From contig NZ_CP043869.1 of the NCBI RefSeq assembly GCF_008630635.1, forward strand, positions 1,116,001-1,180,000: 64,000 nucleotides of DNA, written 5' to 3'. Below, piece by piece: positions 1-64,000 of this stretch. Position 1 is the first letter of the stretch. Every line of letters starts with the position of its first letter. The translations under genes and the position numbers were made by a program. The notes below the pieces were generated by a model. That model was not told the DNA's origin. It did not search any database and was given only the letters and a program-made list of their open reading frames with translations. The DNA comes from Neptunomonas concharum. Lineage in GTDB: Bacteria > Pseudomonadota > Gammaproteobacteria > Pseudomonadales > Balneatricaceae.

Positions 1-305
1 GCGATTTTGATACGAAAAATTAAATCGGTGTATTGATCAGTATCTTGCTCGATATCAATATCGCTGAGGCGATCAGCCGTTTCGTCCAACGTTTCACCGT
101 GTGCGACAATCTGCTGGTCCCGCAGATACCAGTGGATCAACCCTGTAACTTCAGCAGCGCTGGACACCTCTTCCAGATTATCAAAGAGAGCGTCTCGAAC
201 AGCGCTCAGTTGTTGCATACGTGGGGTATTATCATCGGTATCAACGTAGAGGCGCAGTAATTGATCGGCATTTTCAATGGCTATATCGTCTACCCACCAA
301 GTCAT
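1..305 (-). CDS. Hypothetical protein, 3' part outside window
   Basis: An open frame on the minus strand starts with ATG at 305 and runs off the left edge without a stop (101 codons visible). The start overlaps the stop of the O-methyltransferase upstream as ATGA, which supports translational coupling and a real gene. The protein begins MTWWVDDIAIENADQLLRLY and is acidic and rich in Asp, Glu and Gln, with no signal peptide or membrane segment visible. I do not recognise the family. It is probably co-expressed with the methyltransferase. Confidence 0.6.
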   Translation of the reverse strand, partial: MTWWVDDIAIENADQLLRLYVDTDDNTPRMQQLSAVRDALFDNLEEVSSAAEVTGLIHWYLRDQQIVAHGETLDETADRLSDIDIEQDTDQYTDLIFRIKI

Positions 306-955
306 CAGCGTAGCTTCCTGACAACGTTCAAGCCATCGCGCACGGTTAAAAAAACGTTTTCCATATTAGGGTCGGCTGCAATCAAGCGGTTGGTTTCGAC
401 CAGTGCATCATCAATATCGGATTCCGGTTGCAGCACTTTTCCAGACCAGAGTACATTATCGAGAATGATTAAACCTCCGGGGCGGGTTAGTTCTTTAACC
501 TTCAAATAGTAATTGAGGTAGTTACGCTTATCAGCGTCAATAAACGTAAAGTCCAGAGGGCCATCCAGTTGCTCTGCTAAGGTTTCAAGTGTGTCTAAGG
601 CGCGCCCGAAAATAACCTCAATTTTGTGGCCATGCTCGCTACGATCAAAAAATGTTTGTGCATAATCAATAGCACGTGGGTTGGTCTCGCAGCAAATAAG
701 CTTGCCTGTTTCGGGCATCCCTTCCGCAATGGATAAAGCAGAGTAGCCGGTAAACATGCCTATCTCCAGAGCGCGTTCTGGTTGGTGAATCGCACTTAGC
801 ATTTTTAGCGTACGGCCAACGAGGCGTCCTGATAGTTTTTGCGGCCAGCCCATGTTTTCGTTGGTGCCGTCGATCAGCTCTTGAAGCAGAGGGGGCTCTT
901 CACTTGTATTCAGGAAGGCGTAGTCTTCAATAGCTTCGTTAACCAGATACTCCAT
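305..955 (-). CDS. SAM-dependent O-methyltransferase (CCoAOMT/COMT-like family 3)
   Basis: The 216-residue protein is a class I methyltransferase that would move a methyl group from S-adenosylmethionine to a hydroxyl, usually a catechol-like substrate. The SAM-binding motif I, LEIGMFTGYSA, is at about residues 63-73. FIDADK at 138-143 and LDNVLW at 165-170 carry the Asp and Asn residues that bind the divalent metal in this family. The length matches bacterial family 3 O-methyltransferases. The substrate cannot be told from the sequence. No strong Shine-Dalgarno sequence precedes the ATG at 955. The unknown gene downstream overlaps it by ATGA. Confidence 0.85.
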   Translation of the reverse strand: MEYLVNEAIEDYAFLNTSEEPPLLQELIDGTNENMGWPQKLSGRLVGRTLKMLSAIHQPERALEIGMFTGYSALSIAEGMPETGKLICCETNPRAIDYAQTFFDRSEHGHKIEVIFGRALDTLETLAEQLDGPLDFTFIDADKRNYLNYYLKVKELTRPGGLIILDNVLWSGKVLQPESDIDDALVETNRLIAADPNMENVFLTVRDGLNVVRKLR

Positions 956-1149
956 TACTGCAGGGTCTCACTTGTCTCAATTAATAGGAGGTTTCAGCTC
1001 ATCAACGGCTGAACACCCAAAACGCAATCATAGCATTTTCTATAATAAGGATAACGCTACTACACATCATAACTGCCATGTTGGCATACTAACTAGCCGC
1101 TAATTCCTCTACAATTCGATTTTGTTCAGCTTTATTGGAGTAAATATCT

Positions 1150-1500
1150 GTGGATCCTATGATTACCTTCCTGATTACGGGGTTTGTTTCTATGTCGGCA
1201 GCGCTCAGCGCAGGGGCAATTAACAAGTTGCCTGAAGAGAAAAAAGTGGGCAGGTTAGCTGAAAAAAATACTCAGGTAGCCTTTGTTTTAGCCGGTAACT
1301 TAGCTGCATTGACATTGATTGGTGCTCTGGCTTTTGGGGTTCGTCAGCTTGAATGGTGGATTCCATTACTGTGTGTCTTTGTGACCTTTCCCGTTGTACA
1401 TATCTTGATTATGCAGCGCTTGTTAGGTGATGTTAAAAACCTGATATTGATGACACTGCTGGTGCTTATCTCAATTCCGACGCTCTATTATTACTGGTAA
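1150..1500 (+). CDS. Small inner-membrane protein of unknown function
   Basis: This 116-residue protein has about four hydrophobic segments, near residues 5-23, 43-63, 68-88 and 95-115, with a short charged loop between the first two. I do not recognise the family. The GTG at 1150 is chosen because GGAG at 1137-1140 sits nine bases upstream of it; the next in-frame ATG, at 1159, is too far away. Its stop overlaps the start of rmuC as TAATG, so the two genes are probably translated from one mRNA. Confidence 0.7.
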   Translation: MDPMITFLITGFVSMSAALSAGAINKLPEEKKVGRLAEKNTQVAFVLAGNLAALTLIGALAFGVRQLEWWIPLLCVFVTFPVVHILIMQRLLGDVKNLILMTLLVLISIPTLYYYW

Positions 1501-2888
1501 TGCCCTTGTTTGAGACGCTAATCAATCGGTGGGATACAGCGACGGCAGTCATCGTGTTCTTAGCTGTTGCTACACCTTTGATTGTCATGTTCTTGGTTAT
1601 GCGTGCAGGTTGGGTGCGTCTTGCACAAGACCGAGAGCAGCAGTTGCACGAAAGCCAACTAAAAACGGTTCAGTTTACTGAACGTTTGGCGGTGATGGCT
1701 AAACTTGAGCGCATGGTTGAGGATCTGGAGTATGAGCGTAGCGATCTTCGTGAGCAGTTAGCGATTCGACAGGCGCAAGTCGCCGAGTTGGATGCCCGTT
1801 TGCAAGCCGATAGAAAAGCTAGTGATGAGAAACTTCAACTGTTAACGGATGCGAGAGACCAGTTACGTCAGGAGTTCCAAAATCTTGCGAACCAAATCTT
1901 TGATGAAAAATCCAGACGCTTTTCAGAGTCCAGTCGAAAAGAGATGGGGATGATGCTGACCCCATTAAAGGATCAGTTAGGTGAGTTTAAACGCCGGGTT
2001 GAAGATGTGTACGATCGCGAAGCAAAAGATCGCCGCGCCTTACATGCAGAGATCAGCCAGCTCAAACAGCTCAACCAGCAGATGAGTCAGGATGCGATTA
2101 ACCTGACCCAGGCGTTAAAAGGTGAAAGTAAAACTCAGGGTAACTGGGGCGAAATTATTCTAGAGCGGGTACTAGAAGAGTCAGGCCTACGCAAAGGTCA
2201 TGAGTATGAGGTGCAGGTATCCCTTCGTGAACAAGAGCAGCGTTATCAACCCGATGTCATTGTTCACTTACCTGATGGTAAGGATATCATTGTGGACTCA
2301 AAAGTATCCCTGACCGCTTATGAAGCTTATTGCAGTACTGAATTGGCGTCTGAACGCCAACAGCACTTACGTGCCCATACGCTCTCCTTACGAAACCATA
2401 TACGAGGTCTAGGCGATAAAGCCTATCAAAAGCTTGAGGGCGTTCGGTCTCTGGATTTTGTCTTAATGTTCGTACCGGTAGAGGGGGCTTTTCTTCTGGC
2501 ACTAGAGCATGATCCACAACTATTCCGATTTGGGTTTGAGCGCAACATTATGTTGGTTAGCCCAGCAACGTTGCTGGTGACGCTTCGCACGATTCAAAAC
2601 ATCTGGCGTTATGAGCACCAAAGCCAGAATGCTCAGGAGATTGCCCGCCGTGGTGCAGAACTCTATGACAAATTTGTTGGGTTTGTTGAATCATTAGATG
2701 ATGTCGGTAAACACCTGACCAGAGCACAGCAGTCGTATGATATTGCTTATAATCGCATGAGTACTGGGCGAGGCAACTTGGTACAGCAAGCGGTTGAACT
2801 TAATAACCTAGGAGTAAGCGGTAAAAAAGAGCTACCCCGAAAACTCACAGAAGGTGCTGTTTCAGCTGCGACAAAATCGCGCATGTGA
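1500..2888 (+). CDS. rmuC: RmuC family DNA recombination protein
   Basis: RmuC proteins are predicted nuclease-fold proteins that limit DNA inversions at short inverted repeats. The 462-residue product has an N-terminal membrane anchor (about residues 14-36), a long coiled coil (about 40-130) and the conserved RmuC domain (about 180-410). That domain includes QGNWGEIILERVLEESGL and the stretch VHLPDGKDIIVDSKVSL, with its D-x-K nuclease-like signature. This is the usual RmuC architecture and length. The start overlaps the stop of the upstream membrane-protein gene. The last codons overlap a palindrome that lies upstream of the TonB-dependent receptor. Confidence 0.92.
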   Translation: MPLFETLINRWDTATAVIVFLAVATPLIVMFLVMRAGWVRLAQDREQQLHESQLKTVQFTERLAVMAKLERMVEDLEYERSDLREQLAIRQAQVAELDARLQADRKASDEKLQLLTDARDQLRQEFQNLANQIFDEKSRRFSESSRKEMGMMLTPLKDQLGEFKRRVEDVYDREAKDRRALHAEISQLKQLNQQMSQDAINLTQALKGESKTQGNWGEIILERVLEESGLRKGHEYEVQVSLREQEQRYQPDVIVHLPDGKDIIVDSKVSLTAYEAYCSTELASERQQHLRAHTLSLRNHIRGLGDKAYQKLEGVRSLDFVLMFVPVEGAFLLALEHDPQLFRFGFERNIMLVSPATLLVTLRTIQNIWRYEHQSQNAQEIARRGAELYDKFVGFVESLDDVGKHLTRAQQSYDIAYNRMSTGRGNLVQQAVELNNLGVSGKKELPRKLTEGAVSAATKSRM

Positions 2889-2899
2889 CATCGTGTCAC
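2885..2899. promoter_or_regulatory. Perfect palindrome upstream of TonB-dependent receptor
   Basis: GTGACATCGTGTCAC is a perfect inverted repeat (six-base arms around TCG) that ends 57 bases before the chosen receptor start. The bases 2880-2890, CGCATGTGACA, are identical to 10977-10987 upstream of the tonB/polyferredoxin operon, which suggests a shared regulator. TGTGA and TCAC are seven bases apart rather than six, so this is not a canonical CRP site. Confidence 0.4.
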
Positions 2900-2956
2900 T
2901 GTGTTCTAGGGAACTTTATTTTTATGATCCGGAAAACCTTTTCGGAGAGTAAATTA

Positions 2957-5092
2957 ATGTTCATGCCTTTTCCCCTTCGCCAGAGCACGGTTGTTGTCAG
3001 TGCTTTATTGTTACAGGCTTTTCCTGCATTAGCGCAAGATCTGGTGGTTAAAGATAGCGTTACAGTCACGGCTACTCGAGAAGCGAGAGCTTCAGCAGAT
3101 GTGCCGGAAAGTATTGCCGTGATCGGCGGTGAACGTCTTGAGCAGGAGAAGATGTTCAATGTCTCTGATGCGCTAAAGGGGACGCCCGGCGTGCTTATCC
3201 AATCCAACAACGGTGCCTATGATGCTCGGCTTATTATCCGGGGTGCGGGTTTAAAGGCGAATTACGGTATTCGTGAGATCATGGTGTTACGTGATGGCGT
3301 ACCGGTCACCGACCCTGATAGTTTCACTCGCCTGGACTTTATTGATACGCAGGATATCGAGCAAATAGAGATTACTAAAGGTCCGGGCAATATTTATGCG
3401 ACAGGTTCTGCAGGGGGGGCGATTCAGATTCTTTCCAAATCCGTATTCGATGAACAACAGGATCAGATACGTCTAGGTCTGGGGGAGCAGGATACGCGCA
3501 ATCTTCACTTAAGAAAAAGTGGATTCTCTGAGTCGGGTAATGCGTTAGCGCTAACCTACTCTCATCGGGAAACAGAAAATAACTGGCGTCATTGGAATGA
3601 GTTCCAATCCGACCAGCTTGGTGTAAAAGGTGGTTTGTTACTCTCGGATGAAAGTGAGCTTGAGTTAGAGCTGAGTCTGACTAAAGCGGATGTACAGCTG
3701 CCAGGTGGGATGACCGAAACTCAGTTTGAGCAGTTTAAAGAGACAGGAAAGCAAGAAGGTAACAACTCTGCATTTAAGCATAGCGGCCGTTATTCCGAGA
3801 TAATCTTTGCTAACAGCCGCTATACCCGAGCATTAACGGATAACACCGATTTTATTCAACGGCTCTATATCAACCATTGGTCTCATTATCATCCAGTCAC
3901 CGGTGCAATAAACGATACGCCAGATGTAACTATTTTTGGTACAGACTTAGAGATTCGCCATCAACACACGCTTCTGGGTAATGACAGTTTAGTAGCTGGG
4001 ATCACTGTTCGGCAAGATCGGGATGATGGATCAAAAAAGTATGCCTACCGCGATTATCTGTCTAGCTCAAGTGGTCGTATGTTAGCAACGTTATCTGATG
4101 AAAAAGGTGATTGGTTAGAGACCCAAGATACGACGAACACTGTTATTGGGATGTTTTTTCAGGAAAGTTTGAAACCCACCGAGCGTTGGTTAGTGGACGC
4201 TGGTTTTCGTTTGGATCATATCAGTATTAAGCAAGAGACGCTAAGTAGCGATACGGCTTATAACTATGGCGCGGGGCGTTATGTCACTATCCCCGGTAGT
4301 GGCGGTTATAGCGAGCTTGATAAGTCCTTTACACTGTTTTCTCCGCGATTGGGTGTGAGCTATCGTCTGAACCCTCAGTTTTCGTTGTTTGGGAATATCG
4401 CGCAGGGTGAACAAGTACCCTTCTCCAGCGAACTTGAATCCAATCATGATTTGAAAAGTGCGACCAATCGCAGCGTCGAGTTCGGTGTAAAAGGGCGTGC
4501 TGAAAACTGGCAGATGGACATGTCTATCTATTTTACAAAAGTAGATGATGAAATTATCGCGATTTTGGAAGATGGGAGAACCATTTATCAAAATGCCGGT
4601 AGTACGGATAAAAAAGGGCTGGAGCTACAAGGGCAGTATCAACTCTTTAATAACCAAATAGGCAGTTTGTGGCTGGGTGCAAGCTATGCCTATAGCGACT
4701 ATCAATATGATGCGTTCCAAGAGACTGTAAGGGTAGCGGGGGGCCCAACAAGTTTTGATCGTACGGGTAATCAATTACCTTATGTTCCTAATCACCAGTT
4801 TGGTCTATCCGCTAGCTATCAGCATCCAAGTGGTATTAAAGCGCGTTTGCAAGCCGATACGTGGGGTGAATATTATCTGGATAATGCTAATACAGAAAAG
4901 TATGGGGGCTACGATATGGTGACCAGTTTGAATTTGGGCTATAGCCAAGGCCCACATGCTGTCTCCTTAAATGTTCAAAACTTATTTGATCAACGCTATG
5001 CTGTCGAGGTGAAAAAGGATACCAGCGGTAAGAAGTCTTATACGTCTGGCTCCCCAAGAACGGCTATGCTAAGTTATCGCTATCAGTTTTAA
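2957..5092 (+). CDS. TonB-dependent outer-membrane receptor
   Basis: The product is a 711-residue outer-membrane receptor that would import a metal chelate or cofactor using TonB energy. It has a signal peptide ending near FPALA-QD, a TonB-box-like DSVTVTA just after it, a plug domain (about residues 35-150, with the typical ITKGPGNIYATGSAGGAIQI stretch) and a 22-strand-type barrel ending in the aromatic residue of YRYQF. I chose ATG 2957 because CGGAGAG lies nine bases before it and the signal peptide then starts naturally; an in-frame frame extends upstream to 2885. The substrate is unclear. The TonB-like gene at 7568-8302 and its operon are natural partners, and the two loci share an upstream motif. 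Confidence 0.88.
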   Translation: MFMPFPLRQSTVVVSALLLQAFPALAQDLVVKDSVTVTATREARASADVPESIAVIGGERLEQEKMFNVSDALKGTPGVLIQSNNGAYDARLIIRGAGLKANYGIREIMVLRDGVPVTDPDSFTRLDFIDTQDIEQIEITKGPGNIYATGSAGGAIQILSKSVFDEQQDQIRLGLGEQDTRNLHLRKSGFSESGNALALTYSHRETENNWRHWNEFQSDQLGVKGGLLLSDESELELELSLTKADVQLPGGMTETQFEQFKETGKQEGNNSAFKHSGRYSEIIFANSRYTRALTDNTDFIQRLYINHWSHYHPVTGAINDTPDVTIFGTDLEIRHQHTLLGNDSLVAGITVRQDRDDGSKKYAYRDYLSSSSGRMLATLSDEKGDWLETQDTTNTVIGMFFQESLKPTERWLVDAGFRLDHISIKQETLSSDTAYNYGAGRYVTIPGSGGYSELDKSFTLFSPRLGVSYRLNPQFSLFGNIAQGEQVPFSSELESNHDLKSATNRSVEFGVKGRAENWQMDMSIYFTKVDDEIIAILEDGRTIYQNAGSTDKKGLELQGQYQLFNNQIGSLWLGASYAYSDYQYDAFQETVRVAGGPTSFDRTGNQLPYVPNHQFGLSASYQHPSGIKARLQADTWGEYYLDNANTEKYGGYDMVTSLNLGYSQGPHAVSLNVQNLFDQRYAVEVKKDTSGKKSYTSGSPRTAMLSYRYQF

Positions 5093-5251
5093 ACGTGGAT
5101 AACGTATTTTAAAAGCATGTGAAAAGCTGAAATATTTATTGTTATCTAGTAACTATTGGTTGCAAAGCGCAGTACACTTCGCACAATTGCAATAAGGTAG
5201 CTGGTAGTATTCAGCTGTTAACTAATAATCCATCTATTAAAAGGTCGGAAG

Positions 5252-7513
5252 ATGCGTTTTCACTTCCCCATCGTCATCATTGACGAGGATTTTCGCTCAG
5301 AAAACACCAGTGGCTCAGGTATCCGTCAGTTAGCAGACGCGATGATTGCCGAAGGTATGTATGTAGAAGGTTATACCAGCTACGGTGATTTAACCTCATT
5401 TGCGCAGCAACAAAGCCGCGCGGCAGGTTTTATTCTTTCGATTGATGATCATGACTTTGATTCAGATAGCAATGCCGATATCTCTTTAGGGCAACTGCGG
5501 GCTTTTGTCGGCGAGATCCGTCGTCGAAATCAAGACATACCCATCTATTTGTATGGTGAAACCCGCACTTCCCGGCACATTCCAAATGATGTGTTACGTG
5601 AATTACACGGCTTCATACATATGCATGAAGATACGCCAGAGTTCGTGGCTCGGCATATCATCCGTGAATCTAAATCTTATTTAGATACGTTAGCGCCGCC
5701 TTTTTTTAGAGCACTCACTGATTATGCACAGGATGGTTCTTACAGCTGGCACTGCCCGGGCCATTCGGGGGGCGTTGCTTTCTTGAAATCACCGGTAGGG
5801 CAGATGTTCCATCAGTTCTTTGGTGAAAATATGCTGCGGGCTGATGTGTGTAATGCCGTCGATGAGTTGGGACAGTTACTTGATCATACAGGTCCGGTTG
5901 CTGCGTCAGAGCGTAATGCAGCGCGTATCTTTAACTGTGACCATTTGTACTTTGTGACAAACGGCACATCGACCTCGAACAAAATCGTCTGGCACTCTAC
6001 TGTCGCACCCGGCGATATCGTGGTGGTAGATCGTAACTGCCACAAATCGATTCTACATGCCATTATGATGACAGGGGCTGTACCGGTATTTCTGATGCCG
6101 ACCCGAAACCACTATGGCATTATTGGTCCGATTCCGCGAAGTGAATTTGAACCTGCCAATATTCGTAAAAAAATGTTGGCTAATCCGTTCTGCCGTGAAA
6201 AGTTAGCTGAGAACCCAGACGTTAAACCGCGTGTGTTGACGATCACCCAGTCCACCTATGACGGCGTTCTTTATAATGTTGAAGAGATTAAGACGCTCTT
6301 GGACGGCGAAATAGACACATTGCACTTTGATGAAGCTTGGCTTCCTCATGCAGCGTTTCATGATTTTTATGGGGATTACCATGCGATTGGGGAAGGTCGA
6401 CCTCGATGTGATACCTCCATGGTGTTTGCAACCCAATCTACACATAAATTACTAGCAGGGTTATCTCAGGCTTCACAAATTCTGGTGCAAGATGCGAATC
6501 AGAACTTATTAGATCGCGATGTATTTAATGAAGCTTATCTGATGCATACCTCAACCAGTCCTCAGTACGCGATTATCGCATCCTGTGATGTGGCGGCGGC
6601 TATGATGGAAGAGCCCGGTGGCACTGCGTTGGTCGAGGAATCTCTGGCTGAAGCGCTTGAGTTTCGTCGAGCCATGCGCAAGGTTGATGAAGAGTATGAA
6701 GATGATTGGTGGTTTACAGTCTGGGGCCCGGATGATCTAACGGACGAAGGCTTAGATGAGCGTGATGCCTGGATGCTAAAAGCGGGTGAAAGCTGGCATG
6801 GCTTTGGTGATATTGCTGAAGGCTTCAACTTACTGGATCCTATTAAAGCCACGATTCTAACACCGGGCCTGAACGTAGATGGTGATTTTGCAGAGGAAGG
6901 TATTCCGGCGGCGATCGTCGCTAAATACTTGGCTGAGCATGGTGTCGTCATCGAAAAGAATGGCCTTTACTCCTTCTTTATTATGTTCACGATCGGTATC
7001 ACCAAAGGGCGTTGGAATACCATGATCTCTGCGTTGCAGCAGTTTAAAGATGATTATGACAAAAATGCGCCTTTATGGCGGGTGCTCCCCGAATTTATTG
7101 GGCAGTTCCCGCAATATGAACGTATAGGGCTAAAAGAGCTATGCCAGCAGATACATGATGTTTACCGCCAACATGATGTTGCTCGCTTAACCACAGAAAT
7201 GTATCTGTCTGACTTAGTACCTGCGATGAAACCGGCTGCTGCTTTTGCGAAAATGGCACACAAAGATATCGAACGTGTGCCATTAGATGAGCTTGAAGGT
7301 CGAGTGACTGCGGTTATGTTAACACCTTATCCGCCGGGTATACCTTTGCTGGTTCCAGGGGAGGTGTTCAATAAAATTATCGTGGATTATTTACGTTTTG
7401 CTCGGGTGTTTAATAACAACTTCCCTGGCTTTGAAACTTATGTTCATGGCTTGGTTGCAGAGAAGGTTGATGGAAAAACGATCTACTATGTGGATTGTGT
7501 GTCGGTAGACTAA
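5252..7513 (+). CDS. Orn/Lys/Arg decarboxylase, class III fold (LdcA/AdiA-like)
   Basis: This 753-residue PLP enzyme decarboxylates a basic amino acid to a diamine (agmatine, cadaverine or putrescine), which consumes protons and feeds polyamine supply. It shows the N-terminal wing domain (about residues 1-130), the PLP domain with SWHCPGHSGG and STHKLLAG (Lys399 is the expected PLP-binding lysine), and the C-terminal domain with TPYPPGIPLLVPGE. Length and motifs match E. coli AdiA and Pseudomonas LdcA, and the overall pattern looks AdiA-like. Substrate choice cannot be fixed by eye. It stands alone with its own terminator and has no antiporter neighbour, so a dedicated acid-resistance pair is not evident. 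Confidence 0.9.
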   Translation: MRFHFPIVIIDEDFRSENTSGSGIRQLADAMIAEGMYVEGYTSYGDLTSFAQQQSRAAGFILSIDDHDFDSDSNADISLGQLRAFVGEIRRRNQDIPIYLYGETRTSRHIPNDVLRELHGFIHMHEDTPEFVARHIIRESKSYLDTLAPPFFRALTDYAQDGSYSWHCPGHSGGVAFLKSPVGQMFHQFFGENMLRADVCNAVDELGQLLDHTGPVAASERNAARIFNCDHLYFVTNGTSTSNKIVWHSTVAPGDIVVVDRNCHKSILHAIMMTGAVPVFLMPTRNHYGIIGPIPRSEFEPANIRKKMLANPFCREKLAENPDVKPRVLTITQSTYDGVLYNVEEIKTLLDGEIDTLHFDEAWLPHAAFHDFYGDYHAIGEGRPRCDTSMVFATQSTHKLLAGLSQASQILVQDANQNLLDRDVFNEAYLMHTSTSPQYAIIASCDVAAAMMEEPGGTALVEESLAEALEFRRAMRKVDEEYEDDWWFTVWGPDDLTDEGLDERDAWMLKAGESWHGFGDIAEGFNLLDPIKATILTPGLNVDGDFAEEGIPAAIVAKYLAEHGVVIEKNGLYSFFIMFTIGITKGRWNTMISALQQFKDDYDKNAPLWRVLPEFIGQFPQYERIGLKELCQQIHDVYRQHDVARLTTEMYLSDLVPAMKPAAAFAKMAHKDIERVPLDELEGRVTAVMLTPYPPGIPLLVPGEVFNKIIVDYLRFARVFNNNFPGFETYVHGLVAEKVDGKTIYYVDCVSVD

Positions 7514-7533
7514 TACGTAATCAAATCTGCCTG

Positions 7534-7564
7534 AAAACGCCGAGTTCATGCTCGGCGTTTTTGC
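7534..7564 (+). terminator. Rho-independent terminator, probably bidirectional
   Basis: ACGCCGAG (7537-7544) and CTCGGCGT (7551-7558) form an eight-base stem with a six-base loop. A run of T follows on the plus strand and a run of A precedes it, so it can serve both the decarboxylase gene and the converging tonB operon. Confidence 0.85.
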
Positions 7565-7567
7565 ATG

Positions 7568-8302
7568 TTAAATGAGCCGATAATCTATTGTAAGCACGAC
7601 AGATGTTGGTGGCGTTGTAGCTAATTGTCGAATAGGTAAGGATGATTGTATGGCCTTGAGGGTGGCATTTTTAAAAATATTCTGGCCCGATATCCACTCC
7701 ATATCCTTAAAACTGCCATCAGGGTTGAGCTTGAGGCGAAAAGTGACACTTCCTTCTATATTCCGCCTTACCGCAGGACGTGGGTATTTTTTATACCGGT
7801 TTATCTGGTTGATCAGATAGGACAGATACTGTTCGCTTTCATGCTGTGTGGCCCTTGGTGAGGTGGACTGCTGCGTTGTGGCGTGGGTCACTTGCGCAGT
7901 AGCGACCGGCTTAGATGGCACTGTCGTAGAAGTCTTTTTGCTGTGTGATTGGTTTTTGCTTGTAACCGGTGCTGTCTTGGGCTTGTTCTTTAATGTTCTT
8001 TTAGGCTGATCACTTTGTGTGATGAGCTTTTTATGTGGCTGCTCAAGCTTTGGCGATGGTAAAACCTGTTGAGTAGGCTGTGGTACAGGTTTAGGTGTAC
8101 TCAGACTTTTTGCTTGAGGCATCAAGGATGGGCGAGCTAGCGTTACGTTGATCGACTGCGGTGTGATAGCCTGTGTTATCTGAGGATCAACGTTCACTAT
8201 AGGTGTATGGTTGAGATAAAACCAAAGTGTACTGTGCCCAAGGAGTGAAACCGCTAGGCCTTTCATAAGAGGATGAGATATCACAGCCTGATGTATGCTC
8301 AT
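7568..8302 (-). CDS. tonB: TonB family energy transducer
   Basis: The 244-residue protein has an N-terminal membrane anchor (about residues 12-30), a long Pro/Lys/Thr/Ser-rich periplasmic spacer and a C-terminal TonB domain (about 160-244). The domain contains YPRPAVRRNIEGSVTFRLKL and a NPDGSF turn, both typical of TonB. It would pass energy from the proton gradient to outer-membrane receptors. It is the last gene of the leftward operon and directly abuts the DsbD-like gene (the ATG at 8302 overlaps its stop). No exbB or exbD lies nearby. The receptor at 2957-5092 is the obvious client. Confidence 0.85.
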   Translation of the reverse strand: MSIHQAVISHPLMKGLAVSLLGHSTLWFYLNHTPIVNVDPQITQAITPQSINVTLARPSLMPQAKSLSTPKPVPQPTQQVLPSPKLEQPHKKLITQSDQPKRTLKNKPKTAPVTSKNQSHSKKTSTTVPSKPVATAQVTHATTQQSTSPRATQHESEQYLSYLINQINRYKKYPRPAVRRNIEGSVTFRLKLNPDGSFKDMEWISGQNIFKNATLKAIQSSLPIRQLATTPPTSVVLTIDYRLI

Positions 8303-9066
8303 TATCCAGGAATGCCCCTTATCATCGTGCTGATCGCTACGGCGATTAAGAGCAGGCCACCGATACGCGTCAACGTCGTTTTCCAGTGATTCAGGTGATG
8401 TCGCAACTCCTGTCCTACTAAAGCAACGCCAAATTGGACGAGTAGAGAAGGGATTAATACAGCGCCCATACCAAATGCCAGAGCGAGGAGTCCGCCAAAG
8501 AGTGGATCACCGTTTTGTGCGGCCGCTGCTAACAATGTCATCAGTGGGATGCAAGGGTTTGCGGCAAGGGATGCACCTAACAGGAAAAGCTGAGTCGGAT
8601 GTTTCTGGGCTAATGCAGGCCGATCCGTAGCAATCAGTAAGTCAGTGTTGTTAGTACGACTATGATAAAGAGTAGTTTTTGCAGCCGATGTGTTTGCTGT
8701 GGCAAACGTTTCTTTTGGGGTGATGGCGCAGTTAGTTGTCTCATGCTTAAAAAGCATTCGAAAAGCCAGCCAAAGTGTAATGCTGCCGACCACAATTGGG
8801 AGTGCTGGGTGTTTTAAATAGCTTTCTATAAAGGCACCTAACAAGGCAGCACTCATGCCTATCAGGATATAGCCGGTGAGCCTGCCAGACATAAAGGGGA
8901 GCACGACAGTGCCTAAAGCTCGTTCGGATGAAGGGCCCAATAGCACAGGGCCCAGATAAGGTAAGCAAGTTAGATTACAAGGTCCGCTGCCAAAACTCAG
9001 TCCAATCAGGAAAGCCGATAGAAAAGCAGAGAAGCTCCAAATGGCGTCTAGTTCGCTCAATATCAT
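8302..9066 (-). CDS. DsbD/CcdA-like or TauE/SafE-type membrane protein
   Basis: This 254-residue inner-membrane protein has about six hydrophobic segments. The first contains GPCNLTCLPYLGP (Cys30 and Cys34), and the second half contains NPCIPLM (Cys172). Paired membrane cysteines of this kind resemble the electron-carrying transmembrane domain of DsbD/CcdA; related proteins are often labelled sulfite exporter TauE/SafE. A central loop of about 50 residues is hydrophilic. It lies between the polyferredoxin gene (ATGA overlap) and tonB. I infer that it moves electrons, or a metal, across the membrane together with the polyferredoxin. Confidence 0.7.
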   Translation of the reverse strand: MILSELDAIWSFSAFLSAFLIGLSFGSGPCNLTCLPYLGPVLLGPSSERALGTVVLPFMSGRLTGYILIGMSAALLGAFIESYLKHPALPIVVGSITLWLAFRMLFKHETTNCAITPKETFATANTSAAKTTLYHSRTNNTDLLIATDRPALAQKHPTQLFLLGASLAANPCIPLMTLLAAAAQNGDPLFGGLLALAFGMGAVLIPSLLVQFGVALVGQELRHHLNHWKTTLTRIGGLLLIAVAISTMIRGIPG

Positions 9067-10118
9067 AGTGGCTTGACGTTTTTATCAGCGGGCTTTTCTG
9101 CCACATTAATCAGACGGATCTGATCCCATTGCTTTTGTGATCTCTTGCGTGCTTTAAAATACGCAGGGTCAGCTTTGAAAATGGGGATGCCTAAATAACG
9201 TAGCTGCAAAACATCTTTATCAGGGCAAAACTCAACACAACGGCCACACAGTGTGCAGTCGGCAAGCGTAATATCTTTCGCTTTATCGGCGTCATTATGT
9301 TCGGTTTGTAATTCACGTATATCCATAGGGCAGGCTTCGGCACAAAGACCGCACTTGTCGCAGCGGGATGTGCCTTGTTTGACCAAACGGGCAAATCCTA
9401 ACTTTCTGAAAACAGCGTGCATCGCTAACAGAGGACAAATTCGACAAAACGGCTGCCTAACGGTGAGGGCCAGTGCAATCATGAGCCCGAAAAGAAAATC
9501 ACCGGTTATCGACAGCGCCATATAACTGTAGCTGGAGGTGTCAACGAAGAGTTGTTCGCTGCTGCCAGTTGCTAGCGTAGTCATAATCCGACTCGGACAT
9601 ATCTGGCAAAATGGATCACCCCACTCATCACTTAAAAAGCCCAAACTGGTTAGTGAGGGTAGGCCAAACACCAGAATCCCTAACATCATCCATTTTATAG
9701 GGCGGATCTTATCTACGGCTCTGTGAGATAGACTATCAACCTTTCTGAATCCTAATTTTTGCCCTACGAGGTGTACCACTTCTTGAAAGAATCCAAGGGG
9801 GCACACCCAGCCACAAAAGGCTTTGTTTAGCACAATAAATAGGAGAAGAAATGTCCCTAGGGTTGTCAGTAATGGCATGAGCAGCACCCATGCATTGCCT
9901 GAGTTCACAGCATTACCTAAACGATGATGCAGTTGGTGTTGTACGGGGATCAGTGCGCAGTAATCAGCATTCTTCGTATCATAGGCGCAGCTAAGAGCAG
10001 GGAGTGCCCCCGATAATTTATCGGCTGCGTAAAAGCCCACAATCACAGATCCATAAACCAAAAAAATAAACATGACTAACTGCGTAAAGCGACGGATGAG
10101 CGTAAGGTTTGCCATCAT
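9063..10118 (-). CDS. NapH/CcoG-like membrane polyferredoxin
   Basis: The 351-residue protein has four or five membrane segments. It carries CGWVCP (102-107), CQICP (171-175) and CRICP (225-229), and ends with two classical 4Fe-4S motifs, CDKCGLCAEACP (253-264) and CTLCGRCVEFCP (288-299). The layout resembles NapH, NosR and CcoG, which carry electrons from the quinone pool or cytosol to periplasmic or metal substrates. No nap, nos or cco gene is nearby. The overlaps with the genes on both sides show that it is a core member of this operon. A metal-reductase role (Cu or Fe) is inference from the TonB context. Confidence 0.8.
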   Translation of the reverse strand: MMANLTLIRRFTQLVMFIFLVYGSVIVGFYAADKLSGALPALSCAYDTKNADYCALIPVQHQLHHRLGNAVNSGNAWVLLMPLLTTLGTFLLLFIVLNKAFCGWVCPLGFFQEVVHLVGQKLGFRKVDSLSHRAVDKIRPIKWMMLGILVFGLPSLTSLGFLSDEWGDPFCQICPSRIMTTLATGSSEQLFVDTSSYSYMALSITGDFLFGLMIALALTVRQPFCRICPLLAMHAVFRKLGFARLVKQGTSRCDKCGLCAEACPMDIRELQTEHNDADKAKDITLADCTLCGRCVEFCPDKDVLQLRYLGIPIFKADPAYFKARKRSQKQWDQIRLINVAEKPADKNVKPL

Positions 10119-10909
10119 TTCTTAGGTCTCCGTGAGTATTCTGGCAGGCGTCTGATAACAAGTAATCCGGCCATAAGCCCGAATGCGGCCGCTAGCGCGC
10201 CTAAGGAGGTACTCTTCCAATGGGATGGGTTTGGCGAATAGGGTGCTGAAAAGCTGGTGGTGTAGCGAATGCTATCCGTACTTGTGTTGGCAAATAAGCG
10301 AATCTCTGCTGCTGGGTTTTTTCTTTTACCCGGCACGACGTTGGTAAAATCATCCGGAATATGTAATTTAAGCAGGCCTGAACTATCAGTTTGCAATACA
10401 TCAGTGCTGCCATTACTGGTGCTGACCAGAATGGGTTGCTCTTTATAGGGCTCGCCATTAAACAACACCTTGAATCGGTACGTTTTATCGGTTTCGTAGC
10501 GCCAGTGCTCTCTGGGAAGCGGTGAGGGAATAATACGTAATGGCCCCGTTGAGTAGGCCAATAGATCGCTAGGGGAAAAGTCGACAGGCTTGCCATTCAT
10601 ATAAGGATATCGGACAGCTTGTTGATAACTGTCGGGAGTCTCTAGTGTTGCCACAAGCGCGTGGTAATTACCTTTACGTGTAGGTTGCAGCTTAAGCACG
10701 TCATTTGATAATGAGGGGGTGCTTATCTCAAGATCTGAATGAACCAGCTTAATATCGACAGGTATCTCATTGGGCAGATTGGATAGCTGAAGGGACTTGC
10801 TCTTTTTATGGGCATGATGGCCGGGGTCGGCTTGAGAATAGGGTTGCCAAAAAATATCAGCAGCGACATTCGCTGATAGTAAACTCATCGCGATTATTCT
10901 TACGAGCAT
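10115..10909 (-). CDS. Periplasmic membrane-anchored protein, DUF4198-like
   Basis: This 264-residue protein has a short signal peptide (residues 1-17), a beta-rich periplasmic region and a single C-terminal membrane helix (about 233-252) followed by Arg/Lys. The region EHWRYETDKTYRFKVLFNGE and the segment that follows it look like the carboxypeptidase-regulatory or DUF4198-type folds found next to metal-uptake genes, but I cannot assign it firmly. It has His-rich HHAHKK near residue 30. It is the first gene of the operon. Its Shine-Dalgarno AGGGG lies inside an inverted repeat that could mask it. It may bind the metal before reduction or transport. Confidence 0.6.
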   Translation of the reverse strand: MLVRIIAMSLLSANVAADIFWQPYSQADPGHHAHKKSKSLQLSNLPNEIPVDIKLVHSDLEISTPSLSNDVLKLQPTRKGNYHALVATLETPDSYQQAVRYPYMNGKPVDFSPSDLLAYSTGPLRIIPSPLPREHWRYETDKTYRFKVLFNGEPYKEQPILVSTSNGSTDVLQTDSSGLLKLHIPDDFTNVVPGKRKNPAAEIRLFANTSTDSIRYTTSFSAPYSPNPSHWKSTSLGALAAAFGLMAGLLVIRRLPEYSRRPKK

Positions 10910-10913
10910 AGAA

Positions 10914-10950
10914 AGAACCCCTGTTTTTTAGTGTAATTCTAAGGGGTTCT
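10914..10950 (-). promoter_or_regulatory. Hairpin that can mask the operon's ribosome-binding site
   Basis: On the minus strand AGAACCCCT and AGGGGTTCT form a perfect nine-base stem around a 19-base loop; the loop also holds TTAG/CTAA. The right arm contains AGGGG, eight bases before the ATG at 10909, so the folded RNA would hide the ribosome-binding site. It could also act as a weak terminator after marR. Confidence 0.5.
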
Positions 10951-10972
10951 GCTATGTCGGGGATGTGGCTTG

Positions 10973-10988
10973 TTGTCGCATGTGACAA
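10973..10988. promoter_or_regulatory. Near-perfect 16-bp palindrome, candidate operator
   Basis: TTGTCGCATGTGACAA is a 16-bp near-palindrome with five-base perfect arms (14 of 16 positions symmetric). It lies about 65-80 bases upstream of the first gene of the leftward tonB operon. The 11 bases CGCATGTGACA recur upstream of the TonB-dependent receptor at 2880-2890. The regulator is unknown, and the site does not match a Fur box. Confidence 0.45.
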
Positions 10989-11007
10989 TTCGCCACAAGG
11001 CGGGTTG

Positions 11008-11499
11008 CTATTCCCTCTCTAATCCATCGATCAGTTTTTCTAACAACCGCTCGAGTGTTTCTTGCTCTTCTCTGCTGAGATTCGACAGTGAGCGTGCTTC
11101 GTTTTCTACATGTAGGGGAACAATTCGGTTGATCAATGCTAGGCCTGTTTCAGTTAATAACACCAGCGTACCGCGGCGATCTTCTGGATTGGGTGCGCGA
11201 GCAATCAAGCCAGCCTTTTCTAGCCTATCTAGCCGATTAGTCATTCCTCCAGACGAAATTAACAGCGCTTCAAACAGCTGTGTTGGTGCTAATTCATATG
11301 GTGCGCCTGAACGACGCAACGTAGCCAATACATCAAACTCACCTAACTGTAAGCCGTGGCTTTTAAAGAAAGGATCTAAATAATCCCGTGTGATTAAGCG
11401 AGTCGCTTTGCCTAGAGAGCCAATCACTTTCATCGGTAGTAGGTCGAGTTGGGGCATCTCACGCTGCCATTGAGACGTGACTAATTTAACTTTATTCAT
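11008..11499 (-). CDS. MarR family transcriptional regulator
   Basis: The 163-residue protein has the MarR winged helix-turn-helix (about residues 45-115). The segment SSGGMTNRLDRLEKAGLIAR is the recognition helix and start of the wing, and NPEDRRGTLVLLTETG forms the wing itself. MarR proteins act as dimers that lose DNA affinity on binding a small phenolic or drug ligand. It is transcribed divergently from an EamA-type exporter, with three 15-bp repeats in the shared intergenic region, so it probably controls that exporter and itself. Confidence 0.88.
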   Translation of the reverse strand: MNKVKLVTSQWQREMPQLDLLPMKVIGSLGKATRLITRDYLDPFFKSHGLQLGEFDVLATLRRSGAPYELAPTQLFEALLISSGGMTNRLDRLEKAGLIARAPNPEDRRGTLVLLTETGLALINRIVPLHVENEARSLSNLSREEQETLERLLEKLIDGLERE

Positions 11500-11520
11500 T
11501 GTTATAATTTTATCTCTACG

Positions 11521-11565
11521 TTAAGATACTTTTCATTAAGAAGACTTCTATTAAGATTCTTCCTT
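11521..11565. promoter_or_regulatory. Three 15-bp tandem repeats between marR and eamA
   Basis: TTAAGA occurs at 11521, 11536 and 11551, exactly 15 bases apart. Each unit carries an AAG...CTT mini-palindrome, as in TTAAGATACTTTTCA and TTAAGATTCTTCCTT. The array fills most of the gap between the two divergent genes and is the likely MarR operator. Confidence 0.5.
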
Positions 11566-11601
11566 ATGGAACATATAGTAACACGCAACGGGAGAAGGGT
11601 G

Positions 11602-12552
11602 ATGTGGGTTGGTCGCAAGTCGAATAATCACGATTCTACACAACCTGTTTATAAAACTGGCTTTTATGCATTTGCCTGTTTGTTGCTGGTGGGTGTTTTT
11701 CTATCGCTGTCTTTAGTCGTGGGGAAGCTTGCCTCTACGGCAGGTGCACCATTGTTAACTTTCTTATTGGTCTCTATGTTAGGCGCTAGCGCTATGCTTT
11801 GCTTAATATGTGCACTTAAACGTAACCCCATGGGGTTAAACCAACGCATGCTTGAATACGGGCTAGTTTCCGGGGTTTTATTTGCGCTACCTAATGCACT
11901 GGGGTTTTTGGCGATACGCCATGTAGGTGCAGGTTTTATCTCATTAAGCTTTGCTTTCCCCATATTGATTACTTGGCTGTTAGCGGTTGTATTCCAAATG
12001 GAGACGCTACGGGTATGGCGTTTTATGGGGGTTCTGCTAGGGCTCAGTGGAGGTATCATATTGGCGGTAGCGAAGAGTAATGGTGCGGTTGAGGCGCAGG
12101 GCTGGGTGCTGTTAGTGCTACTGATGCCAGTTATGATTGCTTGTGGAAATATTTACCGAACCTTGCGTTGGCCTACTGCCGCATCGCCCGTTTTTTTGGC
12201 AGCACTCATGATGTTTGGTGGTGCGCTAACGCTGATACCCTTTGTTTTATTCTTTGAAGCAGGCCAGGCGGTGAATGTGTTCAATTCAAGTCGAGTGATT
12301 GTTTTACTTGCAATAGAAGTTATCGTTTTTACGATTCTGTACCTGTTTTATTTTTTGCTTCAGCAGCTTGCTGGTCCCGTTTACCTTAGTCAAATTGGCA
12401 CAGTTGCTGCGCTCAGTGGCATGTCTATAGGGGTATTTGTATTGGGTGAAGCTGCACCACCGAATATTGGCTTGGCTGGTGTTTTGATCACCATTGGCAT
12501 TGTGTTGTTTCAGCGTAGTGAGAAAGAGCACACACACAATACTGTGGCCTAG
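11602..12552 (+). CDS. EamA/DMT superfamily exporter
   Basis: This 316-residue inner-membrane protein has about ten hydrophobic helices arranged as two EamA repeats, the pattern of drug/metabolite transporters that export amino acids, purines or drugs. I chose ATG 11602 because GGAG at 11591-11594 is seven bases upstream; another in-frame ATG at 11566 has no ribosome-binding site and falls at the edge of the repeat array. The C-terminus ends with a short hydrophilic tail with several His residues. The neighbouring MarR regulator suggests inducible export of an unknown compound. Confidence 0.8.
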   Translation: MWVGRKSNNHDSTQPVYKTGFYAFACLLLVGVFLSLSLVVGKLASTAGAPLLTFLLVSMLGASAMLCLICALKRNPMGLNQRMLEYGLVSGVLFALPNALGFLAIRHVGAGFISLSFAFPILITWLLAVVFQMETLRVWRFMGVLLGLSGGIILAVAKSNGAVEAQGWVLLVLLMPVMIACGNIYRTLRWPTAASPVFLAALMMFGGALTLIPFVLFFEAGQAVNVFNSSRVIVLLAIEVIVFTILYLFYFLLQQLAGPVYLSQIGTVAALSGMSIGVFVLGEAAPPNIGLAGVLITIGIVLFQRSEKEHTHNTVA

Positions 12553-12569
12553 CTTATCAGCCACATCGG

Positions 12570-12607
12570 AGAAGGCTTGGGCAAATCCGTATGAGCCTTA
12601 GCCTTCT
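12570..12607 (+). terminator. Weak hairpin after the EamA gene
   Basis: AGAAGGCT (12570-12577) can pair with AGCCTTCT (12600-12607). The sequence after it lacks a convincing T run, so termination would be weak. Confidence 0.3.
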
Positions 12608-12706
12608 TGATGTTATCTACAATCGTTATGTCATTAGGTGTTTTGATACGTAATATCACTTAATGGAAGAAGACGAAAATATGTGGATAGCAGCCACAAG
12701 GTCATC

Positions 12707-14230
12707 TTAGTCTTTAAGCTGTGTCAATTTGTATAAATCTAAACGCCTGTCGCGTAACGTGTGGACACTGCCATGACTATGAAGCTCCTTGAGTAAGTTT
12801 AAATTTACATCAACGATCAGGGTCATTTCTGAGTTAGGTGTAGCCTCAGCTTTAATTCCTGTGGTTGGGAATGCAAAATCAGAAGGTGTGAACAGTGCTG
12901 ATTGAGCATACTGTATATCCATGTTATTCACTTTTGCTAAGTTACCTACAGCGCCTGCGATAGCAACATAGCACTCATTTTCAATCGCTCTTGCCATGGC
13001 GCAATGCCTAACTCGGGTGTAGCCATTTTGGGTGTCGGTCAGGAAAGGAACAAATAAGATATCCATACCTTGATCCGCCAAGAGTCTTGAAAACTCTGGA
13101 AACTCGACGTCATAACAGATCATGATGCCGATTTTTCCGCAGTCGGTATCAAAGACTTTAATGTGCTCTCCGCCAGTCATCACCCAATTGCGTGCTTCTG
13201 CAGGTGTAATATGTATTTTATCGTAGCGCTCCCAAGTGCCGTCACGTCTGCACAGGAACCCTGTATTATAGAGTTTACCGTCATCCAAATAGGGCATGCT
13301 GCCAGTAATGATGTTGATGTTATAAGCGATGGCGAACTCTATAAACTTATCGCGGATTTGCTCAGTGTAAGCCGCTAGCTCACGAATGGATTGTGTGACG
13401 CTTAGGTGATTGAAACCAGCCATAAGTGGAGCATTGAATAGTTCCGGGAATAAAATAAAGTCGCTTTTATAGTCGGAGACGGCGTCAACGAAAAACTCCA
13501 TTTGTTCATAGAGCATCTCTAGCGAAGACATAGAGCGCATCTGCCATTGTACTAGACCTAGGCGAACTTCCGATTTGGGTGCATTAATCAACTTAACGGA
13601 TTTTGTGTAATAGATGTTTAACCACTCTAATAATGTGGCGTTTTCACGAGACTCTATGTCACCCTTTAAATAACCTTTGAGTAGTTTGCGAACGTGAAAT
13701 CCGTTAGCGAGTTGAAAACTTAAAACGGGATCGTATAGCTCTTTTGCTTTGACCTTTTCGATATACTCTTTGGGCGACATTGCGTGCGCATGCTTGCCAT
13801 AGTTTGGCATTCGTCCGCCTGCCATGATGGCGCGAAGGTTTAAATTCTCGCAGAGTTCTTTTCGTATATCATACAAACGACGTGCAAGCCGTAGCCCTCT
13901 GTAGTCAGGATGAATAAAGACCTCAATACCATAAAGGACATCGCCATCTGGGTCGTGATGGCTAAAGGTCATTTTATTGGTGATTTCATCGTAGGTATGA
14001 TCGTCACCGAACTTGTCGAAGTCTACGATAATGGAAAAGGCGCATCCGACAACTTTCCCATCGACGCAAACACATATTTGCCCGTCAGGAAAGCGAGTGA
14101 GAAGAGAGTCAACTGTGGTTTCATCCCATGTGGCTAACTTTTCGTTTTGGTAGACCTCCGAACAAGCCTCCCTTAACTCTTGCATATCTTTATAGGTTAA
14201 ATGACGTATAGCAACATGGCTGGCATCCAT
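12707..14230 (-). CDS. Fused GNAT acetyltransferase and carbon-nitrogen hydrolase
   Basis: The 507-residue product joins two enzymes. An N-terminal GNAT domain (about residues 1-190) has a CoA-site-like stretch, HPDYRGLRLARRLYDIRKEL. A C-terminal nitrilase-superfamily domain (about 215-495) shows the Glu-Lys-Cys triad in FPELFNAPL, YDKIHITPAE and GIMICYDVEFPE, so it should hydrolyse an amide or carbamoyl bond. This fusion is a known bacterial family, but its substrate is not settled. ATG 14230 is chosen because GGGAGG lies five bases upstream on the minus strand; the frame continues to 14266 without such support. ATTGGC repeats lie just upstream. Confidence 0.85.
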   Translation of the reverse strand: MDASHVAIRHLTYKDMQELREACSEVYQNEKLATWDETTVDSLLTRFPDGQICVCVDGKVVGCAFSIIVDFDKFGDDHTYDEITNKMTFSHHDPDGDVLYGIEVFIHPDYRGLRLARRLYDIRKELCENLNLRAIMAGGRMPNYGKHAHAMSPKEYIEKVKAKELYDPVLSFQLANGFHVRKLLKGYLKGDIESRENATLLEWLNIYYTKSVKLINAPKSEVRLGLVQWQMRSMSSLEMLYEQMEFFVDAVSDYKSDFILFPELFNAPLMAGFNHLSVTQSIRELAAYTEQIRDKFIEFAIAYNINIITGSMPYLDDGKLYNTGFLCRRDGTWERYDKIHITPAEARNWVMTGGEHIKVFDTDCGKIGIMICYDVEFPEFSRLLADQGMDILFVPFLTDTQNGYTRVRHCAMARAIENECYVAIAGAVGNLAKVNNMDIQYAQSALFTPSDFAFPTTGIKAEATPNSEMTLIVDVNLNLLKELHSHGSVHTLRDRRLDLYKLTQLKD

Positions 14231-14249
14231 GGGGACCTCCCGAAAGACT

Positions 14250-14275
14250 ATTGGCGAAAATGCCAATCTATTGGC
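14250..14275. promoter_or_regulatory. Phased ATTGGC/GCCAAT repeats upstream of the nitrilase fusion
   Basis: ATTGGC at 14250-14255, GCCAAT at 14262-14267 and ATTGGC at 14270-14275 form an inverted and a direct repeat. CTATTGGC recurs exactly 20 bases apart. They lie 20-45 bases upstream of the chosen start, where an operator would sit. Confidence 0.35.
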
Positions 14276-14294
14276 AATGCTTATAGAGAGTTTC

Positions 14295-14328
14295 GGGTGT
14301 AAACGCTAGAGAATTTTAGTATGGAGGT
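14295..14328 (+). repeat. Left copy of 34-35 bp direct repeat
   Basis: This stretch matches 15909-15943 at 31 of 35 aligned positions, in the same orientation (shared core TTAGTATGGAGGT). It overlaps the last four codons of the arsR gene. The two copies bracket the arsR/NIPSNAP/ABM genes. Confidence 0.7.
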
Positions 14329-15083
14329 TGCATTTTTTTGATAGAGCCGCATGAACTGTGTTTACCAGCTTCGCAGGGTTGTGAAAAAAGTGGAATATTA
14401 TATTTTTTAGCAAATTGTTTTAAGCCGGATGGGGTAAAGTGAACGGCTCTCGAATCAAGATCTTTGGATGCCCAGCCTTTACTAAAGATATCGTTTAATA
14501 TCCATTGGCCGAGAGCCCCAGCTAAGTGACTGCGACGTTCACTCCAATCTAAGCATGACTTGCATACCGGGCGATGACTTTTATTCAGGATGTTTAAATC
14601 TACACCTAGCTCGGTGAAAAAGGTTTCACCTGCAGGTGTTAAATGAGCATCTATATTGTTTATACCGTTATCTTCTATGTGTGCGCTTTTAATTAATGCA
14701 TCGTACAGAGCAACGCTGAGCTCACCCGCAAGGTGATCATAGCAGACTCTCGCCTGCCGAAGCCTTGGATCGTTTGGGCCTGTGGATGTTTTACTGTGCT
14801 TCATTTTTGATGTTACGTTTAAAAGTACCTCTAAGAGTTCGGCAACATCCCTTCCTTTTAACTGAAAATACTTATGTCGGCCTTGCTTGCGAACAATAAG
14901 CAGCTGTCCATCGACTAGCTTGCCTAAATGGCTGCTAGCGGTTTGTGATGTTATGTCCGCTTCTACTGCTAGCTCTGTCGCCGTTAAGGCTTTACCACCC
15001 ATTAAAGCGGTAAGCATTCGGGCTCGGGTTGCGTCGCCAATTAGGCTCGCTACAAATGATATGTTGGGTTCCAATTTCTGCAA
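14316..15083 (-). CDS. ArsR family winged-helix regulator with C-terminal extension
   Basis: The 255-residue protein begins with an ArsR-type winged helix (about residues 10-90): GDATRARMLTALMGG, then ELAVEADITSQTASSHLGKL as the DNA-reading helices. The remaining 160 residues are longer than usual for the family and contain VCKSCLDWSERRSHLAGALG plus Cys residues near the C-terminus (SQPCEAGKHSSCGS). Similar long ArsR-like proteins exist, but the effector is unknown. It is divergent from two small dimeric alpha-beta-barrel enzymes, with a palindrome between them, so it probably represses them. The 3' end lies in a direct repeat. Confidence 0.82.
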   Translation of the reverse strand: MQKLEPNISFVASLIGDATRARMLTALMGGKALTATELAVEADITSQTASSHLGKLVDGQLLIVRKQGRHKYFQLKGRDVAELLEVLLNVTSKMKHSKTSTGPNDPRLRQARVCYDHLAGELSVALYDALIKSAHIEDNGINNIDAHLTPAGETFFTELGVDLNILNKSHRPVCKSCLDWSERRSHLAGALGQWILNDIFSKGWASKDLDSRAVHFTPSGLKQFAKKYNIPLFSQPCEAGKHSSCGSIKKMQPPY

Positions 15084-15156
15084 GCCTCCGCTGTCTATGA
15101 TAGTCCTATGAGTACTTCATAAAAGTTCTGTGCAAGTTCCATGGTAGTTAATATTG

Positions 15157-15184
15157 TTCGATCATACTTCGATGCCCATCGAAG
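15157..15184. promoter_or_regulatory. Candidate ArsR operator
   Basis: CTTCGATGCCCATCGAAG (15167-15184) is a perfect palindrome with seven-base arms around GCCC. A third half-site, TTCGAT, lies at 15157-15162. It sits in the divergent promoter region of the arsR and NIPSNAP genes. Confidence 0.6.
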
Positions 15185-15236
15185 CAGCGCTTAGCCCAAT
15201 TATTAGTATGCCTATCATTCTAACAGGAGAGTGCAA

Positions 15237-15575
15237 ATGAAAATAACATGCTTTATTGAGTACAAGATAGATCCATTCCAACTAGACAGGTTTACAACCT
15301 ATGCTGAAAACTGGGGGCGTATTATTCCTTTATGTGGAGGCGAGCTCTTAGGTTATTTTTTACCGCACGAAGGTAGTAACGATACCGCTTTTGGGTTGAT
15401 AAGCTTTAATAGCTTGGCAGATTATGAAAAATACAGAGCAAGGCTCAAAAAAGACAAGGATGGCCACAGTAACTTTATGTTTGCTCAAAAAGAGCGGTTT
15501 ATCTTAGAAGAGAAGCGCACGTTTTTAAAAGTAGTGCCGCAAACCTATCAACAATCTGCGAGGGTAGAAATATGA
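15237..15575 (+). CDS. NIPSNAP family protein
   Basis: The 112-residue protein is a single dimeric alpha-beta-barrel domain of the NIPSNAP type, with [20 protein letters not shown] and a [19 protein letters not shown] core. The function of bacterial NIPSNAPs is poorly known; they resemble small monooxygenases or ligand-binding ferredoxin-like folds. ATG 15237 has AGGAG at 15225-15229, seven bases upstream. The stop overlaps the start of the next gene by ATGA. Divergence from arsR suggests ligand-induced expression. Confidence 0.8.
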
Positions 15576-15907
15576 TTGCCGTGATCTTTGAGCTAGAGCC
15601 AAAAGACGAAGGGAAAGATGAATACTTTGAAATAGCTGGCGATTTAAAAGCCATATTGTCTGAAATTGAAGGCTTTATCTCAGTCGAGCGGTTTCAAAGC
15701 TTAGCAAACCCGAAGCGCTTTCTTTCGCTGTCTTTTTGGGAAGATGAAACCGCCGTAAAAGCGTGGAGAAATCAGGTAATGCATCGCAAAGCTCAAGCAA
15801 AAGGGCGAGGAGCTTTATTTGAAAACTACAGGCTGCGAGTGGCAGAAGTCGTGCGTGATTATGGAATGAATGATAGGGAGCAAGTGCCTAAGGATCTTAC
15901 TGTGTAG
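15572..15907 (+). CDS. Antibiotic biosynthesis monooxygenase (ABM) domain protein
   Basis: This 111-residue protein is a ferredoxin-like ABM-fold protein. [13 protein letters not shown] is the first strand, [20 protein letters not shown] is central and [17 protein letters not shown] is the typical FW.D..A..AWR signature. Such proteins are cofactor-free oxygenases or quinone/heme-handling enzymes, and the substrate is unknown here. It is coupled to the NIPSNAP gene by an ATGA overlap, and both have the same fold, so they may form one enzyme or heteromer. Confidence 0.8.
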
Positions 15908-15908
15908 C

Positions 15909-15943
15909 GGGTTGTAAATGCTAGAGAGTCTTAGTATGGAGGT
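15909..15943 (+). repeat. Right copy of 34-35 bp direct repeat
   Basis: Second copy of the element at 14295-14328, with one inserted base and three substitutions. It starts two bases after the ABM stop codon. Confidence 0.7.
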
Positions 15944-15970
15944 GGATAGAGCGCACGAAGTGCTCTATCC
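15944..15970. terminator. Hairpin between convergent ABM and pspC genes
   Basis: GGATAGAGC (15944-15952) and GCTCTATCC (15962-15970) form a nine-base stem with a nine-base loop. It lies directly after the repeat and between converging genes. Neither side has a T run, so its terminator role is tentative. Confidence 0.4.
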
Positions 15971-15982
15971 GTCAATGAGGTA

Positions 15983-16390
15983 TTAACCGTTGCGACGCAT
16001 TTCACGCTCGAATTGAAATTTGCGTGACGTGACATGCTCTTCCATGGCGCGAACGCGTTGGTCTACCCGACTCAAGCGCTCGCGTATCTCGTTTAAGCGA
16101 CTGGAGGCAGAGGTTCCATAGCTGAACACTTTTTCCTTCAGATTAGGCTTCGCCTGTTCTGGCTTTTGTTCTGCTTCATAGGGGCGGCTTGCGAGTAAGA
16201 AGATGGCCGCTATATAAGCAAAGACAGCAAAGGCTCCGGTAAACATAAATAGAATGACCATGAGCAATCTCAGGCCTCCAGCAGACCATTGCATATTTTC
16301 TGCAAGACCGCCACAAACCCCACCGATCCAGCGTTGCTTGGTGCTGCGGTAGAGATCGATATCATGACCTCGGTATTTGGCTGTAAACAT
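15983..16390 (-). CDS. pspC: Phage shock protein C
   Basis: This 135-residue inner-membrane protein has the PspC domain, with RSTKQRWIGGVCGGLAENM (about residues 15-33) and a hydrophobic hairpin (about 38-68), then a C-terminal coiled coil (about 95-130). PspC senses envelope stress with PspB and releases PspF from PspA. It is the third gene of pspABC and follows pspB by nine bases. Its start has AGGAGG on the minus strand just upstream. Confidence 0.92.
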   Translation of the reverse strand: MFTAKYRGHDIDLYRSTKQRWIGGVCGGLAENMQWSAGGLRLLMVILFMFTGAFAVFAYIAAIFLLASRPYEAEQKPEQAKPNLKEKVFSYGTSASSRLNEIRERLSRVDQRVRAMEEHVTSRKFQFEREMRRNG

Positions 16391-16399
16391 AGAGCCTCC

Positions 16400-16645
16400 T
16401 TATGACTCCGATGAATGCTGTTTTCGCCACTCAGGCTGTTCGGCATCCAGGATGGTTTCCAGTGTTTCAAGTCGGCTTTCTAGGCGGGATACTTCCGCTA
16501 GCGCCGTTTCTAGGGTGTGCCTGTCTTCTGCCGACAATCCTTTGGATGAGCGCCACTGACCTATGTAGTGAAGCAGCAGCCAGAGGGGCAGAACAAGGCC
16601 CAAAAAAATGACTGTCGGTACAAAGAAAAACACTAAATTAGACAT
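16400..16645 (-). CDS. pspB: Phage shock protein B
   Basis: The 81-residue protein has one N-terminal membrane helix (about residues 5-27) followed by a charged helix with leucine periodicity, LETALAEVSRLESRLETLETIL. Size and layout are those of PspB, the partner of PspC in stress sensing. The start overlaps the last base of pspA, consistent with a single mRNA. Confidence 0.9.
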   Translation of the reverse strand: MSNLVFFFVPTVIFLGLVLPLWLLLHYIGQWRSSKGLSAEDRHTLETALAEVSRLESRLETLETILDAEQPEWRKQHSSES

Positions 16646-17319
16646 TATTGATCACCGGATTCCTTTTTGTTCATCTGTGCTTTGAGCTTAGCGAGAGCTT
16701 GATCGATTTTTTCATCGCGCTCAAGATCGGCAATCTCTTCGGCGAGATCTTTGCTGCCAAGATCATAGCTCTCTACTTCTGCTTCCATGTCGTCCATCTT
16801 ACGCTCATAGCGTTCAAATTTCTCAAATGCCTCGTTCAATTTGTCTCGATTAAAGCGACGACGAATTTCTAAGCGTGAGCGCGTAGTTTGTTCTCTGGCC
16901 AGCATTGACTTCTGTTTGGCCTTTGCATCGTCTAGTTTATGTTGCAACTGTGACACTTCGCTGTTGAGGTCATCTAAGTGTGCTTCGATGGCATCAAGCT
17001 CGCTATGTGCTAATTCGAGTGTCTCTTCTGCTGCGGCTTGCTCAGTTAACGCAGCGCGAGCTAAGTCTTCGCGCCCTTTGGTAATTGCCATTTCTGCTTT
17101 AGATTCCCAATCTTTGGCATCTTTTTGCAACGCCATCATACGACGTTCCAGAGTTTTCTTATCCGCAATCACCTTAGCGGATGTCGTGCGTACTTCGATT
17201 AATGTTTCCTCCATCTCCTGAATCATCATTCTGATCATTTTTTCTGGATCTTCGGCGCGATCCAATAAGGAGTTGATGTTGGCGTTAATGATGTCTTGAA
17301 AGCGAGAAAAAATACCCAT
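16645..17319 (-). CDS. pspA: Phage shock protein A (PspA/IM30)
   Basis: This 224-residue, almost wholly coiled-coil protein belongs to the ESCRT-III-like PspA/IM30 family. It starts MGIFSRFQDIINANINSLLD (an amphipathic membrane-binding helix) and continues with EDPEKMIRMMIQEMEE, a family hallmark. PspA binds stressed membranes and, when idle, inhibits PspF. Length equals that of enteric PspA. A sigma-54 promoter lies about 77-91 bases upstream on the minus strand, with PspF-type sites further up. Confidence 0.95.
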   Translation of the reverse strand: MGIFSRFQDIINANINSLLDRAEDPEKMIRMMIQEMEETLIEVRTTSAKVIADKKTLERRMMALQKDAKDWESKAEMAITKGREDLARAALTEQAAAEETLELAHSELDAIEAHLDDLNSEVSQLQHKLDDAKAKQKSMLAREQTTRSRLEIRRRFNRDKLNEAFEKFERYERKMDDMEAEVESYDLGSKDLAEEIADLERDEKIDQALAKLKAQMNKKESGDQ

Positions 17320-17395
17320 TGTGTTGATCTCCGTGAGTGTCCTATTGGCCGCTGTTTATGTGTTGAGCGGATTGACTATCGTTATGAATGGAATA

Positions 17396-17410
17396 GCTAA
17401 GAATGTGCCA
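17396..17410 (-). promoter_or_regulatory. Sigma-54 promoter of pspABC
   Basis: On the minus strand TGGCAC-N5-TAGC matches the -24/-12 consensus except for one base of the -12 TTGC. Transcription would start near 17384, about 65 bases before pspA. Confidence 0.75.
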
Positions 17411-17475
17411 ACTTTTCAACTTACTGATTATAAAGGATAAATTTTAAATTGATGAAAAAGCATACAAAAAATTAG

Positions 17476-17531
17476 TAGTTAATATAGCTAAATAATAGTT
17501 AATTAAGCTAATATTTAGTTAATGAAGCTAT
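17476..17531. promoter_or_regulatory. Three 20-bp-phased repeats, candidate PspF sites
   Basis: TAGTTAATATAGCTAA (17476-17491), TAGTTAATTAAGCTAA (17496-17511) and TAGTTAATGAAGCTAT (17516-17531) repeat with an exact 20-base period. Each is an imperfect palindrome. They lie about 100, 120 and 140 bases upstream of the inferred pspA start site, where enhancer sites for PspF are expected; the third covers the pspF start codon. Confidence 0.65.
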
Positions 17532-18583
17532 CATATAACAAAGCCATGATTGGTGAGTCGCCTCTGATGCTGGATCTAATGGATCAAGTATCAAGAATTG
17601 CTCCCCTGCATAAGCCGGTATTGATTATTGGCGAACGAGGAACGGGTAAAGAGCTGATTGCTGAGCGGCTGCATTTTTTGTCTAAGCGGTGGGATCAAGC
17701 GTTCCTGAAGGTGAACTGCGCCTCCATGAATGACAACTTGCTGGAATCAGATCTGTTTGGTCATGAAGCAGGTGCGTTCACCGGTGCGACCCGGCGTCAT
17801 ATCGGTCGTTTTGAGCGAGCAGAGGCTGGAACCTTGTTTTTGGATGAGCTGGCGACTTGCTCACAGCAGGTGCAAGAGAAGTTGTTGCGTATTGTTGAGT
17901 ATGGTGAGTATGAGAGGGTCGGCGGCCAACAAACAATGCAAGCAGATGTTCGTCTCATTGCAGCAACCAATGCAGATTTACCTGAATTGGCTGAAAAAGA
18001 GGAGTTTCGGGCAGATCTTTTGGATCGCCTAGCATTTGATGTGCTGCATATTCCACCGCTTCGGTATCGGCAAGAAGACGTACTGCTGTTGGCTGAACAT
18101 TTTGCTCTGAGTATGTGCTTTGAATTAGAGAGGCGTTTTTTTCCGGGGTTTGCAGAACAGGCAAGGCTCCAAATGCTGGAATATGACTGGCCTGGCAATG
18201 TACGAGAGCTCAGAAATGCTGTGGAGCGAAGTGTTTATCGCCAGGAGGATGTTGAGTCACCTATTCGCCAGTTGATTATTGATCCTTTTGCTTCTCCTTG
18301 GGAGTCTCCTGTTGCTCAAAAAGATCAGGATTTAGAGCAGCAGGTTCTGTTGGTAGGTGCGCTGTCAAATAACAAAGTTGAGCACCTCTCCGACAGGGTT
18401 GAGGCACTGGAGAAGCGATTACTACTAGAGGCATTAGAAGAAAATCATTACAACCAGAAAGAGGCGGCTAAGAAGCTTGGTTTGACATATCACCAACTAA
18501 GAGCGCAGCTTCGTAAACATAATATGATACCTCTAAAAAAGTTTCTTGAAGGTCAGCAGCAGGAAAATGCAAGTGGTTTTTGA
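17522..18583 (+). CDS. pspF: PspF, sigma-54 activator of the psp operon
   Basis: The 353-residue AAA+ enhancer-binding protein has no N-terminal receiver domain, as is normal for PspF. Walker A is GERGTGKE (residues 37-44), the sigma-54-contacting GAFTGA loop is at 84-89, and a Fis-type helix-turn-helix is near the C-terminus (NQKEAAKKLGLTYHQLR). It is divergent from pspA. One of three phased repeats overlaps its start codon, so it may repress its own synthesis when bound. No clear Shine-Dalgarno sequence precedes ATG 17522, which fits low, autoregulated expression. Confidence 0.93.
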   Translation: MKLSYNKAMIGESPLMLDLMDQVSRIAPLHKPVLIIGERGTGKELIAERLHFLSKRWDQAFLKVNCASMNDNLLESDLFGHEAGAFTGATRRHIGRFERAEAGTLFLDELATCSQQVQEKLLRIVEYGEYERVGGQQTMQADVRLIAATNADLPELAEKEEFRADLLDRLAFDVLHIPPLRYRQEDVLLLAEHFALSMCFELERRFFPGFAEQARLQMLEYDWPGNVRELRNAVERSVYRQEDVESPIRQLIIDPFASPWESPVAQKDQDLEQQVLLVGALSNNKVEHLSDRVEALEKRLLLEALEENHYNQKEAAKKLGLTYHQLRAQLRKHNMIPLKKFLEGQQQENASGF

Positions 18584-18667
18584 TGTTAGTTCGGCAGTTA
18601 TTTTGTTGTTTAAATACGTGAGAGGGTTGTGGAAAAATAATCAAAATTGAGAAATGATAATTTTACG

Positions 18668-18725
18668 AATATTCAATATCAAGTTTTGATATTTTGAAAT
18701 AAATCAAAATTTAATATTGAATATT
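18668..18725. repeat. Nested AT-rich inverted repeat
   Basis: AATATTCAATAT (18668-18679) and ATATTGAATATT (18714-18725) are perfect complements. Inside them TTTTGAT (18684-18690) pairs with ATCAAAA (18703-18709). Low complexity makes chance matches likelier, but two nested pairs are notable. Confidence 0.5.
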
Positions 18726-18909
18726 ATATTTAAATCAATACTGATTTTTGATTTTTCGGGTGATTTTTTCCGCTGCTTTCTTACTATTAGGATAATATTT
18801 AAGCGGCAAAGTTTTGCAGGTAGGTAATTGCTATCTAATTGAAATGGCAAGATTTCTCTAAAGAAAGGAAAAATATTGCCGATCAAGTATTGGCTAGGTT
18901 GGTGATTTT

Positions 18910-18940
18910 TTGTACATTTATATTATCTAGCCCTTATAAT
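18910..18940 (+). promoter_or_regulatory. Probable sigma-70 promoter for ftsA-ftsZ
   Basis: A perfect -10 TATAAT at 18935-18940 follows TTGTAC at 18910-18915, with a 19-base spacer (18 if TGTACA is used). It lies about 90 bases before ftsA. Confidence 0.5.
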
Positions 18941-19031
18941 GCGGACAGTAATGAATTAGTGAAGTTTTTGGCTTATAATTTGCAAAATCTTCGTATGGTT
19001 TTGAATAAAAAATAAACAGACGGTTTATTTC

Positions 19032-20327
19032 ATGGAAATAGAGCAAAACATGATCGTTGCATTGGATATCGGCACATCAAAAGTGGTGTGTTTGGTCGCC
19101 GAAGTGATGCCAAGTGGCCAAATCGAAGTCATTGGTATTGGTTCGCATCCATCCCGTGGCCTAAAGCGGGGTGTGGTGATCAATATTGAGTCCACGGTCA
19201 GCTCTATTCAACGTGCCGTCGAAGAAGCCGAACTGATGGCTGGGTGTAAAATCCACTCCGTGACCGTCGGTATCGCAGGCAGTCATATCAGCAGCCTGAA
19301 CTCCCACGGTATTGTTGCTGTGCGCGATCGTGAAGTGATGGATCATGATCTGGAGCGGGTCATTGATGCGGCCAGCGCTGTTGCTATTCCGGCAGATCAA
19401 AAAATCTTACATATCCTGCCGCAGGAATACCTGATCGATAACCAAGAAGGCATTAAAGAACCGCTGGGTATGTCCGGCGTACGACTGGAAGCCAAAGTGC
19501 ACCTAGTGACGGGCGCGACCAATGCGATCCAGAATATTGAAAAGTGTGTACGTCGATGCGGCTTGGAAGTTGACGGCGTGGTGTTAGAGCAGCTTGCCTC
19601 CAGCTATGCAGTACTCACCGATGACGAAAAAGACCTCGGTGTCTGCATGGTGGATATTGGCGGTGGTACAACGGATATTGCAGTCTTTACCGCAGGCTCT
19701 ATTCGTCATACGGGTGTGATTCCTATCGCAGGGGATCAGGTCACCAATGATATAGCCATGGCGTTACGCACCCCGACGCAGCACGCCGAGCAACTGAAAA
19801 TTAAATACGCCTGCGCCTTAGCGCAATTAGCGAGCGCTGATGAAACCATCAAAGTGCCCAGCGTCGGAGATCGCCCACCACGGGATCTGTCCCGCCAGGC
19901 CTTAGCCGAAGTAGTAGAGCCTCGCTATGACGAACTGTTCACCTTAGTACAGGCGGAACTGCGTCGCAGCGGCTTTGAAGATCTTGTTGCGGCAGGCATC
20001 GTGCTCACGGGCGGTACCGCTAAGATGGAAGGGGTGGTAGAACTAGCAGAAGAGATTTTCCACATGCCCGTACGCTTAGCGATGCCCCATGGCGTGCGTG
20101 GAATGGATGATATTTTACAAAACCCGATCTTTGCGACCGGTATCGGCTTACTCCACTATGCCAGTCAAGGTGGACAGGTGGGGAGCGCCTCTTCGGTGCA
20201 TGTGCCACCGCGTAACGAAACCACATTAGTGGCAGAAGAGCGGGTCACAGAAAAAGCGCCTAAGCCTAAGAAAACAGGGCCGGGCATCGTCAGTCGTATG
20301 AAAGACTGGTTTAAAGGTAATTTTTAG
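19032..20327 (+). CDS. ftsA: Cell division protein FtsA
   Basis: FtsA is the actin-like protein that anchors FtsZ to the membrane and recruits the divisome. The 431-residue product has phosphate-1 MIVALDIGTSKVV, the 1C domain, the phosphate-2 motif MVDIGGGTTDIAVF and the adenosine motif VLTGGTAKMEGV. A C-terminal amphipathic membrane helix, GIVSRMKDWFKGNF, is intact. Nothing looks degraded, so it should be functional. It is not preceded by murC, ddl or ftsQ as in a standard dcw cluster but by pspF and an AT-rich gap with its own promoter. The ATG at 19032 has a weak ribosome-binding site; ATG 19050 is an alternative. Confidence 0.93.
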   Translation: MEIEQNMIVALDIGTSKVVCLVAEVMPSGQIEVIGIGSHPSRGLKRGVVINIESTVSSIQRAVEEAELMAGCKIHSVTVGIAGSHISSLNSHGIVAVRDREVMDHDLERVIDAASAVAIPADQKILHILPQEYLIDNQEGIKEPLGMSGVRLEAKVHLVTGATNAIQNIEKCVRRCGLEVDGVVLEQLASSYAVLTDDEKDLGVCMVDIGGGTTDIAVFTAGSIRHTGVIPIAGDQVTNDIAMALRTPTQHAEQLKIKYACALAQLASADETIKVPSVGDRPPRDLSRQALAEVVEPRYDELFTLVQAELRRSGFEDLVAAGIVLTGGTAKMEGVVELAEEIFHMPVRLAMPHGVRGMDDILQNPIFATGIGLLHYASQGGQVGSASSVHVPPRNETTLVAEERVTEKAPKPKKTGPGIVSRMKDWFKGNF

Positions 20328-20340
20328 ATAACGAGGGTTT

Positions 20341-20357
20341 CTTAGCGCCATGCTAAG
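20341..20357 (+). other. Small hairpin between ftsA and ftsZ
   Basis: CTTAGC and GCTAAG pair around a five-base loop, 14 bases after the ftsA stop. No T run follows. It may affect mRNA processing rather than termination. Confidence 0.3.
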
Positions 20358-20434
20358 TGACTCATAATAACACTTATAAGATGTAAAGCAGCGTGACTGT
20401 AGTGATACAGCGCGAACCTGAAGGAGAACAAATC

Positions 20435-21631
20435 ATGTTTGAACTGGTTGAAAACCTACCACAAAACGCCGTAATTAAGGTGATTGGTGTAGGTGGCGGC
20501 GGCGGAAATGCCGTCCAGCACATGGTCAGTACCGATGTCGAAGGTGTTGAGTTTATCTGTGCCAATACAGATTCTCAGGCTTTGCAAAATATGCTGTCGC
20601 GCTCAGTTATCCAAATTGGTGGTGAACTCACCAAAGGTTTAGGTGCAGGTGCGAACCCTGAAGTCGGCCGTCAGGCTGCCCTTGAAGATCGCGAGCGTAT
20701 TGCTGAAATGATTACTGGCGCAGATATGGTCTTTATCACCGCTGGAATGGGTGGTGGTACAGGCACAGGTGCAGCCCCCATTGTTGCTGAAGTCGCCAAA
20801 GAGATGGGGATTTTAACCGTTGCAGTGGTGACTAAGCCTTTCCCATTTGAAGGCCGTAAGCGCATGAAAATTGCAGATGAAGGCATTAAAGAGCTAAAAG
20901 AGAATGTCGACTCTTTGATCATCATCCCTAATGAAAAGCTAATGCAGGTGCTAGGTCGTAACTGTAGCCTAATTAATGCCTTTAATACGGCGAATGATGT
21001 GCTCCGAGGAGCTGTGCAAGGCATCGCAGATCTAATTACACGTCCGGGTATGATCAACGTCGACTTTGCCGATGTTCGCACCGTTATGTCTGAAATGGGC
21101 ATGGCGATGATGGGTACGGGTAAAGCGCGTGGTGATGACCGTGCCACGATTGCAACAGAAGCAGCGATTAACAGCCCGCTGCTGGAAGATGTTGATCTTA
21201 AGGGTGCCCGAGGCATTCTGGTTAATATTACTGCCGGTTTGGATATGAGCTTGGGTGAGTTTTCTGAAGTGGGTAATATTGTTGAAGAGTACGCCTCAGA
21301 AAATGCCACCATTGTAGTCGGTACGGTTATTGATCCAGAGATGACCGAAGACCTGAAGGTCACGGTGGTGGCGACAGGTTTGGGCCAGGCACAGACTGAA
21401 GAATTAAAAGTTGTTAACGGCGGTACGACAACACGCACGGTTGCTACAGGCACCGACTTCAACCAATTGGAGTTGCCAACGGTCTTGCGTAATCGTGCAG
21501 AGGAACGCCAGCGCACCTCTATCGCTGCAGAACAAGAGAAAGAGATGTCCCATCAAACCATGAAAAAAACCGGTACAGATGATATGGACTTCTTGGATAT
21601 TCCCGCTTTTCTCCGTCGTCAGGCGGATTAA
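20435..21631 (+). CDS. ftsZ: Cell division GTPase FtsZ
   Basis: FtsZ is the tubulin-like GTPase that forms the Z ring. The 398-residue protein has the GTP-binding [12 protein letters not shown] signature, the T7 loop region [11 protein letters not shown], a variable linker, and the conserved C-terminal peptide [14 protein letters not shown] that binds FtsA, ZipA and MinC. ATG 20435 is preceded by AAGGAG in the correct place; the frame extends upstream to 20393 without support. It follows ftsA by 107 bases. It is followed by a strong terminator and chrA rather than lpxC. Confidence 0.96.
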
Positions 21632-21668
21632 TACCTGGTCTTATTGACCAATTCAGGTGCTTTACTTT

Positions 21669-21694
21669 GGCCACTCGTTGAGTGGCCTTTTTTT
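21669..21694 (+). terminator. Rho-independent terminator after ftsZ
   Basis: GGCCACTC (21669-21676) and GAGTGGCC (21680-21687) form a GC-rich stem followed by seven T. It closes the ftsA-ftsZ unit. Confidence 0.9.
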
Positions 21695-21755
21695 GTCATA
21701 ACCCTGTCATCTTCATTGCTACAATAGTGGTTTAGTTTGATAGTGGGTAAGTGCC

Positions 21756-22916
21756 GTGCACAGTCTTTTTTCCATTTTCTGGATCTTCTTAAAGCTTGGG
21801 TTAACCTCATTCGGTGGCCCTATGGCCCATCTTGCTTACTTTCAGCGTGAGTTTGTTGATAAACGCCAATGGTTAACTGCCCCCGAATACGCTGAATTAA
21901 TCGCGCTTTGTAACTTTTTGCCAGGCCCTGCCAGCTCCCAAGTTGGAATGGCGTTAGGGTATCAGCAACGAGGCTTAGCGGGCAGCTTGGCGGCTTTTTT
22001 GGGGTTTACTTTACCTTCAGCAATGCTCATGCTGATCTGCGCATCGCTTATGTTGACCCAGCTTTCCCCCACAGTAGAAGCTGCACTGCATGGGTTGAAA
22101 CTACTCGCCGTGGTGGTGGTCGCTGACGCGGTTTTAAAGATGCTGAAAACAACCGCTACGGATCGATTCCGGCAGATTTTTGTGTTGCTGGTTGCACTGC
22201 TGATGTTGCTACTAAACGGTGGGATGGTACAAATTGGGGTTCTGCTTGTATCTGGCCTTATGGGTTATCTTTTTATTTCGCCATCTGTTACTCAGACGCT
22301 AACGCAAACAAATATCTCAACCAACAAAACGAGCATCCATTACGGATGGTTAGTACTATTGGGATTAGTGGCGCTTCCGGTACTCGGTTGGCTTATGCCT
22401 GAACTGGCATGGATAGATGCACTCTTTCGCGTGGGGGCAACGGTTATGGGTGGAGGGCATGTAGTCTTACCGATGCTCAGTGCTGAAGCGGCTATCTATG
22501 ATGCCATGCCTCAATCTTACTTTTTAGCAGGGTATAGCTTAGCTCAAGCGGTGCCTGGCCCAATGTTTACTCTGGCGACTTACCTAGGTGTCATTCTGGG
22601 TGGCGGTATCTGGGGAGGGCTTCTGGCAACCTTGCTGATTTTCCTACCTGGTTGGTTACTATTGATCAGTGTTTTACCTATATGGTCAAAGCTTAGAACA
22701 AGCACCGGATTGAGCTGTTTTGTCAGTGGTATTCATATCGGCGTCGTAGGTTTATTAATGGCGACGCTTTACCGTTTTGTCTGGCAGGGTACCGTAACGC
22801 GTGTTGAAGACATGGCCGCAGTACTGGCTATTTGGGGCGTTTTAGTTGTGTTAAAGCAGTCGGTTTGGGTGGCAATACTCGTTGCAGTTATCGGTGGGCT
22901 TCTGATTGCTCATTAG
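21756..22916 (+). CDS. chrA: Chromate transporter ChrA family
   Basis: The 386-residue membrane protein has two homologous CHR halves. Each half carries the family signature: FLKLGLTSFGGPMAHLAYF with CNFLPGPASSQ in the first half, and FRVGATVMGGGHVVLPML with AQAVPGPMFTLATYLG in the second. ChrA proteins expel chromate by proton exchange; many homologues in non-contaminated bacteria may carry other anions. It uses a GTG start at 21756 with a weak GGGTAAG upstream. No chrB regulator is adjacent. Confidence 0.88.
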   Translation: MHSLFSIFWIFLKLGLTSFGGPMAHLAYFQREFVDKRQWLTAPEYAELIALCNFLPGPASSQVGMALGYQQRGLAGSLAAFLGFTLPSAMLMLICASLMLTQLSPTVEAALHGLKLLAVVVVADAVLKMLKTTATDRFRQIFVLLVALLMLLLNGGMVQIGVLLVSGLMGYLFISPSVTQTLTQTNISTNKTSIHYGWLVLLGLVALPVLGWLMPELAWIDALFRVGATVMGGGHVVLPMLSAEAAIYDAMPQSYFLAGYSLAQAVPGPMFTLATYLGVILGGGIWGGLLATLLIFLPGWLLLISVLPIWSKLRTSTGLSCFVSGIHIGVVGLLMATLYRFVWQGTVTRVEDMAAVLAIWGVLVVLKQSVWVAILVAVIGGLLIAH

Positions 22917-22960
22917 CGTTAAAAAGTCGATTTAAAATAGATAGTTCTCGTCAAAATCTA

Positions 22961-22988
22961 TTGCACAATTAAAGAGGTGTGCTAGTAT
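22961..22988 (+). promoter_or_regulatory. Promoter of tRNA-Ser
   Basis: TTGCAC (22961-22966), a 16-base spacer and TAGTAT (22983-22988) are followed by a GC-rich discriminator, ACGCGCC, typical of stable-RNA promoters. The mature tRNA starts 15 bases after the -10. Confidence 0.7.
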
Positions 22989-23002
22989 ACGCGCCTCACA
23001 AC

Positions 23003-23090
23003 GGTCAGGTGTCCGAGTGGCCGAAGGAGCACGCCTGGAAAGTGTGTATGTCGAAAGGCATCGAGGGTTCGAATCCCTCCCTGACCGCCA
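23003..23090 (+). tRNA. tRNA-Ser (anticodon GGA)
   Basis: The 88-base gene has acceptor arms GGTCAGG and CCTGACC, the D-loop region GTCCGAGTGGCCGAAGGAG, the anticodon loop CTGGAAA (anticodon GGA, reading UCC/UCU), a long class II variable arm and GGTTCGAATCC in the T arm. The 3' CCA is encoded. It closely resembles E. coli tRNA-Ser(GGA). No integrated element is seen beside it. Confidence 0.97.
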
Positions 23091-23347
23091 TTTATGTATT
23101 GCAAATTCAATACGTTAAATGCCACTCATATCTTCCTCAAGTACTCGATAGTCCTGTTAGTATTTTTAAAAATTTTTTTACATATTCCCCAAGTACAACT
23201 ACCCTGAAGTATACCTTCCTTTTGTATGAAGCGCTCCTGACTGTATGGCGCTATTTGCTTTGTTTGCCATAGGATGGGTTACTGTTTGTGCCATATTGAT
23301 TGAAGACAAACGGGTGCGGATTAATCGCAATGTGCTAATAATGGAAT

Positions 23348-25459
23348 ATGGTGATCTCTTTGCTACTCCCCACTAATAAAAATACGATTACCTACATTCT
23401 TCTTTTTTGCCTCTACGTGGGGTGCGCGTTTGTTTTCTCTGCCTTTAGCCCTCAGGCACAAATTGTTTCCCTTTGGCCTTCTGCGGGTGTCGCACTGGCT
23501 GGATGTTTAGTGCTTGGTTACCGATTCTTAGTAGGTGTTTTTTTAGGCTCCTGCTTTTTTAATCTGACCACCCATTTTTTTAATGATGAAGTGCAGAACT
23601 TAGCACCTATTATTCCTGCTGCCCTGATCGCTTTAGGTTCAACAATACAGGCTTGGGCAAATACTGCGTTACTTAGGCGTTTGAGGGTGAGCCTTCTGAG
23701 TGCTCCTTCTTATTATCAAGTATCAACTTTTATACTGATTGGGCTTTTATGCTGTTTGATCAGTGCCGTGGTGGGTAATGCTGTTTTGGTTTTTACCCAT
23801 GAGAGTGTAGCGATTGGAATGCTGCAGTGGTTCAACGTTTTAGTATGGTGGGTGGGAGACTTTTTAGGTGTTATATTTGTCACACCTTTAATACTTGGAT
23901 GTTTGCAGTGTCGGCAAGGCTATCTGGGTAAGGGGTCTTTGCTTAAAGGGTTGGCGGTCCCGCTGCTGTCAATTTTGGTTATTTTTCAAGCCGCGCAACA
24001 ATATATCGAGCATTTGGTAGTTACTTATACACAAAACGAGTTTGAGCTTAAAGCTAAGGTTGCTGAAAATAGTTTAAAGTATCAGATGTCTGCCTATCTT
24101 TATGCACTTCAACAGCTTGGTAGCGAGCTTTCAGAAAGAGACTCCATCAACAAAGATGACTTTTACGATCTAGTCAAACGGCTTTCCACTGATTTACCAG
24201 GCATTCGTGCGATGTCATGGAATCCAGTAATAAAACAGAGGGATTTGGCAATGTTTGAACAAGTTGCCAGAGAGGAGCTCGGTTCGGACTTTCAAATTAA
24301 AGGAGCGCCATTGTATCCAGAAGACCCTTTAGTTGTGGTGAAATTTATCGAACCTCTGGCTGAGAATAAAGCGGCGCAGGGCTTTAATGTTTACTCAAAC
24401 GCATCAAGACGAGAGAGTATGCTTTTGGCTAAGAAAACACATAGTGCGGTTTCGACAGACATTATTCAGCTAGTACAGTCCGATCAAAGAGAGCCTGGTT
24501 TTTTGATTTTTACACCTGTTTTTCAAAATGTTGACCCTATGGAGCAGGCAATAGATAGTCATGAGTCTTTGAAAGGATTTGCTGTTGGCGTGTTTTTAGT
24601 GGCAGAAATAATCAATAAAAGTCTGAGTGATGATCTTATTAACTTTCTTGATATTTATATTCATGAGAAGGGTAGGCCAGAAAAAGCAGTATATGGTAAT
24701 AAAAGCATCATAGCTGCGATGTCCCAAGGAGATGGTTTGGGCTATATCTTTGAGATAGCGTTTGCGGGCCGAACTTGGGTTTTTAATCTACATATTGACC
24801 AGCAGTACCTCATTTCTCTTCAGGTAGAAAAATCGCTTAGCTTTCTTGCGACTCAATGGCTATTTGGAACACTGGCTGCTTTTATCATACTGTCAGCTTT
24901 TGGACGTCATGTTCACTTGCGGGAGTTGGTTAAAGAGAGAACTAAAGAGATAGAAAAAATCAATATGCAGCTTGAGTACTATGCATTTTATGATGCATTA
25001 ACGGGGTTGCCTAATCGTCGACTATTTTTCGATAGAGCTGAGCATTCTTTAAAATTAGCAAGTCGTAATAAATACACTCTTGCGCTGATTTTTTTGGATC
25101 TTAATGAGTTTAAGGTTGTTAATGATACGTTAGGACATGAGAGTGGAGATCGTTTATTGGTTGAAGTATCTCAGCGCTTTAGGAGTACTTTGCGAGCCAG
25201 TGATACTTTGGCGCGCATGGGAGGAGATGAATTCACATTGCTGATTGATGATAACCCTCAGCCTGAAGATATTTGTACCTTAGTCGAAAAGCTTACTCAG
25301 TGTTTACAGAGACCTGTGGTATTAGACGATTGTGAGCATTATGTTTCGGCCAGTGTTGGTGTGGCTCTTTATCCGGATGATGGTGATTCTATCGAAGACC
25401 TATTAAGAAAAGCTGATATGGCTATGTACAAGGAGAAGAGAGCTTCCGTCTGTATTTAG
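23348..25459 (+). CDS. Membrane diguanylate cyclase, MASE1 - CHASE-like - GGDEF
   Basis: This 703-residue protein would make cyclic di-GMP from two GTP. Residues about 8-225 form a MASE1-type bundle of about eight helices (LWPSAGVALAGCLVLGYRF). Residues about 240-500 form a periplasmic CHASE-like sensor, another membrane helix follows, and a GGDEF domain starts near 540. The active-site motif GGDEF is intact at 625-629, and the inhibitory I-site RASD is at 616-619, so the enzyme should be active and product-inhibited. No EAL domain is present. Only weak ribosome-binding signals precede ATG 23348. It stands alone downstream of the tRNA. Confidence 0.88.
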   Translation: MVISLLLPTNKNTITYILLFCLYVGCAFVFSAFSPQAQIVSLWPSAGVALAGCLVLGYRFLVGVFLGSCFFNLTTHFFNDEVQNLAPIIPAALIALGSTIQAWANTALLRRLRVSLLSAPSYYQVSTFILIGLLCCLISAVVGNAVLVFTHESVAIGMLQWFNVLVWWVGDFLGVIFVTPLILGCLQCRQGYLGKGSLLKGLAVPLLSILVIFQAAQQYIEHLVVTYTQNEFELKAKVAENSLKYQMSAYLYALQQLGSELSERDSINKDDFYDLVKRLSTDLPGIRAMSWNPVIKQRDLAMFEQVAREELGSDFQIKGAPLYPEDPLVVVKFIEPLAENKAAQGFNVYSNASRRESMLLAKKTHSAVSTDIIQLVQSDQREPGFLIFTPVFQNVDPMEQAIDSHESLKGFAVGVFLVAEIINKSLSDDLINFLDIYIHEKGRPEKAVYGNKSIIAAMSQGDGLGYIFEIAFAGRTWVFNLHIDQQYLISLQVEKSLSFLATQWLFGTLAAFIILSAFGRHVHLRELVKERTKEIEKINMQLEYYAFYDALTGLPNRRLFFDRAEHSLKLASRNKYTLALIFLDLNEFKVVNDTLGHESGDRLLVEVSQRFRSTLRASDTLARMGGDEFTLLIDDNPQPEDICTLVEKLTQCLQRPVVLDDCEHYVSASVGVALYPDDGDSIEDLLRKADMAMYKEKRASVCI

Positions 25460-25570
25460 GCTTTCAGCGATGTGTTCGTCTGTTGATATATTTTTATCAA
25501 AAACCCGCTTTTACCTCTGGTTCTGGAAATAAGTTAGGCGCATAATCCGCGCTTTCAGATCCCTGAATGT

Positions 25571-25618
25571 TTGGCATCGCAGGTCACCCTCTGACTACTT
25601 CTCTAAAGCTGATGCCAA
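25571..25618 (+). other. Inverted repeat in leader of acyltransferase gene
   Basis: TTGGCATC (25571-25578) and GATGCCAA (25611-25618) are perfect complements around a 32-base loop, 34 bases before the start codon. It could be a folded leader or an operator; nothing more can be said. Confidence 0.3.
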
Positions 25619-25651
25619 CAAGGGGCACTTATTTGATTTGGAATAGACGAA

Positions 25652-26704
25652 TTGAAAGCTCGTTGGTTGGCGTTTGACTATCTGCGTGCCGTGGCGATCA
25701 TCTTGATCGTATTGGGCCACTCCGTTTATAACTCTGAGAAAGGGTTTCCTGTTCTACTGGAGAATATTGTTCGCGGCGGGACGGCGGTATTTGTGTTTAT
25801 TTCTGGCTACTTTCTACATGCTGTTTTTGCCCAGAATTTTCAGTTTCAGGCGTTTCTTCTAAAGAAATGGAAAGGGGTGGTAGTGCCTTTTCTTTTTGTT
25901 TCTTTTGTTGGTTTAGGGTTTAAGTTGTTTGGTTGGTGGTGGCTGGACGGGTTGCCTCTTGAAAAAGTCGCATTAAATGTGTTTTACACCGTTAAAAACT
26001 TCTATGTGCTTTATCCGCACTGGTATATTCCTTTCATTATGGTGGTGTTTTTATTATCACCTTTGTACTTGGCGTATTTGCAGTTGCCGCTATGGAGGCA
26101 ACTTCTTCTGTTTGCCCTGTTCTCGATGCTCGCTGTAATGTTGCATAGGCCTCATGGTAATGCCGGGGTGATACAGTCCTTGCTTTATTACACGCCTTTT
26201 TACCTTTTAGGCATGCTGTTTTCTCTGTATAGAGTCTTTCTCATTAAGCATTACAAGCCGTTATTGCTGGTCTCGGCATTGTTGTTTATGGGGGCGTTGA
26301 TCATGCAGACATGGGTAGTGCCGTGGGTAGGAAACTATCATAAGTGGTTCTTTAAGTACCGCGGTATTGATTTTCAGTTTGTCCAAAAAATGGGACTTTG
26401 TATTCTGTTGCTGGCGCTATGCTATCTACTTTCTATATGGAAAGGGATATGGCTTTGCTTGGACAGATGGCTAAGAGAGGTAGGAGAGCTGAGCTTTGCT
26501 ATCTTTTTTCTTCATCCGTTGTTGACGTTAGCGATGAATAATCTGTTCCCTTTGCTGGGATGGTCTAAAGTTTCGGGTGGGGCATGGTTTAGTGTTTTTA
26601 TGACGAGTGTCGTATTTTGTATCCACTTTTTTGGTAGTTTTTATATCGCTCGTGCCATTCGTTACTTCTTTCCTTACCAGAGTCGTTGGTTGATAGGTGC
26701 TTGA
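25652..26704 (+). CDS. Acyltransferase 3 family protein, OpgC-like by context
   Basis: The 350-residue integral-membrane acyltransferase begins with WLAFDYLRAVAIILIVLGHS, the signature of the family with its catalytic His, and has about ten hydrophobic segments. Such enzymes add acetyl or succinyl groups to sugars. Its place before opgG and opgH suggests that it decorates periplasmic glucans, as OpgC does, though family membership alone does not prove this. The start is an unusual TTG at 25652; no ATG or GTG lies in frame between the preceding stop and the catalytic motif, so TTG is very likely right. Confidence 0.75.
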   Translation: MKARWLAFDYLRAVAIILIVLGHSVYNSEKGFPVLLENIVRGGTAVFVFISGYFLHAVFAQNFQFQAFLLKKWKGVVVPFLFVSFVGLGFKLFGWWWLDGLPLEKVALNVFYTVKNFYVLYPHWYIPFIMVVFLLSPLYLAYLQLPLWRQLLLFALFSMLAVMLHRPHGNAGVIQSLLYYTPFYLLGMLFSLYRVFLIKHYKPLLLVSALLFMGALIMQTWVVPWVGNYHKWFFKYRGIDFQFVQKMGLCILLLALCYLLSIWKGIWLCLDRWLREVGELSFAIFFLHPLLTLAMNNLFPLLGWSKVSGGAWFSVFMTSVVFCIHFFGSFYIARAIRYFFPYQSRWLIGA

Positions 26705-26845
26705 GGTAAATATCGATGATTAGCAAGCTTAACCATACTCCTTTTTAGTACTTGCATTAGTGTAAAAAAAGCGTAAATTGCACGCGCTGAATGACCTCCG
26801 CAAAAAGTCATAGCGCTTACTTATCGTTCTGAGATTTCTAATAAA

Positions 26846-28432
26846 ATGTCCGATCTATTATGCCGTGTCCGTCAATGGGTATTCACTAAACTTAAGCCTG
26901 CCCTTTCTTTAGTTTTTATTGCGTTAATCGTGGTGAGCGATGCCGCTTTAGCTGCTAAAAAAGCAGGGGGAGATGCTAGTCTTTACGCTGTAGATGGAAA
27001 GTTCAGCCGTGATACTGTGTCAGAGCTTGCTCGTAAGCTTTCGAAGAAAGCGTATAAGGCCCCTTTGTCTGTTTTGCCTGAGTCGTTGCAGGATCTTAAC
27101 TATGACCAGTATCGTGATATTCGCTTTAATCCAGAGGGCGCTATCTGGGCCGATGAGTCTTTGCCTTTTCAGATGCAGTTGTTTCATCGAGGCTTCTACT
27201 TTCAGGACCCTGTAGAAATTGCGATTGTGGATGAAGGGGTGGCTAAACACCTAAGTTATTCTCCTGAGCTGTTTTCAACAGGTAATGTTATGCAGAAACC
27301 GCTGCCAAAACAGGATATTGGTTTTGCGGGGTTTCGTTTACATTACCCGATCAATCGTGACGATTATTTAGATGAATTGGTCGTGTTTCAGGGGGCGAGT
27401 TATTTCCGCTCTTTAGGTAAGCATCAGGCATACGGGCTCTCTTCCCGAGGCCTTGCTATAAAAACAGCAGAGCCTGATGGCGAAGAGTTTCCTGTGTTTC
27501 GCGCCTTTTGGATAGAAAAACCAACACCTGACAGCCAATCAGTGGTTGTCTATGCGTTAATGGATAGCCCCAGTGTGACTGGCGCTTATCGCTTTACAAT
27601 ACGCCCAGGGCGCAGTACAGCAATGGATGTGGAAGCAACGCTATTTCCTAGAGTCGAGTTGAAAAAGATTGGTTTAGGTGCTGGCACCAGTATGTTTATG
27701 TTCTCCTCGTATGGTCGCCAGAATGTCGATGATTTCAGGCCTCGCGTGCATGATTCTGATGGTTTATTAATGCTGAACGGTCGTGGTGAGAGGTTGTGGA
27801 GGCCTTTGTCTAATCCTCAGGACTTACGGACCAGTGCATTTATGGATAACGGGCCACTTGGCTTTGGTTTGATGCAGCGCAACCGGGATTTTAAGAACTA
27901 TCAGGATTTGGAAGCGCGCTATGAGAAGCGTCCGAGCTTATGGGTAGAGCCTGTTGGCAATTGGGGTAAAGGCTCAGTGGTATTGGTTGAAATTCCATCT
28001 GAATCCGAAATCCATGACAATATAGTCGCTTATTGGTCTCCTAAAGAGAGTATTCCTGCCGGTACTGAGTTTAGCTTTGCCTATCGTTTGCTATGGGGAG
28101 ATGGCCCTCAGGCACAATCAGATGAGGCAATCGTCCTCGCTACGCGCAGTGGTCGCGCGGATATTAGTGGCCCCTCGCCTGAGCGCTTGTTTGTGGTCGA
28201 CTATGGCTTTCCTGCCTCTTCAGTCGGTTCTGACGTGCTACCTACAGCTGATGTCAAGCACTCTGCAGGAAGCGTCTCCCATGTTGTGGTTGCATATAAC
28301 CCAGAGACGAAGGGATATCGTGTAAGTTTCGAACTAGATCCAGAAGATGAACGTTTGATTGAGCTGCGTCTAAATCTGCTTTTTGATGATGGTCGAAAAG
28401 CTGAGAGCTGGATGTATCAGTGGACCCGTTAA
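26846..28432 (+). CDS. opgG: Periplasmic glucan biosynthesis protein OpgG
   Basis: OpgG is the periplasmic protein needed to build branched osmoregulated periplasmic glucans. The 528-residue product has a long basic signal sequence that ends near DAALA-AK, then the beta-sandwich domain ([30 protein letters not shown], typical MdoG start) and a C-terminal immunoglobulin-like domain. Length matches the family. It overlaps opgH by 13 bases, so the two are co-translated. The 141-bp gap upstream suggests a separate promoter, but I find no convincing hexamers. Confidence 0.93.
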
Positions 28433-30618
28433 GCTTGTCTGCGAGGCGAGGGGATGCACTAAAAACATCATTTGCTTCAGGTATGCCTCCTGAACAGCCT
28501 GCAGACATGCCTGTTCAGTCGCTAAGCTGTGCGGCTGAACATGTTCGCCAGCATACATCGTCGCTGGCCATTCGGCGCTGGTGGGTATTAGGTGGTGCTG
28601 TATTACTCTCCTTATGGGGAGTTTATGAAATGTACTCAGTGCTATCTTTTGCAGGGCTCACCTTTATTGAGTATATCGTCTTAGCGCTGTTTAGCCTGAC
28701 GTTTAGCTGGATTACCGTTGCTTTTACGGGAGCGATTGCAGGCTTTTTGACAGTCTGGAAGCGCGCCTTACTAGGTCGCAGCAGGACAATGCCACCCTCT
28801 GTTTCCAAAACAGCTGTATTAATGCCAACCTATAACGAATCCCCCGAGCGGGTTTTTGCCGCTATCGAGACCATGTCTCGTGGAATTCTTAGTACGGGTC
28901 AAGGACAAGCATTTGATTGGTTTGTTATTAGTGATACCACAGACCCCCAAATCGCTATAGCAGAAGAGATTGCTTTTGCTGCGCTACGGGAGCGCCTTGG
29001 CGATCAGTCTATCTCGGTTTATTACCGACGCAGGAATCGAAATATTGCCAGAAAAGCGGGTAACGTAGCAGATTTTTGTCGCCGTTGGGGCGGGGGCTAT
29101 GAGTATTTGCTGGTGTTAGATGCGGATAGCTTGATGGAAGCGAGTACGATGCTTGAGCTTGTACGGCGTATGCAAGCAGATCCGGATGCCGGTTTAATCC
29201 AGACAATTCCACGTCTCATCAACGGTACTACCATCATGGCTCGCTTACAACAGTTTGCGACACGTGTGTATGGCCCGGTTATGGGCACAGGGCTTTCATG
29301 GTGGACGCAAAATGAAGGTAACTTCTGGGGGCATAATGCCATCATACGCACGCAGGCATTTATGCAGTCGGCAGGGCTGCCCGACTTAAAAGGTAAACCT
29401 CCTTTTGGTGGGCATATATTAAGCCATGATTTTGTTGAAGCTGCACTTCTCAGAAGAGCGGGTTGGAAGGTACTGATCGCTGATGATCTGGAGGGGTCTT
29501 ATGAGGAGTGCCCGCCTTCTATCGTCGACTTAGCGATTAGAGACAGGCGCTGGTGCCAAGGGAACTTACAGCATAGTCGTGTTTTACCGACGAAAGGCCT
29601 GCATTGGATAAGCCGTATTCACCTGATGACAGGTATTATGTCTTATTTATCTTCCCCACTGTGGTTGTTGCTTATTTTGTCAGGCTTAGCTCTAGCACTA
29701 CAGGCTCAGTTCATCCGCCCTGAATATTTCAGTGGCGAGTTTTCATTATTCCCAAGTTGGCCTCGTATGGATGCCGCTAAAGCACTGAACTTGTTTATTT
29801 TTACCATGCTGATTTTGTTTACACCCAAAATATTAGGCCTTATCGCGTTCATACGGCACTCAGCTGCATGTCGGGCAGTGGGGGGGATTAGCCGGTTGTT
29901 AGTCAGTTTTGTCGTTGAAGTGGTGCTATCTGCGCTGGTTGCTCCGGTGATGATGTTGATTCATTCTGGGGCTGTACTCTCTATTTTCCTAGGTCGTGAC
30001 GCTGGCTGGAATCCCCAACGTCGAGAAGATGGCTCCTTGCCTATTCGCGAGCTGATTTATCGACATCGTTGGCATATGATAATGGGCGTATTTCTTACGA
30101 TTGCGGCTGGTTTGAACTCGACAGCATTACTGGCTTGGTTGTCTCCAGCGATCGCCGGAATGCTGCTTTCTGTACCCTTGTCGATGGTAACAAGTGACCA
30201 AAAAGTAGGTGAGCGGCTTAAACAATGGGGCATCTTGAGAACGCCAGAGGAGGTGTCCCAACCCGATGTTCAGCGCGCGATGCTTCCCATTCGAGCTGAA
30301 TATGATGCATTGATTGCAAGCAGCCCTAGCTTTCGTGATTTTTTAAAAGAACCACGCTGGCAAGCGCTCCATTGTAACTTGATGGATGTACCAACCGCGC
30401 TTCGTAAGGGGGAAGTCGATGCATTAGAGGTGGTGGCACGTGAAAAACTGTCACAAGCCGAAACCCTGACAGAGGCGCTACACTATTTGACTCAGCCTGA
30501 GTTGGCGAGAGTGGTGTCAAATAGGCAATTGTTTATCCAGTTATCTCAGCTACCTGAAGAGCTATGCGAAAACGTACATCACGCATTCGCACAGCCAGAG
30601 TCCGCTAACGTGGGTTAA
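28420..30618 (+). CDS. opgH: Glucan glucosyltransferase OpgH
   Basis: The 732-residue inner-membrane GT2 enzyme polymerises UDP-glucose into the beta-1,2 backbone of periplasmic glucans. It has two N-terminal helices (about 45-110), a cytoplasmic catalytic domain with [28 protein letters not shown] and [15 protein letters not shown] (the Q/RxxRW-like motif), and a bundle of C-terminal helices. Known OpgH proteins also slow FtsZ assembly in some enterics. The GTG at 28420 lies inside the end of opgG. The 3' end overlaps the convergent diheme gene by four bases. Confidence 0.92.
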
Positions 30619-32252
30619 AAGAAGTTGATCGCTTCTTTTATCCCCGTTTCCTGATCCAACTCTACGGACTCAAATACAACGTCACCATCAACCAATATTG
30701 ACTCACGCCCTTGTGTAAATGATTGCTCTTCAACTAAGGCTTTATAAGCTTTATTGAGTGCCAGCGCACGTTCGGCACTAGGTAGCAGAAGTTCTGAAAT
30801 ATCGGTATGTAGAGCCGTGAATGCTTCGGTTTTCGGTGAACCATCGGGATGATAGAATTTTTGCTTCACTTCTTGATTGGAGCGATACTCATCACCGGTT
30901 GGGTTCTGTTTTAGATAGAAGCTATATTCATACTCCCCGTCACTTTGCCTGCGTGGCTCAACGACGCCTTGCAGGCCTTTTTGTGACCAGTGATACCAAC
31001 CTTGTTGGAAATGATCACTATTCAGTTTACGTTTAAAGGCGAAGGTGGTGTCTATCGTTACCCCGATACCTGAGTGGCAGCCGGTACAAAAGGCGTGCTC
31101 TTCCAATGTTTGAGGTCTGAGATTGCCCTGTGCATTTTCAATAAACCCTTGATAAACCCAACCTTGAGGAATAGAAACACCCGATTCAACTGAGCCGATG
31201 ATCTGTTTGGTGCGGTCAGGGAAGTCATGCCGTTCTTTAAGCTCCTTTGCCGCAATTTGCTCCAGTTGATAGTAGTTCATCCAATGGGTTTTTCGCGCAT
31301 AGCGTAGCTCTTTCATGCGAGGTGCCATGCTGACGGTTTGCTGCTGATTAATATCTAAATATCGTACAGAATGGATAAATTCTGTGCCTTCTGGGTAAAG
31401 CCCTGCTGCTAAATGTAGTTTTTTTGAGGCTAACAGCTGTTTGGCTTGGCCGACGTAACTCATGAAGCGACCTTCAAGTGGTGCCCAGTCATAGCGAACA
31501 ATATGCGCTATATCGAGTTTTCCGTCTTTATCTAGGTCAACGTCCAGTGTTTTCTCATCGGTTGGCGTAATAGGTACGTCTTGTTGCTTAATGAGTGCTT
31601 CAATAATGGCCAGATTGGTCTTGTAGATGTGGCGGCTAGGTTGGCCATGAGCATCGGTTCTAAAGGGAGAGGGTAGGCGAATAATGACATCATCGCTGGA
31701 GCCGTTGGTCGGCATAAAAGCGCCAGGGAAGGGGTAGTAAGCAAACGAGCGCCAGCCTGTTTCGCTTCCATCAGGGCGCAAATCGAACCCCTCTTCGTCA
31801 AACTGATAGTAGATATCCGGTAGGTAGCCATCCCAGCGACCATTTTGGTTGCTGTCATATTGGTCGATGTTTTTTTCAATATAGTGGGCTAACTGATTAT
31901 TACCTTGTTGATCAATCAGATTGTTTTCACGCACATAGTCTAATATCGCTTTGTGGCTGATCTGTTGAGCGCGTTCAGAGAACCCTTTGAAATAGTTTGT
32001 CCAATGATTGTTGAGCGCGGGCTCGGTAAAAGAAAAGGATGTCTGTACATCACTGTCGTTTAGAAAGTTGGGTTTGATGCTCTGGGTGTGGCAAACATAG
32101 CAGGGGTTGGCTACTTGGCCATTGTCGCTTACCGGATTGGTATAGCATTGTGCAGGTATATAAGGTGTTGGATTAACCGTGCCGTTTGCTAAAGCAAGGG
32201 TGGTGAGTGACCAGATAGGAAGTATACAAAGGAAAGTTTTTTTTGTGACCAT
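30615..32252 (-). CDS. Secreted diheme c-type protein with EF-hand-like loops
   Basis: The 545-residue protein has a signal peptide (residues 1-22) and two heme c motifs far apart, CYVCH (51-55) and CTGCH (389-393). It also has two calcium-loop-like stretches, DQYDSNQNGRWDGY (130-143) and DVDLDKDGKLD (237-247). I do not recognise a named family. It probably carries electrons or oxidises a substrate in the periplasm with calcium-stabilised folding. It follows the PhoX-like gene on the same strand, separated by a terminator-like hairpin, so coordinated expression is possible but partial. Confidence 0.7.
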   Translation of the reverse strand: MVTKKTFLCILPIWSLTTLALANGTVNPTPYIPAQCYTNPVSDNGQVANPCYVCHTQSIKPNFLNDSDVQTSFSFTEPALNNHWTNYFKGFSERAQQISHKAILDYVRENNLIDQQGNNQLAHYIEKNIDQYDSNQNGRWDGYLPDIYYQFDEEGFDLRPDGSETGWRSFAYYPFPGAFMPTNGSSDDVIIRLPSPFRTDAHGQPSRHIYKTNLAIIEALIKQQDVPITPTDEKTLDVDLDKDGKLDIAHIVRYDWAPLEGRFMSYVGQAKQLLASKKLHLAAGLYPEGTEFIHSVRYLDINQQQTVSMAPRMKELRYARKTHWMNYYQLEQIAAKELKERHDFPDRTKQIIGSVESGVSIPQGWVYQGFIENAQGNLRPQTLEEHAFCTGCHSGIGVTIDTTFAFKRKLNSDHFQQGWYHWSQKGLQGVVEPRRQSDGEYEYSFYLKQNPTGDEYRSNQEVKQKFYHPDGSPKTEAFTALHTDISELLLPSAERALALNKAYKALVEEQSFTQGRESILVDGDVVFESVELDQETGIKEAINFF

Positions 32253-32294
32253 GATCAGTAACGACCGTTAAAACGAGAGTGTGAGAAAAGGCAA

Positions 32295-32313
32295 AAGGGG
32301 GCTAGGCCCCCTT
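32295..32313 (-). terminator. Terminator after the PhoX-like gene
   Basis: AAGGGGGC (32295-32302) pairs with GCCCCCTT (32306-32313). Read on the minus strand, the stem is followed by TTTTGCC and further T-rich sequence. Confidence 0.7.
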
Positions 32314-32329
32314 GTATAGTTTTCGGACG

Positions 32330-34210
32330 TTATTCTGCTTTTGCAGGGAATGGCCCGATATAACCAGTGTAGGCGCGGTTCTCGCCACTGCCGGTATCTT
32401 TATCTTTGTCAGATTCCCCGTATGGGTGCTGTACGACGCTGGTTAGGTAGGCCCAACCATTGATGTTTGGATACCAGTAGGGTGAAGTGGTTTCAGAACC
32501 GTAAGGTGTTGTCTGAATACGTGTTAGCGACTTATCTTTTAAATCATAAGCCCAGATAACGTCGTTCTGATGTCCAGAGCCGGTATCTTCGCCAATGATT
32601 AATTTATCCCAGCCAGACATATAGGCGACGTTATCGGGGTTAGCGATACCATCAATATGACACTTGTTTTGGCTGTTATCAAAATCAGTTGGGTTCATAA
32701 CGATCGGATTTTCTGTACCATCACCGTAGCCGTCATCAGCCGGAATGCCGGTAACCAGTGCAGAGATATTTTTAGCAACGTAAGAAGAACCCATTGCTGC
32801 ATCTGCCATCGTATCCAACTGATAAACTGCACCGCAACGATTAAAGCCAGCAAGCTGAATATGATCAGGACCACCTGCGTCATAAGAGCTGCTTTCAGAA
32901 CCATTTTTCTTAAAGCTTTCCATGCCGCGAGCTACTTCTGACATCGCTAGGTAGATCTTATTACGAGTAGGGTCGAACGTGATCCCTTCTTCTTTACGTA
33001 GCTCGGTTGTTGCACCCATCATGGCTGCATAACGACGTGTTTCTAAGCGAGAAGCCACTTTTTCCATGCCGGTTTTGACCTGGAGACATTCCTGACCGTT
33101 TCCGCCCGCATTGATGCTGGTGAAACCTTCGGGGCAGTTACCCTCTTCGCTTGCATCGGCTGTTTCGAAAATATCAGCGAATTTAACTTGCATATCCCCT
33201 TCAATATGGGGCTTCAATTCAGCGCTGTTAGCGTGACCTAAGCTAATCCACTCTAAATTTGCTGCGCCAACGCCAGATGCGCTAGTCTGGTTCCATTTCA
33301 TGGCATACAAGTTACCTGCGCTCAGGTCGCCTGCCTTATCTGCAACAAACATATAAAGACCAACGTTGGTTCCATCATCGGTCATATAGACGGTTTTTTG
33401 ATCTGGCATAACGTAAGAGAGCTCAAACGCTAGGCGACCCATTGCATAATGCTTGGTTGAAGCCGCTGTAGGATCCGCTTCGGCGCTGGCTGCATCAACT
33501 TCGACTTCGATGTTCCAACCCAACTGGTAAGGATTCCACTTAGACTGATCACCACCAAAGTAATCTAAGAATGGTGCTGTGTAGCCATCTTCTGCAGCGT
33601 CAGCGCCAGTAACCAATTTACGTGCGTTAGGCTCGTACTCTTCTGACGCTAAGTGAGTTGTCCAAGGTGTTACAGATCCAGCACAATGTACCCAGCCGCC
33701 ATTAACACCCGACTGGTCAATCTGCCATGCGTCCATCACGCTGAGTTTACCGTTCTCTTTATCCTGCTTGAGTTCTAACAAGAACATAGCACCAGGGCGA
33801 CTTTCAAACTGGGATACAGAGAAGAGGCGGTCGCCTTTAGGAAGCAACGAGGTGAATTCGTTGGAGTTGGAAATCTTTGCAGAGCCGTCATCGCCGTACA
33901 TTGGATTACCGTTCGTATCTACTAGCTGACCGAACACGGCGTTATCAAACTGATCACCAGAGCGTGCAAAGATCTTGTAACCTAGTTCAAGGTCCAGGGT
34001 TTCAGAACCAGTATCTACGCTAGCCGTAGATGCAAGAATAGCGCGTTTTTCAGCATCAGTAACCGGTGCAGGAACCTCGTTGAAACTGATGGTTGATTCT
34101 TTAGGAAGTAACTTGTTTTCTGTGGTCTTGTCTTTGCTTGAGTTATTGCAGCCCGCTAAACCCATAGCAATCGCTGAACCTACTGCCAGCGCGATGACTT
34201 TCTTTTTCAT
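32330..34210 (-). CDS. PhoX-family (DUF839) predicted lipoprotein
   Basis: This 626-residue protein belongs to the PhoX family of calcium/iron phosphatases, shown by GGWVHCAGSVTPWTTHLASEEYEPNARK and, near the end, LIIGEDTGSGHQND. It starts with a lipoprotein signal, with LAGC placing the lipid-bearing Cys at residue 21, instead of the twin-arginine signal of typical PhoX. How it would get the metal cofactor is therefore unclear. I chose ATG 34210 because it starts the signal peptide cleanly; the frame extends upstream by TTG to 34240. Phosphatase activity is likely but not certain. Confidence 0.75.
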   Translation of the reverse strand: MKKKVIALAVGSAIAMGLAGCNNSSKDKTTENKLLPKESTISFNEVPAPVTDAEKRAILASTASVDTGSETLDLELGYKIFARSGDQFDNAVFGQLVDTNGNPMYGDDGSAKISNSNEFTSLLPKGDRLFSVSQFESRPGAMFLLELKQDKENGKLSVMDAWQIDQSGVNGGWVHCAGSVTPWTTHLASEEYEPNARKLVTGADAAEDGYTAPFLDYFGGDQSKWNPYQLGWNIEVEVDAASAEADPTAASTKHYAMGRLAFELSYVMPDQKTVYMTDDGTNVGLYMFVADKAGDLSAGNLYAMKWNQTSASGVGAANLEWISLGHANSAELKPHIEGDMQVKFADIFETADASEEGNCPEGFTSINAGGNGQECLQVKTGMEKVASRLETRRYAAMMGATTELRKEEGITFDPTRNKIYLAMSEVARGMESFKKNGSESSSYDAGGPDHIQLAGFNRCGAVYQLDTMADAAMGSSYVAKNISALVTGIPADDGYGDGTENPIVMNPTDFDNSQNKCHIDGIANPDNVAYMSGWDKLIIGEDTGSGHQNDVIWAYDLKDKSLTRIQTTPYGSETTSPYWYPNINGWAYLTSVVQHPYGESDKDKDTGSGENRAYTGYIGPFPAKAE

Positions 34211-34330
34211 TATAGAGATTTCCATATTGGTTTGAACCAAAAGAGCCCGTGTGTGAACAGCGGCAAAGTATGGAAACAGAAGATGAAAGAATGGTGACAG
34301 ATTTGTGATAACTATCTTGCGTGTTAGTGT

Positions 34331-34654
34331 TCACTCTGCCAATCGGTGGGGTTGTAGCTCTATGTGGGTGATGCGATGGCCAAGCATAATAATCTTGCCG
34401 GTGTAGCGATCCTCTCCCGTGGATGAGAATTCAAAAATGTAGCGTCTCCACAAGCGCACTTGCCCTGAATCGTCCCGCTTTAACCAGAGTGCGCGCAGGC
34501 TGACACTCTCATCTAAAAGCTGTAAAGATACTTCTTTGCAGGTTTTTCTGGCGGCTTTTAGGGCAATCTCTTTAACTTTCTGTGCCGCCCACCAGTACCA
34601 AAGGCAGCCGCAGATAAGCGTAAAGAGCAGGAGATCTGATAATTCAATATACAT
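34331..34654 (-). CDS. DUF3301 domain protein
   Basis: The 107-residue protein has one N-terminal membrane segment (about residues 6-23) followed by a cytoplasmic domain with WAAQKVKEIALKAARKTCKEVSLQLLDESVSLR and WRRYIFEFSSTGEDRYTGKI. These match the DUF3301 family found across gammaproteobacteria, whose function is unknown. It lies alone between the PhoX-like gene and selO. Confidence 0.8.
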   Translation of the reverse strand: MYIELSDLLLFTLICGCLWYWWAAQKVKEIALKAARKTCKEVSLQLLDESVSLRALWLKRDDSGQVRLWRRYIFEFSSTGEDRYTGKIIMLGHRITHIELQPHRLAE

Positions 34655-34809
34655 GGCGATTAGTTTTCATAATGAAAGCTGAGTTTGCGGTAAAGTTGAC
34701 TGAAAATAAAGGATTATCCTGCGTATAAATAGCGCAGAGATCCATAGATGAAAATACCTGATTAAAATGCTAAGGTATAGCTTCTCAATACCAAAGCTGA
34801 AGAGTATTT

Positions 34810-36279
34810 ATGTTGGGCACCTTACAATCGCTTATTCTTGAAAACGGTTATTTAGACTTTCCTGAGCATTTTTATCAGCGAAATACGCCAACGAGCCTTA
34901 AAGGTGCGCATCTGATCAGTTTTAATCCTGAGGTGGCAAGGCTATTGGACCTTAATCCCTGTAAGGTTAATCCGGATGAGCTGGCCTATTATTTTGGAGG
35001 TGGCGGTTTATTACCAACCAGCCAACCGTTGGCGATGAAGTATGCTGGCCATCAGTTCGGATCTTATAATCCCGACCTTGGGGATGGGCGAGGTTTGCTG
35101 TTAGGCGAAGTGGTGAACCAACAAGGAGAGCGTTGGGATCTACATTTGAAAGGGGCCGGGAAGACTGCCTTTTCCCGTTTTGGAGACGGCAAGGCTGTAT
35201 TGCGCTCCAGTATTCGAGAGTACTTGGTTAGTGAAGCGATGCATGGGCTTAATATTCCAACGACAAGGGCACTCTGCTTAATTGGCAGTCATGAATATAC
35301 CTTACGTGAGGGGATGGAGCCTTGTGCTATGGTATTGCGTGTTAGCCAGAGTCATATCCGCTTTGGTCACTTTGAGCACTTCTATTACAGCAGAAAGCAT
35401 GATGATCTAAAGCGCTTGGCAGAATACTGTTTGGAGCGATACTTTCCCGATCTCATTCAAGAGAGTGATCCATATTTAGCGATGTTTCGTGAAATACGCG
35501 ATCGGTCAATCAATATGGTCGCTAAATGGCAAGCTTACGGCTTTGTTCATGGTGTGATGAACACAGATAATATGTCCATTCTTGGGGAAACCTTTGACTA
35601 TGGTCCCTACACCTTTATGGATAACTATCGAGCTGATTTTGTCAGTAGCCATACCGATCATCAGGGGCGTTATGCTTTTCAGCGCCAGCCGGATATCGTG
35701 CTTTGGAACCTATCCTGTTTAGCGCAAGCATTACTGCCTTTGACCGGCAAAGAAAAGCTGATTGGATTACTGGATGAATATAAGTCACTTTATCTGACAG
35801 CGTACTATCAACTTATGCGCAAACGGCTAGGTTTACAGGTAAAAAGAGAGGGGGATGATGCATTAGTTGACCAGCTAATCACGTTGGCCTCTGCTCAGCG
35901 AATTGATTTGAATCGTTTTTTGCGGGATCTCTGCAGCTTCGAGCCTTCCCAGCAACCTAGTCTGGATCGATGCTTGTCCCACTTTGGCCAAGCCGCGCCA
36001 GCGCAGGACTGGATGTTCACTTATGGTAATCGTTTAGCAAAAGAGGCTGCTAGTCCCCCGATTCGCCAACAGCAGATGCGGGCCGTCAACCCATGTTATC
36101 TTTTACGTAATTATATGGCCGAAGAGGCAATTAAAGCCGCGAATCAAGGTGATTACCAAGGGGTAAATGAACTTTTAGCCGTTGTCAGAAAGCCGTTTGA
36201 AGAGAAAGCTGAGTTTGCTCATTATGCTGAAGCGCCACCTGAGTGGGCGTCAGGTATTAGCCTCAGCTGCTCATCGTAA
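34810..36279 (+). CDS. selO: Protein adenylyltransferase SelO (YdiU)
   Basis: SelO is a pseudokinase-fold enzyme that attaches AMP to Ser, Thr or Tyr of target proteins, linked to redox control. The 489-residue product shows FGSYNPDLGDGRGLLLGEV, KGAGKTAFSRFGDGKAVLRSSIREYL and VHGVMNTDNMSILGETFDYGP, which hold the inverted nucleotide-binding residues. It ends with SCSS, the cysteine that replaces selenocysteine of the animal enzyme. Length fits the family. It is a single gene. Confidence 0.95.
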   Translation: MLGTLQSLILENGYLDFPEHFYQRNTPTSLKGAHLISFNPEVARLLDLNPCKVNPDELAYYFGGGGLLPTSQPLAMKYAGHQFGSYNPDLGDGRGLLLGEVVNQQGERWDLHLKGAGKTAFSRFGDGKAVLRSSIREYLVSEAMHGLNIPTTRALCLIGSHEYTLREGMEPCAMVLRVSQSHIRFGHFEHFYYSRKHDDLKRLAEYCLERYFPDLIQESDPYLAMFREIRDRSINMVAKWQAYGFVHGVMNTDNMSILGETFDYGPYTFMDNYRADFVSSHTDHQGRYAFQRQPDIVLWNLSCLAQALLPLTGKEKLIGLLDEYKSLYLTAYYQLMRKRLGLQVKREGDDALVDQLITLASAQRIDLNRFLRDLCSFEPSQQPSLDRCLSHFGQAAPAQDWMFTYGNRLAKEAASPPIRQQQMRAVNPCYLLRNYMAEEAIKAANQGDYQGVNELLAVVRKPFEEKAEFAHYAEAPPEWASGISLSCSS

Positions 36280-36290
36280 ATTAGCCTCTG

Positions 36291-36737
36291 TTAACGGCAA
36301 GTAACGCTGGTTGGGTACGTTTTAGGTGGCGCTTTAAAGGTAAAGCTGGATCGGGGTGGGGTGATACGAACCCGTTCTTTGTATAGCGCCTTATCTCGAG
36401 CGTCGTAAGCGGTACAATCGAGATACTGAGTGTGCGTCACATCATCAATATAAAAATTGATAAAGTTTAAGTTTCTGCGGGTCACCTTTGGTGCCTTGTA
36501 ACTGGTTAACGCCTTAGATTGCGCTTGGAAATGAGCTTCCTTTGCTTTCTGATGGCTCTCTTGACGTGCCTGATCGCTAACGGACTTTCGCTCGTTTACC
36601 GAGTAGCGCAGGATGCAGCGTTCGCGCTCTGCTTTGTTTGTAATGGCTTTGCAAATGGTTGGCGTGATGCCCTGCGCAATAGCTGGGGTCATGTTGAGCG
36701 TCACTACTAGCCCAATCCATAGTGGTAGCTGTTTCAT
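36291..36737 (-). CDS. Small secreted protein of unknown function
   Basis: The 148-residue protein has a signal peptide (about residues 1-21, ending AIA-Q). Its mature part is basic and Lys/Arg/Gln-rich with four Cys, at ICKAI, ERCIL, LDCTAY and the C-terminal TCR, which could form two disulfides. I do not recognise it. It converges on selO with an 11-base gap. Confidence 0.6.
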   Translation of the reverse strand: MKQLPLWIGLVVTLNMTPAIAQGITPTICKAITNKAERERCILRYSVNERKSVSDQARQESHQKAKEAHFQAQSKALTSYKAPKVTRRNLNFINFYIDDVTHTQYLDCTAYDARDKALYKERVRITPPRSSFTFKAPPKTYPTSVTCR

Positions 36738-36820
36738 CAGAAATCCTGAATTATCCTAAATGCAGGAAAATAATAGCAAAAGCTTGATGGTGAATCACCT
36801 TTGCCGCTTGCTAGGCATGA

Positions 36821-36844
36821 AGGGCTGAGTTATTACCCAGCCCT
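36821..36844 (-). terminator. Hairpin downstream of dctM
   Basis: AGGGCTG (36821-36827) and CAGCCCT (36838-36844) form a seven-base stem just after the dctM stop. The minus-strand T tract is poor, so this is a moderate candidate. Confidence 0.5.
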
Positions 36845-36859
36845 ATGCTTTGTTTCTAC

Positions 36860-38167
36860 CTAGTTCTGACTCATTGACATCGGTAGGTAGGTCACAATTT
36901 CTGGGAAAACGTATATCAATATGACAGCTAGCAGAATCAATAAGAAAAAAGGTAGCGCTGCTCGTGCGACGTATAAAATATTTTTTCCAGTTAGCGCCTG
37001 AATAACAAAAAGGTTAAAGCCAACAGGTGGTGTTATCTGGGACATTTCGACCACTAACACAATGTAGATGCCGAACCAGAGCAAATCGATACCTGCTTGC
37101 TGTACCATGGGTAGTACGACGGCTACGGTGAGTACTACGACAGATATACCATCCAGAAAGCAGCCAAGCGCGACGAAGAGTATGGTGAGATAGATCAGCA
37201 AAATACCCGGTGACAAAGACATCTCTCCAATCCACTCCGCCAGTGCTCGTGGGATGCCAAGAAAGCCCATCGCCAGGGTCAGGAAGTGAGCACCTGCCAG
37301 AATCAGGCCGATCATACAGGAGCTCTTGACCGCTCCCATTAAACTGGCGCCAAAGCTTTCTGAATCGAGAGACCCTGTGATACCTGCTAAGAACAGTGCA
37401 CCAACGACGCCTAAAGCGGCTGCTTCGGTGGGGGTCGTTAAACCACCATAGATAGAGCCTAAAACAAAGCCAATCAAGCACATAATAGGCAGAAGTAATC
37501 TCAATGCTTTCAGCTTTGTCGCAAAAGAGACATGTGCTTTGTCGTGTCTTGGCAACTCTTTCTTATTAAGCAGCGCCCATATAGCTGTATATCCCATGAA
37601 CAGCATCACCAGCAACAAGCCAGGTAATGCACCTGCGATAAATAGCCGGCCTATAGAAACCTCGGCGGCTACTCCGTAGACGATCAGAATGATAGAGGGT
37701 GGAATAAGCAGGCCAAGGGTGCCTGATCCTGCCAAGGTACCTACAGCCATTCGGTCACTGTAGCCTTGTGCTTTTAACTCCGGTAGTGTCATTCTGCCTA
37801 TGGTTGCGGCGGTTGCGGCTGAAGAGCCTGACACCGCTGCAAAGATACCACAGCTGAGTACGTTAACATGGAGCAACTTACCTGGTAGGCCACTTAACCA
37901 AGGAGATAATCCTTTAAACAGGTCTTCGGATAGACGTGTGCGAAACAGGATTTCGCCCATCCAAATAAACAGGGGTAAGGCTGTCAAAGACCACGAGGTA
38001 CTAGCCCCCCACGTGGATGTGGCAAATAACAAGCCGATCTGATCATTCCCAGACAGGTAGAGGCCTAAAACACCTACACCAAACAGTGCTAGGGATACCC
38101 AAACGCCGAGTGCCAGCATCATTAGCATGAAAATAGCTAGCGATATTCCAATAATAGCCGTGTCCAT
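36860..38167 (-). CDS. dctM: TRAP transporter large permease DctM
   Basis: This 435-residue protein with about twelve helices is the sodium-driven permease of a tripartite ATP-independent periplasmic transporter. It includes the family segments FGVGVLGLYLSG, SGSSAATAATIGRMTLPELKAQGY and GGLTTPTEAAALGVVGAL. It overlaps dctQ by one base. With DctP and DctQ upstream, and DctB/DctD next to them, the likely substrate is a C4-dicarboxylate or another organic acid. Confidence 0.93.
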   Translation of the reverse strand: MDTAIIGISLAIFMLMMLALGVWVSLALFGVGVLGLYLSGNDQIGLLFATSTWGASTSWSLTALPLFIWMGEILFRTRLSEDLFKGLSPWLSGLPGKLLHVNVLSCGIFAAVSGSSAATAATIGRMTLPELKAQGYSDRMAVGTLAGSGTLGLLIPPSIILIVYGVAAEVSIGRLFIAGALPGLLLVMLFMGYTAIWALLNKKELPRHDKAHVSFATKLKALRLLLPIMCLIGFVLGSIYGGLTTPTEAAALGVVGALFLAGITGSLDSESFGASLMGAVKSSCMIGLILAGAHFLTLAMGFLGIPRALAEWIGEMSLSPGILLIYLTILFVALGCFLDGISVVVLTVAVVLPMVQQAGIDLLWFGIYIVLVVEMSQITPPVGFNLFVIQALTGKNILYVARAALPFFLLILLAVILIYVFPEIVTYLPMSMSQN

Positions 38168-38685
38168 TAGACCTCCTCCAAATGTAGTTCGTTTTCGTGG
38201 GCTTTATAGGAGGGAGATTGACGTCTAAGCATGGCGATAACGTCATCAAGAATAGCAATATTCAATACAATCACCCCGAGTGCTACGGGTACCTGCGGCA
38301 TCCAAATAGGGACGGATACATAGCCTGAAGACACTTCTTCAAAAACATAGGACTCCCACACCATGTGCACCGAATAAAAAGACATAAAGCTGACCAGTAA
38401 CAGTGCAAAGAGGAGCACGCAGAGTTCTTGAAAATAGCGAAAGCGTGGTCTCCAATTCTGGATAACCAGCGTTACTCGGATATGCCCACCTTCACGAAAG
38501 GTGTAAGCCAGACCAAAAAAGGTTGCCGCCGCTAGCGCATAACCTGAAAAATCTTCAGCCGAAGGCACGATAAAACCAAATAACCGGCCGACAATTTGAG
38601 AGGTGATAATCAGGGTAATCAGCGCGATACATAAGCCTGATAAATATCCGGATGCCAGATAGAGTGTGTTGAGTAGAGAACGCAT
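38167..38685 (-). CDS. dctQ: TRAP transporter small permease DctQ
   Basis: The 172-residue protein has four hydrophobic helices and the DctQ-type FRFYQELCVLLFALLLVSFMSFYSV-like middle region preceded by REGGHIRVTLV. It partners DctM in the membrane. A GC-rich hairpin separates it from dctP, which usually leaves the binding protein at a higher level than the permeases. Confidence 0.9.
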   Translation of the reverse strand: MRSLLNTLYLASGYLSGLCIALITLIITSQIVGRLFGFIVPSAEDFSGYALAAATFFGLAYTFREGGHIRVTLVIQNWRPRFRYFQELCVLLFALLLVSFMSFYSVHMVWESYVFEEVSSGYVSVPIWMPQVPVALGVIVLNIAILDDVIAMLRRQSPSYKAHENELHLEEV

Positions 38686-38706
38686 GGTAATCCCTCTTGT
38701 CTGATA

Positions 38707-38729
38707 GACCCTGCCGCTTCAGCAGGGTC
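38707..38729 (-). other. Intercistronic hairpin between dctP and dctQ
   Basis: GACCCTGC (38707-38714) and GCAGGGTC (38722-38729) form an eight-base GC-rich stem with a seven-base loop. No T run follows, so it more likely protects the dctP mRNA or attenuates transcription than stops it fully. Confidence 0.6.
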
Positions 38730-38744
38730 AGTTAACATTAAAGA

Positions 38745-39725
38745 TTACTGGTTAAAGTTAGATAGAATCGTTTCAACTTCGGGTGCTTCTGCCTTCCATT
38801 CCTCAATCATGATGGCCCCAATTTTCTTAAGATCAGTCATGAGCTCATCAGAAGGCTGAGATACGATGATTCCATGCTTGGCGAGTGTCTTAGTATCTTC
38901 TTCTGCTTTCACGCGAACGCCTGCCCAGCCTTTAGCTTCGGCTTTAGCAGCGGCATCCAGAATCACTTGTTGAGTCTGCTTATCCAAACGCTTGAAGGCA
39001 CGCTTGTTTACGACCACGATATTTTTAGGAATCCACGCACGGACATCGGTGTAGTTGCTAAGGTAATCCCACGCTTGGCCATTCACCCCGGTGGATGGAG
39101 AGGTGATCATTGCATCAATAATACCTGTACTGAAGGCCTGTGGGATTTCAGGTACCTGCACGGTTGTGGGTGTGGTATTCATAAGGTCGGCTAAGCGGGA
39201 TGTGGAGGGACTATAAGCGCGCATTTTCAGACCTTTTAGATCCGACAATGTATTGACCGGGAGGATGGTATACAAGCTCTGCGCAGGCCAAGGGACAGTG
39301 TAAAGCAGCATCATACCTTCTTTATTCAACTGTTTTTCAACTTCTGGTTTAGCGGCCTGCCATAGTTTTTCTGCGCTCTCGAAAGTGGTTGCCAAGAAAG
39401 GGATGTTGTCGTGTTTAAAGACGGGATGGGTGTTTCCCATAATGCCGATAAAGACTTCACCTAGTTGTACTTGTCCTGTCCTGACCGCACGAGGAATCTC
39501 TGGGTGCTTGATCAATGACGCGCCTGAATGAACCACGATATTCAGTTCTGAGGCAGTATTATTTTTGATCTCTTCCGCGAATTCATGAGCAATTTGAGTT
39601 GGCAAATTGGCATCGCCATAAGGGGTTGGCATATGCCATTGTGTTTCTGCTGCCACATGAGAAGCTGAACCCAAGGTGATCAGGGACGCAAGCAGGATAG
39701 CTGTTTTTTTGGTTGTGAATCTCAT
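38745..39725 (-). CDS. dctP: TRAP transporter substrate-binding protein DctP
   Basis: This 326-residue periplasmic binding protein has a signal peptide ending near SHVAA-ET and the TRAP motifs LKGLKMRAYSPSTSRLADLM and PQAFSTGIIDAMITSPSTG. ATG 39725 is used because GGAG is about eight bases upstream on the minus strand; the frame continues upstream to 39791, into the sigma-54 promoter, and cannot be coding there. It is the first gene of dctPQM, and its transcription should depend on sigma-54 and DctD. Confidence 0.92.
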   Translation of the reverse strand: MRFTTKKTAILLASLITLGSASHVAAETQWHMPTPYGDANLPTQIAHEFAEEIKNNTASELNIVVHSGASLIKHPEIPRAVRTGQVQLGEVFIGIMGNTHPVFKHDNIPFLATTFESAEKLWQAAKPEVEKQLNKEGMMLLYTVPWPAQSLYTILPVNTLSDLKGLKMRAYSPSTSRLADLMNTTPTTVQVPEIPQAFSTGIIDAMITSPSTGVNGQAWDYLSNYTDVRAWIPKNIVVVNKRAFKRLDKQTQQVILDAAAKAEAKGWAGVRVKAEEDTKTLAKHGIIVSQPSDELMTDLKKIGAIMIEEWKAEAPEVETILSNFNQ

Positions 39726-39787
39726 TATTATTCTCCAAATATTGGTTTTACAACAATACCGATGGCATATTGCTAACCTAATCTGGA

Positions 39788-39802
39788 GCAACCACTGTGC
39801 CA
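39788..39802 (-). promoter_or_regulatory. Sigma-54 promoter of dctPQM
   Basis: The minus strand reads TGGCAC-AGTGG-TTGC, a perfect -24/-12 match. Transcription would start near 39776, about 50 bases before dctP. Confidence 0.9.
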
Positions 39803-39864
39803 GAATAATAAGTTCAATAAAATCAGTTAATTAAATAAAATCTAAGAAAATTTGTTTGATTTTT

Positions 39865-39915
39865 GAGTTAATTTTAACTCGCCTTTTTTGAATAGTTGAG
39901 TCAATTTTGACTCAA
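39865..39915. promoter_or_regulatory. Twin palindromes, candidate DctD enhancer sites
   Basis: GAGTTAATTTTAACTC (39865-39880) and TTGAGTCAATTTTGACTCAA (39896-39915) are perfect palindromes. Their centres are 33 bases apart, close to three helical turns, and lie about 97 and 130 bases upstream of the inferred dctP start site. Confidence 0.8.
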
Positions 39916-39918
39916 TTG

Positions 39919-41268
39919 TTATTGATAATCACTGCGCTCAAGCCCATGTTTTTTCATTCTTAGATAGAGCTTTTTACGGGGGATGCCCAAAGCTTGTGCT
40001 GTCAGCTCAGCTTGCCCCTTATTTTCTGTCAGAGCGGCGATAATTAAATCCCGCTCGTATTGATCGACTCTTTCATCAAGGCTGCCTTCATGGGATATTT
40101 GAGGCGTCTCTATTGGATGATTTAAAGGCAGGCCCAAGGCCCAGCGTTCTGCAGCGTTTCTCAGTTCACGGACATTACCAGGCCAAGATTGTTGGCTAAG
40201 CTGTCGAAGTAATTGTTCCGGCACGGGCTTGTTCTCACGGCCAAAGCGTTGATTGGCTTGGTCGGTAAAGTGGCTAAACAAGACAGGAATATCCTCTTTT
40301 CGATCATCAAGGCTGGGGATATCAAGACTTGCAACATTTAAGCGGTAAAAAAGGTCTTCACGAAAGAGTCCCTGATCGGCCGCTTCGCGAAGGTTCGCTT
40401 TGGAAGCCGCTATGACACGAATATCGACATTGATATCTAGGTTCCCACCTAAGCGCTGTAATGTGCGTTCCTGTAATACACGTAGCAATCGAACTTGAAG
40501 AGAAGCGGGCATGCTTTCTATTTCATCGAGGAATAAGGTTCCGCCGTTTGCATATTCAATTTTTCCGATACGCTTTTTATGGGCACCAGTAAAAGCCCCC
40601 GCTTCGTGCCCAAAAAGCTCGCTTTCAATAATGGATTCTGTCACTGCACCGCAATTCAGCGCGACAAAAGGCCTTTTAGCCCGGGGGCTAAAATCATGGA
40701 GGCACTTGGCAACAACCTCTTTACCGGTGCCTGTTGCACCATTAATAATGAGGTCCACATCGACATGGGCCAGTTGTAGAACAGACTCTCGTAGGCGAAT
40801 CATGGCGGCCGTCTGGCCAACTAAACGCTGATCTATCTCATGTTGCCCTTGAATCGCCTGTTTTAGCTGGCGATTCTCCAGAACAAGCTGGCGTTTGCTC
40901 CAGGCTCTTTGAACGGTGTTGATATGGTGTTGTGGATCCTCCGTCTTTTCGAGAAAGTCGTAAGCCCCCATGCGTATAGCTTGAATCGCGATAGCGATAT
41001 CGGAGTGGCCGCTAAACATGATGACGGGGATTTCAGGGTCAATCTCAAGTATTTTTTCCAGAACCTCTAATCCTGCCATTAACTCCATTCTGACATCACA
41101 GATGACAACGCCCATCCAGCTCATAGAGCATCTGGTGATTGCTTCAAGAGGGTGTTCGAAGGCCATGGCTTCAAAACCGTCGAGTTCGAGTGTTTGAACC
41201 ATGGCTTCACGGACGATCTCCTCATCATCTATGATAATAACCTCGCCAGTGTTCATCACTGCACTCAT
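39919..41268 (-). CDS. dctD: DctD-type sigma-54 response regulator
   Basis: The 449-residue protein has a receiver domain (Asp58 as phosphorylation site in VICDVRM, with Asp14/Asp15 and Lys108), an AAA+ domain with Walker A GATGTGKE (177-184) and GAFTGA (224-229), and a C-terminal Fis-type helix-turn-helix. It would activate the dctPQM promoter when phosphorylated by DctB. Its start overlaps the dctB stop by ATGA. Twin palindromes that should be its sites lie directly beyond its 3' end. Confidence 0.92.
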   Translation of the reverse strand: MSAVMNTGEVIIIDDEEIVREAMVQTLELDGFEAMAFEHPLEAITRCSMSWMGVVICDVRMELMAGLEVLEKILEIDPEIPVIMFSGHSDIAIAIQAIRMGAYDFLEKTEDPQHHINTVQRAWSKRQLVLENRQLKQAIQGQHEIDQRLVGQTAAMIRLRESVLQLAHVDVDLIINGATGTGKEVVAKCLHDFSPRAKRPFVALNCGAVTESIIESELFGHEAGAFTGAHKKRIGKIEYANGGTLFLDEIESMPASLQVRLLRVLQERTLQRLGGNLDINVDIRVIAASKANLREAADQGLFREDLFYRLNVASLDIPSLDDRKEDIPVLFSHFTDQANQRFGRENKPVPEQLLRQLSQQSWPGNVRELRNAAERWALGLPLNHPIETPQISHEGSLDERVDQYERDLIIAALTENKGQAELTAQALGIPRKKLYLRMKKHGLERSDYQ

Positions 41269-43211
41269 GATTTACTTCTCCGATATTTAGGTAGTTGGAT
41301 ACAAAACGAAGCGCCTTTGCTGGGTTCGTCTACGACGCTGAGTTTGCCCCCGAAGTTGTTGATGATATTAAACGAGATCGATAAGCCAAGCCCCAAGCTT
41401 TGCCCTCGTCGCTTTGTGGTAAAGAACGGTTCAAAAATATTCTCACGTAGCTCGGGGCTAACGCCGGGGCCATTATCCGTTACAAACAGGGCTATGCGGT
41501 TATCGTGCAGGTGCCGACACTCAATACAGATCTGTTTACTCTCTTGCTCAGCAATGGCATCTAATGCGTTGGTGATTAAATTGAGCACAACCTGTTCCAA
41601 TTGTACCGGATCAGCATAAACACGGTTTGTTATCTCATGGAACAAGACCTGTATGTCCGTTAGTTTTCTAACCTCATCACCCACCAGCATCAGTAATACA
41701 TTATCTATCACCTGTTGGAGATCAACCGGAACCCAGTTTGTTTGTTGTTTTCTAGCCAACGACTTTAAACGAGTAATAATCATGGTCGCTCGTTTTGTGA
41801 GGTTAGATATTTGGTTGAGGTTTTTTTCGGTGTCCTCTAAGCGACCTGCATGTAACAGACGTAAGCCGTTATGGGAGTAGTGGCCAATAGCCGAAAGTGG
41901 TTGGTTTATTTCATGAGCGATGCCCGCAGAAAGCTGGCCTAGGGCGGCCAGTTTTCCCGCTTGAACCAGCTCTTCCTGAAGAGTAGAGAGTTGATCTCTA
42001 AAACGAACCAGAGAGCGTGCCATTGCTCCGATTTCATCACCCCCTTTAACTTGCACTCTTTCTTCCAGATTGCCATTGGCGATAGCGCGCATACTTGCAT
42101 CAAGACTGGTAATTCTCGCTACCATATTGCGGCCTACGTATAGCCAAACCACTAAAATTGAGAACAGTAAGCTCGCACTGACCATCAGTAACATCCAAAT
42201 ACGTCCTTTTCTGATGGTATCTTGTGCGTTAAGCACAGACATTTGCGCCGCAGTTTGAGTGTCATTAGACCGCTTGGTAATCAATTGATTGAGTTTGCCG
42301 AGTTTCTCGTGAACTTGTACCAACAGTTGCTGGCCCGTTTGTAAAATTAATCGCTCTTGGCTGCGAAGAGAAAAGATATTGCCTTTGTCGTGTGTCAGAG
42401 AGACGATGTTGGCGATAGCCTGTTTTAGCCGCCTAGTGTCATATAAAGGATTCACGCGGTGCACATCCTGATTGACCCTTTGTATAATCTCCTCTGCATG
42501 GAGTTGGGTGGCAATAAGAGAGTTTAAATCGGGTAGGTGCCCGGCACGATCTACTAAATTAGCCAGTAAATTAACATCAGCCTCGATACGATAGAGGCGC
42601 TGTAGGTCCGCATTGATCTCAGTGGCGGACTCTCTGCCAAAATAATTAAGTACCGCCCAAGCATCGGAGTAATCCTGATTTATACGACGAAATAGATTGA
42701 GCTGGGCGCGTTCAGTAACGTTTTTTATCTCAGACAAGAAGCGGGAGCCTGCCCATCTGAGTCGTTTGTTCTCTTGTGTTTTTTCTTGGAATAAGTCAAG
42801 TTTCTGGCGTACGTTACTATCCAGTTGACTCAGGGTTTGCTGGAGATTATCGATCTGAACAAGAATTGATGTTTGGCTTTCATTATTGGGAGTCACTGAC
42901 GCAAGACGGGGTATAAGTTCGATCATGTGTTCAATATTGGTATTCAACTTTTGCAAAAGTTGTTGGCGACTTTGCTCATCCTCAGTAGCCAGCAAAGTAG
43001 GTGCCATGAGAGTGATTTTTGTGCCACCTTCCTTTAAATCTGAAATCAAGCTTAAGGTTTGAATATTACCTTCTACTACGTTATTGAGTTCATCGCCTAA
43101 GCGATTGTAGGATATCCAGCTAACTATCGTTGCTACGAGAGTCAGTGCACTCAGTACGCCAAACGCAAAGAAAAAACGCCCGCGAATCCCTAGGTTATAA
43201 ATATTGTTCAT
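41265..43211 (-). CDS. dctB: DctB-type sensor histidine kinase
   Basis: The 648-residue kinase has membrane helices at about 12-32 and 338-359, a wholly helical periplasmic region between them, a HAMP domain (about 360-412), a phosphorylated His433 in SAGIAHEINQPLSAIG, and an ATPase domain with NLITNALDAI, DNGPGV and GLGLSIS. The kinase core is DctB-like. The sensor region looks like a helical bundle (TorS-like) rather than the PDC fold of rhizobial DctB, so the signal may be sensed through a partner. It is paired with DctD. Confidence 0.88.
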   Translation of the reverse strand: MNNIYNLGIRGRFFFAFGVLSALTLVATIVSWISYNRLGDELNNVVEGNIQTLSLISDLKEGGTKITLMAPTLLATEDEQSRQQLLQKLNTNIEHMIELIPRLASVTPNNESQTSILVQIDNLQQTLSQLDSNVRQKLDLFQEKTQENKRLRWAGSRFLSEIKNVTERAQLNLFRRINQDYSDAWAVLNYFGRESATEINADLQRLYRIEADVNLLANLVDRAGHLPDLNSLIATQLHAEEIIQRVNQDVHRVNPLYDTRRLKQAIANIVSLTHDKGNIFSLRSQERLILQTGQQLLVQVHEKLGKLNQLITKRSNDTQTAAQMSVLNAQDTIRKGRIWMLLMVSASLLFSILVVWLYVGRNMVARITSLDASMRAIANGNLEERVQVKGGDEIGAMARSLVRFRDQLSTLQEELVQAGKLAALGQLSAGIAHEINQPLSAIGHYSHNGLRLLHAGRLEDTEKNLNQISNLTKRATMIITRLKSLARKQQTNWVPVDLQQVIDNVLLMLVGDEVRKLTDIQVLFHEITNRVYADPVQLEQVVLNLITNALDAIAEQESKQICIECRHLHDNRIALFVTDNGPGVSPELRENIFEPFFTTKRRGQSLGLGLSISFNIINNFGGKLSVVDEPSKGASFCIQLPKYRRSKS

Positions 43212-43392
43212 GGTTGAAGGCTCTGAAACTCTGTAGATGGATAATAGCTATTTCGGTCTGTAATGAAAATTTCCCATACTCAAGTGTATGCGCTTAACTT
43301 GAATTCTGAGTAGGATACGCTCAGAGTAGCATTTAATACCTTAGGGTGGTCACATTGCTACCAATAACACAACAATAGGGTACAGCCGCTTT

Positions 43393-44457
43393 ATGAGAAT
43401 GCTGTCGAAAAAAAATCTGGGAGCTGCTGCTCTGGTACTTCTGGTTGCTTTTATGAGCCGTGGTATTGCAGCTAATGACACCATCATCATTAAAGCTGTA
43501 GGAACGTGGGGGTACTTTAGCAACTACCCTAAACATGAAAGTCCGTTTTGGAATCAACATATAGCAGAGGTGTCCAAAGGCGAGATTGTTGGAGAGATCA
43601 AGCCGCAAGATGAATTGGGGTTGCGAGGGTTTGAGATTATCCGTTTGATTAAAAATGGCGTGTTTGATTTTGCATTTGGTTTACCAGGTTATGTTATGCC
43701 TGAAAATGAGATTTTTGAAGGAGCCGACCTATCTGCTCTTGTGCAAAATATCACGGTGCAGCGTAAAGTGGCAGACGCCTATTTTCCAACATTGGCCCGT
43801 GCTTTTTCAGAAAAATACAATGCAAAGTTGATGATGTTATATCCCTTTCCAAGCCAAATGATCTGGTGTAAAACGCCTGTTAATAGCATTGGAGATCTCA
43901 AAGATCGACGAATTCGGGTGTTTTTAACCACGCTAGGTGATTTTGTTGAGGGGGTTGGTGCGACACCCGTCAGCGTCCCTTTTTTGGATGTGCCTAAAGC
44001 GCTTGAAGAAAATCTCATCGATTGTGTGATTACTGGCACGATGTCAGCGTATGCGAGCCAGCTGTATAAAGCGACTCCTTATGGATTCAAGCTACGCGTA
44101 GGTTGGGGGTTGGCCTTTGGAGCGATGAATAGGGATAAATGGAATTTACTTAACCCAGCTCAAAAGACATTGCTGCAAAATGAAATAGCTAAGCTAACTG
44201 AGAAAATGTGGCGTGAAACGGCAACCGAAGATGCGGTAGCGTTAGATTGCTTGGCATCGGGCCCCTGTAGTCTAGGTGAAAATGGACATATGATATTAGC
44301 TCAGCCTTCTGATCAGGATTTGGAGGTTCGCAATAAAATCGCGCAAGAGGTTATTCTGCCGCGATGGACTCAACGTTGCGGTCCAGAGTGTGCGGCCAAT
44401 TGGAATCGAACCGTAGGGAAAGTGCTTAACTTAAGGGCCGATGTCACATTGCAGTAA
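43393..44457 (+). CDS. Orphan TRAP-type (DctP-like) substrate-binding protein
   Basis: The 354-residue protein has a signal peptide (ending near RGIAA-ND) and the DctP fold, with SIGDLKDRRIRVFLTTLGDFVEGVGATPVSVPF and PKALEENLIDCVITGTMSAY. Cys pairs near the C-terminus (LDCLASGPC, RCGPEC) suggest disulfides not usual for DctP. No DctQ or DctM accompanies it. A sensor kinase follows immediately, so it may deliver a ligand signal to a sensor or share the DctQM permease. It is divergent from dctB. Confidence 0.8.
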   Translation: MRMLSKKNLGAAALVLLVAFMSRGIAANDTIIIKAVGTWGYFSNYPKHESPFWNQHIAEVSKGEIVGEIKPQDELGLRGFEIIRLIKNGVFDFAFGLPGYVMPENEIFEGADLSALVQNITVQRKVADAYFPTLARAFSEKYNAKLMMLYPFPSQMIWCKTPVNSIGDLKDRRIRVFLTTLGDFVEGVGATPVSVPFLDVPKALEENLIDCVITGTMSAYASQLYKATPYGFKLRVGWGLAFGAMNRDKWNLLNPAQKTLLQNEIAKLTEKMWRETATEDAVALDCLASGPCSLGENGHMILAQPSDQDLEVRNKIAQEVILPRWTQRCGPECAANWNRTVGKVLNLRADVTLQ

Positions 44458-44532
44458 GGTTTGCTGCTGTCTTATTTCACGGACGGTGCAATGTGTTCTA
44501 CACTCAATTTAAAAACGGAGTGGAGTAAGTGC

Positions 44533-46146
44533 ATGGACCGTCTTTCATTTCTTGATCCAAAAATATTTCAAAATATCTGCGAACAAATAGCAGCGGCGAT
44601 TGGTTACAACATCAACGTAATGAATGCTTCCGGGATTATCATAGCCTCTTCTAATAAATTACGAATTGGTGAACAGCACTATGGTGCGTTAAAAGTCATG
44701 AGGGGGGAAGTTGATTTTTTCGCAGTCGATGGAGCCACTGCTAAGGCACATGATGTTTATGAAGGATACAACCTACCTCTTGAATACCAAGGTGACCGCA
44801 TAGCTAATATTGGTGTAACGGCCCCCCTAGAAGAAGCACGTCGGTATGCAGAGGTGGTGAGGATCTGCGTTAACGCTATTCTGCGTGATATAGGGCGGGA
44901 GATAGAGCATAAAGCTGTCTTAGAGTCTGAAGTGAGAAAAAGGACGGCTGAACTAGAGAAAGAGATTCAGCGACACAAGCAAACTGAGGCTGAGTTAATT
45001 TTAAGCAGAGAACGTTTAAATGACACCTTGATGTCTAGTTCAGATTGGTTGTGGGAGACGGATGCTGACAATCGATATGTATACCTATCTGAAATATTCT
45101 ACGACGTTGTGGGACTTACGCCTGAAGAGGTGTTAGGGCGTACGCGTGATGAAGTCCTTGGTAAACTATTATTGAGTACGAATCGAAACCAGTGGGAAGA
45201 AATTAGCCAGCTGCAAAAAGAGCGTCGGGGCTTTAGGAATTTATGTTACGAGATTAAAACACCCGCAGATGAGACACTTATTATCGAGGTGAGTGCAAAG
45301 CCTTTCTTTGACTCGGAGGGAAATTTACGAGGCTATCGTGGTACAGGTGCTGATGTCACACGGGAAAAAATTATGGAAGAGGCGCTTAAACAATCAGAAA
45401 AAATGGCGGGTTTAGGTGAGATGGTTGCTGGCGTTGCTCATGAAGTTAACACCCCACTGGGCGTCTGTGTGACGGTCGCCTCCCATTTAGAGGAGGAACT
45501 TAAATCCCTGCAAGAACGCTATCAAAGCGGCGCAATGGGTCGTACGCACCTTGAAAATTATCTGCAAGAGGCTTTCCAATCCTACGATATTATCAAGAAC
45601 AACCTGAATCGGGCAGCGGGACTTATTCGAAGCTTTAAGCAGATTGCGGTTGATCAAAGCAGTGAGCACCCGCGGCTTTTTGATTTTGGGCTCTATATAG
45701 GCGAAGTGTTGACGAGTTTAGGGCCGAAGTTGAGTAGAACGAACTTTAATACGGTGGTTAACTGCCCCGATAATCTAAAAATCAAAGCTCGCCCAGATCT
45801 TTTTGCCCATATTATTACTAACTTTGTTGTGAATAGCTTAACTCACGGTTTTGAAAACCAATCTCATGGTGCTATCACCCTTTGTGTTTTACCCAAAGGC
45901 ACTGAGAGTTTGGTACTGGTGTATAAAGATAACGGTAAAGGGATGGATGCCGAGTCTCGAAAACGTATCTATGAACCCTTCTACACAACTAAGCGTGGTG
46001 TGGGTAGTGGGCTGGGCATGCACATCATTTTTAACATAGTCACTGAGCAGTTAGGTGGAACAATCGAGTGCAGCTCCTCTCTAGGCCAAGGTGTGCGTTT
46101 TGAAATAGAAATTCCCCAGCGACAAGGTACTTTGGAAGTCATCTAA
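44533..46146 (+). CDS. Soluble histidine kinase with sugar-diacid-recognition and PAS domains
   Basis: This 537-residue kinase starts with a CdaR-type putative sugar diacid recognition domain (about residues 3-125), a coiled coil (about 130-165), a PAS/PAC region (about 165-285) and a kinase core with phospho-acceptor His303 in VAGVAHEVNTPLG. The ATPase region has NFVVNSLTHG, DNGKGMD and GLGMHIIFN. I see no membrane helix, so it should sense a cytosolic ligand. ATG 44533 has GGAG at 44522-44525; the frame extends to 44461 by TTG. No response regulator is adjacent. It probably forms a unit with the binding protein upstream. Confidence 0.85.
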   Translation: MDRLSFLDPKIFQNICEQIAAAIGYNINVMNASGIIIASSNKLRIGEQHYGALKVMRGEVDFFAVDGATAKAHDVYEGYNLPLEYQGDRIANIGVTAPLEEARRYAEVVRICVNAILRDIGREIEHKAVLESEVRKRTAELEKEIQRHKQTEAELILSRERLNDTLMSSSDWLWETDADNRYVYLSEIFYDVVGLTPEEVLGRTRDEVLGKLLLSTNRNQWEEISQLQKERRGFRNLCYEIKTPADETLIIEVSAKPFFDSEGNLRGYRGTGADVTREKIMEEALKQSEKMAGLGEMVAGVAHEVNTPLGVCVTVASHLEEELKSLQERYQSGAMGRTHLENYLQEAFQSYDIIKNNLNRAAGLIRSFKQIAVDQSSEHPRLFDFGLYIGEVLTSLGPKLSRTNFNTVVNCPDNLKIKARPDLFAHIITNFVVNSLTHGFENQSHGAITLCVLPKGTESLVLVYKDNGKGMDAESRKRIYEPFYTTKRGVGSGLGMHIIFNIVTEQLGGTIECSSSLGQGVRFEIEIPQRQGTLEVI

Positions 46147-46214
46147 CGGTAGCCATTAATCCGCTTAACCGGTAGCATTAGCGTTTGTTTTTAGAATAAT
46201 GGCGTCTTCCAATT

Positions 46215-48080
46215 ATGAGTTATCAAGTGTTAGCCCGGAAGTGGCGACCTAAGCGATTTACCGAAATGGTAGGGCAGGAACATGTCCTTAAAGCGTTGGT
46301 CAATGCACTTGATGATGATCGCCTTCACCATGCCTATCTTTTCACAGGTACACGTGGAGTAGGGAAAACCTCCATTGCCCGTTTATTCGCGAAATCGTTG
46401 AACTGTGAAACGGGTGTGTCATCTGAGCCTTGTGGCCAATGTGGTGCCTGTATCGAAATTGCTGAAGGGCGCTTTGTCGATCTTATAGAAGTGGATGCGG
46501 CCTCAAGAACAAAAGTAGAAGATACTCGCGAATTACTCGAAAACGTCCAATATGCACCTACGCACGGTCGGTTTAAAGTTTATCTGATCGACGAAGTGCA
46601 TATGCTATCGACCAGCTCCTTTAATGCGTTACTTAAAACGCTGGAAGAGCCGCCACCCCATGTAAAGTTTTTGCTGGCAACGACCGATCCACAAAAATTG
46701 CCCGTCACGGTGTTATCCCGTTGTTTACAGTTTAATTTAAAAAATCTGATCCCTGAGAAGATCGTCAACCACTTGGCCTATGTGCTTAACGAAGAGCAAA
46801 TTCGCTACGAAGAACCTGCATTGTGGCTATTAGCACGCTCCGCTGATGGTTCGATGCGTGACGCTCTGAGTTTGACCGATCAATCAATTGCTTTTGGCGC
46901 GGGCGCAGTGATTGAAAATGATGTTCGTGCCATGCTCGGGACCATTGATCAGCGTTTGGTATATCGCATTCTGGATGCATTAGTAGCGTTAGATCCATCT
47001 GAGCTGCTTGCATCCGTGTCGGACCTTGCGCAGTTTTCCCCCGACTATATGACGGTACTTGGAGACCTTATTAGCTTATTGCATCGTATTGCAGTAGCCC
47101 AAGTGCTCCCGGAAGCGGTCGATAATAGTATGGGGGATCAAACTCAAGTATCTACACTTGCGCATAAGATCCGTCCAGAAGATATACAACTGTTTTATCA
47201 AATCGCACTGATGGGGCGTAAAGACCTGCCGTTCGCACCTGATGCTCGGGAAGGTCTTGAGATGATTCTATTGCGAATGCTGGCTTTTCGACCAGCGGAT
47301 GCAAAAGCCTCATCTATCGAATTAGCCGACGCTTCTGTTACTGCTCCGAGCACGAGTAAACAGGATGTTGTGACACAGGCGAGTAACAAACCGAGTGTGG
47401 TTGAGCCTGTGAAAACAGCACCTGAGCTGCCGGTAGTTACCCCTGAAACAGTTGTAGTAGCATCTGATCTTGAGCCTCCTCCCTATGATGAGTATGACCT
47501 TCCTCCTCAGATAGAAGAGGAACCTAATGGAAAAAAGCCTATAGCTGAGCCTTTGCCTGCTCAGCAGGCTGAGGTGAATACCGTCCATGAGAGAGCATTA
47601 CCCGCCGCCGATCACCCTGTTACAGTTCAAGTGGTTGATACGGGTGGGGTAGATCATGAATTGACTGTCGATTTGCCAACATCACTATCCGCACTACAGC
47701 CTTCTCATTGGGTATCTTTACTGGGTGCCTTAGGGCTCAGTGGTATGACGGCTAGTATTGCCAGCAACCTTTCGTTGGAATCAGTGTCTGAATCTCAGTT
47801 ATTGTTCCATTTTCGTGCAGAGCAAGAAGCGCTTCTGAACGACGTACAGCAGCAGCGAATTGAAGAAGCATTAGCTGGTTATTTTCAGCAAACGCTATCT
47901 GTTGCTTTTAATAAAGCTGTGCAAACTCAGGAGACGCCCGCCGACTATTTCGCGCGACTGAAAGCAGAACGATTAGCAAGGGCGATTAATGATTTTGAAA
48001 CTGACCCGCATGTACAACAGCTATTAAGTCAGTTTAGTGGAAAGATTATTCCCGATTCTATTTATCCTATTGACCCATAA
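46215..48080 (+). CDS. dnaX: DNA polymerase III subunits tau and gamma
   Basis: DnaX is the clamp-loader ATPase and organiser of the replisome. The 621-residue tau form has Walker A GTRGVGKT (45-52), a four-Cys zinc site (64, 73, 76, 79), Walker B LIDEVHML, sensor [12 protein letters not shown], a Pro-rich linker and a C-terminal domain that binds the polymerase. A slippery A-AAA-AAG at 47531-47537, with a Shine-Dalgarno-like AGAGGA upstream and stem-loops downstream, should yield a 444-residue gamma form, as in E. coli. It is followed by ybaB and recR, the usual order. Confidence 0.95.
47516..47569 (+). promoter_or_regulatory. Programmed -1 frameshift signal in dnaX
   Basis: AGAGGA (47516-47521) lies nine bases before slippery A AAA AAG (47531-47537), which is in the correct frame. 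After slipping, ribosomes read Ala-Tyr-Ser and stop at TGA 47546-47548. GCTGAGC (47544-47550) can pair with GCTCAGC (47559-47565), six bases after the slip site; an alternative stem is GCCTGC-TCA-GCAGGC (47555-47569). Confidence 0.85.
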
Positions 48081-48097
48081 ATTTTGAGGTAGAAAAA

Positions 48098-48424
48098 ATG
48101 ATGAAAGGCGGAATGGGCAACTTGATGAAACAAGCCCAAAAAATGCAAGAAGACTTACAAAAAGCACAAGCTGAAATTGCCAATGCAGAAGTTAACGGTG
48201 AGTCAGGCGCAGGGTTAGTCAAAATTGTAATGACGGGGCGCCATGATGTTAAAAGCGTCTCTATTGACGATAGTTTGTTAGAAGAAGATAAGGATATCTT
48301 AGAAGATTTGATCGCTGCGGCTGTGAATGATGCAGTACGCAAAGTGGAAGCGTCGACGCAGGAGCGCATGGCAAAAGTCACTGGTGGTATGGGTATGCCT
48401 CCAGGGTTTAATATGCCGTTCTGA
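48098..48424 (+). CDS. ybaB: Nucleoid-associated protein YbaB/EbfC
   Basis: This 108-residue protein of the YbaB/EbfC family binds DNA as a dimer. It has the typical start [23 protein letters not shown] and the core [24 protein letters not shown] 48098 has GAGG nine bases upstream; a second ATG follows directly. The gene sits between dnaX and recR, two bases before recR. Confidence 0.95.
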
Positions 48425-48426
48425 TC

Positions 48427-49023
48427 ATGTCTTTCAGCCCATTAATACAGCAACTGGTCACAGCATTGCGTTGTTTACCTGGTGTCGGTCCAAAATCAGC
48501 TCAGAGAATGGCATTTCATCTTCTTGAGCGAGATAGAGAGGGCGCCTTTACTTTAGCTGATGCTTTGAAGGTAGCTGCACAAGAGGTTGAACAGTGCCGC
48601 ATGTGTTGTACGCTGAGCGAGTCAGAAATATGTGATATTTGTGCATCGCCTAGTCGGGAAAGCTCTTTGCTCTGTATTGTTGAATCGCCAATGGATGTAC
48701 TTGCGATCGAGCAAACCAGTGGCTTTGCTGGAGTCTACTATGTGCTCGGCGGGCATCTTTCCCCGATTGATGGCGTCGGCCCAGAAGACTTGGGAATCGA
48801 CTTTTTGATTGATAGAGTCACATCAGAACAGGTGAAAGAAGTTATATTGGCTACGAATCCAACGGTAGAGGGTGAGGCGACAGCGCACTATATTGCAGAG
48901 CGCTTAAAGGGCTGTGAAACTCGAATTACCCGCATCGCGCATGGTGTACCCGTCGGAGGTGAGCTTGAGTATGTCGATGGTGGAACGCTTGCCCATGCAC
49001 TAGCAGGGCGACGACAATGGTGA
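48427..49023 (+). CDS. recR: Recombination mediator RecR
   Basis: RecR works with RecF/RecO to load RecA on gapped DNA. The 198-residue product has an N-terminal helix-hairpin-helix ([17 protein letters not shown]), a four-Cys zinc finger (CRMC..CDIC), a Toprim domain ([26 protein letters not shown]) and a Walker-B-like C-terminus. Length fits the family. Confidence 0.97.
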
Positions 49024-49031
49024 GGTTTTGA

Positions 49032-50210
49032 TTGAATAAGCAAGCCTATGAGGTATCGGTTTTAGAGGTATCGGCTCAGCGGCCTGAGCATATCGTCACC
49101 GATGAAGCTTTGCATGAGCGCTGTCAGTATTGGCAGCGTTTACCAATGATTGCCATCGATACCGAGTTTCAGCGAGTTGATACCTTTTATCCCATTCCAG
49201 GCTTGATACAAATTGCTGACGATCAGTGTTGTTATCTCGTAGATCCGCTGAGTATCAAGGACTTCTCGCCGTTAGTCGCGTTATTTGAAAACCGTGATGT
49301 ACTCAAGGTTATTCACGCGGGCAGTGAAGATCTAGAGCTCTTTAACCACACACTGGGTGCGCTACCCACGCCAATATTTGATACGCAGCTGGCAGCAGCA
49401 TTTGTTGGTTGGGGCTTTACCATGGGGCTTCAACGTATGGTTGAACACGCCCTTGGCATTCAACTGGGTAAGGGGGAAACCACATCAGATTGGCTAAAAC
49501 GTCCACTACGTCCTGAGCAGGAGGTATATGCGGCACTGGATGTCGCTTATCTGCCTGCCATCTGTCTACAGTTAAAAGATCAGCTAACCAAGCTGGGTCG
49601 CCTCTCATGGTTTGAAGAAGAGTCTCTCGTTGCGTTATCGCAAGCTATTGATACAGACCCTGAAGGTAAAGAATATTATCGTCGTTTTAGTCAGATGTCG
49701 GGATTGCAAGATCACAAGTTGGCCGCCTTACGGGATATAACGATGTGGCGGGAACAGCAAAGCCGCTTAAGGGATGTTCCGCGTAACCGCATTTTAAGAA
49801 ACCAAGCCATTATCGCCATTGTTCAGCGCTGGCCAAAAACAAAGCATGAGCTATCAAGGCTCGAAGATATTAAGTACCGCGTCGTCAAGGAAGATGGTGA
49901 TGTGATCTTGGGGTTGCTTGCAACCTCGCAGACTAGCGCAAAGGAGAATCCTGTCAGCGCTATTAACCGTCCATTGCATGTTTCGTGGAATAAGCGCCTA
50001 AAACGGCTGAAAACGATTGCTCGGGACACTGCTCATCGACTTGACGTTGCCCAAGAGGTGCTTCTTAAGAAAAAGGATCTGGATGCGCTTGTGCGTTCAG
50101 GTATGGATACTGGGCAGTATCAATTACCAAGCGGTCTCCAAGGCTGGCGCAAAGCGGTAATTGGCGATGCTTTACTCGATCAACTGAATAAATTTACGAA
50201 CAACGGCTAA
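49032..50210 (+). CDS. rnd: Ribonuclease D
   Basis: The 392-residue 3'-5' exoribonuclease trims tRNA precursors. The DEDD residues lie in MIAIDTEFQR (Asp and Glu), VIHAGSEDLELF and the YAALDVAYLPAI motif. A C-terminal HRDC domain begins near residue 210 (HKLAALRDITMWREQQSR). The start is TTG 49032 with GAGG six bases upstream, a good fit; no ATG lies nearby in frame. It follows recR closely. Confidence 0.93.
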   Translation: MNKQAYEVSVLEVSAQRPEHIVTDEALHERCQYWQRLPMIAIDTEFQRVDTFYPIPGLIQIADDQCCYLVDPLSIKDFSPLVALFENRDVLKVIHAGSEDLELFNHTLGALPTPIFDTQLAAAFVGWGFTMGLQRMVEHALGIQLGKGETTSDWLKRPLRPEQEVYAALDVAYLPAICLQLKDQLTKLGRLSWFEEESLVALSQAIDTDPEGKEYYRRFSQMSGLQDHKLAALRDITMWREQQSRLRDVPRNRILRNQAIIAIVQRWPKTKHELSRLEDIKYRVVKEDGDVILGLLATSQTSAKENPVSAINRPLHVSWNKRLKRLKTIARDTAHRLDVAQEVLLKKKDLDALVRSGMDTGQYQLPSGLQGWRKAVIGDALLDQLNKFTNNG

Positions 50211-50216
50211 TTAATC

Positions 50217-50507
50217 ATGATTATTTGCTCTATCTACAAAAGTGCTCGAAAAGATGAGATGTATCTCTATCTTGATAAACGAGATCAGTTAACTCGGGTT
50301 CCTGAACCGCTACTTGAAATGTTTGGTAAGCCACATCACGTGATGGATATGCCATTGACTAAAGACAGGAAGCTAGCGCGTATCGATGATACAGAAAAGC
50401 TACTCAGTGATTTGAAAGAGAAAGGATATTATCTTCAAATGCCACCGCCTAAAGAGGACTACATGCTGGATCTTTATCAGGAACGCCCTGAAACAGGTGT
50501 CCGATAG
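50217..50507 (+). CDS. ycgL: YcgL domain protein
   Basis: The 96-residue protein matches the YcgL family: CSIYKSARKDEMYLYLDKRD, then PEPLLEMFGKPHHVMDMPLT and a Pro-rich KGYYLQMPPPKEDYMLD. The function is unknown. It lies between rnd and ycgN, a common gammaproteobacterial order, and overlaps ycgN by one base (TAGTG). Confidence 0.93.
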   Translation: MIICSIYKSARKDEMYLYLDKRDQLTRVPEPLLEMFGKPHHVMDMPLTKDRKLARIDDTEKLLSDLKEKGYYLQMPPPKEDYMLDLYQERPETGVR

Positions 50508-50944
50508 TGGCTCAAGAAGTTTTTTGGCGGAGTAAAACGCTTGATCAAATGACATCCATTGAATGGGAATCTCTTTGTGATGGCTGTGCATTGTGTTGTC
50601 TTCATAAAATTGAAGATGAAGATACGCAAGAAGTATTTTACACAACGGTGGTGTGTCATTTAATGGATGATAGTTGCCGGTGTACGCAGTACGAAAAACG
50701 AACCGAGCTGGTTCCTAGTTGTGTGAAGCTGCGCCCTGAGGATGTAGAGGCATTTCATTGGTTGCCTCCTACGTGTGCGTATCGATTGATTTATGAAGGT
50801 CAGCCCTTACCGGAATGGCACCCACTTATATCGGGAAAAGAGAACTCAGTGATTGATGCGGGCGCATCTGTCCTGCACATCTATTCGGTAAAAGATAATG
50901 AGATCAGTGAAGATGACTTGATAGATTATGTGCTCGACGAATAA
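50507..50944 (+). CDS. ycgN: YcgN family cysteine-cluster protein
   Basis: The 145-residue protein carries a Cys cluster of the YkgJ/YcgN type (CDGCALCCLHKIED, VVCHLMDDSCRCTQYEKR, VPSCVKL, PPTCAYR) that likely binds zinc or an iron-sulfur centre. Its function is not known. It uses a GTG start at 50507 within the ycgL stop and ends before a strong terminator. Confidence 0.92.
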   Translation: MAQEVFWRSKTLDQMTSIEWESLCDGCALCCLHKIEDEDTQEVFYTTVVCHLMDDSCRCTQYEKRTELVPSCVKLRPEDVEAFHWLPPTCAYRLIYEGQPLPEWHPLISGKENSVIDAGASVLHIYSVKDNEISEDDLIDYVLDE

Positions 50945-50961
50945 TAGTTGATGTTATGAAT

Positions 50962-50991
50962 AAAAAAAGGAGCGCGATGCGCTCCTTTTTT
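50962..50991. terminator. Bidirectional terminator between ycgN and rpsA
   Basis: GGAGCGC (50969-50975) and GCGCTCC (50979-50985) form a strong stem with seven A before and six T after, so it can stop both converging operons. Confidence 0.93.
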
Positions 50992-51008
50992 GTGGCTCAA
51001 AACAACTA

Positions 51009-52691
51009 TTAGTTGTTCTGGTTAGCCATTTGCGCTTTGATCAGGTCACCGATGGTTGTTGGACCAGCAGTCTCAACTTCCTGGTTACGTACAGCAGCGA
51101 TAGCTGCTTTTTCGTCTGCCTGGTCTTTTGCACGAATAGATAACGTGATAGCACGGCTACGACGATCAATGTTAGTGATCTTCGCTTCCACTTCGTCACC
51201 TTCTTTCAGGGCAGTTGTTGCATCTTCGATGCGCTCTGCACTGATTTCAGATACTTTCAGTGTGCCTTCGATGCCTTCAGCTAGTTCGATAACTGCGCCT
51301 TTAGCGTCAACCGACTTAACAGTACCTTTTACGATGCTGTTTTTCTCGTTAGCTGCAGCGTATTCAGCGAAAGGATCGCTATCTAGCTGCTTAACGCCCA
51401 GAGAGATACGCTCTTTCTCTGCATCGATAGACAGGATAACGGCTTCAACTTCGTCGCCTTTCTTGAACTGGCGAAGTGCTGCTTCTGCATCGCCTTCCCA
51501 GCTGATGTCAGACATGTGAACCAGACCGTCAAGGTCGTTTTCTAGGCCAACGAAAATACCAAAGTCAGTGATCGTTTTGATCTGGCCAGATACTTTGTCG
51601 TTTGTAGCGTATTTCTCAGCAAAAGCAACCCATGGGTTAACTGTGCACTGTTTGATACCTAGAGAAATACGGCGACGCTCTTCATCAACGTCTAGGATCA
51701 TGACTTCAACAGCTTCACCGATGCTAACAACTTTAGATGGGTGAATGTTTTTGTTAGTCCAAGACATTTCAGATACGTGAACCAGACCTTCAACGCCGTC
51801 TTCGATAGATGCGAAGCAGCCGTAATCAGTCAGGTTAGTGATGCGAGCATTGCACTTCGTACCTGCTGGGTAACGGTTTTTGATTGCTTCCCATGGATCT
51901 TCAGACAACTGCTTAAGACCTAGAGAGATACGACCAGTTTCTTTGTCGAACTTAATGATCTTAACAGAGATCTCATCACCTGGGTTCAGCATCTCAGATG
52001 GGTGAGAAATACGCTTCCACGCCATATCTGTAATGTGAAGTAGGCCGTCTACACCGCCTAGGTCGATGAAAGCACCGTAGTTAGTCAGGTTCTTAACAAA
52101 ACCTTTAGCAACCTGGCCTTCTTCCAGTGCTGCAAGAATTTCGTCGCGCTGAGCGCTGTTCGCTTCTTGAAGAACTGCACGGCGAGAAACAACAACGTTG
52201 TTACGCTTCTGATCTAATTTGATCAGTTTGAAATCTAGCTCTTTGCCTTCTAGGTGGTCAACATCACGTACTGGGCGAACGTCTACCAATGAACCTGGCA
52301 GGAAGCCTTGAATGTTGTTGATGCTAACGGTGAAACCACCTTTAACCTTGCCGCTGATAACACCTGTAACAGTTTCTTCAGCGTCAAATTTAGCCTGCAG
52401 TACTTCCCATGCTTCCGCACGTTTAGCTTTTTCACGAGACAGTTTGGTTTCACCAAAACCATCTTCTACTGCTTCCAGAGAAACTTTAACGCTGTCACCG
52501 ATCTGGATTTCCAGTTCGTTTGCGTCATTGAGGAACTGAGAGCGAGGAATCACAGCTTCAGATTTAAGACCAGCGTTAACAGTAACCCAGTCACTATCGA
52601 TATCAACAACTTCACCCATTACTAGGGTGCCAGGAGTCATGTCTACATTAAGAAGGGATTCTTCAAACAGTTCAGCAAAGCTTTCGCTCAT
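51009..52691 (-). CDS. rpsA: 30S ribosomal protein S1
   Basis: S1 unfolds and delivers mRNA to the ribosome. The 560-residue protein has six S1 RNA-binding repeats (for example [20 protein letters not shown] and [21 protein letters not shown]) and starts [13 protein letters not shown], as in gammaproteobacteria. AGGA lies seven bases before its ATG on the minus strand. A leader of about 140 bases with an inverted repeat precedes it, which fits autogenous control. No ihfB follows here, unlike E. coli; the strand downstream ends in the shared terminator. Confidence 0.97.
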
Positions 52692-52754
52692 GAAAGTGTC
52701 CTATATTTTGGCCGTAGCTCCAGAAAATTGGGGCTTAGCGGCACGTAACCTGTA

Positions 52755-52844
52755 TCGTCAGCTTACAGGGTCAGATCAGTAAATAGATATCCGACCGCTA
52801 CGCTGACGACGGCCGAAATCATATATTTAGGAGGGCGTATTATA
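52755..52844 (-). promoter_or_regulatory. rpsA promoter (-10) and structured leader
   Basis: On the minus strand a perfect TATAAT (52839-52844 in plus coordinates) is followed by the GC-rich discriminator ACGCCC typical of ribosomal genes; the -35 is weak. In the leader, TCGTCAGC (52755-52762) and GCTGACGA (52802-52809) are perfect complements. Confidence 0.6.
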
Positions 52845-52870
52845 CAGTAATGTGCGGGAAGTAGGTAGGG

Positions 52871-53647
52871 CTAACCTTGATCTTTATCCAGTTGCTCGCG
52901 TAATGTGAGTTGGCAAGGTTCTATCACGGTAGATAAATCCTGATAAAGTGCTTCAGGTAGGATAGAGGCGTCCTCAGTTCTAAAGTAACCTGCCAGCTTT
53001 CTTTCTTCGGCTGGGGAGTTAGCCGCGACTTCTATACCATCGCCTATGCAAAATGCATAGCCGGGTAAGTAGTCACTGATGACGTTCTGTTTTTTATCTT
53101 CTGATAGCATTAAACGGTTACGCGTAATATAGGCTTTATATTCGGCTGCACCGGCAGCGGCCATCGTTTCTATCTGAATGGTCGAAAAACGCTCAGCATC
53201 AGGGTTGCGTATTAAAAAGGCTCTGAGTTGCCGCTCAACACCTTTAAGCTCATCTATTAGCTTCTCTGGGGCGAAACGTTCGTTTAGTTTCTTATACTCT
53301 TCCAGTTCTGCAATCTGCAGCTGAAGTGCCTCTATGGAGTCTTGTAAATCTTTATTTTCGGTTAGAAGATTTTCTTTGTCTCTAATTAGGCTGCGGATCA
53401 CCTTTTGCGTAGGGGTTAACTTATCTTCATCAAAAGTTGGCGGTAGCTGTTTTGTACCCAACTCACCTGTGGTCTCGAAACTTCGGGTAGTTGCAACCAT
53501 TTCATAGCCAAAGCGTTCAAGCTCTTTTTTGTTTTGAGCGTGTTGTGCTTGCATCCGCTGATAGATCAAGTATCCCCCCGCTGCTATACCTATCAGCAGG
53601 AGGGGAGTGACAATGTAAAATACCAGTTGGGCCTTAGAACGTGCCAT
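52871..53647 (-). CDS. Membrane-anchored coiled-coil protein of unknown function
   Basis: The 258-residue protein has one N-terminal membrane helix (about residues 9-29) with basic residues before it, then a predicted coiled coil (about 88-140) and a C-terminal domain with two Cys (YAFCIGDG and IEPCQLT). It faces the periplasm if the helix is a signal anchor. I do not recognise the family. It lies 27 bases after prc on the same strand, so it may be co-transcribed with that protease and serve as adaptor or substrate; this is inference. Confidence 0.65.
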   Translation of the reverse strand: MARSKAQLVFYIVTPLLLIGIAAGGYLIYQRMQAQHAQNKKELERFGYEMVATTRSFETTGELGTKQLPPTFDEDKLTPTQKVIRSLIRDKENLLTENKDLQDSIEALQLQIAELEEYKKLNERFAPEKLIDELKGVERQLRAFLIRNPDAERFSTIQIETMAAAGAAEYKAYITRNRLMLSEDKKQNVISDYLPGYAFCIGDGIEVAANSPAEERKLAGYFRTEDASILPEALYQDLSTVIEPCQLTLREQLDKDQG

Positions 53648-53674
53648 ACTCTCCTCAGAAACTTATCAACGCTA

Positions 53675-55735
53675 TTAATTGTTCGCTGCGTTAAGTTGAC
53701 CGGTAAGCGCTACATAATCCAACAGCACCATACCGCTTTCATGCAGTATAGCTTCAGATTCTGGTGTTAATGGGCGGCCAGTGTGATCTTTATTTAAGTC
53801 TTCCAGTTCTGTTAGTGATGATACAGGCGCTAACCCTTTGGCTAATCTGCGTTTATTTTCCGCTTCGAGTTGCCATTTATCTGTTTGATCTCGCTTCTCT
53901 TGCAGTTTTTGGTAATTAAGTGGGATGCTCTCATCTTTTCGCATCTCAGCCAGTCGTGCAATTTGTTCCCGCATGTAATTAAAATCTGGCTGGTTTTCTA
54001 TTCTGGCCATATGGTTGCGCTCAAGCGTTTGCTTAATGGGTGACAAACTGCGGTAAACGCCGTGTCTAGCTTCTTGTACGGTATCCCAAGGTAAAGCCCT
54101 TTGAAGTGAGCTTTCACCTACTTCATCATTATCATATAGGCTGGGGAAGCTGATATCTGGAATGATGCCTTTGTTTTGTGTGCTTTCCCCTGAAATACGG
54201 TAAAACTTGGCATTAGTGAATTTTAGTTGACCGTGATTGAGGGGTAGCAGGGTTTGTACAGTGCCTTTGCCAAAAGTTTGGCTGCCCATAACAATCCCTC
54301 TTTGGTAGTCTTGGATCGCACCCGCAAATATTTCGGATGCGGAGGCGCTTAAGCGGTTTACCACCACGCCGAGCGGCCCATTGTAGGCGACTTTGGGGTT
54401 GAAATCCCCAAGAATATCAACACGTCCATTGGGGTCGCGGATCTGTACTGTAGGGCCGCGATCAATAAAGAGTCCGACAAGTTCATTCGCTTCTCTCAGT
54501 GAGCCGCCACCGTTGTTGCGCAGATCAATAATCAGGCCGTGAATGCCTTCCTGAGTGAGCTCAGTAACCAGTTTTTCAACATCTCGGGTGGTGCTTTTGT
54601 AGTTCTTGTCGCCCCGTTGTAAGGCAGAAAAGTCTATATAGAATGCTGGTATGTCAACCACGCCTATCTTATAAATTCTGTCATTATGAACGACGTCAAT
54701 AATTCTTTTCTGTGCGGCTTGTTCTTCAAGTTTGACAGTGTTCCGCTCAATAGGGACGATACGTCGAGCAGATTTATCGTCGCTGGGGATAATTTCCAAG
54801 CGCACTAAGGAACCTTTAGGGCCTCGTATTTTGTCCACGACATCATCGAGTCGCCATCCAACCACATCTTCTATATCACCCTCTTGACCTTGCCCGACAC
54901 CAACGATGACATCTGCGGCTTTCAACTGACCTGTTTTATCGGCAGGCCCAGCAGGCACTAAGCGAACAATCTTCGTGAATTCATTTTCACTTTGTAGCAC
55001 AGCACCGATGCCTTCTAGGGAAAGGCTCATGTTGATTTTGAAGTTTTCAGATGTTCGGGGGGAAAAGTAAGAAGTGTGTGGATCGAAATATTTTGTAAAG
55101 GTGTTAGCAAAGCGCTGGAACACATCTTCGCTTTTCGTTTGTGTAAGGCGTGCTAGCTGATTTTTGTAACGTTTAATCAAGGCTTCGCGTGCTTGTGCTT
55201 CAGTCTTATCAGCTAAGATAAGGTTTAGTAGGGCGCTTTTGACTCGTTTACGCCATAAGTCATTCATCTCTGCCTCAGTGGCAACCCATGGATCATCTTC
55301 TCGATTTGTATCCAGAAACTCATCTAGGGTGAGGTTAAAAGGTGTTGCATCTTCTAGGCGATTGATCGCATGGGTGAGCCGATCTTTGGTACGCACTTGC
55401 AGACGGTTGAAAATATGAAAAGGTATCTCCAAATCTCCGGACTTGATGGCATCGTCCAGTAACAGCCGATAAGCTTGGAACTCGTCAATATCAACCTGAT
55501 AAAACAGGCTTCGTGAGGGGTCCAGTTCATCTAAATATTTATCTAACAAGTTGGATGATAATGAGTCATCAATGGATACTTTATTGTAGTGGCTGCTGTT
55601 AAGAGATCTAACGATCTCTTTGATTGTGCTTTTGTGAGTATCATCAGGAAGTAGAGTTGTGAGGTCTGCTACTGCAAAAGAAACAGCCGGTGAAAGCAGG
55701 CACGCAGCCAGTGTAATCCGAAAACCTTTAAGCAT
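53675..55735 (-). CDS. prc: Tail-specific carboxy-terminal protease Prc
   Basis: Prc (Tsp) is a periplasmic Ser-Lys protease that degrades tagged proteins and trims FtsI and murein hydrolases. The 686-residue product has a signal peptide (about residues 1-23), an N-terminal helical domain, a PDZ domain (around INMSLSLEGIGAVLQSENE), the peptidase S41 domain with the catalytic Ser in SASASEIFAGAIQDY and Lys in SQTFGKGTVQTLLPL, and a C-terminal domain. Length matches E. coli Prc. Confidence 0.95.
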   Translation of the reverse strand: MLKGFRITLAACLLSPAVSFAVADLTTLLPDDTHKSTIKEIVRSLNSSHYNKVSIDDSLSSNLLDKYLDELDPSRSLFYQVDIDEFQAYRLLLDDAIKSGDLEIPFHIFNRLQVRTKDRLTHAINRLEDATPFNLTLDEFLDTNREDDPWVATEAEMNDLWRKRVKSALLNLILADKTEAQAREALIKRYKNQLARLTQTKSEDVFQRFANTFTKYFDPHTSYFSPRTSENFKINMSLSLEGIGAVLQSENEFTKIVRLVPAGPADKTGQLKAADVIVGVGQGQEGDIEDVVGWRLDDVVDKIRGPKGSLVRLEIIPSDDKSARRIVPIERNTVKLEEQAAQKRIIDVVHNDRIYKIGVVDIPAFYIDFSALQRGDKNYKSTTRDVEKLVTELTQEGIHGLIIDLRNNGGGSLREANELVGLFIDRGPTVQIRDPNGRVDILGDFNPKVAYNGPLGVVVNRLSASASEIFAGAIQDYQRGIVMGSQTFGKGTVQTLLPLNHGQLKFTNAKFYRISGESTQNKGIIPDISFPSLYDNDEVGESSLQRALPWDTVQEARHGVYRSLSPIKQTLERNHMARIENQPDFNYMREQIARLAEMRKDESIPLNYQKLQEKRDQTDKWQLEAENKRRLAKGLAPVSSLTELEDLNKDHTGRPLTPESEAILHESGMVLLDYVALTGQLNAANN

Positions 55736-55882
55736 AATCTCTCTTCTACGTCCAAATTCGATACAGTTATGACAGATTCTTAAATCTGTTGTTCCATAAA
55801 TAATATTATCTGAGTGTAGCTATCGGTCCGTCTAATGTAAAATCAATGCGTTAATCCACTTTATATGAAGAAGGCAGGGCAA

Positions 55883-56410
55883 ATGAAGGTGAGATCTCTT
55901 TGGTGTGTAGCGTTGGGCACCTTACTACTAATCGGGTGTGGTGAAGATCCTGAGAAAGCTGCTTTTCGCCAACAATTGATTGATAAAGCCCTTAATGATG
56001 AAACCCGCAAAGCAGGTGATGCTTATCTTACTGAGAACGCTACGCAAGAGGGTGTCATCACATTGCCGAGTGGTTTGCAATATAGAATCTTGGTAGAGGG
56101 TCAGGGTGAGCGCCCTACGATGAGAGACAGTGTTGAAGTTCACTATGAAGGAACGCGTGTGGATGGATATGTATTTGATAGCTCTTACCAGCGCAATAAA
56201 TCTTCTGTTTTTCCTCTCAAGAGTGTCATTAAAGGGTGGCAAGAAGCACTTATTAAAATGCCGGTAGGAAGTACGTGGATGTTGTATCTACCAGCTAAGT
56301 TAGCATATGGGGCGACCAGCCCATCAGTAGATATCCCCGCTAATTCAACTCTGATCTTTAAAGTTGAGTTACTTAATGTCATGAATGAAGGTGAAAAAAA
56401 TAATGGGTGA
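55883..56410 (+). CDS. FKBP-type peptidyl-prolyl isomerase lipoprotein
   Basis: This 175-residue protein has a lipoprotein signal (LIGC, lipid-bearing Cys19) followed by a short helical linker and an FKBP domain (about 70-170: [55 protein letters not shown]). It speeds proline isomerisation in periplasmic folding, like FkpA/Mip but shorter. ATG 55883 is chosen because AAGAAGG is eight bases upstream; another in-frame ATG at 55865 has none. It overlaps the M18 peptidase gene by eight bases. Confidence 0.87.
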
Positions 56411-57689
56411 GCAAGAGCAGTTAAATCGATTGGTGGCGTTTTTGCATAAGTCTCCAACGCCCTTTCATGCTGTCAGTAATATGAAGTCGCGGTTAGAAGA
56501 GGCGGGTTACCAGCAGTTATCGGAGAAGGCCTCTTGGCAATTACAACCCGGTGGTCAATATTTCATAATCCGAAATGATGCCTCTTTGGTTGCCTGGAAA
56601 ATGCCGAAAGCGAAAGACCTAATCACATCAGGGTTTCGAATGATTGGTGCCCATACCGACTCACCTTGCCTGAAAGTAAAACCTAATCCTGAGCTGCATA
56701 AGCATGGGTATTTTCAGTTGGGTGTAGAGGTTTATGGCGGGGTACTATTAGGTCCATGGTTTGATAGAGATCTGTCGCTGGCAGGGCGAGTCAGCTTTCA
56801 AGATGAAGAGGGACAATTAAGGCAAGCCCTCATTGACTTTGAAAAACCTATTGCCGTGATTCCTAGCCTGGCTATCCATTTAGACCGAGAGGCGAACAGT
56901 GGCCGTGCTATCAATGCGCAAACCTTTTTACCGCCAATACTTGGCCAGGCGGGTGAAAAGCCTGATTTTAGAGCGCTCTTAAAACAGCAAATAGAAAGAG
57001 AGGGGGCTCATGTCAGTCAAGTGCTGGATTACGAATTATCCTTCTATGATACCCAGCCGCCGGGTCTTGTGGGTTTAAATGATGAGTTTCTCACCTCAGC
57101 GCGCCTAGATAACTTACTTAGTTGTTTTATGGGCTTAGAAGCCTTACTCAGTAGTGATTTGGTCGAAGGACAACTGTTGATCTGCACGGATCATGAAGAG
57201 GTCGGCAGTATGAGTGCGTCAGGAGCGCAAGGGCCTCTACTGGATCACTTGATCGAGCGCTTGCTGCCCGATGCCGAAAACAGGGCGCGTGCCTTGGCGG
57301 CATCCATGATGATATCCGCTGATAACGCTCATGGTATACACCCCAACTTCTCGGACAAGCATGATGCCAATCATGGCCCCCTTATTAATCAGGGTCCTGT
57401 TATTAAGTTAAATGCAAACCAGCGATATGCAACAACGGATATTACAAGCTCAATGTTCCGGATCCTTGCTGAGCAGGAAAATGTCCCTGTTCAGGAGTTT
57501 GTTGTGAGGTCTGATATGGCTTGTGGTAGCACGATAGGCCCAATCACCTCGGCAGAAATTGGTGTGAAAACATTAGATATAGGTGTTCCCCAGTTTGCTA
57601 TGCATTCTATTCGGGAGATGGCCGGAAGTCAGGATGTGATTAACACGATTAAGGTGTTAAGCCGCTTTTATCGAGCTGAGCAGGTTTAG
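56403..57689 (+). CDS. apeB: M18 family aminopeptidase
   Basis: The 428-residue zinc metallopeptidase removes N-terminal residues, often Asp or Glu. Metal ligands and active-site motifs are visible: [44 protein letters not shown] and the C-terminal [15 protein letters not shown]. Length equals the usual M18 size. ATG 56403 has AAGGTG nine bases upstream; the frame extends to 56385. It is translationally coupled to the FKBP gene. Confidence 0.92.
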
Positions 57690-57701
57690 AGCACTGACTA
57701 A

Positions 57702-57730
57702 AAGAAGGGGAGATATTAGCCCCCCTTCTT
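57702..57730. terminator. Probable bidirectional terminator
   Basis: AAGAAGGGG (57702-57710) pairs with CCCCTTCTT (57722-57730) around an 11-base loop between converging genes. The flanking T or A runs are short. Confidence 0.6.
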
Positions 57731-57737
57731 TATATCG

Positions 57738-57977
57738 TTACAGGTTTGCTACCTGATTATTAAACGCTACGGCATCTTTATTGTGAGTGTTGCCTTCGAT
57801 CAAAACTTCCCATGACATATCGAAGTGGTGCAGATAGGCATGGCACTCCGTGCATTTATACATTTGACTGTTTGGCAGTGAACTCAGAAGCTTCAAGGTA
57901 GAGTGTGGGCGAGCAGTATTTGAAGTTAACAGCTGTTGGCAGCTGCGACAGGTGTTATCCATAACATGAGATCCCAT
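57738..57977 (-). CDS. Small zinc-ribbon-like protein
   Basis: The 79-residue protein has two CxxC pairs, CRSC (10-13) and CTEC (42-45), followed by HAYLHHF; this resembles a four-Cys zinc ribbon, possibly with His. I do not recognise it. Two starts are possible, ATG 57977 and ATG 57962; neither has a strong Shine-Dalgarno sequence. Confidence 0.55.
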   Translation of the reverse strand: MGSHVMDNTCRSCQQLLTSNTARPHSTLKLLSSLPNSQMYKCTECHAYLHHFDMSWEVLIEGNTHNKDAVAFNNQVANL

Positions 57978-58217
57978 CAGTGATTATCAAATTTTAATGT
58001 TACTGTGTTTACGGATTTAGGTTAATAGGAAAAATTCCTAATTACTGAGTGTGCATTCTATTTTCAGCTGTGAAATTGGGTATCTCTGACTGGCAGTTTA
58101 TCGTTTGTCGCGTTAGGATGACGCATAATTCCTGTGGGGTGTTTCCGGCTTGTTAGCCATCTGGCGATTCCGTTCCTCTCAGTTATGCTTAAATTTAAAT
58201 CTTATTGGGAGTTTCGC

Positions 58218-58700
58218 ATGCAGATTGCTGAAAATTCAGTTGTTACTATTCACTACACATTAACTAATAGTGAAGGTGAGGTACTTGATTCATCACAGGG
58301 TCAAGAGCCATTAGCTTACTTAGCAGGCGCTAGTAATATCATTCCAGGATTGGAAAATGCACTAACAGGCAAGCAGGTAGGCGATAAACTGGATGTCACT
58401 GTCGAGCCGGAAGAAGCTTATGGCCCACTGCGTGAAGAGTTAGTCCAAAAAGTTGATCATGAAAACTTCCAAGGGATCGATGATATTCAGGTAGGTATGC
58501 AGTTTATGGCGCAGGCGCCTTGGGGCGAGCAGCCGGTTACAGTGATGGCTGTCGAGGAAGATGGAATAACGTTGGACGGCAATCACCCGTTAGCGGGTCA
58601 GACGCTCACATTTGCAGTTGAAGTGATGGCCGTTCGTTCAGCTACAGATGAAGAGCTTCAGCATGGTCATGCCCATGGTGAGGGTGGTCATCACCACTAA
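58218..58700 (+). CDS. slyD: SlyD-type FKBP peptidyl-prolyl isomerase
   Basis: The 160-residue protein has an FKBP domain with an inserted IF chaperone flap (VVTIHYTLTNSEGEVLDSS, AYLAGASNIIPGLENALTGK, VGMQFMAQAPWGEQPVTV) and a C-terminal His-rich tail, HGHAHGEGGHHH, that binds nickel or other metals. SlyD supplies nickel to hydrogenase and helps folding. ATG 58218 has GGGAG six bases upstream; the frame extends upstream to 58134 with no such signal. A strong terminator follows. Confidence 0.94.
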   Translation: MQIAENSVVTIHYTLTNSEGEVLDSSQGQEPLAYLAGASNIIPGLENALTGKQVGDKLDVTVEPEEAYGPLREELVQKVDHENFQGIDDIQVGMQFMAQAPWGEQPVTVMAVEEDGITLDGNHPLAGQTLTFAVEVMAVRSATDEELQHGHAHGEGGHHH

Positions 58701-58718
58701 TTGTTCAAACTTCTCATG

Positions 58719-58745
58719 ACGCAGCTTTTAGGCTGCGTTTTTTTT
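58719..58745 (+). terminator. Rho-independent terminator after slyD
   Basis: ACGCAGC (58719-58725) and GCTGCGT (58732-58738) form a stem with a six-base loop followed by eight T. Confidence 0.92.
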
Positions 58746-58838
58746 GCCTGAAATTTGGTTTTGTAGGCTATGCTGAACAAAGCTATGCTGGTGTGGTCTA
58801 GAATAAACCATAGTAATTGATTGAATTTAGAGGGATAT

Positions 58839-59759
58839 ATGAGAGACAAGGTAGAACAGGCAATTGCCTCAATGTCATCAGTTGTTATGGGGAAGGAGTC
58901 ATCTGTTAAGCTTGCCGTTGCTTGTTTGTTGGCACGGGGGCATCTATTAATAGAAGACTTACCTGGGATGGGGAAAACCACGCTGGCTCATACCTTGGCT
59001 CATGTGTTTGATTTAGACTATCGACGAGTGCAGTTTACTAGCGACATGTTGCCAGCAGATATCTTGGGGGGGGCGATTTTCGACCAAAAAGAGGGGTTAT
59101 TCCAATTTCACCCAGGCCCTGTCTTTACCCAGTTGCTACTCGCAGATGAAATCAATCGCTCCACGCCTAAAACTCAAAGTGCTTTGTTAGAAGCGATGGA
59201 AGAACGTCAGGTTTCCAGTGAAGGTGTAACAAGAAAATTACCTGAACCCTTCTTTGTAATAGCCACGCAAAATCCTATTAGTCAATATGGCACTTTCCCG
59301 TTGCCAGAGTCGCAGCTGGATCGTTTTTTGATGCGGATATCAATTGGATATCCTGATCAGGAAACAGAACGAGCATTGCTCAAACATGGTGATACGCGCC
59401 ATGATATTGCTAATCTCACCGTCTGTATGAATAGTCAGGAGTTGTTGTCGGTACAAGCGGTGTGCGATGAAATTTTGGTTTCTGATGCGGTGATTGACTA
59501 TGTACAACGGCTAAGCCAGGCAAGCCGCGATGCTGATGAGATTGAGCTGGGCTTATCCCCCCGAGGTGCTTTGGCTTTGTTGCAAGCGGCAAAAGCATGG
59601 GCATATCTTGAGAATAGAGACTACGTAGTGCCTGATGATATTCAGCACGTATTCCCCCAAGTAGTTAAACACCGTCTGCTACTTAAAACCGAAAGAGACC
59701 GAAGTGTAGATCCCATAACGATGTTGCTTCAGCGTGTGGATATGTTGAGTGTGTTATGA
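58839..59759 (+). CDS. MoxR family AAA+ ATPase
   Basis: This 306-residue AAA+ chaperone has Walker A EDLPGMGKTTLA, Walker B LLADEINR and the family segment ATQNPISQYGTFPLPESQLDRFLMR. MoxR proteins assist assembly of metal- or VWA-containing complexes. ATG 58839 has AGAGGG just upstream; the frame extends to 58821 by TTG. It overlaps the DUF58 gene by four bases and heads the widely found moxR-DUF58-tgpA operon. Confidence 0.92.
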   Translation: MRDKVEQAIASMSSVVMGKESSVKLAVACLLARGHLLIEDLPGMGKTTLAHTLAHVFDLDYRRVQFTSDMLPADILGGAIFDQKEGLFQFHPGPVFTQLLLADEINRSTPKTQSALLEAMEERQVSSEGVTRKLPEPFFVIATQNPISQYGTFPLPESQLDRFLMRISIGYPDQETERALLKHGDTRHDIANLTVCMNSQELLSVQAVCDEILVSDAVIDYVQRLSQASRDADEIELGLSPRGALALLQAAKAWAYLENRDYVVPDDIQHVFPQVVKHRLLLKTERDRSVDPITMLLQRVDMLSVL

Positions 59760-60724
59760 AGCTCTGGTCAAGATTAAATGCCCGGTTCAGGCAATGGGTT
59801 TTAGCGCGACATCCGCGTGAAAAAGAGACGATATTAACCCAAAAACGTATTTATATACTTCCGACAGGGGCAGGAGTCGCCTTTTTAGTGGTCTCTCTGC
59901 TGGTTCTGTTACTAGCCATAAATTATGAGAATAACTTAGCCTACGCTGTATGCTTTACGATGCTGTCCCTGTTTATGACGGCCATTGTGCATACATATGC
60001 TAACTTGTCTGGGCTACAGGTCGAAGTGCTTTCCGTCTCACCGGTGTTTAAGGGGGATCAAGCCTTATTTCGCTTTCGTTTATATTCCCCTCGCGTATTG
60101 ACCCAAGTCTCTTTTGGGTTTGATCAGCAAAAAGCGCAAGCATGGGATATACCCGCTGGTTCAAACCTAGTCATTGAGGTGCCGCTTCTGGCCGAGCATA
60201 GAGGCTGGCAAGAGATTGCTTTGCTACGGGTTAGCAGTCTTTACCCTTTAGGCTTTTTTAAAACATGGAGTTGGTTGGCTTTTGATCAGAGTGTGCTGGT
60301 GTACCCTTCGCCTGTAAAAGAGGATGGTGAACTGCAAGCTGCTGGAGGCTCCGTAATGGAGCCGCAAGCTTTGTCAAAAGGACAAGAGGATTTCCAAGAG
60401 TTGAAAGCTTATGGGTTTGGGATGCCTATCAATCGTATAGCCTGGAAGGTCTTTGCCAAAGGGCAGGGCTTACACGTTAAGTCTTACACTGGCGAAACGG
60501 GAGAGGATGTTTGGTTGAGCCTCAATATTTGGCCGAATCTCGGCTTGGAAGCGCGCTTGTCACGCTTAAGCTATTGGGTCTTGGAGCTGAGCCGAAAGGG
60601 TATCCCTTTTGGTTTAAACTTAAATGACGAGATATTGATGGGGCCTGACATCGGTGAGAATCACAAATTAGATGTCTTAAAAGCGCTTGCCTTGTACCGA
60701 TCGGAGCCTCAAACCCATGACTAG
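59756..60724 (+). CDS. DUF58 domain membrane protein
   Basis: The 322-residue protein has two adjacent N-terminal helices (about residues 35-80) and a cytoplasmic VWA-like DUF58 domain, with EDFQELKAYGFGMPINRIAWKVFAKGQGLHVKSYTGE as the signature region. It probably works with the MoxR ATPase before it. ATGA overlap links it to moxR, and its last codons overlap tgpA. Confidence 0.9.
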   Translation: MKLWSRLNARFRQWVLARHPREKETILTQKRIYILPTGAGVAFLVVSLLVLLLAINYENNLAYAVCFTMLSLFMTAIVHTYANLSGLQVEVLSVSPVFKGDQALFRFRLYSPRVLTQVSFGFDQQKAQAWDIPAGSNLVIEVPLLAEHRGWQEIALLRVSSLYPLGFFKTWSWLAFDQSVLVYPSPVKEDGELQAAGGSVMEPQALSKGQEDFQELKAYGFGMPINRIAWKVFAKGQGLHVKSYTGETGEDVWLSLNIWPNLGLEARLSRLSYWVLELSRKGIPFGLNLNDEILMGPDIGENHKLDVLKALALYRSEPQTHD

Positions 60725-62711
60725 CTCTGTTGCTTTACCCCCCGCTTCGCGCTTGTGGTTGCTGATGATGTTGCTGGGTGTCTGTGCGCCTCATTTCTCC
60801 GTGATACCCACTTGGTTGATGTTACTGACTGCGGGTGTACTCGTATGGAGTACGGCTACCGTACTTGGAAAAGTAACAGGTATTCCTAGGTGGTTGAAAT
60901 GGGGGCTAGTTGTCGGGGTTATTATTGGTGTTTTTTTATCAGCCACCCGTGCAAAAGGATTAGAGGGGTTATCGACGTTATTAGTTGCAGGTGCCGTACT
61001 GAAGCTGTTAGAACTCAACACCCGTCGAGATGGCTGGGTATTGGTGTTAGTCGCCTGTTTTATCGCGGCGGTAGGTTTCCTTTTTAATCAATCCTTATTG
61101 GCTGCTATCTATGGCATATTGTCGTTATGGGTGATTTTTGCTGCCCTGATCTCTATGCACCAGACGGATAAGCTGGGAAATGATCTTAAACCACTTCAAA
61201 AAAGTGGTGTTATGTTACTTCAGTCCACACCATTTATGCTGGTTCTGTTTTTTCTCTTTCCACGTTTAGGGCCGCTGTGGAATGTGCAATATAAAAATAA
61301 TGTTGCACAAACCGGCCTCTCGGAAATGATGGAGCCGGGAAGAGTAAGTGAGTTGGCGCGCTCAGAAAAAATAGCATTCAGGGCCAGTTTTGAGGGTAAC
61401 AAGCCGCCAGCACTGGAGGAGAGGTACTGGAGGGTGATGACCTACAGTGACTTTGATGGCAGTCGCTGGTTGGTTGATGAAGAGCCAGCATCCAACGATA
61501 CAATGCCGGTTATTAAACCATCTACACAGATCAACTATCAGGTTATCGCAGAAGCCTCCGCTCGGGAGTGGCTATTTACCTTGGATTATCCGCAGAGCAT
61601 CAAGATCAGTGCGGTCAAGCAAGCCGATGGTACCTTTCGTGCGTTATCGCCCTTAATGGAAAGAGTGAGCTACTCAGCCACCTCAGTTATACAAAGAGCA
61701 CCCGAAGCACTCACAGCTTTCCAGCGAAATAAATATTTGGCACTACCCTCACGGGGTAATCCAAGAACGCGGGCGCTGGTATCCTCGTGGTTACAGCAAG
61801 GGGTGACGCAAGCTGCTATCGTTGATACGCTTTTTAATCTATATCGCCAAAAGTTTTCCTATACCTTGTCCCCCGGAACGTTAGCCGGCGAGCGTATAGA
61901 TCAGTTCCTGTTTGACTCGCAACAAGGGTTCTGTGAGCACTTTGCGGAGTCGAGTGTTTATATTCTCAGGCTTGCCGGTGTGCCCGCCCGTTTAGTAGGG
62001 GGGTATCTCGGTGGAGAGTGGAACCCTTTCGAAAACTACCTTCAAGTGCGACAGTATGAAGCCCACGCCTGGGCTGAAGCCTGGTTCCCTGATCAGGGCT
62101 GGGTAAGGTTAGACCCAACTGCAGCTGTTGCGCCTGAGCGTATTCTTCAGCCGTTTGATGAACTGTTTGGTGATGCCCCCGAGTTTGCTACCGAAACAGC
62201 CTTCTCGCTAATTAACCTAGAGAGTAATGTACAATGGATAGGGCAGCTACGGTTGCGCTATGAAGCACTTAACTACCAGTGGCATCGTTGGGTACTCGGT
62301 TATCATCATCAGCAAAATAACCTGATACAGGATTGGCTGGGTGGTATCAGCGTGCTCAAGATGCTGATGGTGTTAGGTTCGATTGCTCTTGTGTTAGGTG
62401 CTGTTATCTGGTGGTTATTGCGCACGCCCCGCGTAGCTCTACACGTCTTGGATGAAGATATTGAGGTCCTCAGTCGTCGCCTAGGACGTTTCAATAAATC
62501 TTTGGAAAGACAAACGGGAGAGACGGTGATGCACTATGCACAAAGGCTCAGTGAGTCTTTTCCTGAGACACAATCGCTGTTTCTACGTTGGGCAAAAGCT
62601 TTTCAGGCGCAACGTTATGCGCCAGGAAGGTATCCGGCTTCAGAGTATCGACTTATCTACAACCAGCTGGCTCGTGAAATAAAACACAAAAAATATCGAG
62701 CTAAACCGTAA
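60717..62711 (+). CDS. tgpA: Transglutaminase-like membrane protein TgpA
   Basis: The 664-residue protein has about six N-terminal helices (residues 1-190), a periplasmic transglutaminase-like domain with the Cys-His-Asp triad in QGFCEHFAESSV, YEAHAWAEAWFP and WVRLDPTAAV, another helix (about 543-565), and a cytoplasmic C-terminus. The Pseudomonas homologue is essential and periplasm-facing. ATG 60717 has GGAG ten bases upstream and overlaps the DUF58 gene. It is coupled to the YgjP gene downstream by TAATG. Confidence 0.91.
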   Translation: MTSSVALPPASRLWLLMMLLGVCAPHFSVIPTWLMLLTAGVLVWSTATVLGKVTGIPRWLKWGLVVGVIIGVFLSATRAKGLEGLSTLLVAGAVLKLLELNTRRDGWVLVLVACFIAAVGFLFNQSLLAAIYGILSLWVIFAALISMHQTDKLGNDLKPLQKSGVMLLQSTPFMLVLFFLFPRLGPLWNVQYKNNVAQTGLSEMMEPGRVSELARSEKIAFRASFEGNKPPALEERYWRVMTYSDFDGSRWLVDEEPASNDTMPVIKPSTQINYQVIAEASAREWLFTLDYPQSIKISAVKQADGTFRALSPLMERVSYSATSVIQRAPEALTAFQRNKYLALPSRGNPRTRALVSSWLQQGVTQAAIVDTLFNLYRQKFSYTLSPGTLAGERIDQFLFDSQQGFCEHFAESSVYILRLAGVPARLVGGYLGGEWNPFENYLQVRQYEAHAWAEAWFPDQGWVRLDPTAAVAPERILQPFDELFGDAPEFATETAFSLINLESNVQWIGQLRLRYEALNYQWHRWVLGYHHQQNNLIQDWLGGISVLKMLMVLGSIALVLGAVIWWLLRTPRVALHVLDEDIEVLSRRLGRFNKSLERQTGETVMHYAQRLSESFPETQSLFLRWAKAFQAQRYAPGRYPASEYRLIYNQLAREIKHKKYRAKP

Positions 62712-63427
62712 TGCGTCGCCACTATACAATTGACTCTGAAGTGGTGGATGTAGAAGTCATTTTAAGCAAGCGGAAAACGGCAGCTATTGAGGTACGCCAG
62801 AACAAGGTCAGACTGAAAGCCCCCTTGCGTACGCCTTTAGCTTGGATTGATGAATTTATCTGTTCTAAAGCTCACTGGATAGCGCGTCAATTACGTGAGC
62901 AGCGTACCCGTTATGAAAGCCATGCCATAGCGCTTGCTGAAAAACCTGAGGTTTTCTATTTAGGGCAGAGAGTGCCCGTTGTGATTACCGCAGGTGCTTC
63001 CAATACTACATCCCGCCTATCTGAAAAGGGCTTTTTAATTGATATCAGCCGACGGACTCGTCGTGACCAAACGCTGGTTGCTGATGAGTTGCTTCGAAGC
63101 TGGTTTGCGGATCAAGCGAGAATCGACTTAACGCGCCGGTTAGGTTATTTAGCTGAAACCACAGGGATGAAGCCCAAGGGTATGGTTATCGGAAACTATA
63201 AATCCTTATGGGGGCGATGTTCTGCAAAAGGTGAGATCGCACTGAATTGGCGTTTGTTATTAGCGCATCCTGAAGCAATTGATTACGTCATCATCCATGA
63301 ATTGTGTCATTTACGAGAGTTTAATCACTCAGCGCGGTTTTGGAAGTTAGTGGCTGCGCATTGCCCAGACATGGAGATGTACCGGGATTACTTTAGGGAG
63401 CGGAGTGTTTGGTTAAACTGGCGATAG
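62711..63427 (+). CDS. ygjP: YgjP/DUF45-type metal-dependent hydrolase
   Basis: This 238-residue protein has the zinc protease-like motif HELCH (IIHELCHLREFNHSARFW) with a downstream acidic residue, as in YgjP/DUF45 and SprT-like proteins. Upstream is SLWGRCSAKGEIALNWRLLLA, the family's conserved stretch. It may act as a metallopeptidase or nuclease-like enzyme; in bacteria its role is unclear. TAATG links it to tgpA. Confidence 0.9.
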   Translation: MRRHYTIDSEVVDVEVILSKRKTAAIEVRQNKVRLKAPLRTPLAWIDEFICSKAHWIARQLREQRTRYESHAIALAEKPEVFYLGQRVPVVITAGASNTTSRLSEKGFLIDISRRTRRDQTLVADELLRSWFADQARIDLTRRLGYLAETTGMKPKGMVIGNYKSLWGRCSAKGEIALNWRLLLAHPEAIDYVIIHELCHLREFNHSARFWKLVAAHCPDMEMYRDYFRERSVWLNWR

Positions 63428-63500
63428 CGCCTTAGGCTGCAAAGGTGTTACTGGAGTTGTACTAAATGATGAGATGAATTTTGCTATTTTTGTATCAAAA

Positions 63501-63529
63501 TTGACACAATTTAGAGTGATTTCTATAGG
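63501..63529 (+). promoter_or_regulatory. Probable promoter of the chemotaxis receptor gene
   Basis: A perfect -35 TTGACA (63501-63506), a 17-base spacer and TATAGG (63524-63529) face the partial gene that starts at 63620. The leader of about 85 bases holds a short ATGATT/AATCAT hairpin. Confidence 0.5.
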
Positions 63530-63619
63530 TTATGCTACATTTTAATGATTAAAAATCATGATAGATTGGTTAAGTAATCAGTGAGCCACAGCTAATAAAA
63601 ATAATGCTAAGGAAAGACT

Positions 63620-64000
63620 ATGAGCTTATACGGTGCAATTGAGCGAACTTTTTTCAACTCACTCACCAAAAAAATTGTGGGTAATGTTCTGTTTCTGTTA
63701 GCCCCCCATCTCGTCTTGTTATTTGTTGGCTTCTCTTTTTCTGAAGAGTTTGTAGCCACACTTAAGGGCATGAACCTATCGGATGAGCAAAGCTCTCTAT
63801 TGTTAGAGATATTCGATCGGTTTTTATCGGTGGGGACCATTACCGTAGTTATCGCATTATTGGCGGGGGTTTTCTCTATCTTCTTTATGCGTCATCTCTT
63901 TCTTCGGCCAGTCAGTGCAATAACGCAAGTTCTGCGGCAAATTAAAGAGAAGGATGGTGATATTTCTGTGACGTTACCTGAGTTCACTCATGACGAAATC
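63620..64000 (+). CDS. Methyl-accepting chemotaxis protein, truncated by window end
   Basis: The frame starts with ATG 63620 (AAGGAA upstream at 63609-63614) and runs to the window end without a stop, giving 127 residues. Two membrane helices (about residues 20-38 and 72-92) bracket a short periplasmic loop of about 30 residues. A HAMP domain begins after residue 92, with FLRPVSAITQVLRQIKEKDG. The layout is that of a chemotaxis receptor or related signalling protein; the signalling domain that would settle it lies outside the window. Confidence 0.7.
   Translation, partial: MSLYGAIERTFFNSLTKKIVGNVLFLLAPHLVLLFVGFSFSEEFVATLKGMNLSDEQSSLLLEIFDRFLSVGTITVVIALLAGVFSIFFMRHLFLRPVSAITQVLRQIKEKDGDISVTLPEFTHDEI

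Follow-up and report, generated by a model that had tools for sequence, protein, structure and literature searches.

A conserved gene module linking TonB to a membrane polyferredoxin in Neptunomonas concharum, and its possible part in reductive metal uptake

The window analyzed here, a 64,000-nucleotide stretch of the Neptunomonas concharum genome (NZ_CP043869.1, positions 1,116,001 to 1,180,000), carries four overlapping leftward genes, laid out as originally predicted, together with a TonB-dependent receptor gene and two copies of a tandem operator. The features are as follows.

10115 to 10909, minus strand: PERI, a periplasmic DUF4198-like protein of 264 aa, first gene of the operon.
9063 to 10118, minus strand: PFD, a membrane polyferredoxin of 351 aa, second gene.
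8302 to 9066, minus strand: DsbD_2/CcdA-like membrane protein of 254 aa, third gene.
7568 to 8302, minus strand: TonB, 244 aa, fourth gene, identified by its Pfam match (TonB_C, 38.5 bits).
2957 to 5092, plus strand: TonB-dependent receptor of family R1, with plug and barrel (Pfam).
10964 to 10997, no strand: tandem operator 54 bp 5' of the first ORF of the operon, made up of two adjoining 17-bp palindromes (TGYGRC-N5-GYCRCA) with 0 mismatches.
2867 to 2900, no strand: tandem operator of the receptor gene, same motif with 3 mismatches, 56 bp 5' of the receptor ATG.

PERI gave only one Pfam match, to DUF4198 (PF10670), at 15.6 bits against a cut-off of 34; four of its relatives scored 20–28 bits against the same model and a fifth (L144) had no match. 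Foldseek comparison of its predicted structure (pLDDT 91.7) gave as its best matches Zcp, the structures of which hold Zn or Cu (E 1.3e-7), and 9gcb, a Ni-bound DUF4198 protein (E 4.1e-6), with TM-scores of 0.43–0.54 by model length and rmsd values of 5.8–6.5; the other 8 of 13 matches at E<=0.001 were to an adhesin, Ig/FN3-like proteins and other unrelated proteins. The modeled fold of PERI resembles those of DUF4198-type proteins whose solved structures contain Zn, Cu or Ni, which places it in a metal-binding fold family. H135 is kept in 81/81 sequences and H83 in 80/81, the His-rich N-terminus is variable, and a hydrophobic segment at residues 234–252 is a predicted C-terminal membrane anchor.

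PFD matches Fer4_5 and several Fer4-type models in Pfam. The two 4Fe-4S motifs and additional Cys motifs claimed for it earlier correspond to two CxxCxxCxxxC motifs and eight further Cys at positions 44, 54, 102, 106, 171, 174, 225 and 228, and all 16 Cys are invariant in 81 sequences (L088 and L134, each with a stop in its stretch, were left out of the alignment; L035, from the same organism as L088, was included). Hydropathy and charge predict four transmembrane segments, with the 4Fe-4S motifs and two of the further Cys pairs on the cytoplasmic side; by these properties only, C44, C54, C171 and C174, along with H61 and H65, are predicted to be periplasmic. The sequence profile of PFD found ferredoxin-type and other Fe-S chains among the matches listed (60 of 74), and Foldseek of its model gave no PDB match at E<=0.001. 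The best NCBIfam match was NapH/MauN (TIGR02163), at 65.6 bits against a cut-off of 213. PFD shares with NapH/MauN the CxxxCP and CxxCP sites and two 4Fe-4S motifs but has in addition four invariant, predicted periplasmic Cys, missing in NapH and YccM, and a QHQ motif, and its operon lacks a nap gene. The earlier statement that nap, nos and cco genes are absent can be upheld in part: a NosZ model found no match in the whole genome, and for nap the statement holds for those proteins of the window, near the operon, that were scanned with Pfam.

The third gene product was correctly recognized as a DsbD/CcdA-like membrane protein with paired Cys, matching DsbD_2 (68.8 bits, cut-off 24.9) and DsbD_TM in Pfam. 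Its sequence profile had no match among solved chains. With two short pieces left out of the counts, C34 and C172 are conserved in 78/78 sequences, C30 in 77/78 and C113 in 75/78; C30 and C172 we take to be the equivalent of the transmembrane Cys pair of DsbD. In most relatives exbB and exbD lie between this gene and tonB, and ExbB-ExbD-TonB is present in 8 of 11 close relatives. The pair is absent from the window operon, where the DsbD_2 and tonB ORFs overlap, a departure from the usual arrangement that the first reading of the locus had missed; ExbB/TolQ-like matches occur elsewhere in the genome.

A tblastn search at E<=1e-3 yielded 444 related stretches, which at that threshold may include other ferredoxins, and the best 80 were kept as named loci. 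Within these best 80 of 444, PERI and PFD occur in 80/80 (PFD by selection), DsbD_2 in 79/80, the TonB receptor in 71/80, ExbB in 58/80, ExbD in 57/80 and TonB in 54/80, with the full seven-gene set in 45/80; many of the loci come from near-identical symbiont genomes, so that these counts are not independent events. In 4 of the 9 loci lacking a receptor match (L099, L148, L150 and L151) the start of PERI is about 200 bases or less from a contig end. The module also extends to the Zetaproteobacteria. This near-complete co-occurrence bears out the proposal that the genes form a unit and goes against the refuting case named earlier, that of unrelated neighbors seldom found together: the four genes are real and are part of a conserved module of up to seven genes, and their linkage is established. 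Recurring neighbors were judged by eye in the top 45 clusters (at least 4 loci each) and resembled the synteny of close relatives, excepting a zetaproteobacterial LTXXQ gene; 9 of 10 zetaproteobacterial loci carry a His-rich extra gene, and the one scanned was LTXXQ. The MarR-type gene at 11008–11499 had no match in the relatives' loci. No dedicated inner-membrane permease was recognized in the module core. In the titles and abstract openings of the literature searched, this gene set was not described.

With as many as 3 mismatches allowed, the tandem operator occurs at two places only of the 3.56-Mb genome, the operon and the receptor gene, and a reversed-pattern control gave 0 matches. The presence of this private operator at both promoters had escaped the first reading. 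Because it is common only to these two, the receptor at 2957–5092 can be assigned as the partner of the operon, as suspected earlier. Of 11 close relatives, 7 have its orthologue (61–66% identical) beside the operon, and the core is used with three receptor families that are 22–25% identical to one another. At least 2 operator units (up to 2 mismatches each) were present in 25/25 upstream regions of the module's own family. Other lineages, represented by 59 upstream regions, gave 0 matches with one mismatch and 6 with two (shuffled mean 5.06), and in the absence of any signal above chance there the operator looks specific to the window's family. Across 116 genomes the tandem pattern was matched in 19 and the reversed control in 12 (one match each), which puts 3-mismatch matches near chance level, and in 7 of the 19 the sole match lay away from any recognized operon. 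No tandem match lay at the operon in three carriers (G015, G029 and G053), a group whose named loci (L084, L087 and L089) have operator units that are spaced apart.

The reading we favor, at a probability of about 0.58, is that the module performs TonB-dependent uptake of a metal or metal chelate, with reductive release in the periplasm through an Fe-S conduit. Metal reduction is made more plausible by the metal-binding fold family of PERI, by a 722-aa protein of Sulfurovum in which a Fer4_5 membrane region is fused to a part that matches DUF4198 below the threshold, and by DUF4198 genes in published TonB/PepSY loci, several of them iron-responsive according to excerpts of the reports (PMC8238504; PMC12004947; PMC7190382). 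We infer the topology, electron flow, substrate and order of steps as follows. The receptor would import a metal chelate, powered by the module's own TonB with an ExbBD partner that is operon-encoded in most relatives and would be borrowed in the window's genome. Anchored PERI would accept the metal or its chelate, while electrons from the cytoplasm or the quinol pool would pass along the PFD Fe-S clusters to the four-Cys/His site on the periplasmic face, where the metal would be reduced. The DsbD_2 protein might either keep the periplasmic PFD Cys reduced, as CcdA and DsbD do, or handle the reduced metal. If this model holds, copper would rank first among the metals, at less than even odds, and iron second; nickel or cobalt would be improbable, and any other metal more so.

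In the copper form of the model, a tentative proposal, the imported species is a Cu(II) chelate, and its periplasmic reduction to Cu(I) would supply heme-copper oxidases or other cuproenzymes, along the lines speculated for CrtA/CrpH of Bordetella. A DsbD_2-type gene probably lies near ccoG, which we count in favor, and the fold of PERI matches copper-bound Zcp. Excerpts of one report place CrtA, a TonB copper importer, in a single Bordetella operon with CrpH, a speculated periplasmic copper reductase that has a synthetic phenotype with ccoG (PMC13038864). CcoG, of cbb3-oxidase assembly, is likewise an Fe-S membrane protein and is termed a putative copper reductase in the same excerpts; however, the CcoG model is absent from the best 25 of 72 NCBIfam matches of PFD, and the window operon contains no oxidase gene. 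NosZ is not enriched, being found in 3/15 presumed carriers (a partly inferred list) against 31/101 others, and IsDUF4198 prefers Ni over Cu in the part of its description available (PMC12537917).

Iron ranks next and is also doubtful. Periplasmic removal of iron from siderophores is the work of the PepSY reductases FpvG and FoxB, and PFD would take their place in reducing a ferric siderophore. The top NCBIfam match of the receptor is TonB-siderophor, albeit at 166.6 bits under a cut-off of 223.5, and, according to excerpts of the reports cited above, Caulobacter and Alteromonas have DUF4198 genes in loci that respond to Fur or to iron. Against this, the module has a private two-place operator. 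A scan of 74 receptor and 78 PERI upstream regions with the 19-bp E. coli Fur consensus gave 9–14 and 9–13 matching positions of 19 against mononucleotide-shuffle means of 11.1 and 10.8, a slight excess with no clear signal. The consensus occurs at five places in this genome (up to 3 mismatches), with no proven iron gene or Fur target among them, and with so weak a positive control the result is only mild evidence against iron and against simple iron control. Zetaproteobacteria are iron oxidizers and should rarely be short of iron, yet they carry the module.

Uptake of nickel or cobalt, for instance for [NiFe]-hydrogenase, with electrons aiding release from the chelate, is unlikely, as release of Ni(II) requires no reduction. 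In a class-level sample, [NiFe]-hydrogenase was present in 11/16 carriers against 71/353 others (Fisher p 6e-5, ignoring kinship, as do the p values that follow), and at family level in 10/15 against 23/101, where 3 of the 15 carriers (G517, G521 and G524) were set by operator match and coordinates of named loci and others were possibly missed. SoxB was associated as strongly (14/16 against 137/353; p 1.3e-4) and urease was not (5/16 against 80/353; p 0.38), so that the pattern points to lifestyle rather than to a metal. Nickel is also favored by the His-rich gene of the zetaproteobacterial loci and, from the available part of one report, Ni binding by IsDUF4198 (Kd 18 nM) and DUF4198 neighborhoods that include TonB receptors and NikR_C regulators (PMC12537917). 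Import and reduction of a redox-active organic cofactor resembling PQQ is very improbable: when one member from each of the three receptor families was compared with solved chains, YncD/PqqU came nearest every time (E 4.9e-36 for the receptor in the window), but the window receptor reaches 152.3 bits on a PqqU model with a cut-off of 1200, and PERI belongs to a metal-binding fold family.

Reductive metal uptake by the module would have parallels among known systems. Loci of the PepSY type (TonB receptor, PepSY_TM, DUF2271 and DUF4198; FoxB, FpvG and CrpH) likewise combine a TonB receptor with a secreted DUF4198-type protein, and their inner-membrane electron carrier is thought to reduce an imported metal complex, as proposed here. 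Their carrier is a heme or flavin system, whereas that of the window module is an Fe-S polyferredoxin, and the module also includes DsbD_2 and, in the majority of relatives, an ExbBD-TonB set of its own; Pfam found no PepSY match among the 8 window proteins scanned. FtrD of the FtrABCD iron uptake system is also a NapH-like polyferredoxin encoded in a metal-uptake operon, but P19 (Iron_transport), cupredoxin and the Ftr1 permease had no Pfam match in the four operon proteins. A sister type of locus, type B, adds a double-cubane cluster reductase with an ATP-dependent activase, and the protein from L073 passes the NCBIfam model NF040772; the window module showed no such addition. Double-cubane enzymes deliver electrons of very low potential. 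Their pairing with TonB was mentioned in no title or abstract opening of the literature searched.

No inner-membrane partner is known for many of the TonB receptors that marine and lithotrophic bacteria possess, those of Alteromonas included (PMC7190382). The module offers a repeated, testable partner that brings its own supply of energy and electrons and has an operator private to it, and it looks to be a hitherto undescribed route of import for a bound metal, freed by reduction, in marine and chemolithotrophic bacteria. More speculatively, it may represent a class of TonB uptake whose inner-membrane step is driven by electrons and not by an ABC transporter: PFD would reduce the metal complex on its periplasmic side, and the ATP-driven reductase of type B would feed in electrons of a potential low enough for chelates beyond ordinary reductants. 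If the module works as proposed, the heme and flavin systems that reduce metals in the periplasm would be joined by one based on Fe-S clusters, and type B would link an ATP-powered super-reductase to nutrient import.

The genes for the periplasmic anchored DUF4198-like protein (PERI), the NapH-like membrane polyferredoxin (PFD) and the DsbD_2 protein, together with partner genes, constitute a conserved module. ORF and domain analysis of the window (1,116,001-1,180,000 of the complete 3.56-Mb genome) recovered the four ORFs of the original prediction, with hydrophobic segments at both the N-terminus and C-terminus of PERI.

Features of the window locus
2867-2900: tandem 17-bp palindromes, TGYGRC-N5-GYCRCA, upstream of the receptor gene
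2957-5092, plus strand: TonB-dependent receptor, plug and barrel domains
7568-8302, minus strand: TonB
8302-9066, minus strand: DsbD_2 protein
9063-10118, minus strand: PFD
10115-10909, minus strand: PERI
10964-10997: tandem 17-bp palindromes, same pattern, upstream of the operon

Co-occurrence of these families with a receptor, on which that prediction depended, was borne out in a scan of named genomes that yielded 444 related stretches, the best 80 of which were kept for counts. PERI (80), DsbD_2 (79) and a receptor (71) accompany PFD in nearly all of these 80 loci, followed by ExbB (58), ExbD (57) and TonB (54), and 45 of the 80 carry the full set of seven genes. The loci derive from Oceanospirillaceae genera, Thiodiazotropha, Sedimenticola, Halothiobacillus, Methylomonas, Methylophaga, Zetaproteobacteria and others. 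Since exbB-exbD are present in most of them, the window operon is a shortened form from which exbBD have probably been lost; ExbB/TolQ-like matches occur elsewhere in the same genome (best 36% identity, full length). In the close relatives fetched, PERI, PFD and DsbD_2 occur together in 11/11 and ExbB-ExbD-TonB come next in 8/11. Operon-type PFD matches (E below 1e-170) were found in 12 of 144 genomes of the window's relatives, its own included, the raw tally of 134/144 taking in weak matches to other ferredoxins; in the class sample, 16 of 369 genomes have a PFD match at E<=1e-20. Among 25 matching plasmid records, the match is strong in one only, a Sulfurovum plasmid (E 3e-47). In nine of ten zetaproteobacterial loci (L124 is the exception) a gene for a His-rich secreted protein lies between the receptor and PERI genes (L149:8641-9177; also L102, L117, L129, L131, L133, L140, L141 and L142); the L149 protein is LTXXQ (Spy/CpxP-like) by Pfam.

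Judged by sequence comparison, receptors are swapped while the core stays constant. Among the best 80 of 444 loci, the window-type receptor family (R1) accounts for 41, R2 for 28 (two assigned from matches under 40% identity) and R3 for two, the families being mutually 22-25% identical. Adjoining the operon in the 11 close relatives are an R1 orthologue (7), a different receptor (2) or none within the fetched stretch (2). When one representative per family was compared with solved structures, YncD/PqqU came out nearest for all three; the window receptor scores far below the PqqU model cut-off.

Receptor and operon have a common regulatory site, a putative operator formed by the tandem palindromes. 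With up to 3 mismatches the pattern occurs at just two places genome-wide (reversed-pattern control, 0). Across 116 family genomes, 19 had such a match vs 12 with the reversed control, so 3-mismatch matches carry little meaning; at up to 2 mismatches there are 12 places in 10 genomes, every one preceding the operon or its receptor (in G517, G521 and G524, position was assigned through coordinates agreeing with named loci). At least two units (<=2 mismatches each) are present in 25/25 family upstream regions, against a mean of 2.64/25 shuffled regions with even one unit, where the 25 comprise the window and 14 named loci, include near-identical members and count two divergent regions from both sides. 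Two genomes with the unrelated receptor R3 retain palindrome units in the gap that separates the receptor gene from the operon. Among 59 upstream regions from other lineages, the palindrome site is no commoner than chance would give. Three units are present in some relatives, and a -10-like element, judged by eye, follows the units. Immediately upstream of the operon, in the same orientation, is a gene for a MarR-family regulator (11008-11499); it had zero matches in relatives' loci.

In the PDB, the PERI model (AlphaFold, pLDDT 91.7, 52 sequences) best matches the folds of Zcp, bound to zinc or copper, and of a DUF4198 protein solved with bound Ni. H135 (81), H83 (80), D187 (80) and E134 (79) are conserved across 81 sequences, and the His-rich N-terminal stretch is variable. 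PFD has 16 Cys invariant in 81 aligned sequences. Hydropathy and the positive-inside rule predict four helices that would leave C44, C54, H61, H65, C171 and C174 on the outer side and the remaining twelve Cys on the inner side; the predicted model (pLDDT 84.6; residues 45-48 under 50) places helices at the same four positions. The outer four Cys are missing from NapH and YccM. In the DsbD_2 protein, C34 and C172 (78/78 each), C30 (77) and C113 (75) are conserved.

In the order of steps that we infer, a metal chelate would be imported by receptor and TonB and then received by PERI, PFD would bring electrons to the periplasmic face, and the DsbD_2 protein would either hold the outer thiols reduced or hand the metal on. 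Gene linkage, the operator, the conserved residues and the fold family of PERI come directly from the data; the topology, the direction of electron flow and the metal are, like that order, inferred. Published work offers parallels: PepSY flavinylation clusters can contain DUF4198, in some cases along with TonB (PMC8238504); a Caulobacter locus of this kind is described as Fur-controlled with a fitness effect in EDTA (PMC12004947), and an Alteromonas one as iron-responsive (PMC7190382); IsDUF4198 is reported to bind Ni (PMC12537917), and CrtA/CrpH to be a copper pair (PMC13038864). The metal may be copper, by analogy with CrtA/CrpH and CcoG, although NosZ showed no link to the presumed module carriers. 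It may be nickel, as hydrogenase is found in 11/16 carriers vs 71/353 others in the class sample; however, SoxB is enriched too (14/16 vs 137/353) and urease stands at 5/16 vs 80/353, which points to a lifestyle effect. Enrichment of SoxB and [NiFe]-hydrogenase among carriers is a chemolithotroph signature. Counting against iron, no clear Fur-box signal was seen in the upstream regions, with a control that was itself weak.

TonB import combined with periplasmic reduction is known already; the proposed Fe-S conduit with a CcdA-like partner would be a new form of it, and the gene set was not described in the literature searched by title and abstract start, a coverage outside which preprint servers and most subscription journals fall. 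A sister type (type B) was found at five loci in Gammaproteobacteria and Sulfurovum (L032, the Sulfurovum plasmid, and L073-L076), combining a PFD relative (30-34% identical) and a DUF4198-like protein with a 2-hydroxyacyl-CoA-dehydratase-type protein and an activase; three of the five also have DsbD_2 and a TonB receptor.

Genes for the double-cubane-type reductase and ATP activase (also in L075 and L076)
L032:8902-11037
L073:10482-12572
L074:10144-12155

The L073 protein scores 358.9 bits with the NCBIfam double-cubane anaerobic reductase model, above the cut-off of 350, and its partner likewise exceeds the cut-off of the acyl-CoA dehydratase activase model (239.3 against 125.4 bits). The product of L032:5807-7975, 722 aa long, has a membrane polyferredoxin region of the Fer4_5 type and, at its C-terminal end, a DUF4198 match that falls short of the Pfam cut-off; if real, it is a natural fusion of both functions. 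Two genomes of the class sample (G226 and G349) carry both module types, and the window and sister types are therefore probably not interchangeable. Type B could go beyond a variant of TonB import with periplasmic reduction.
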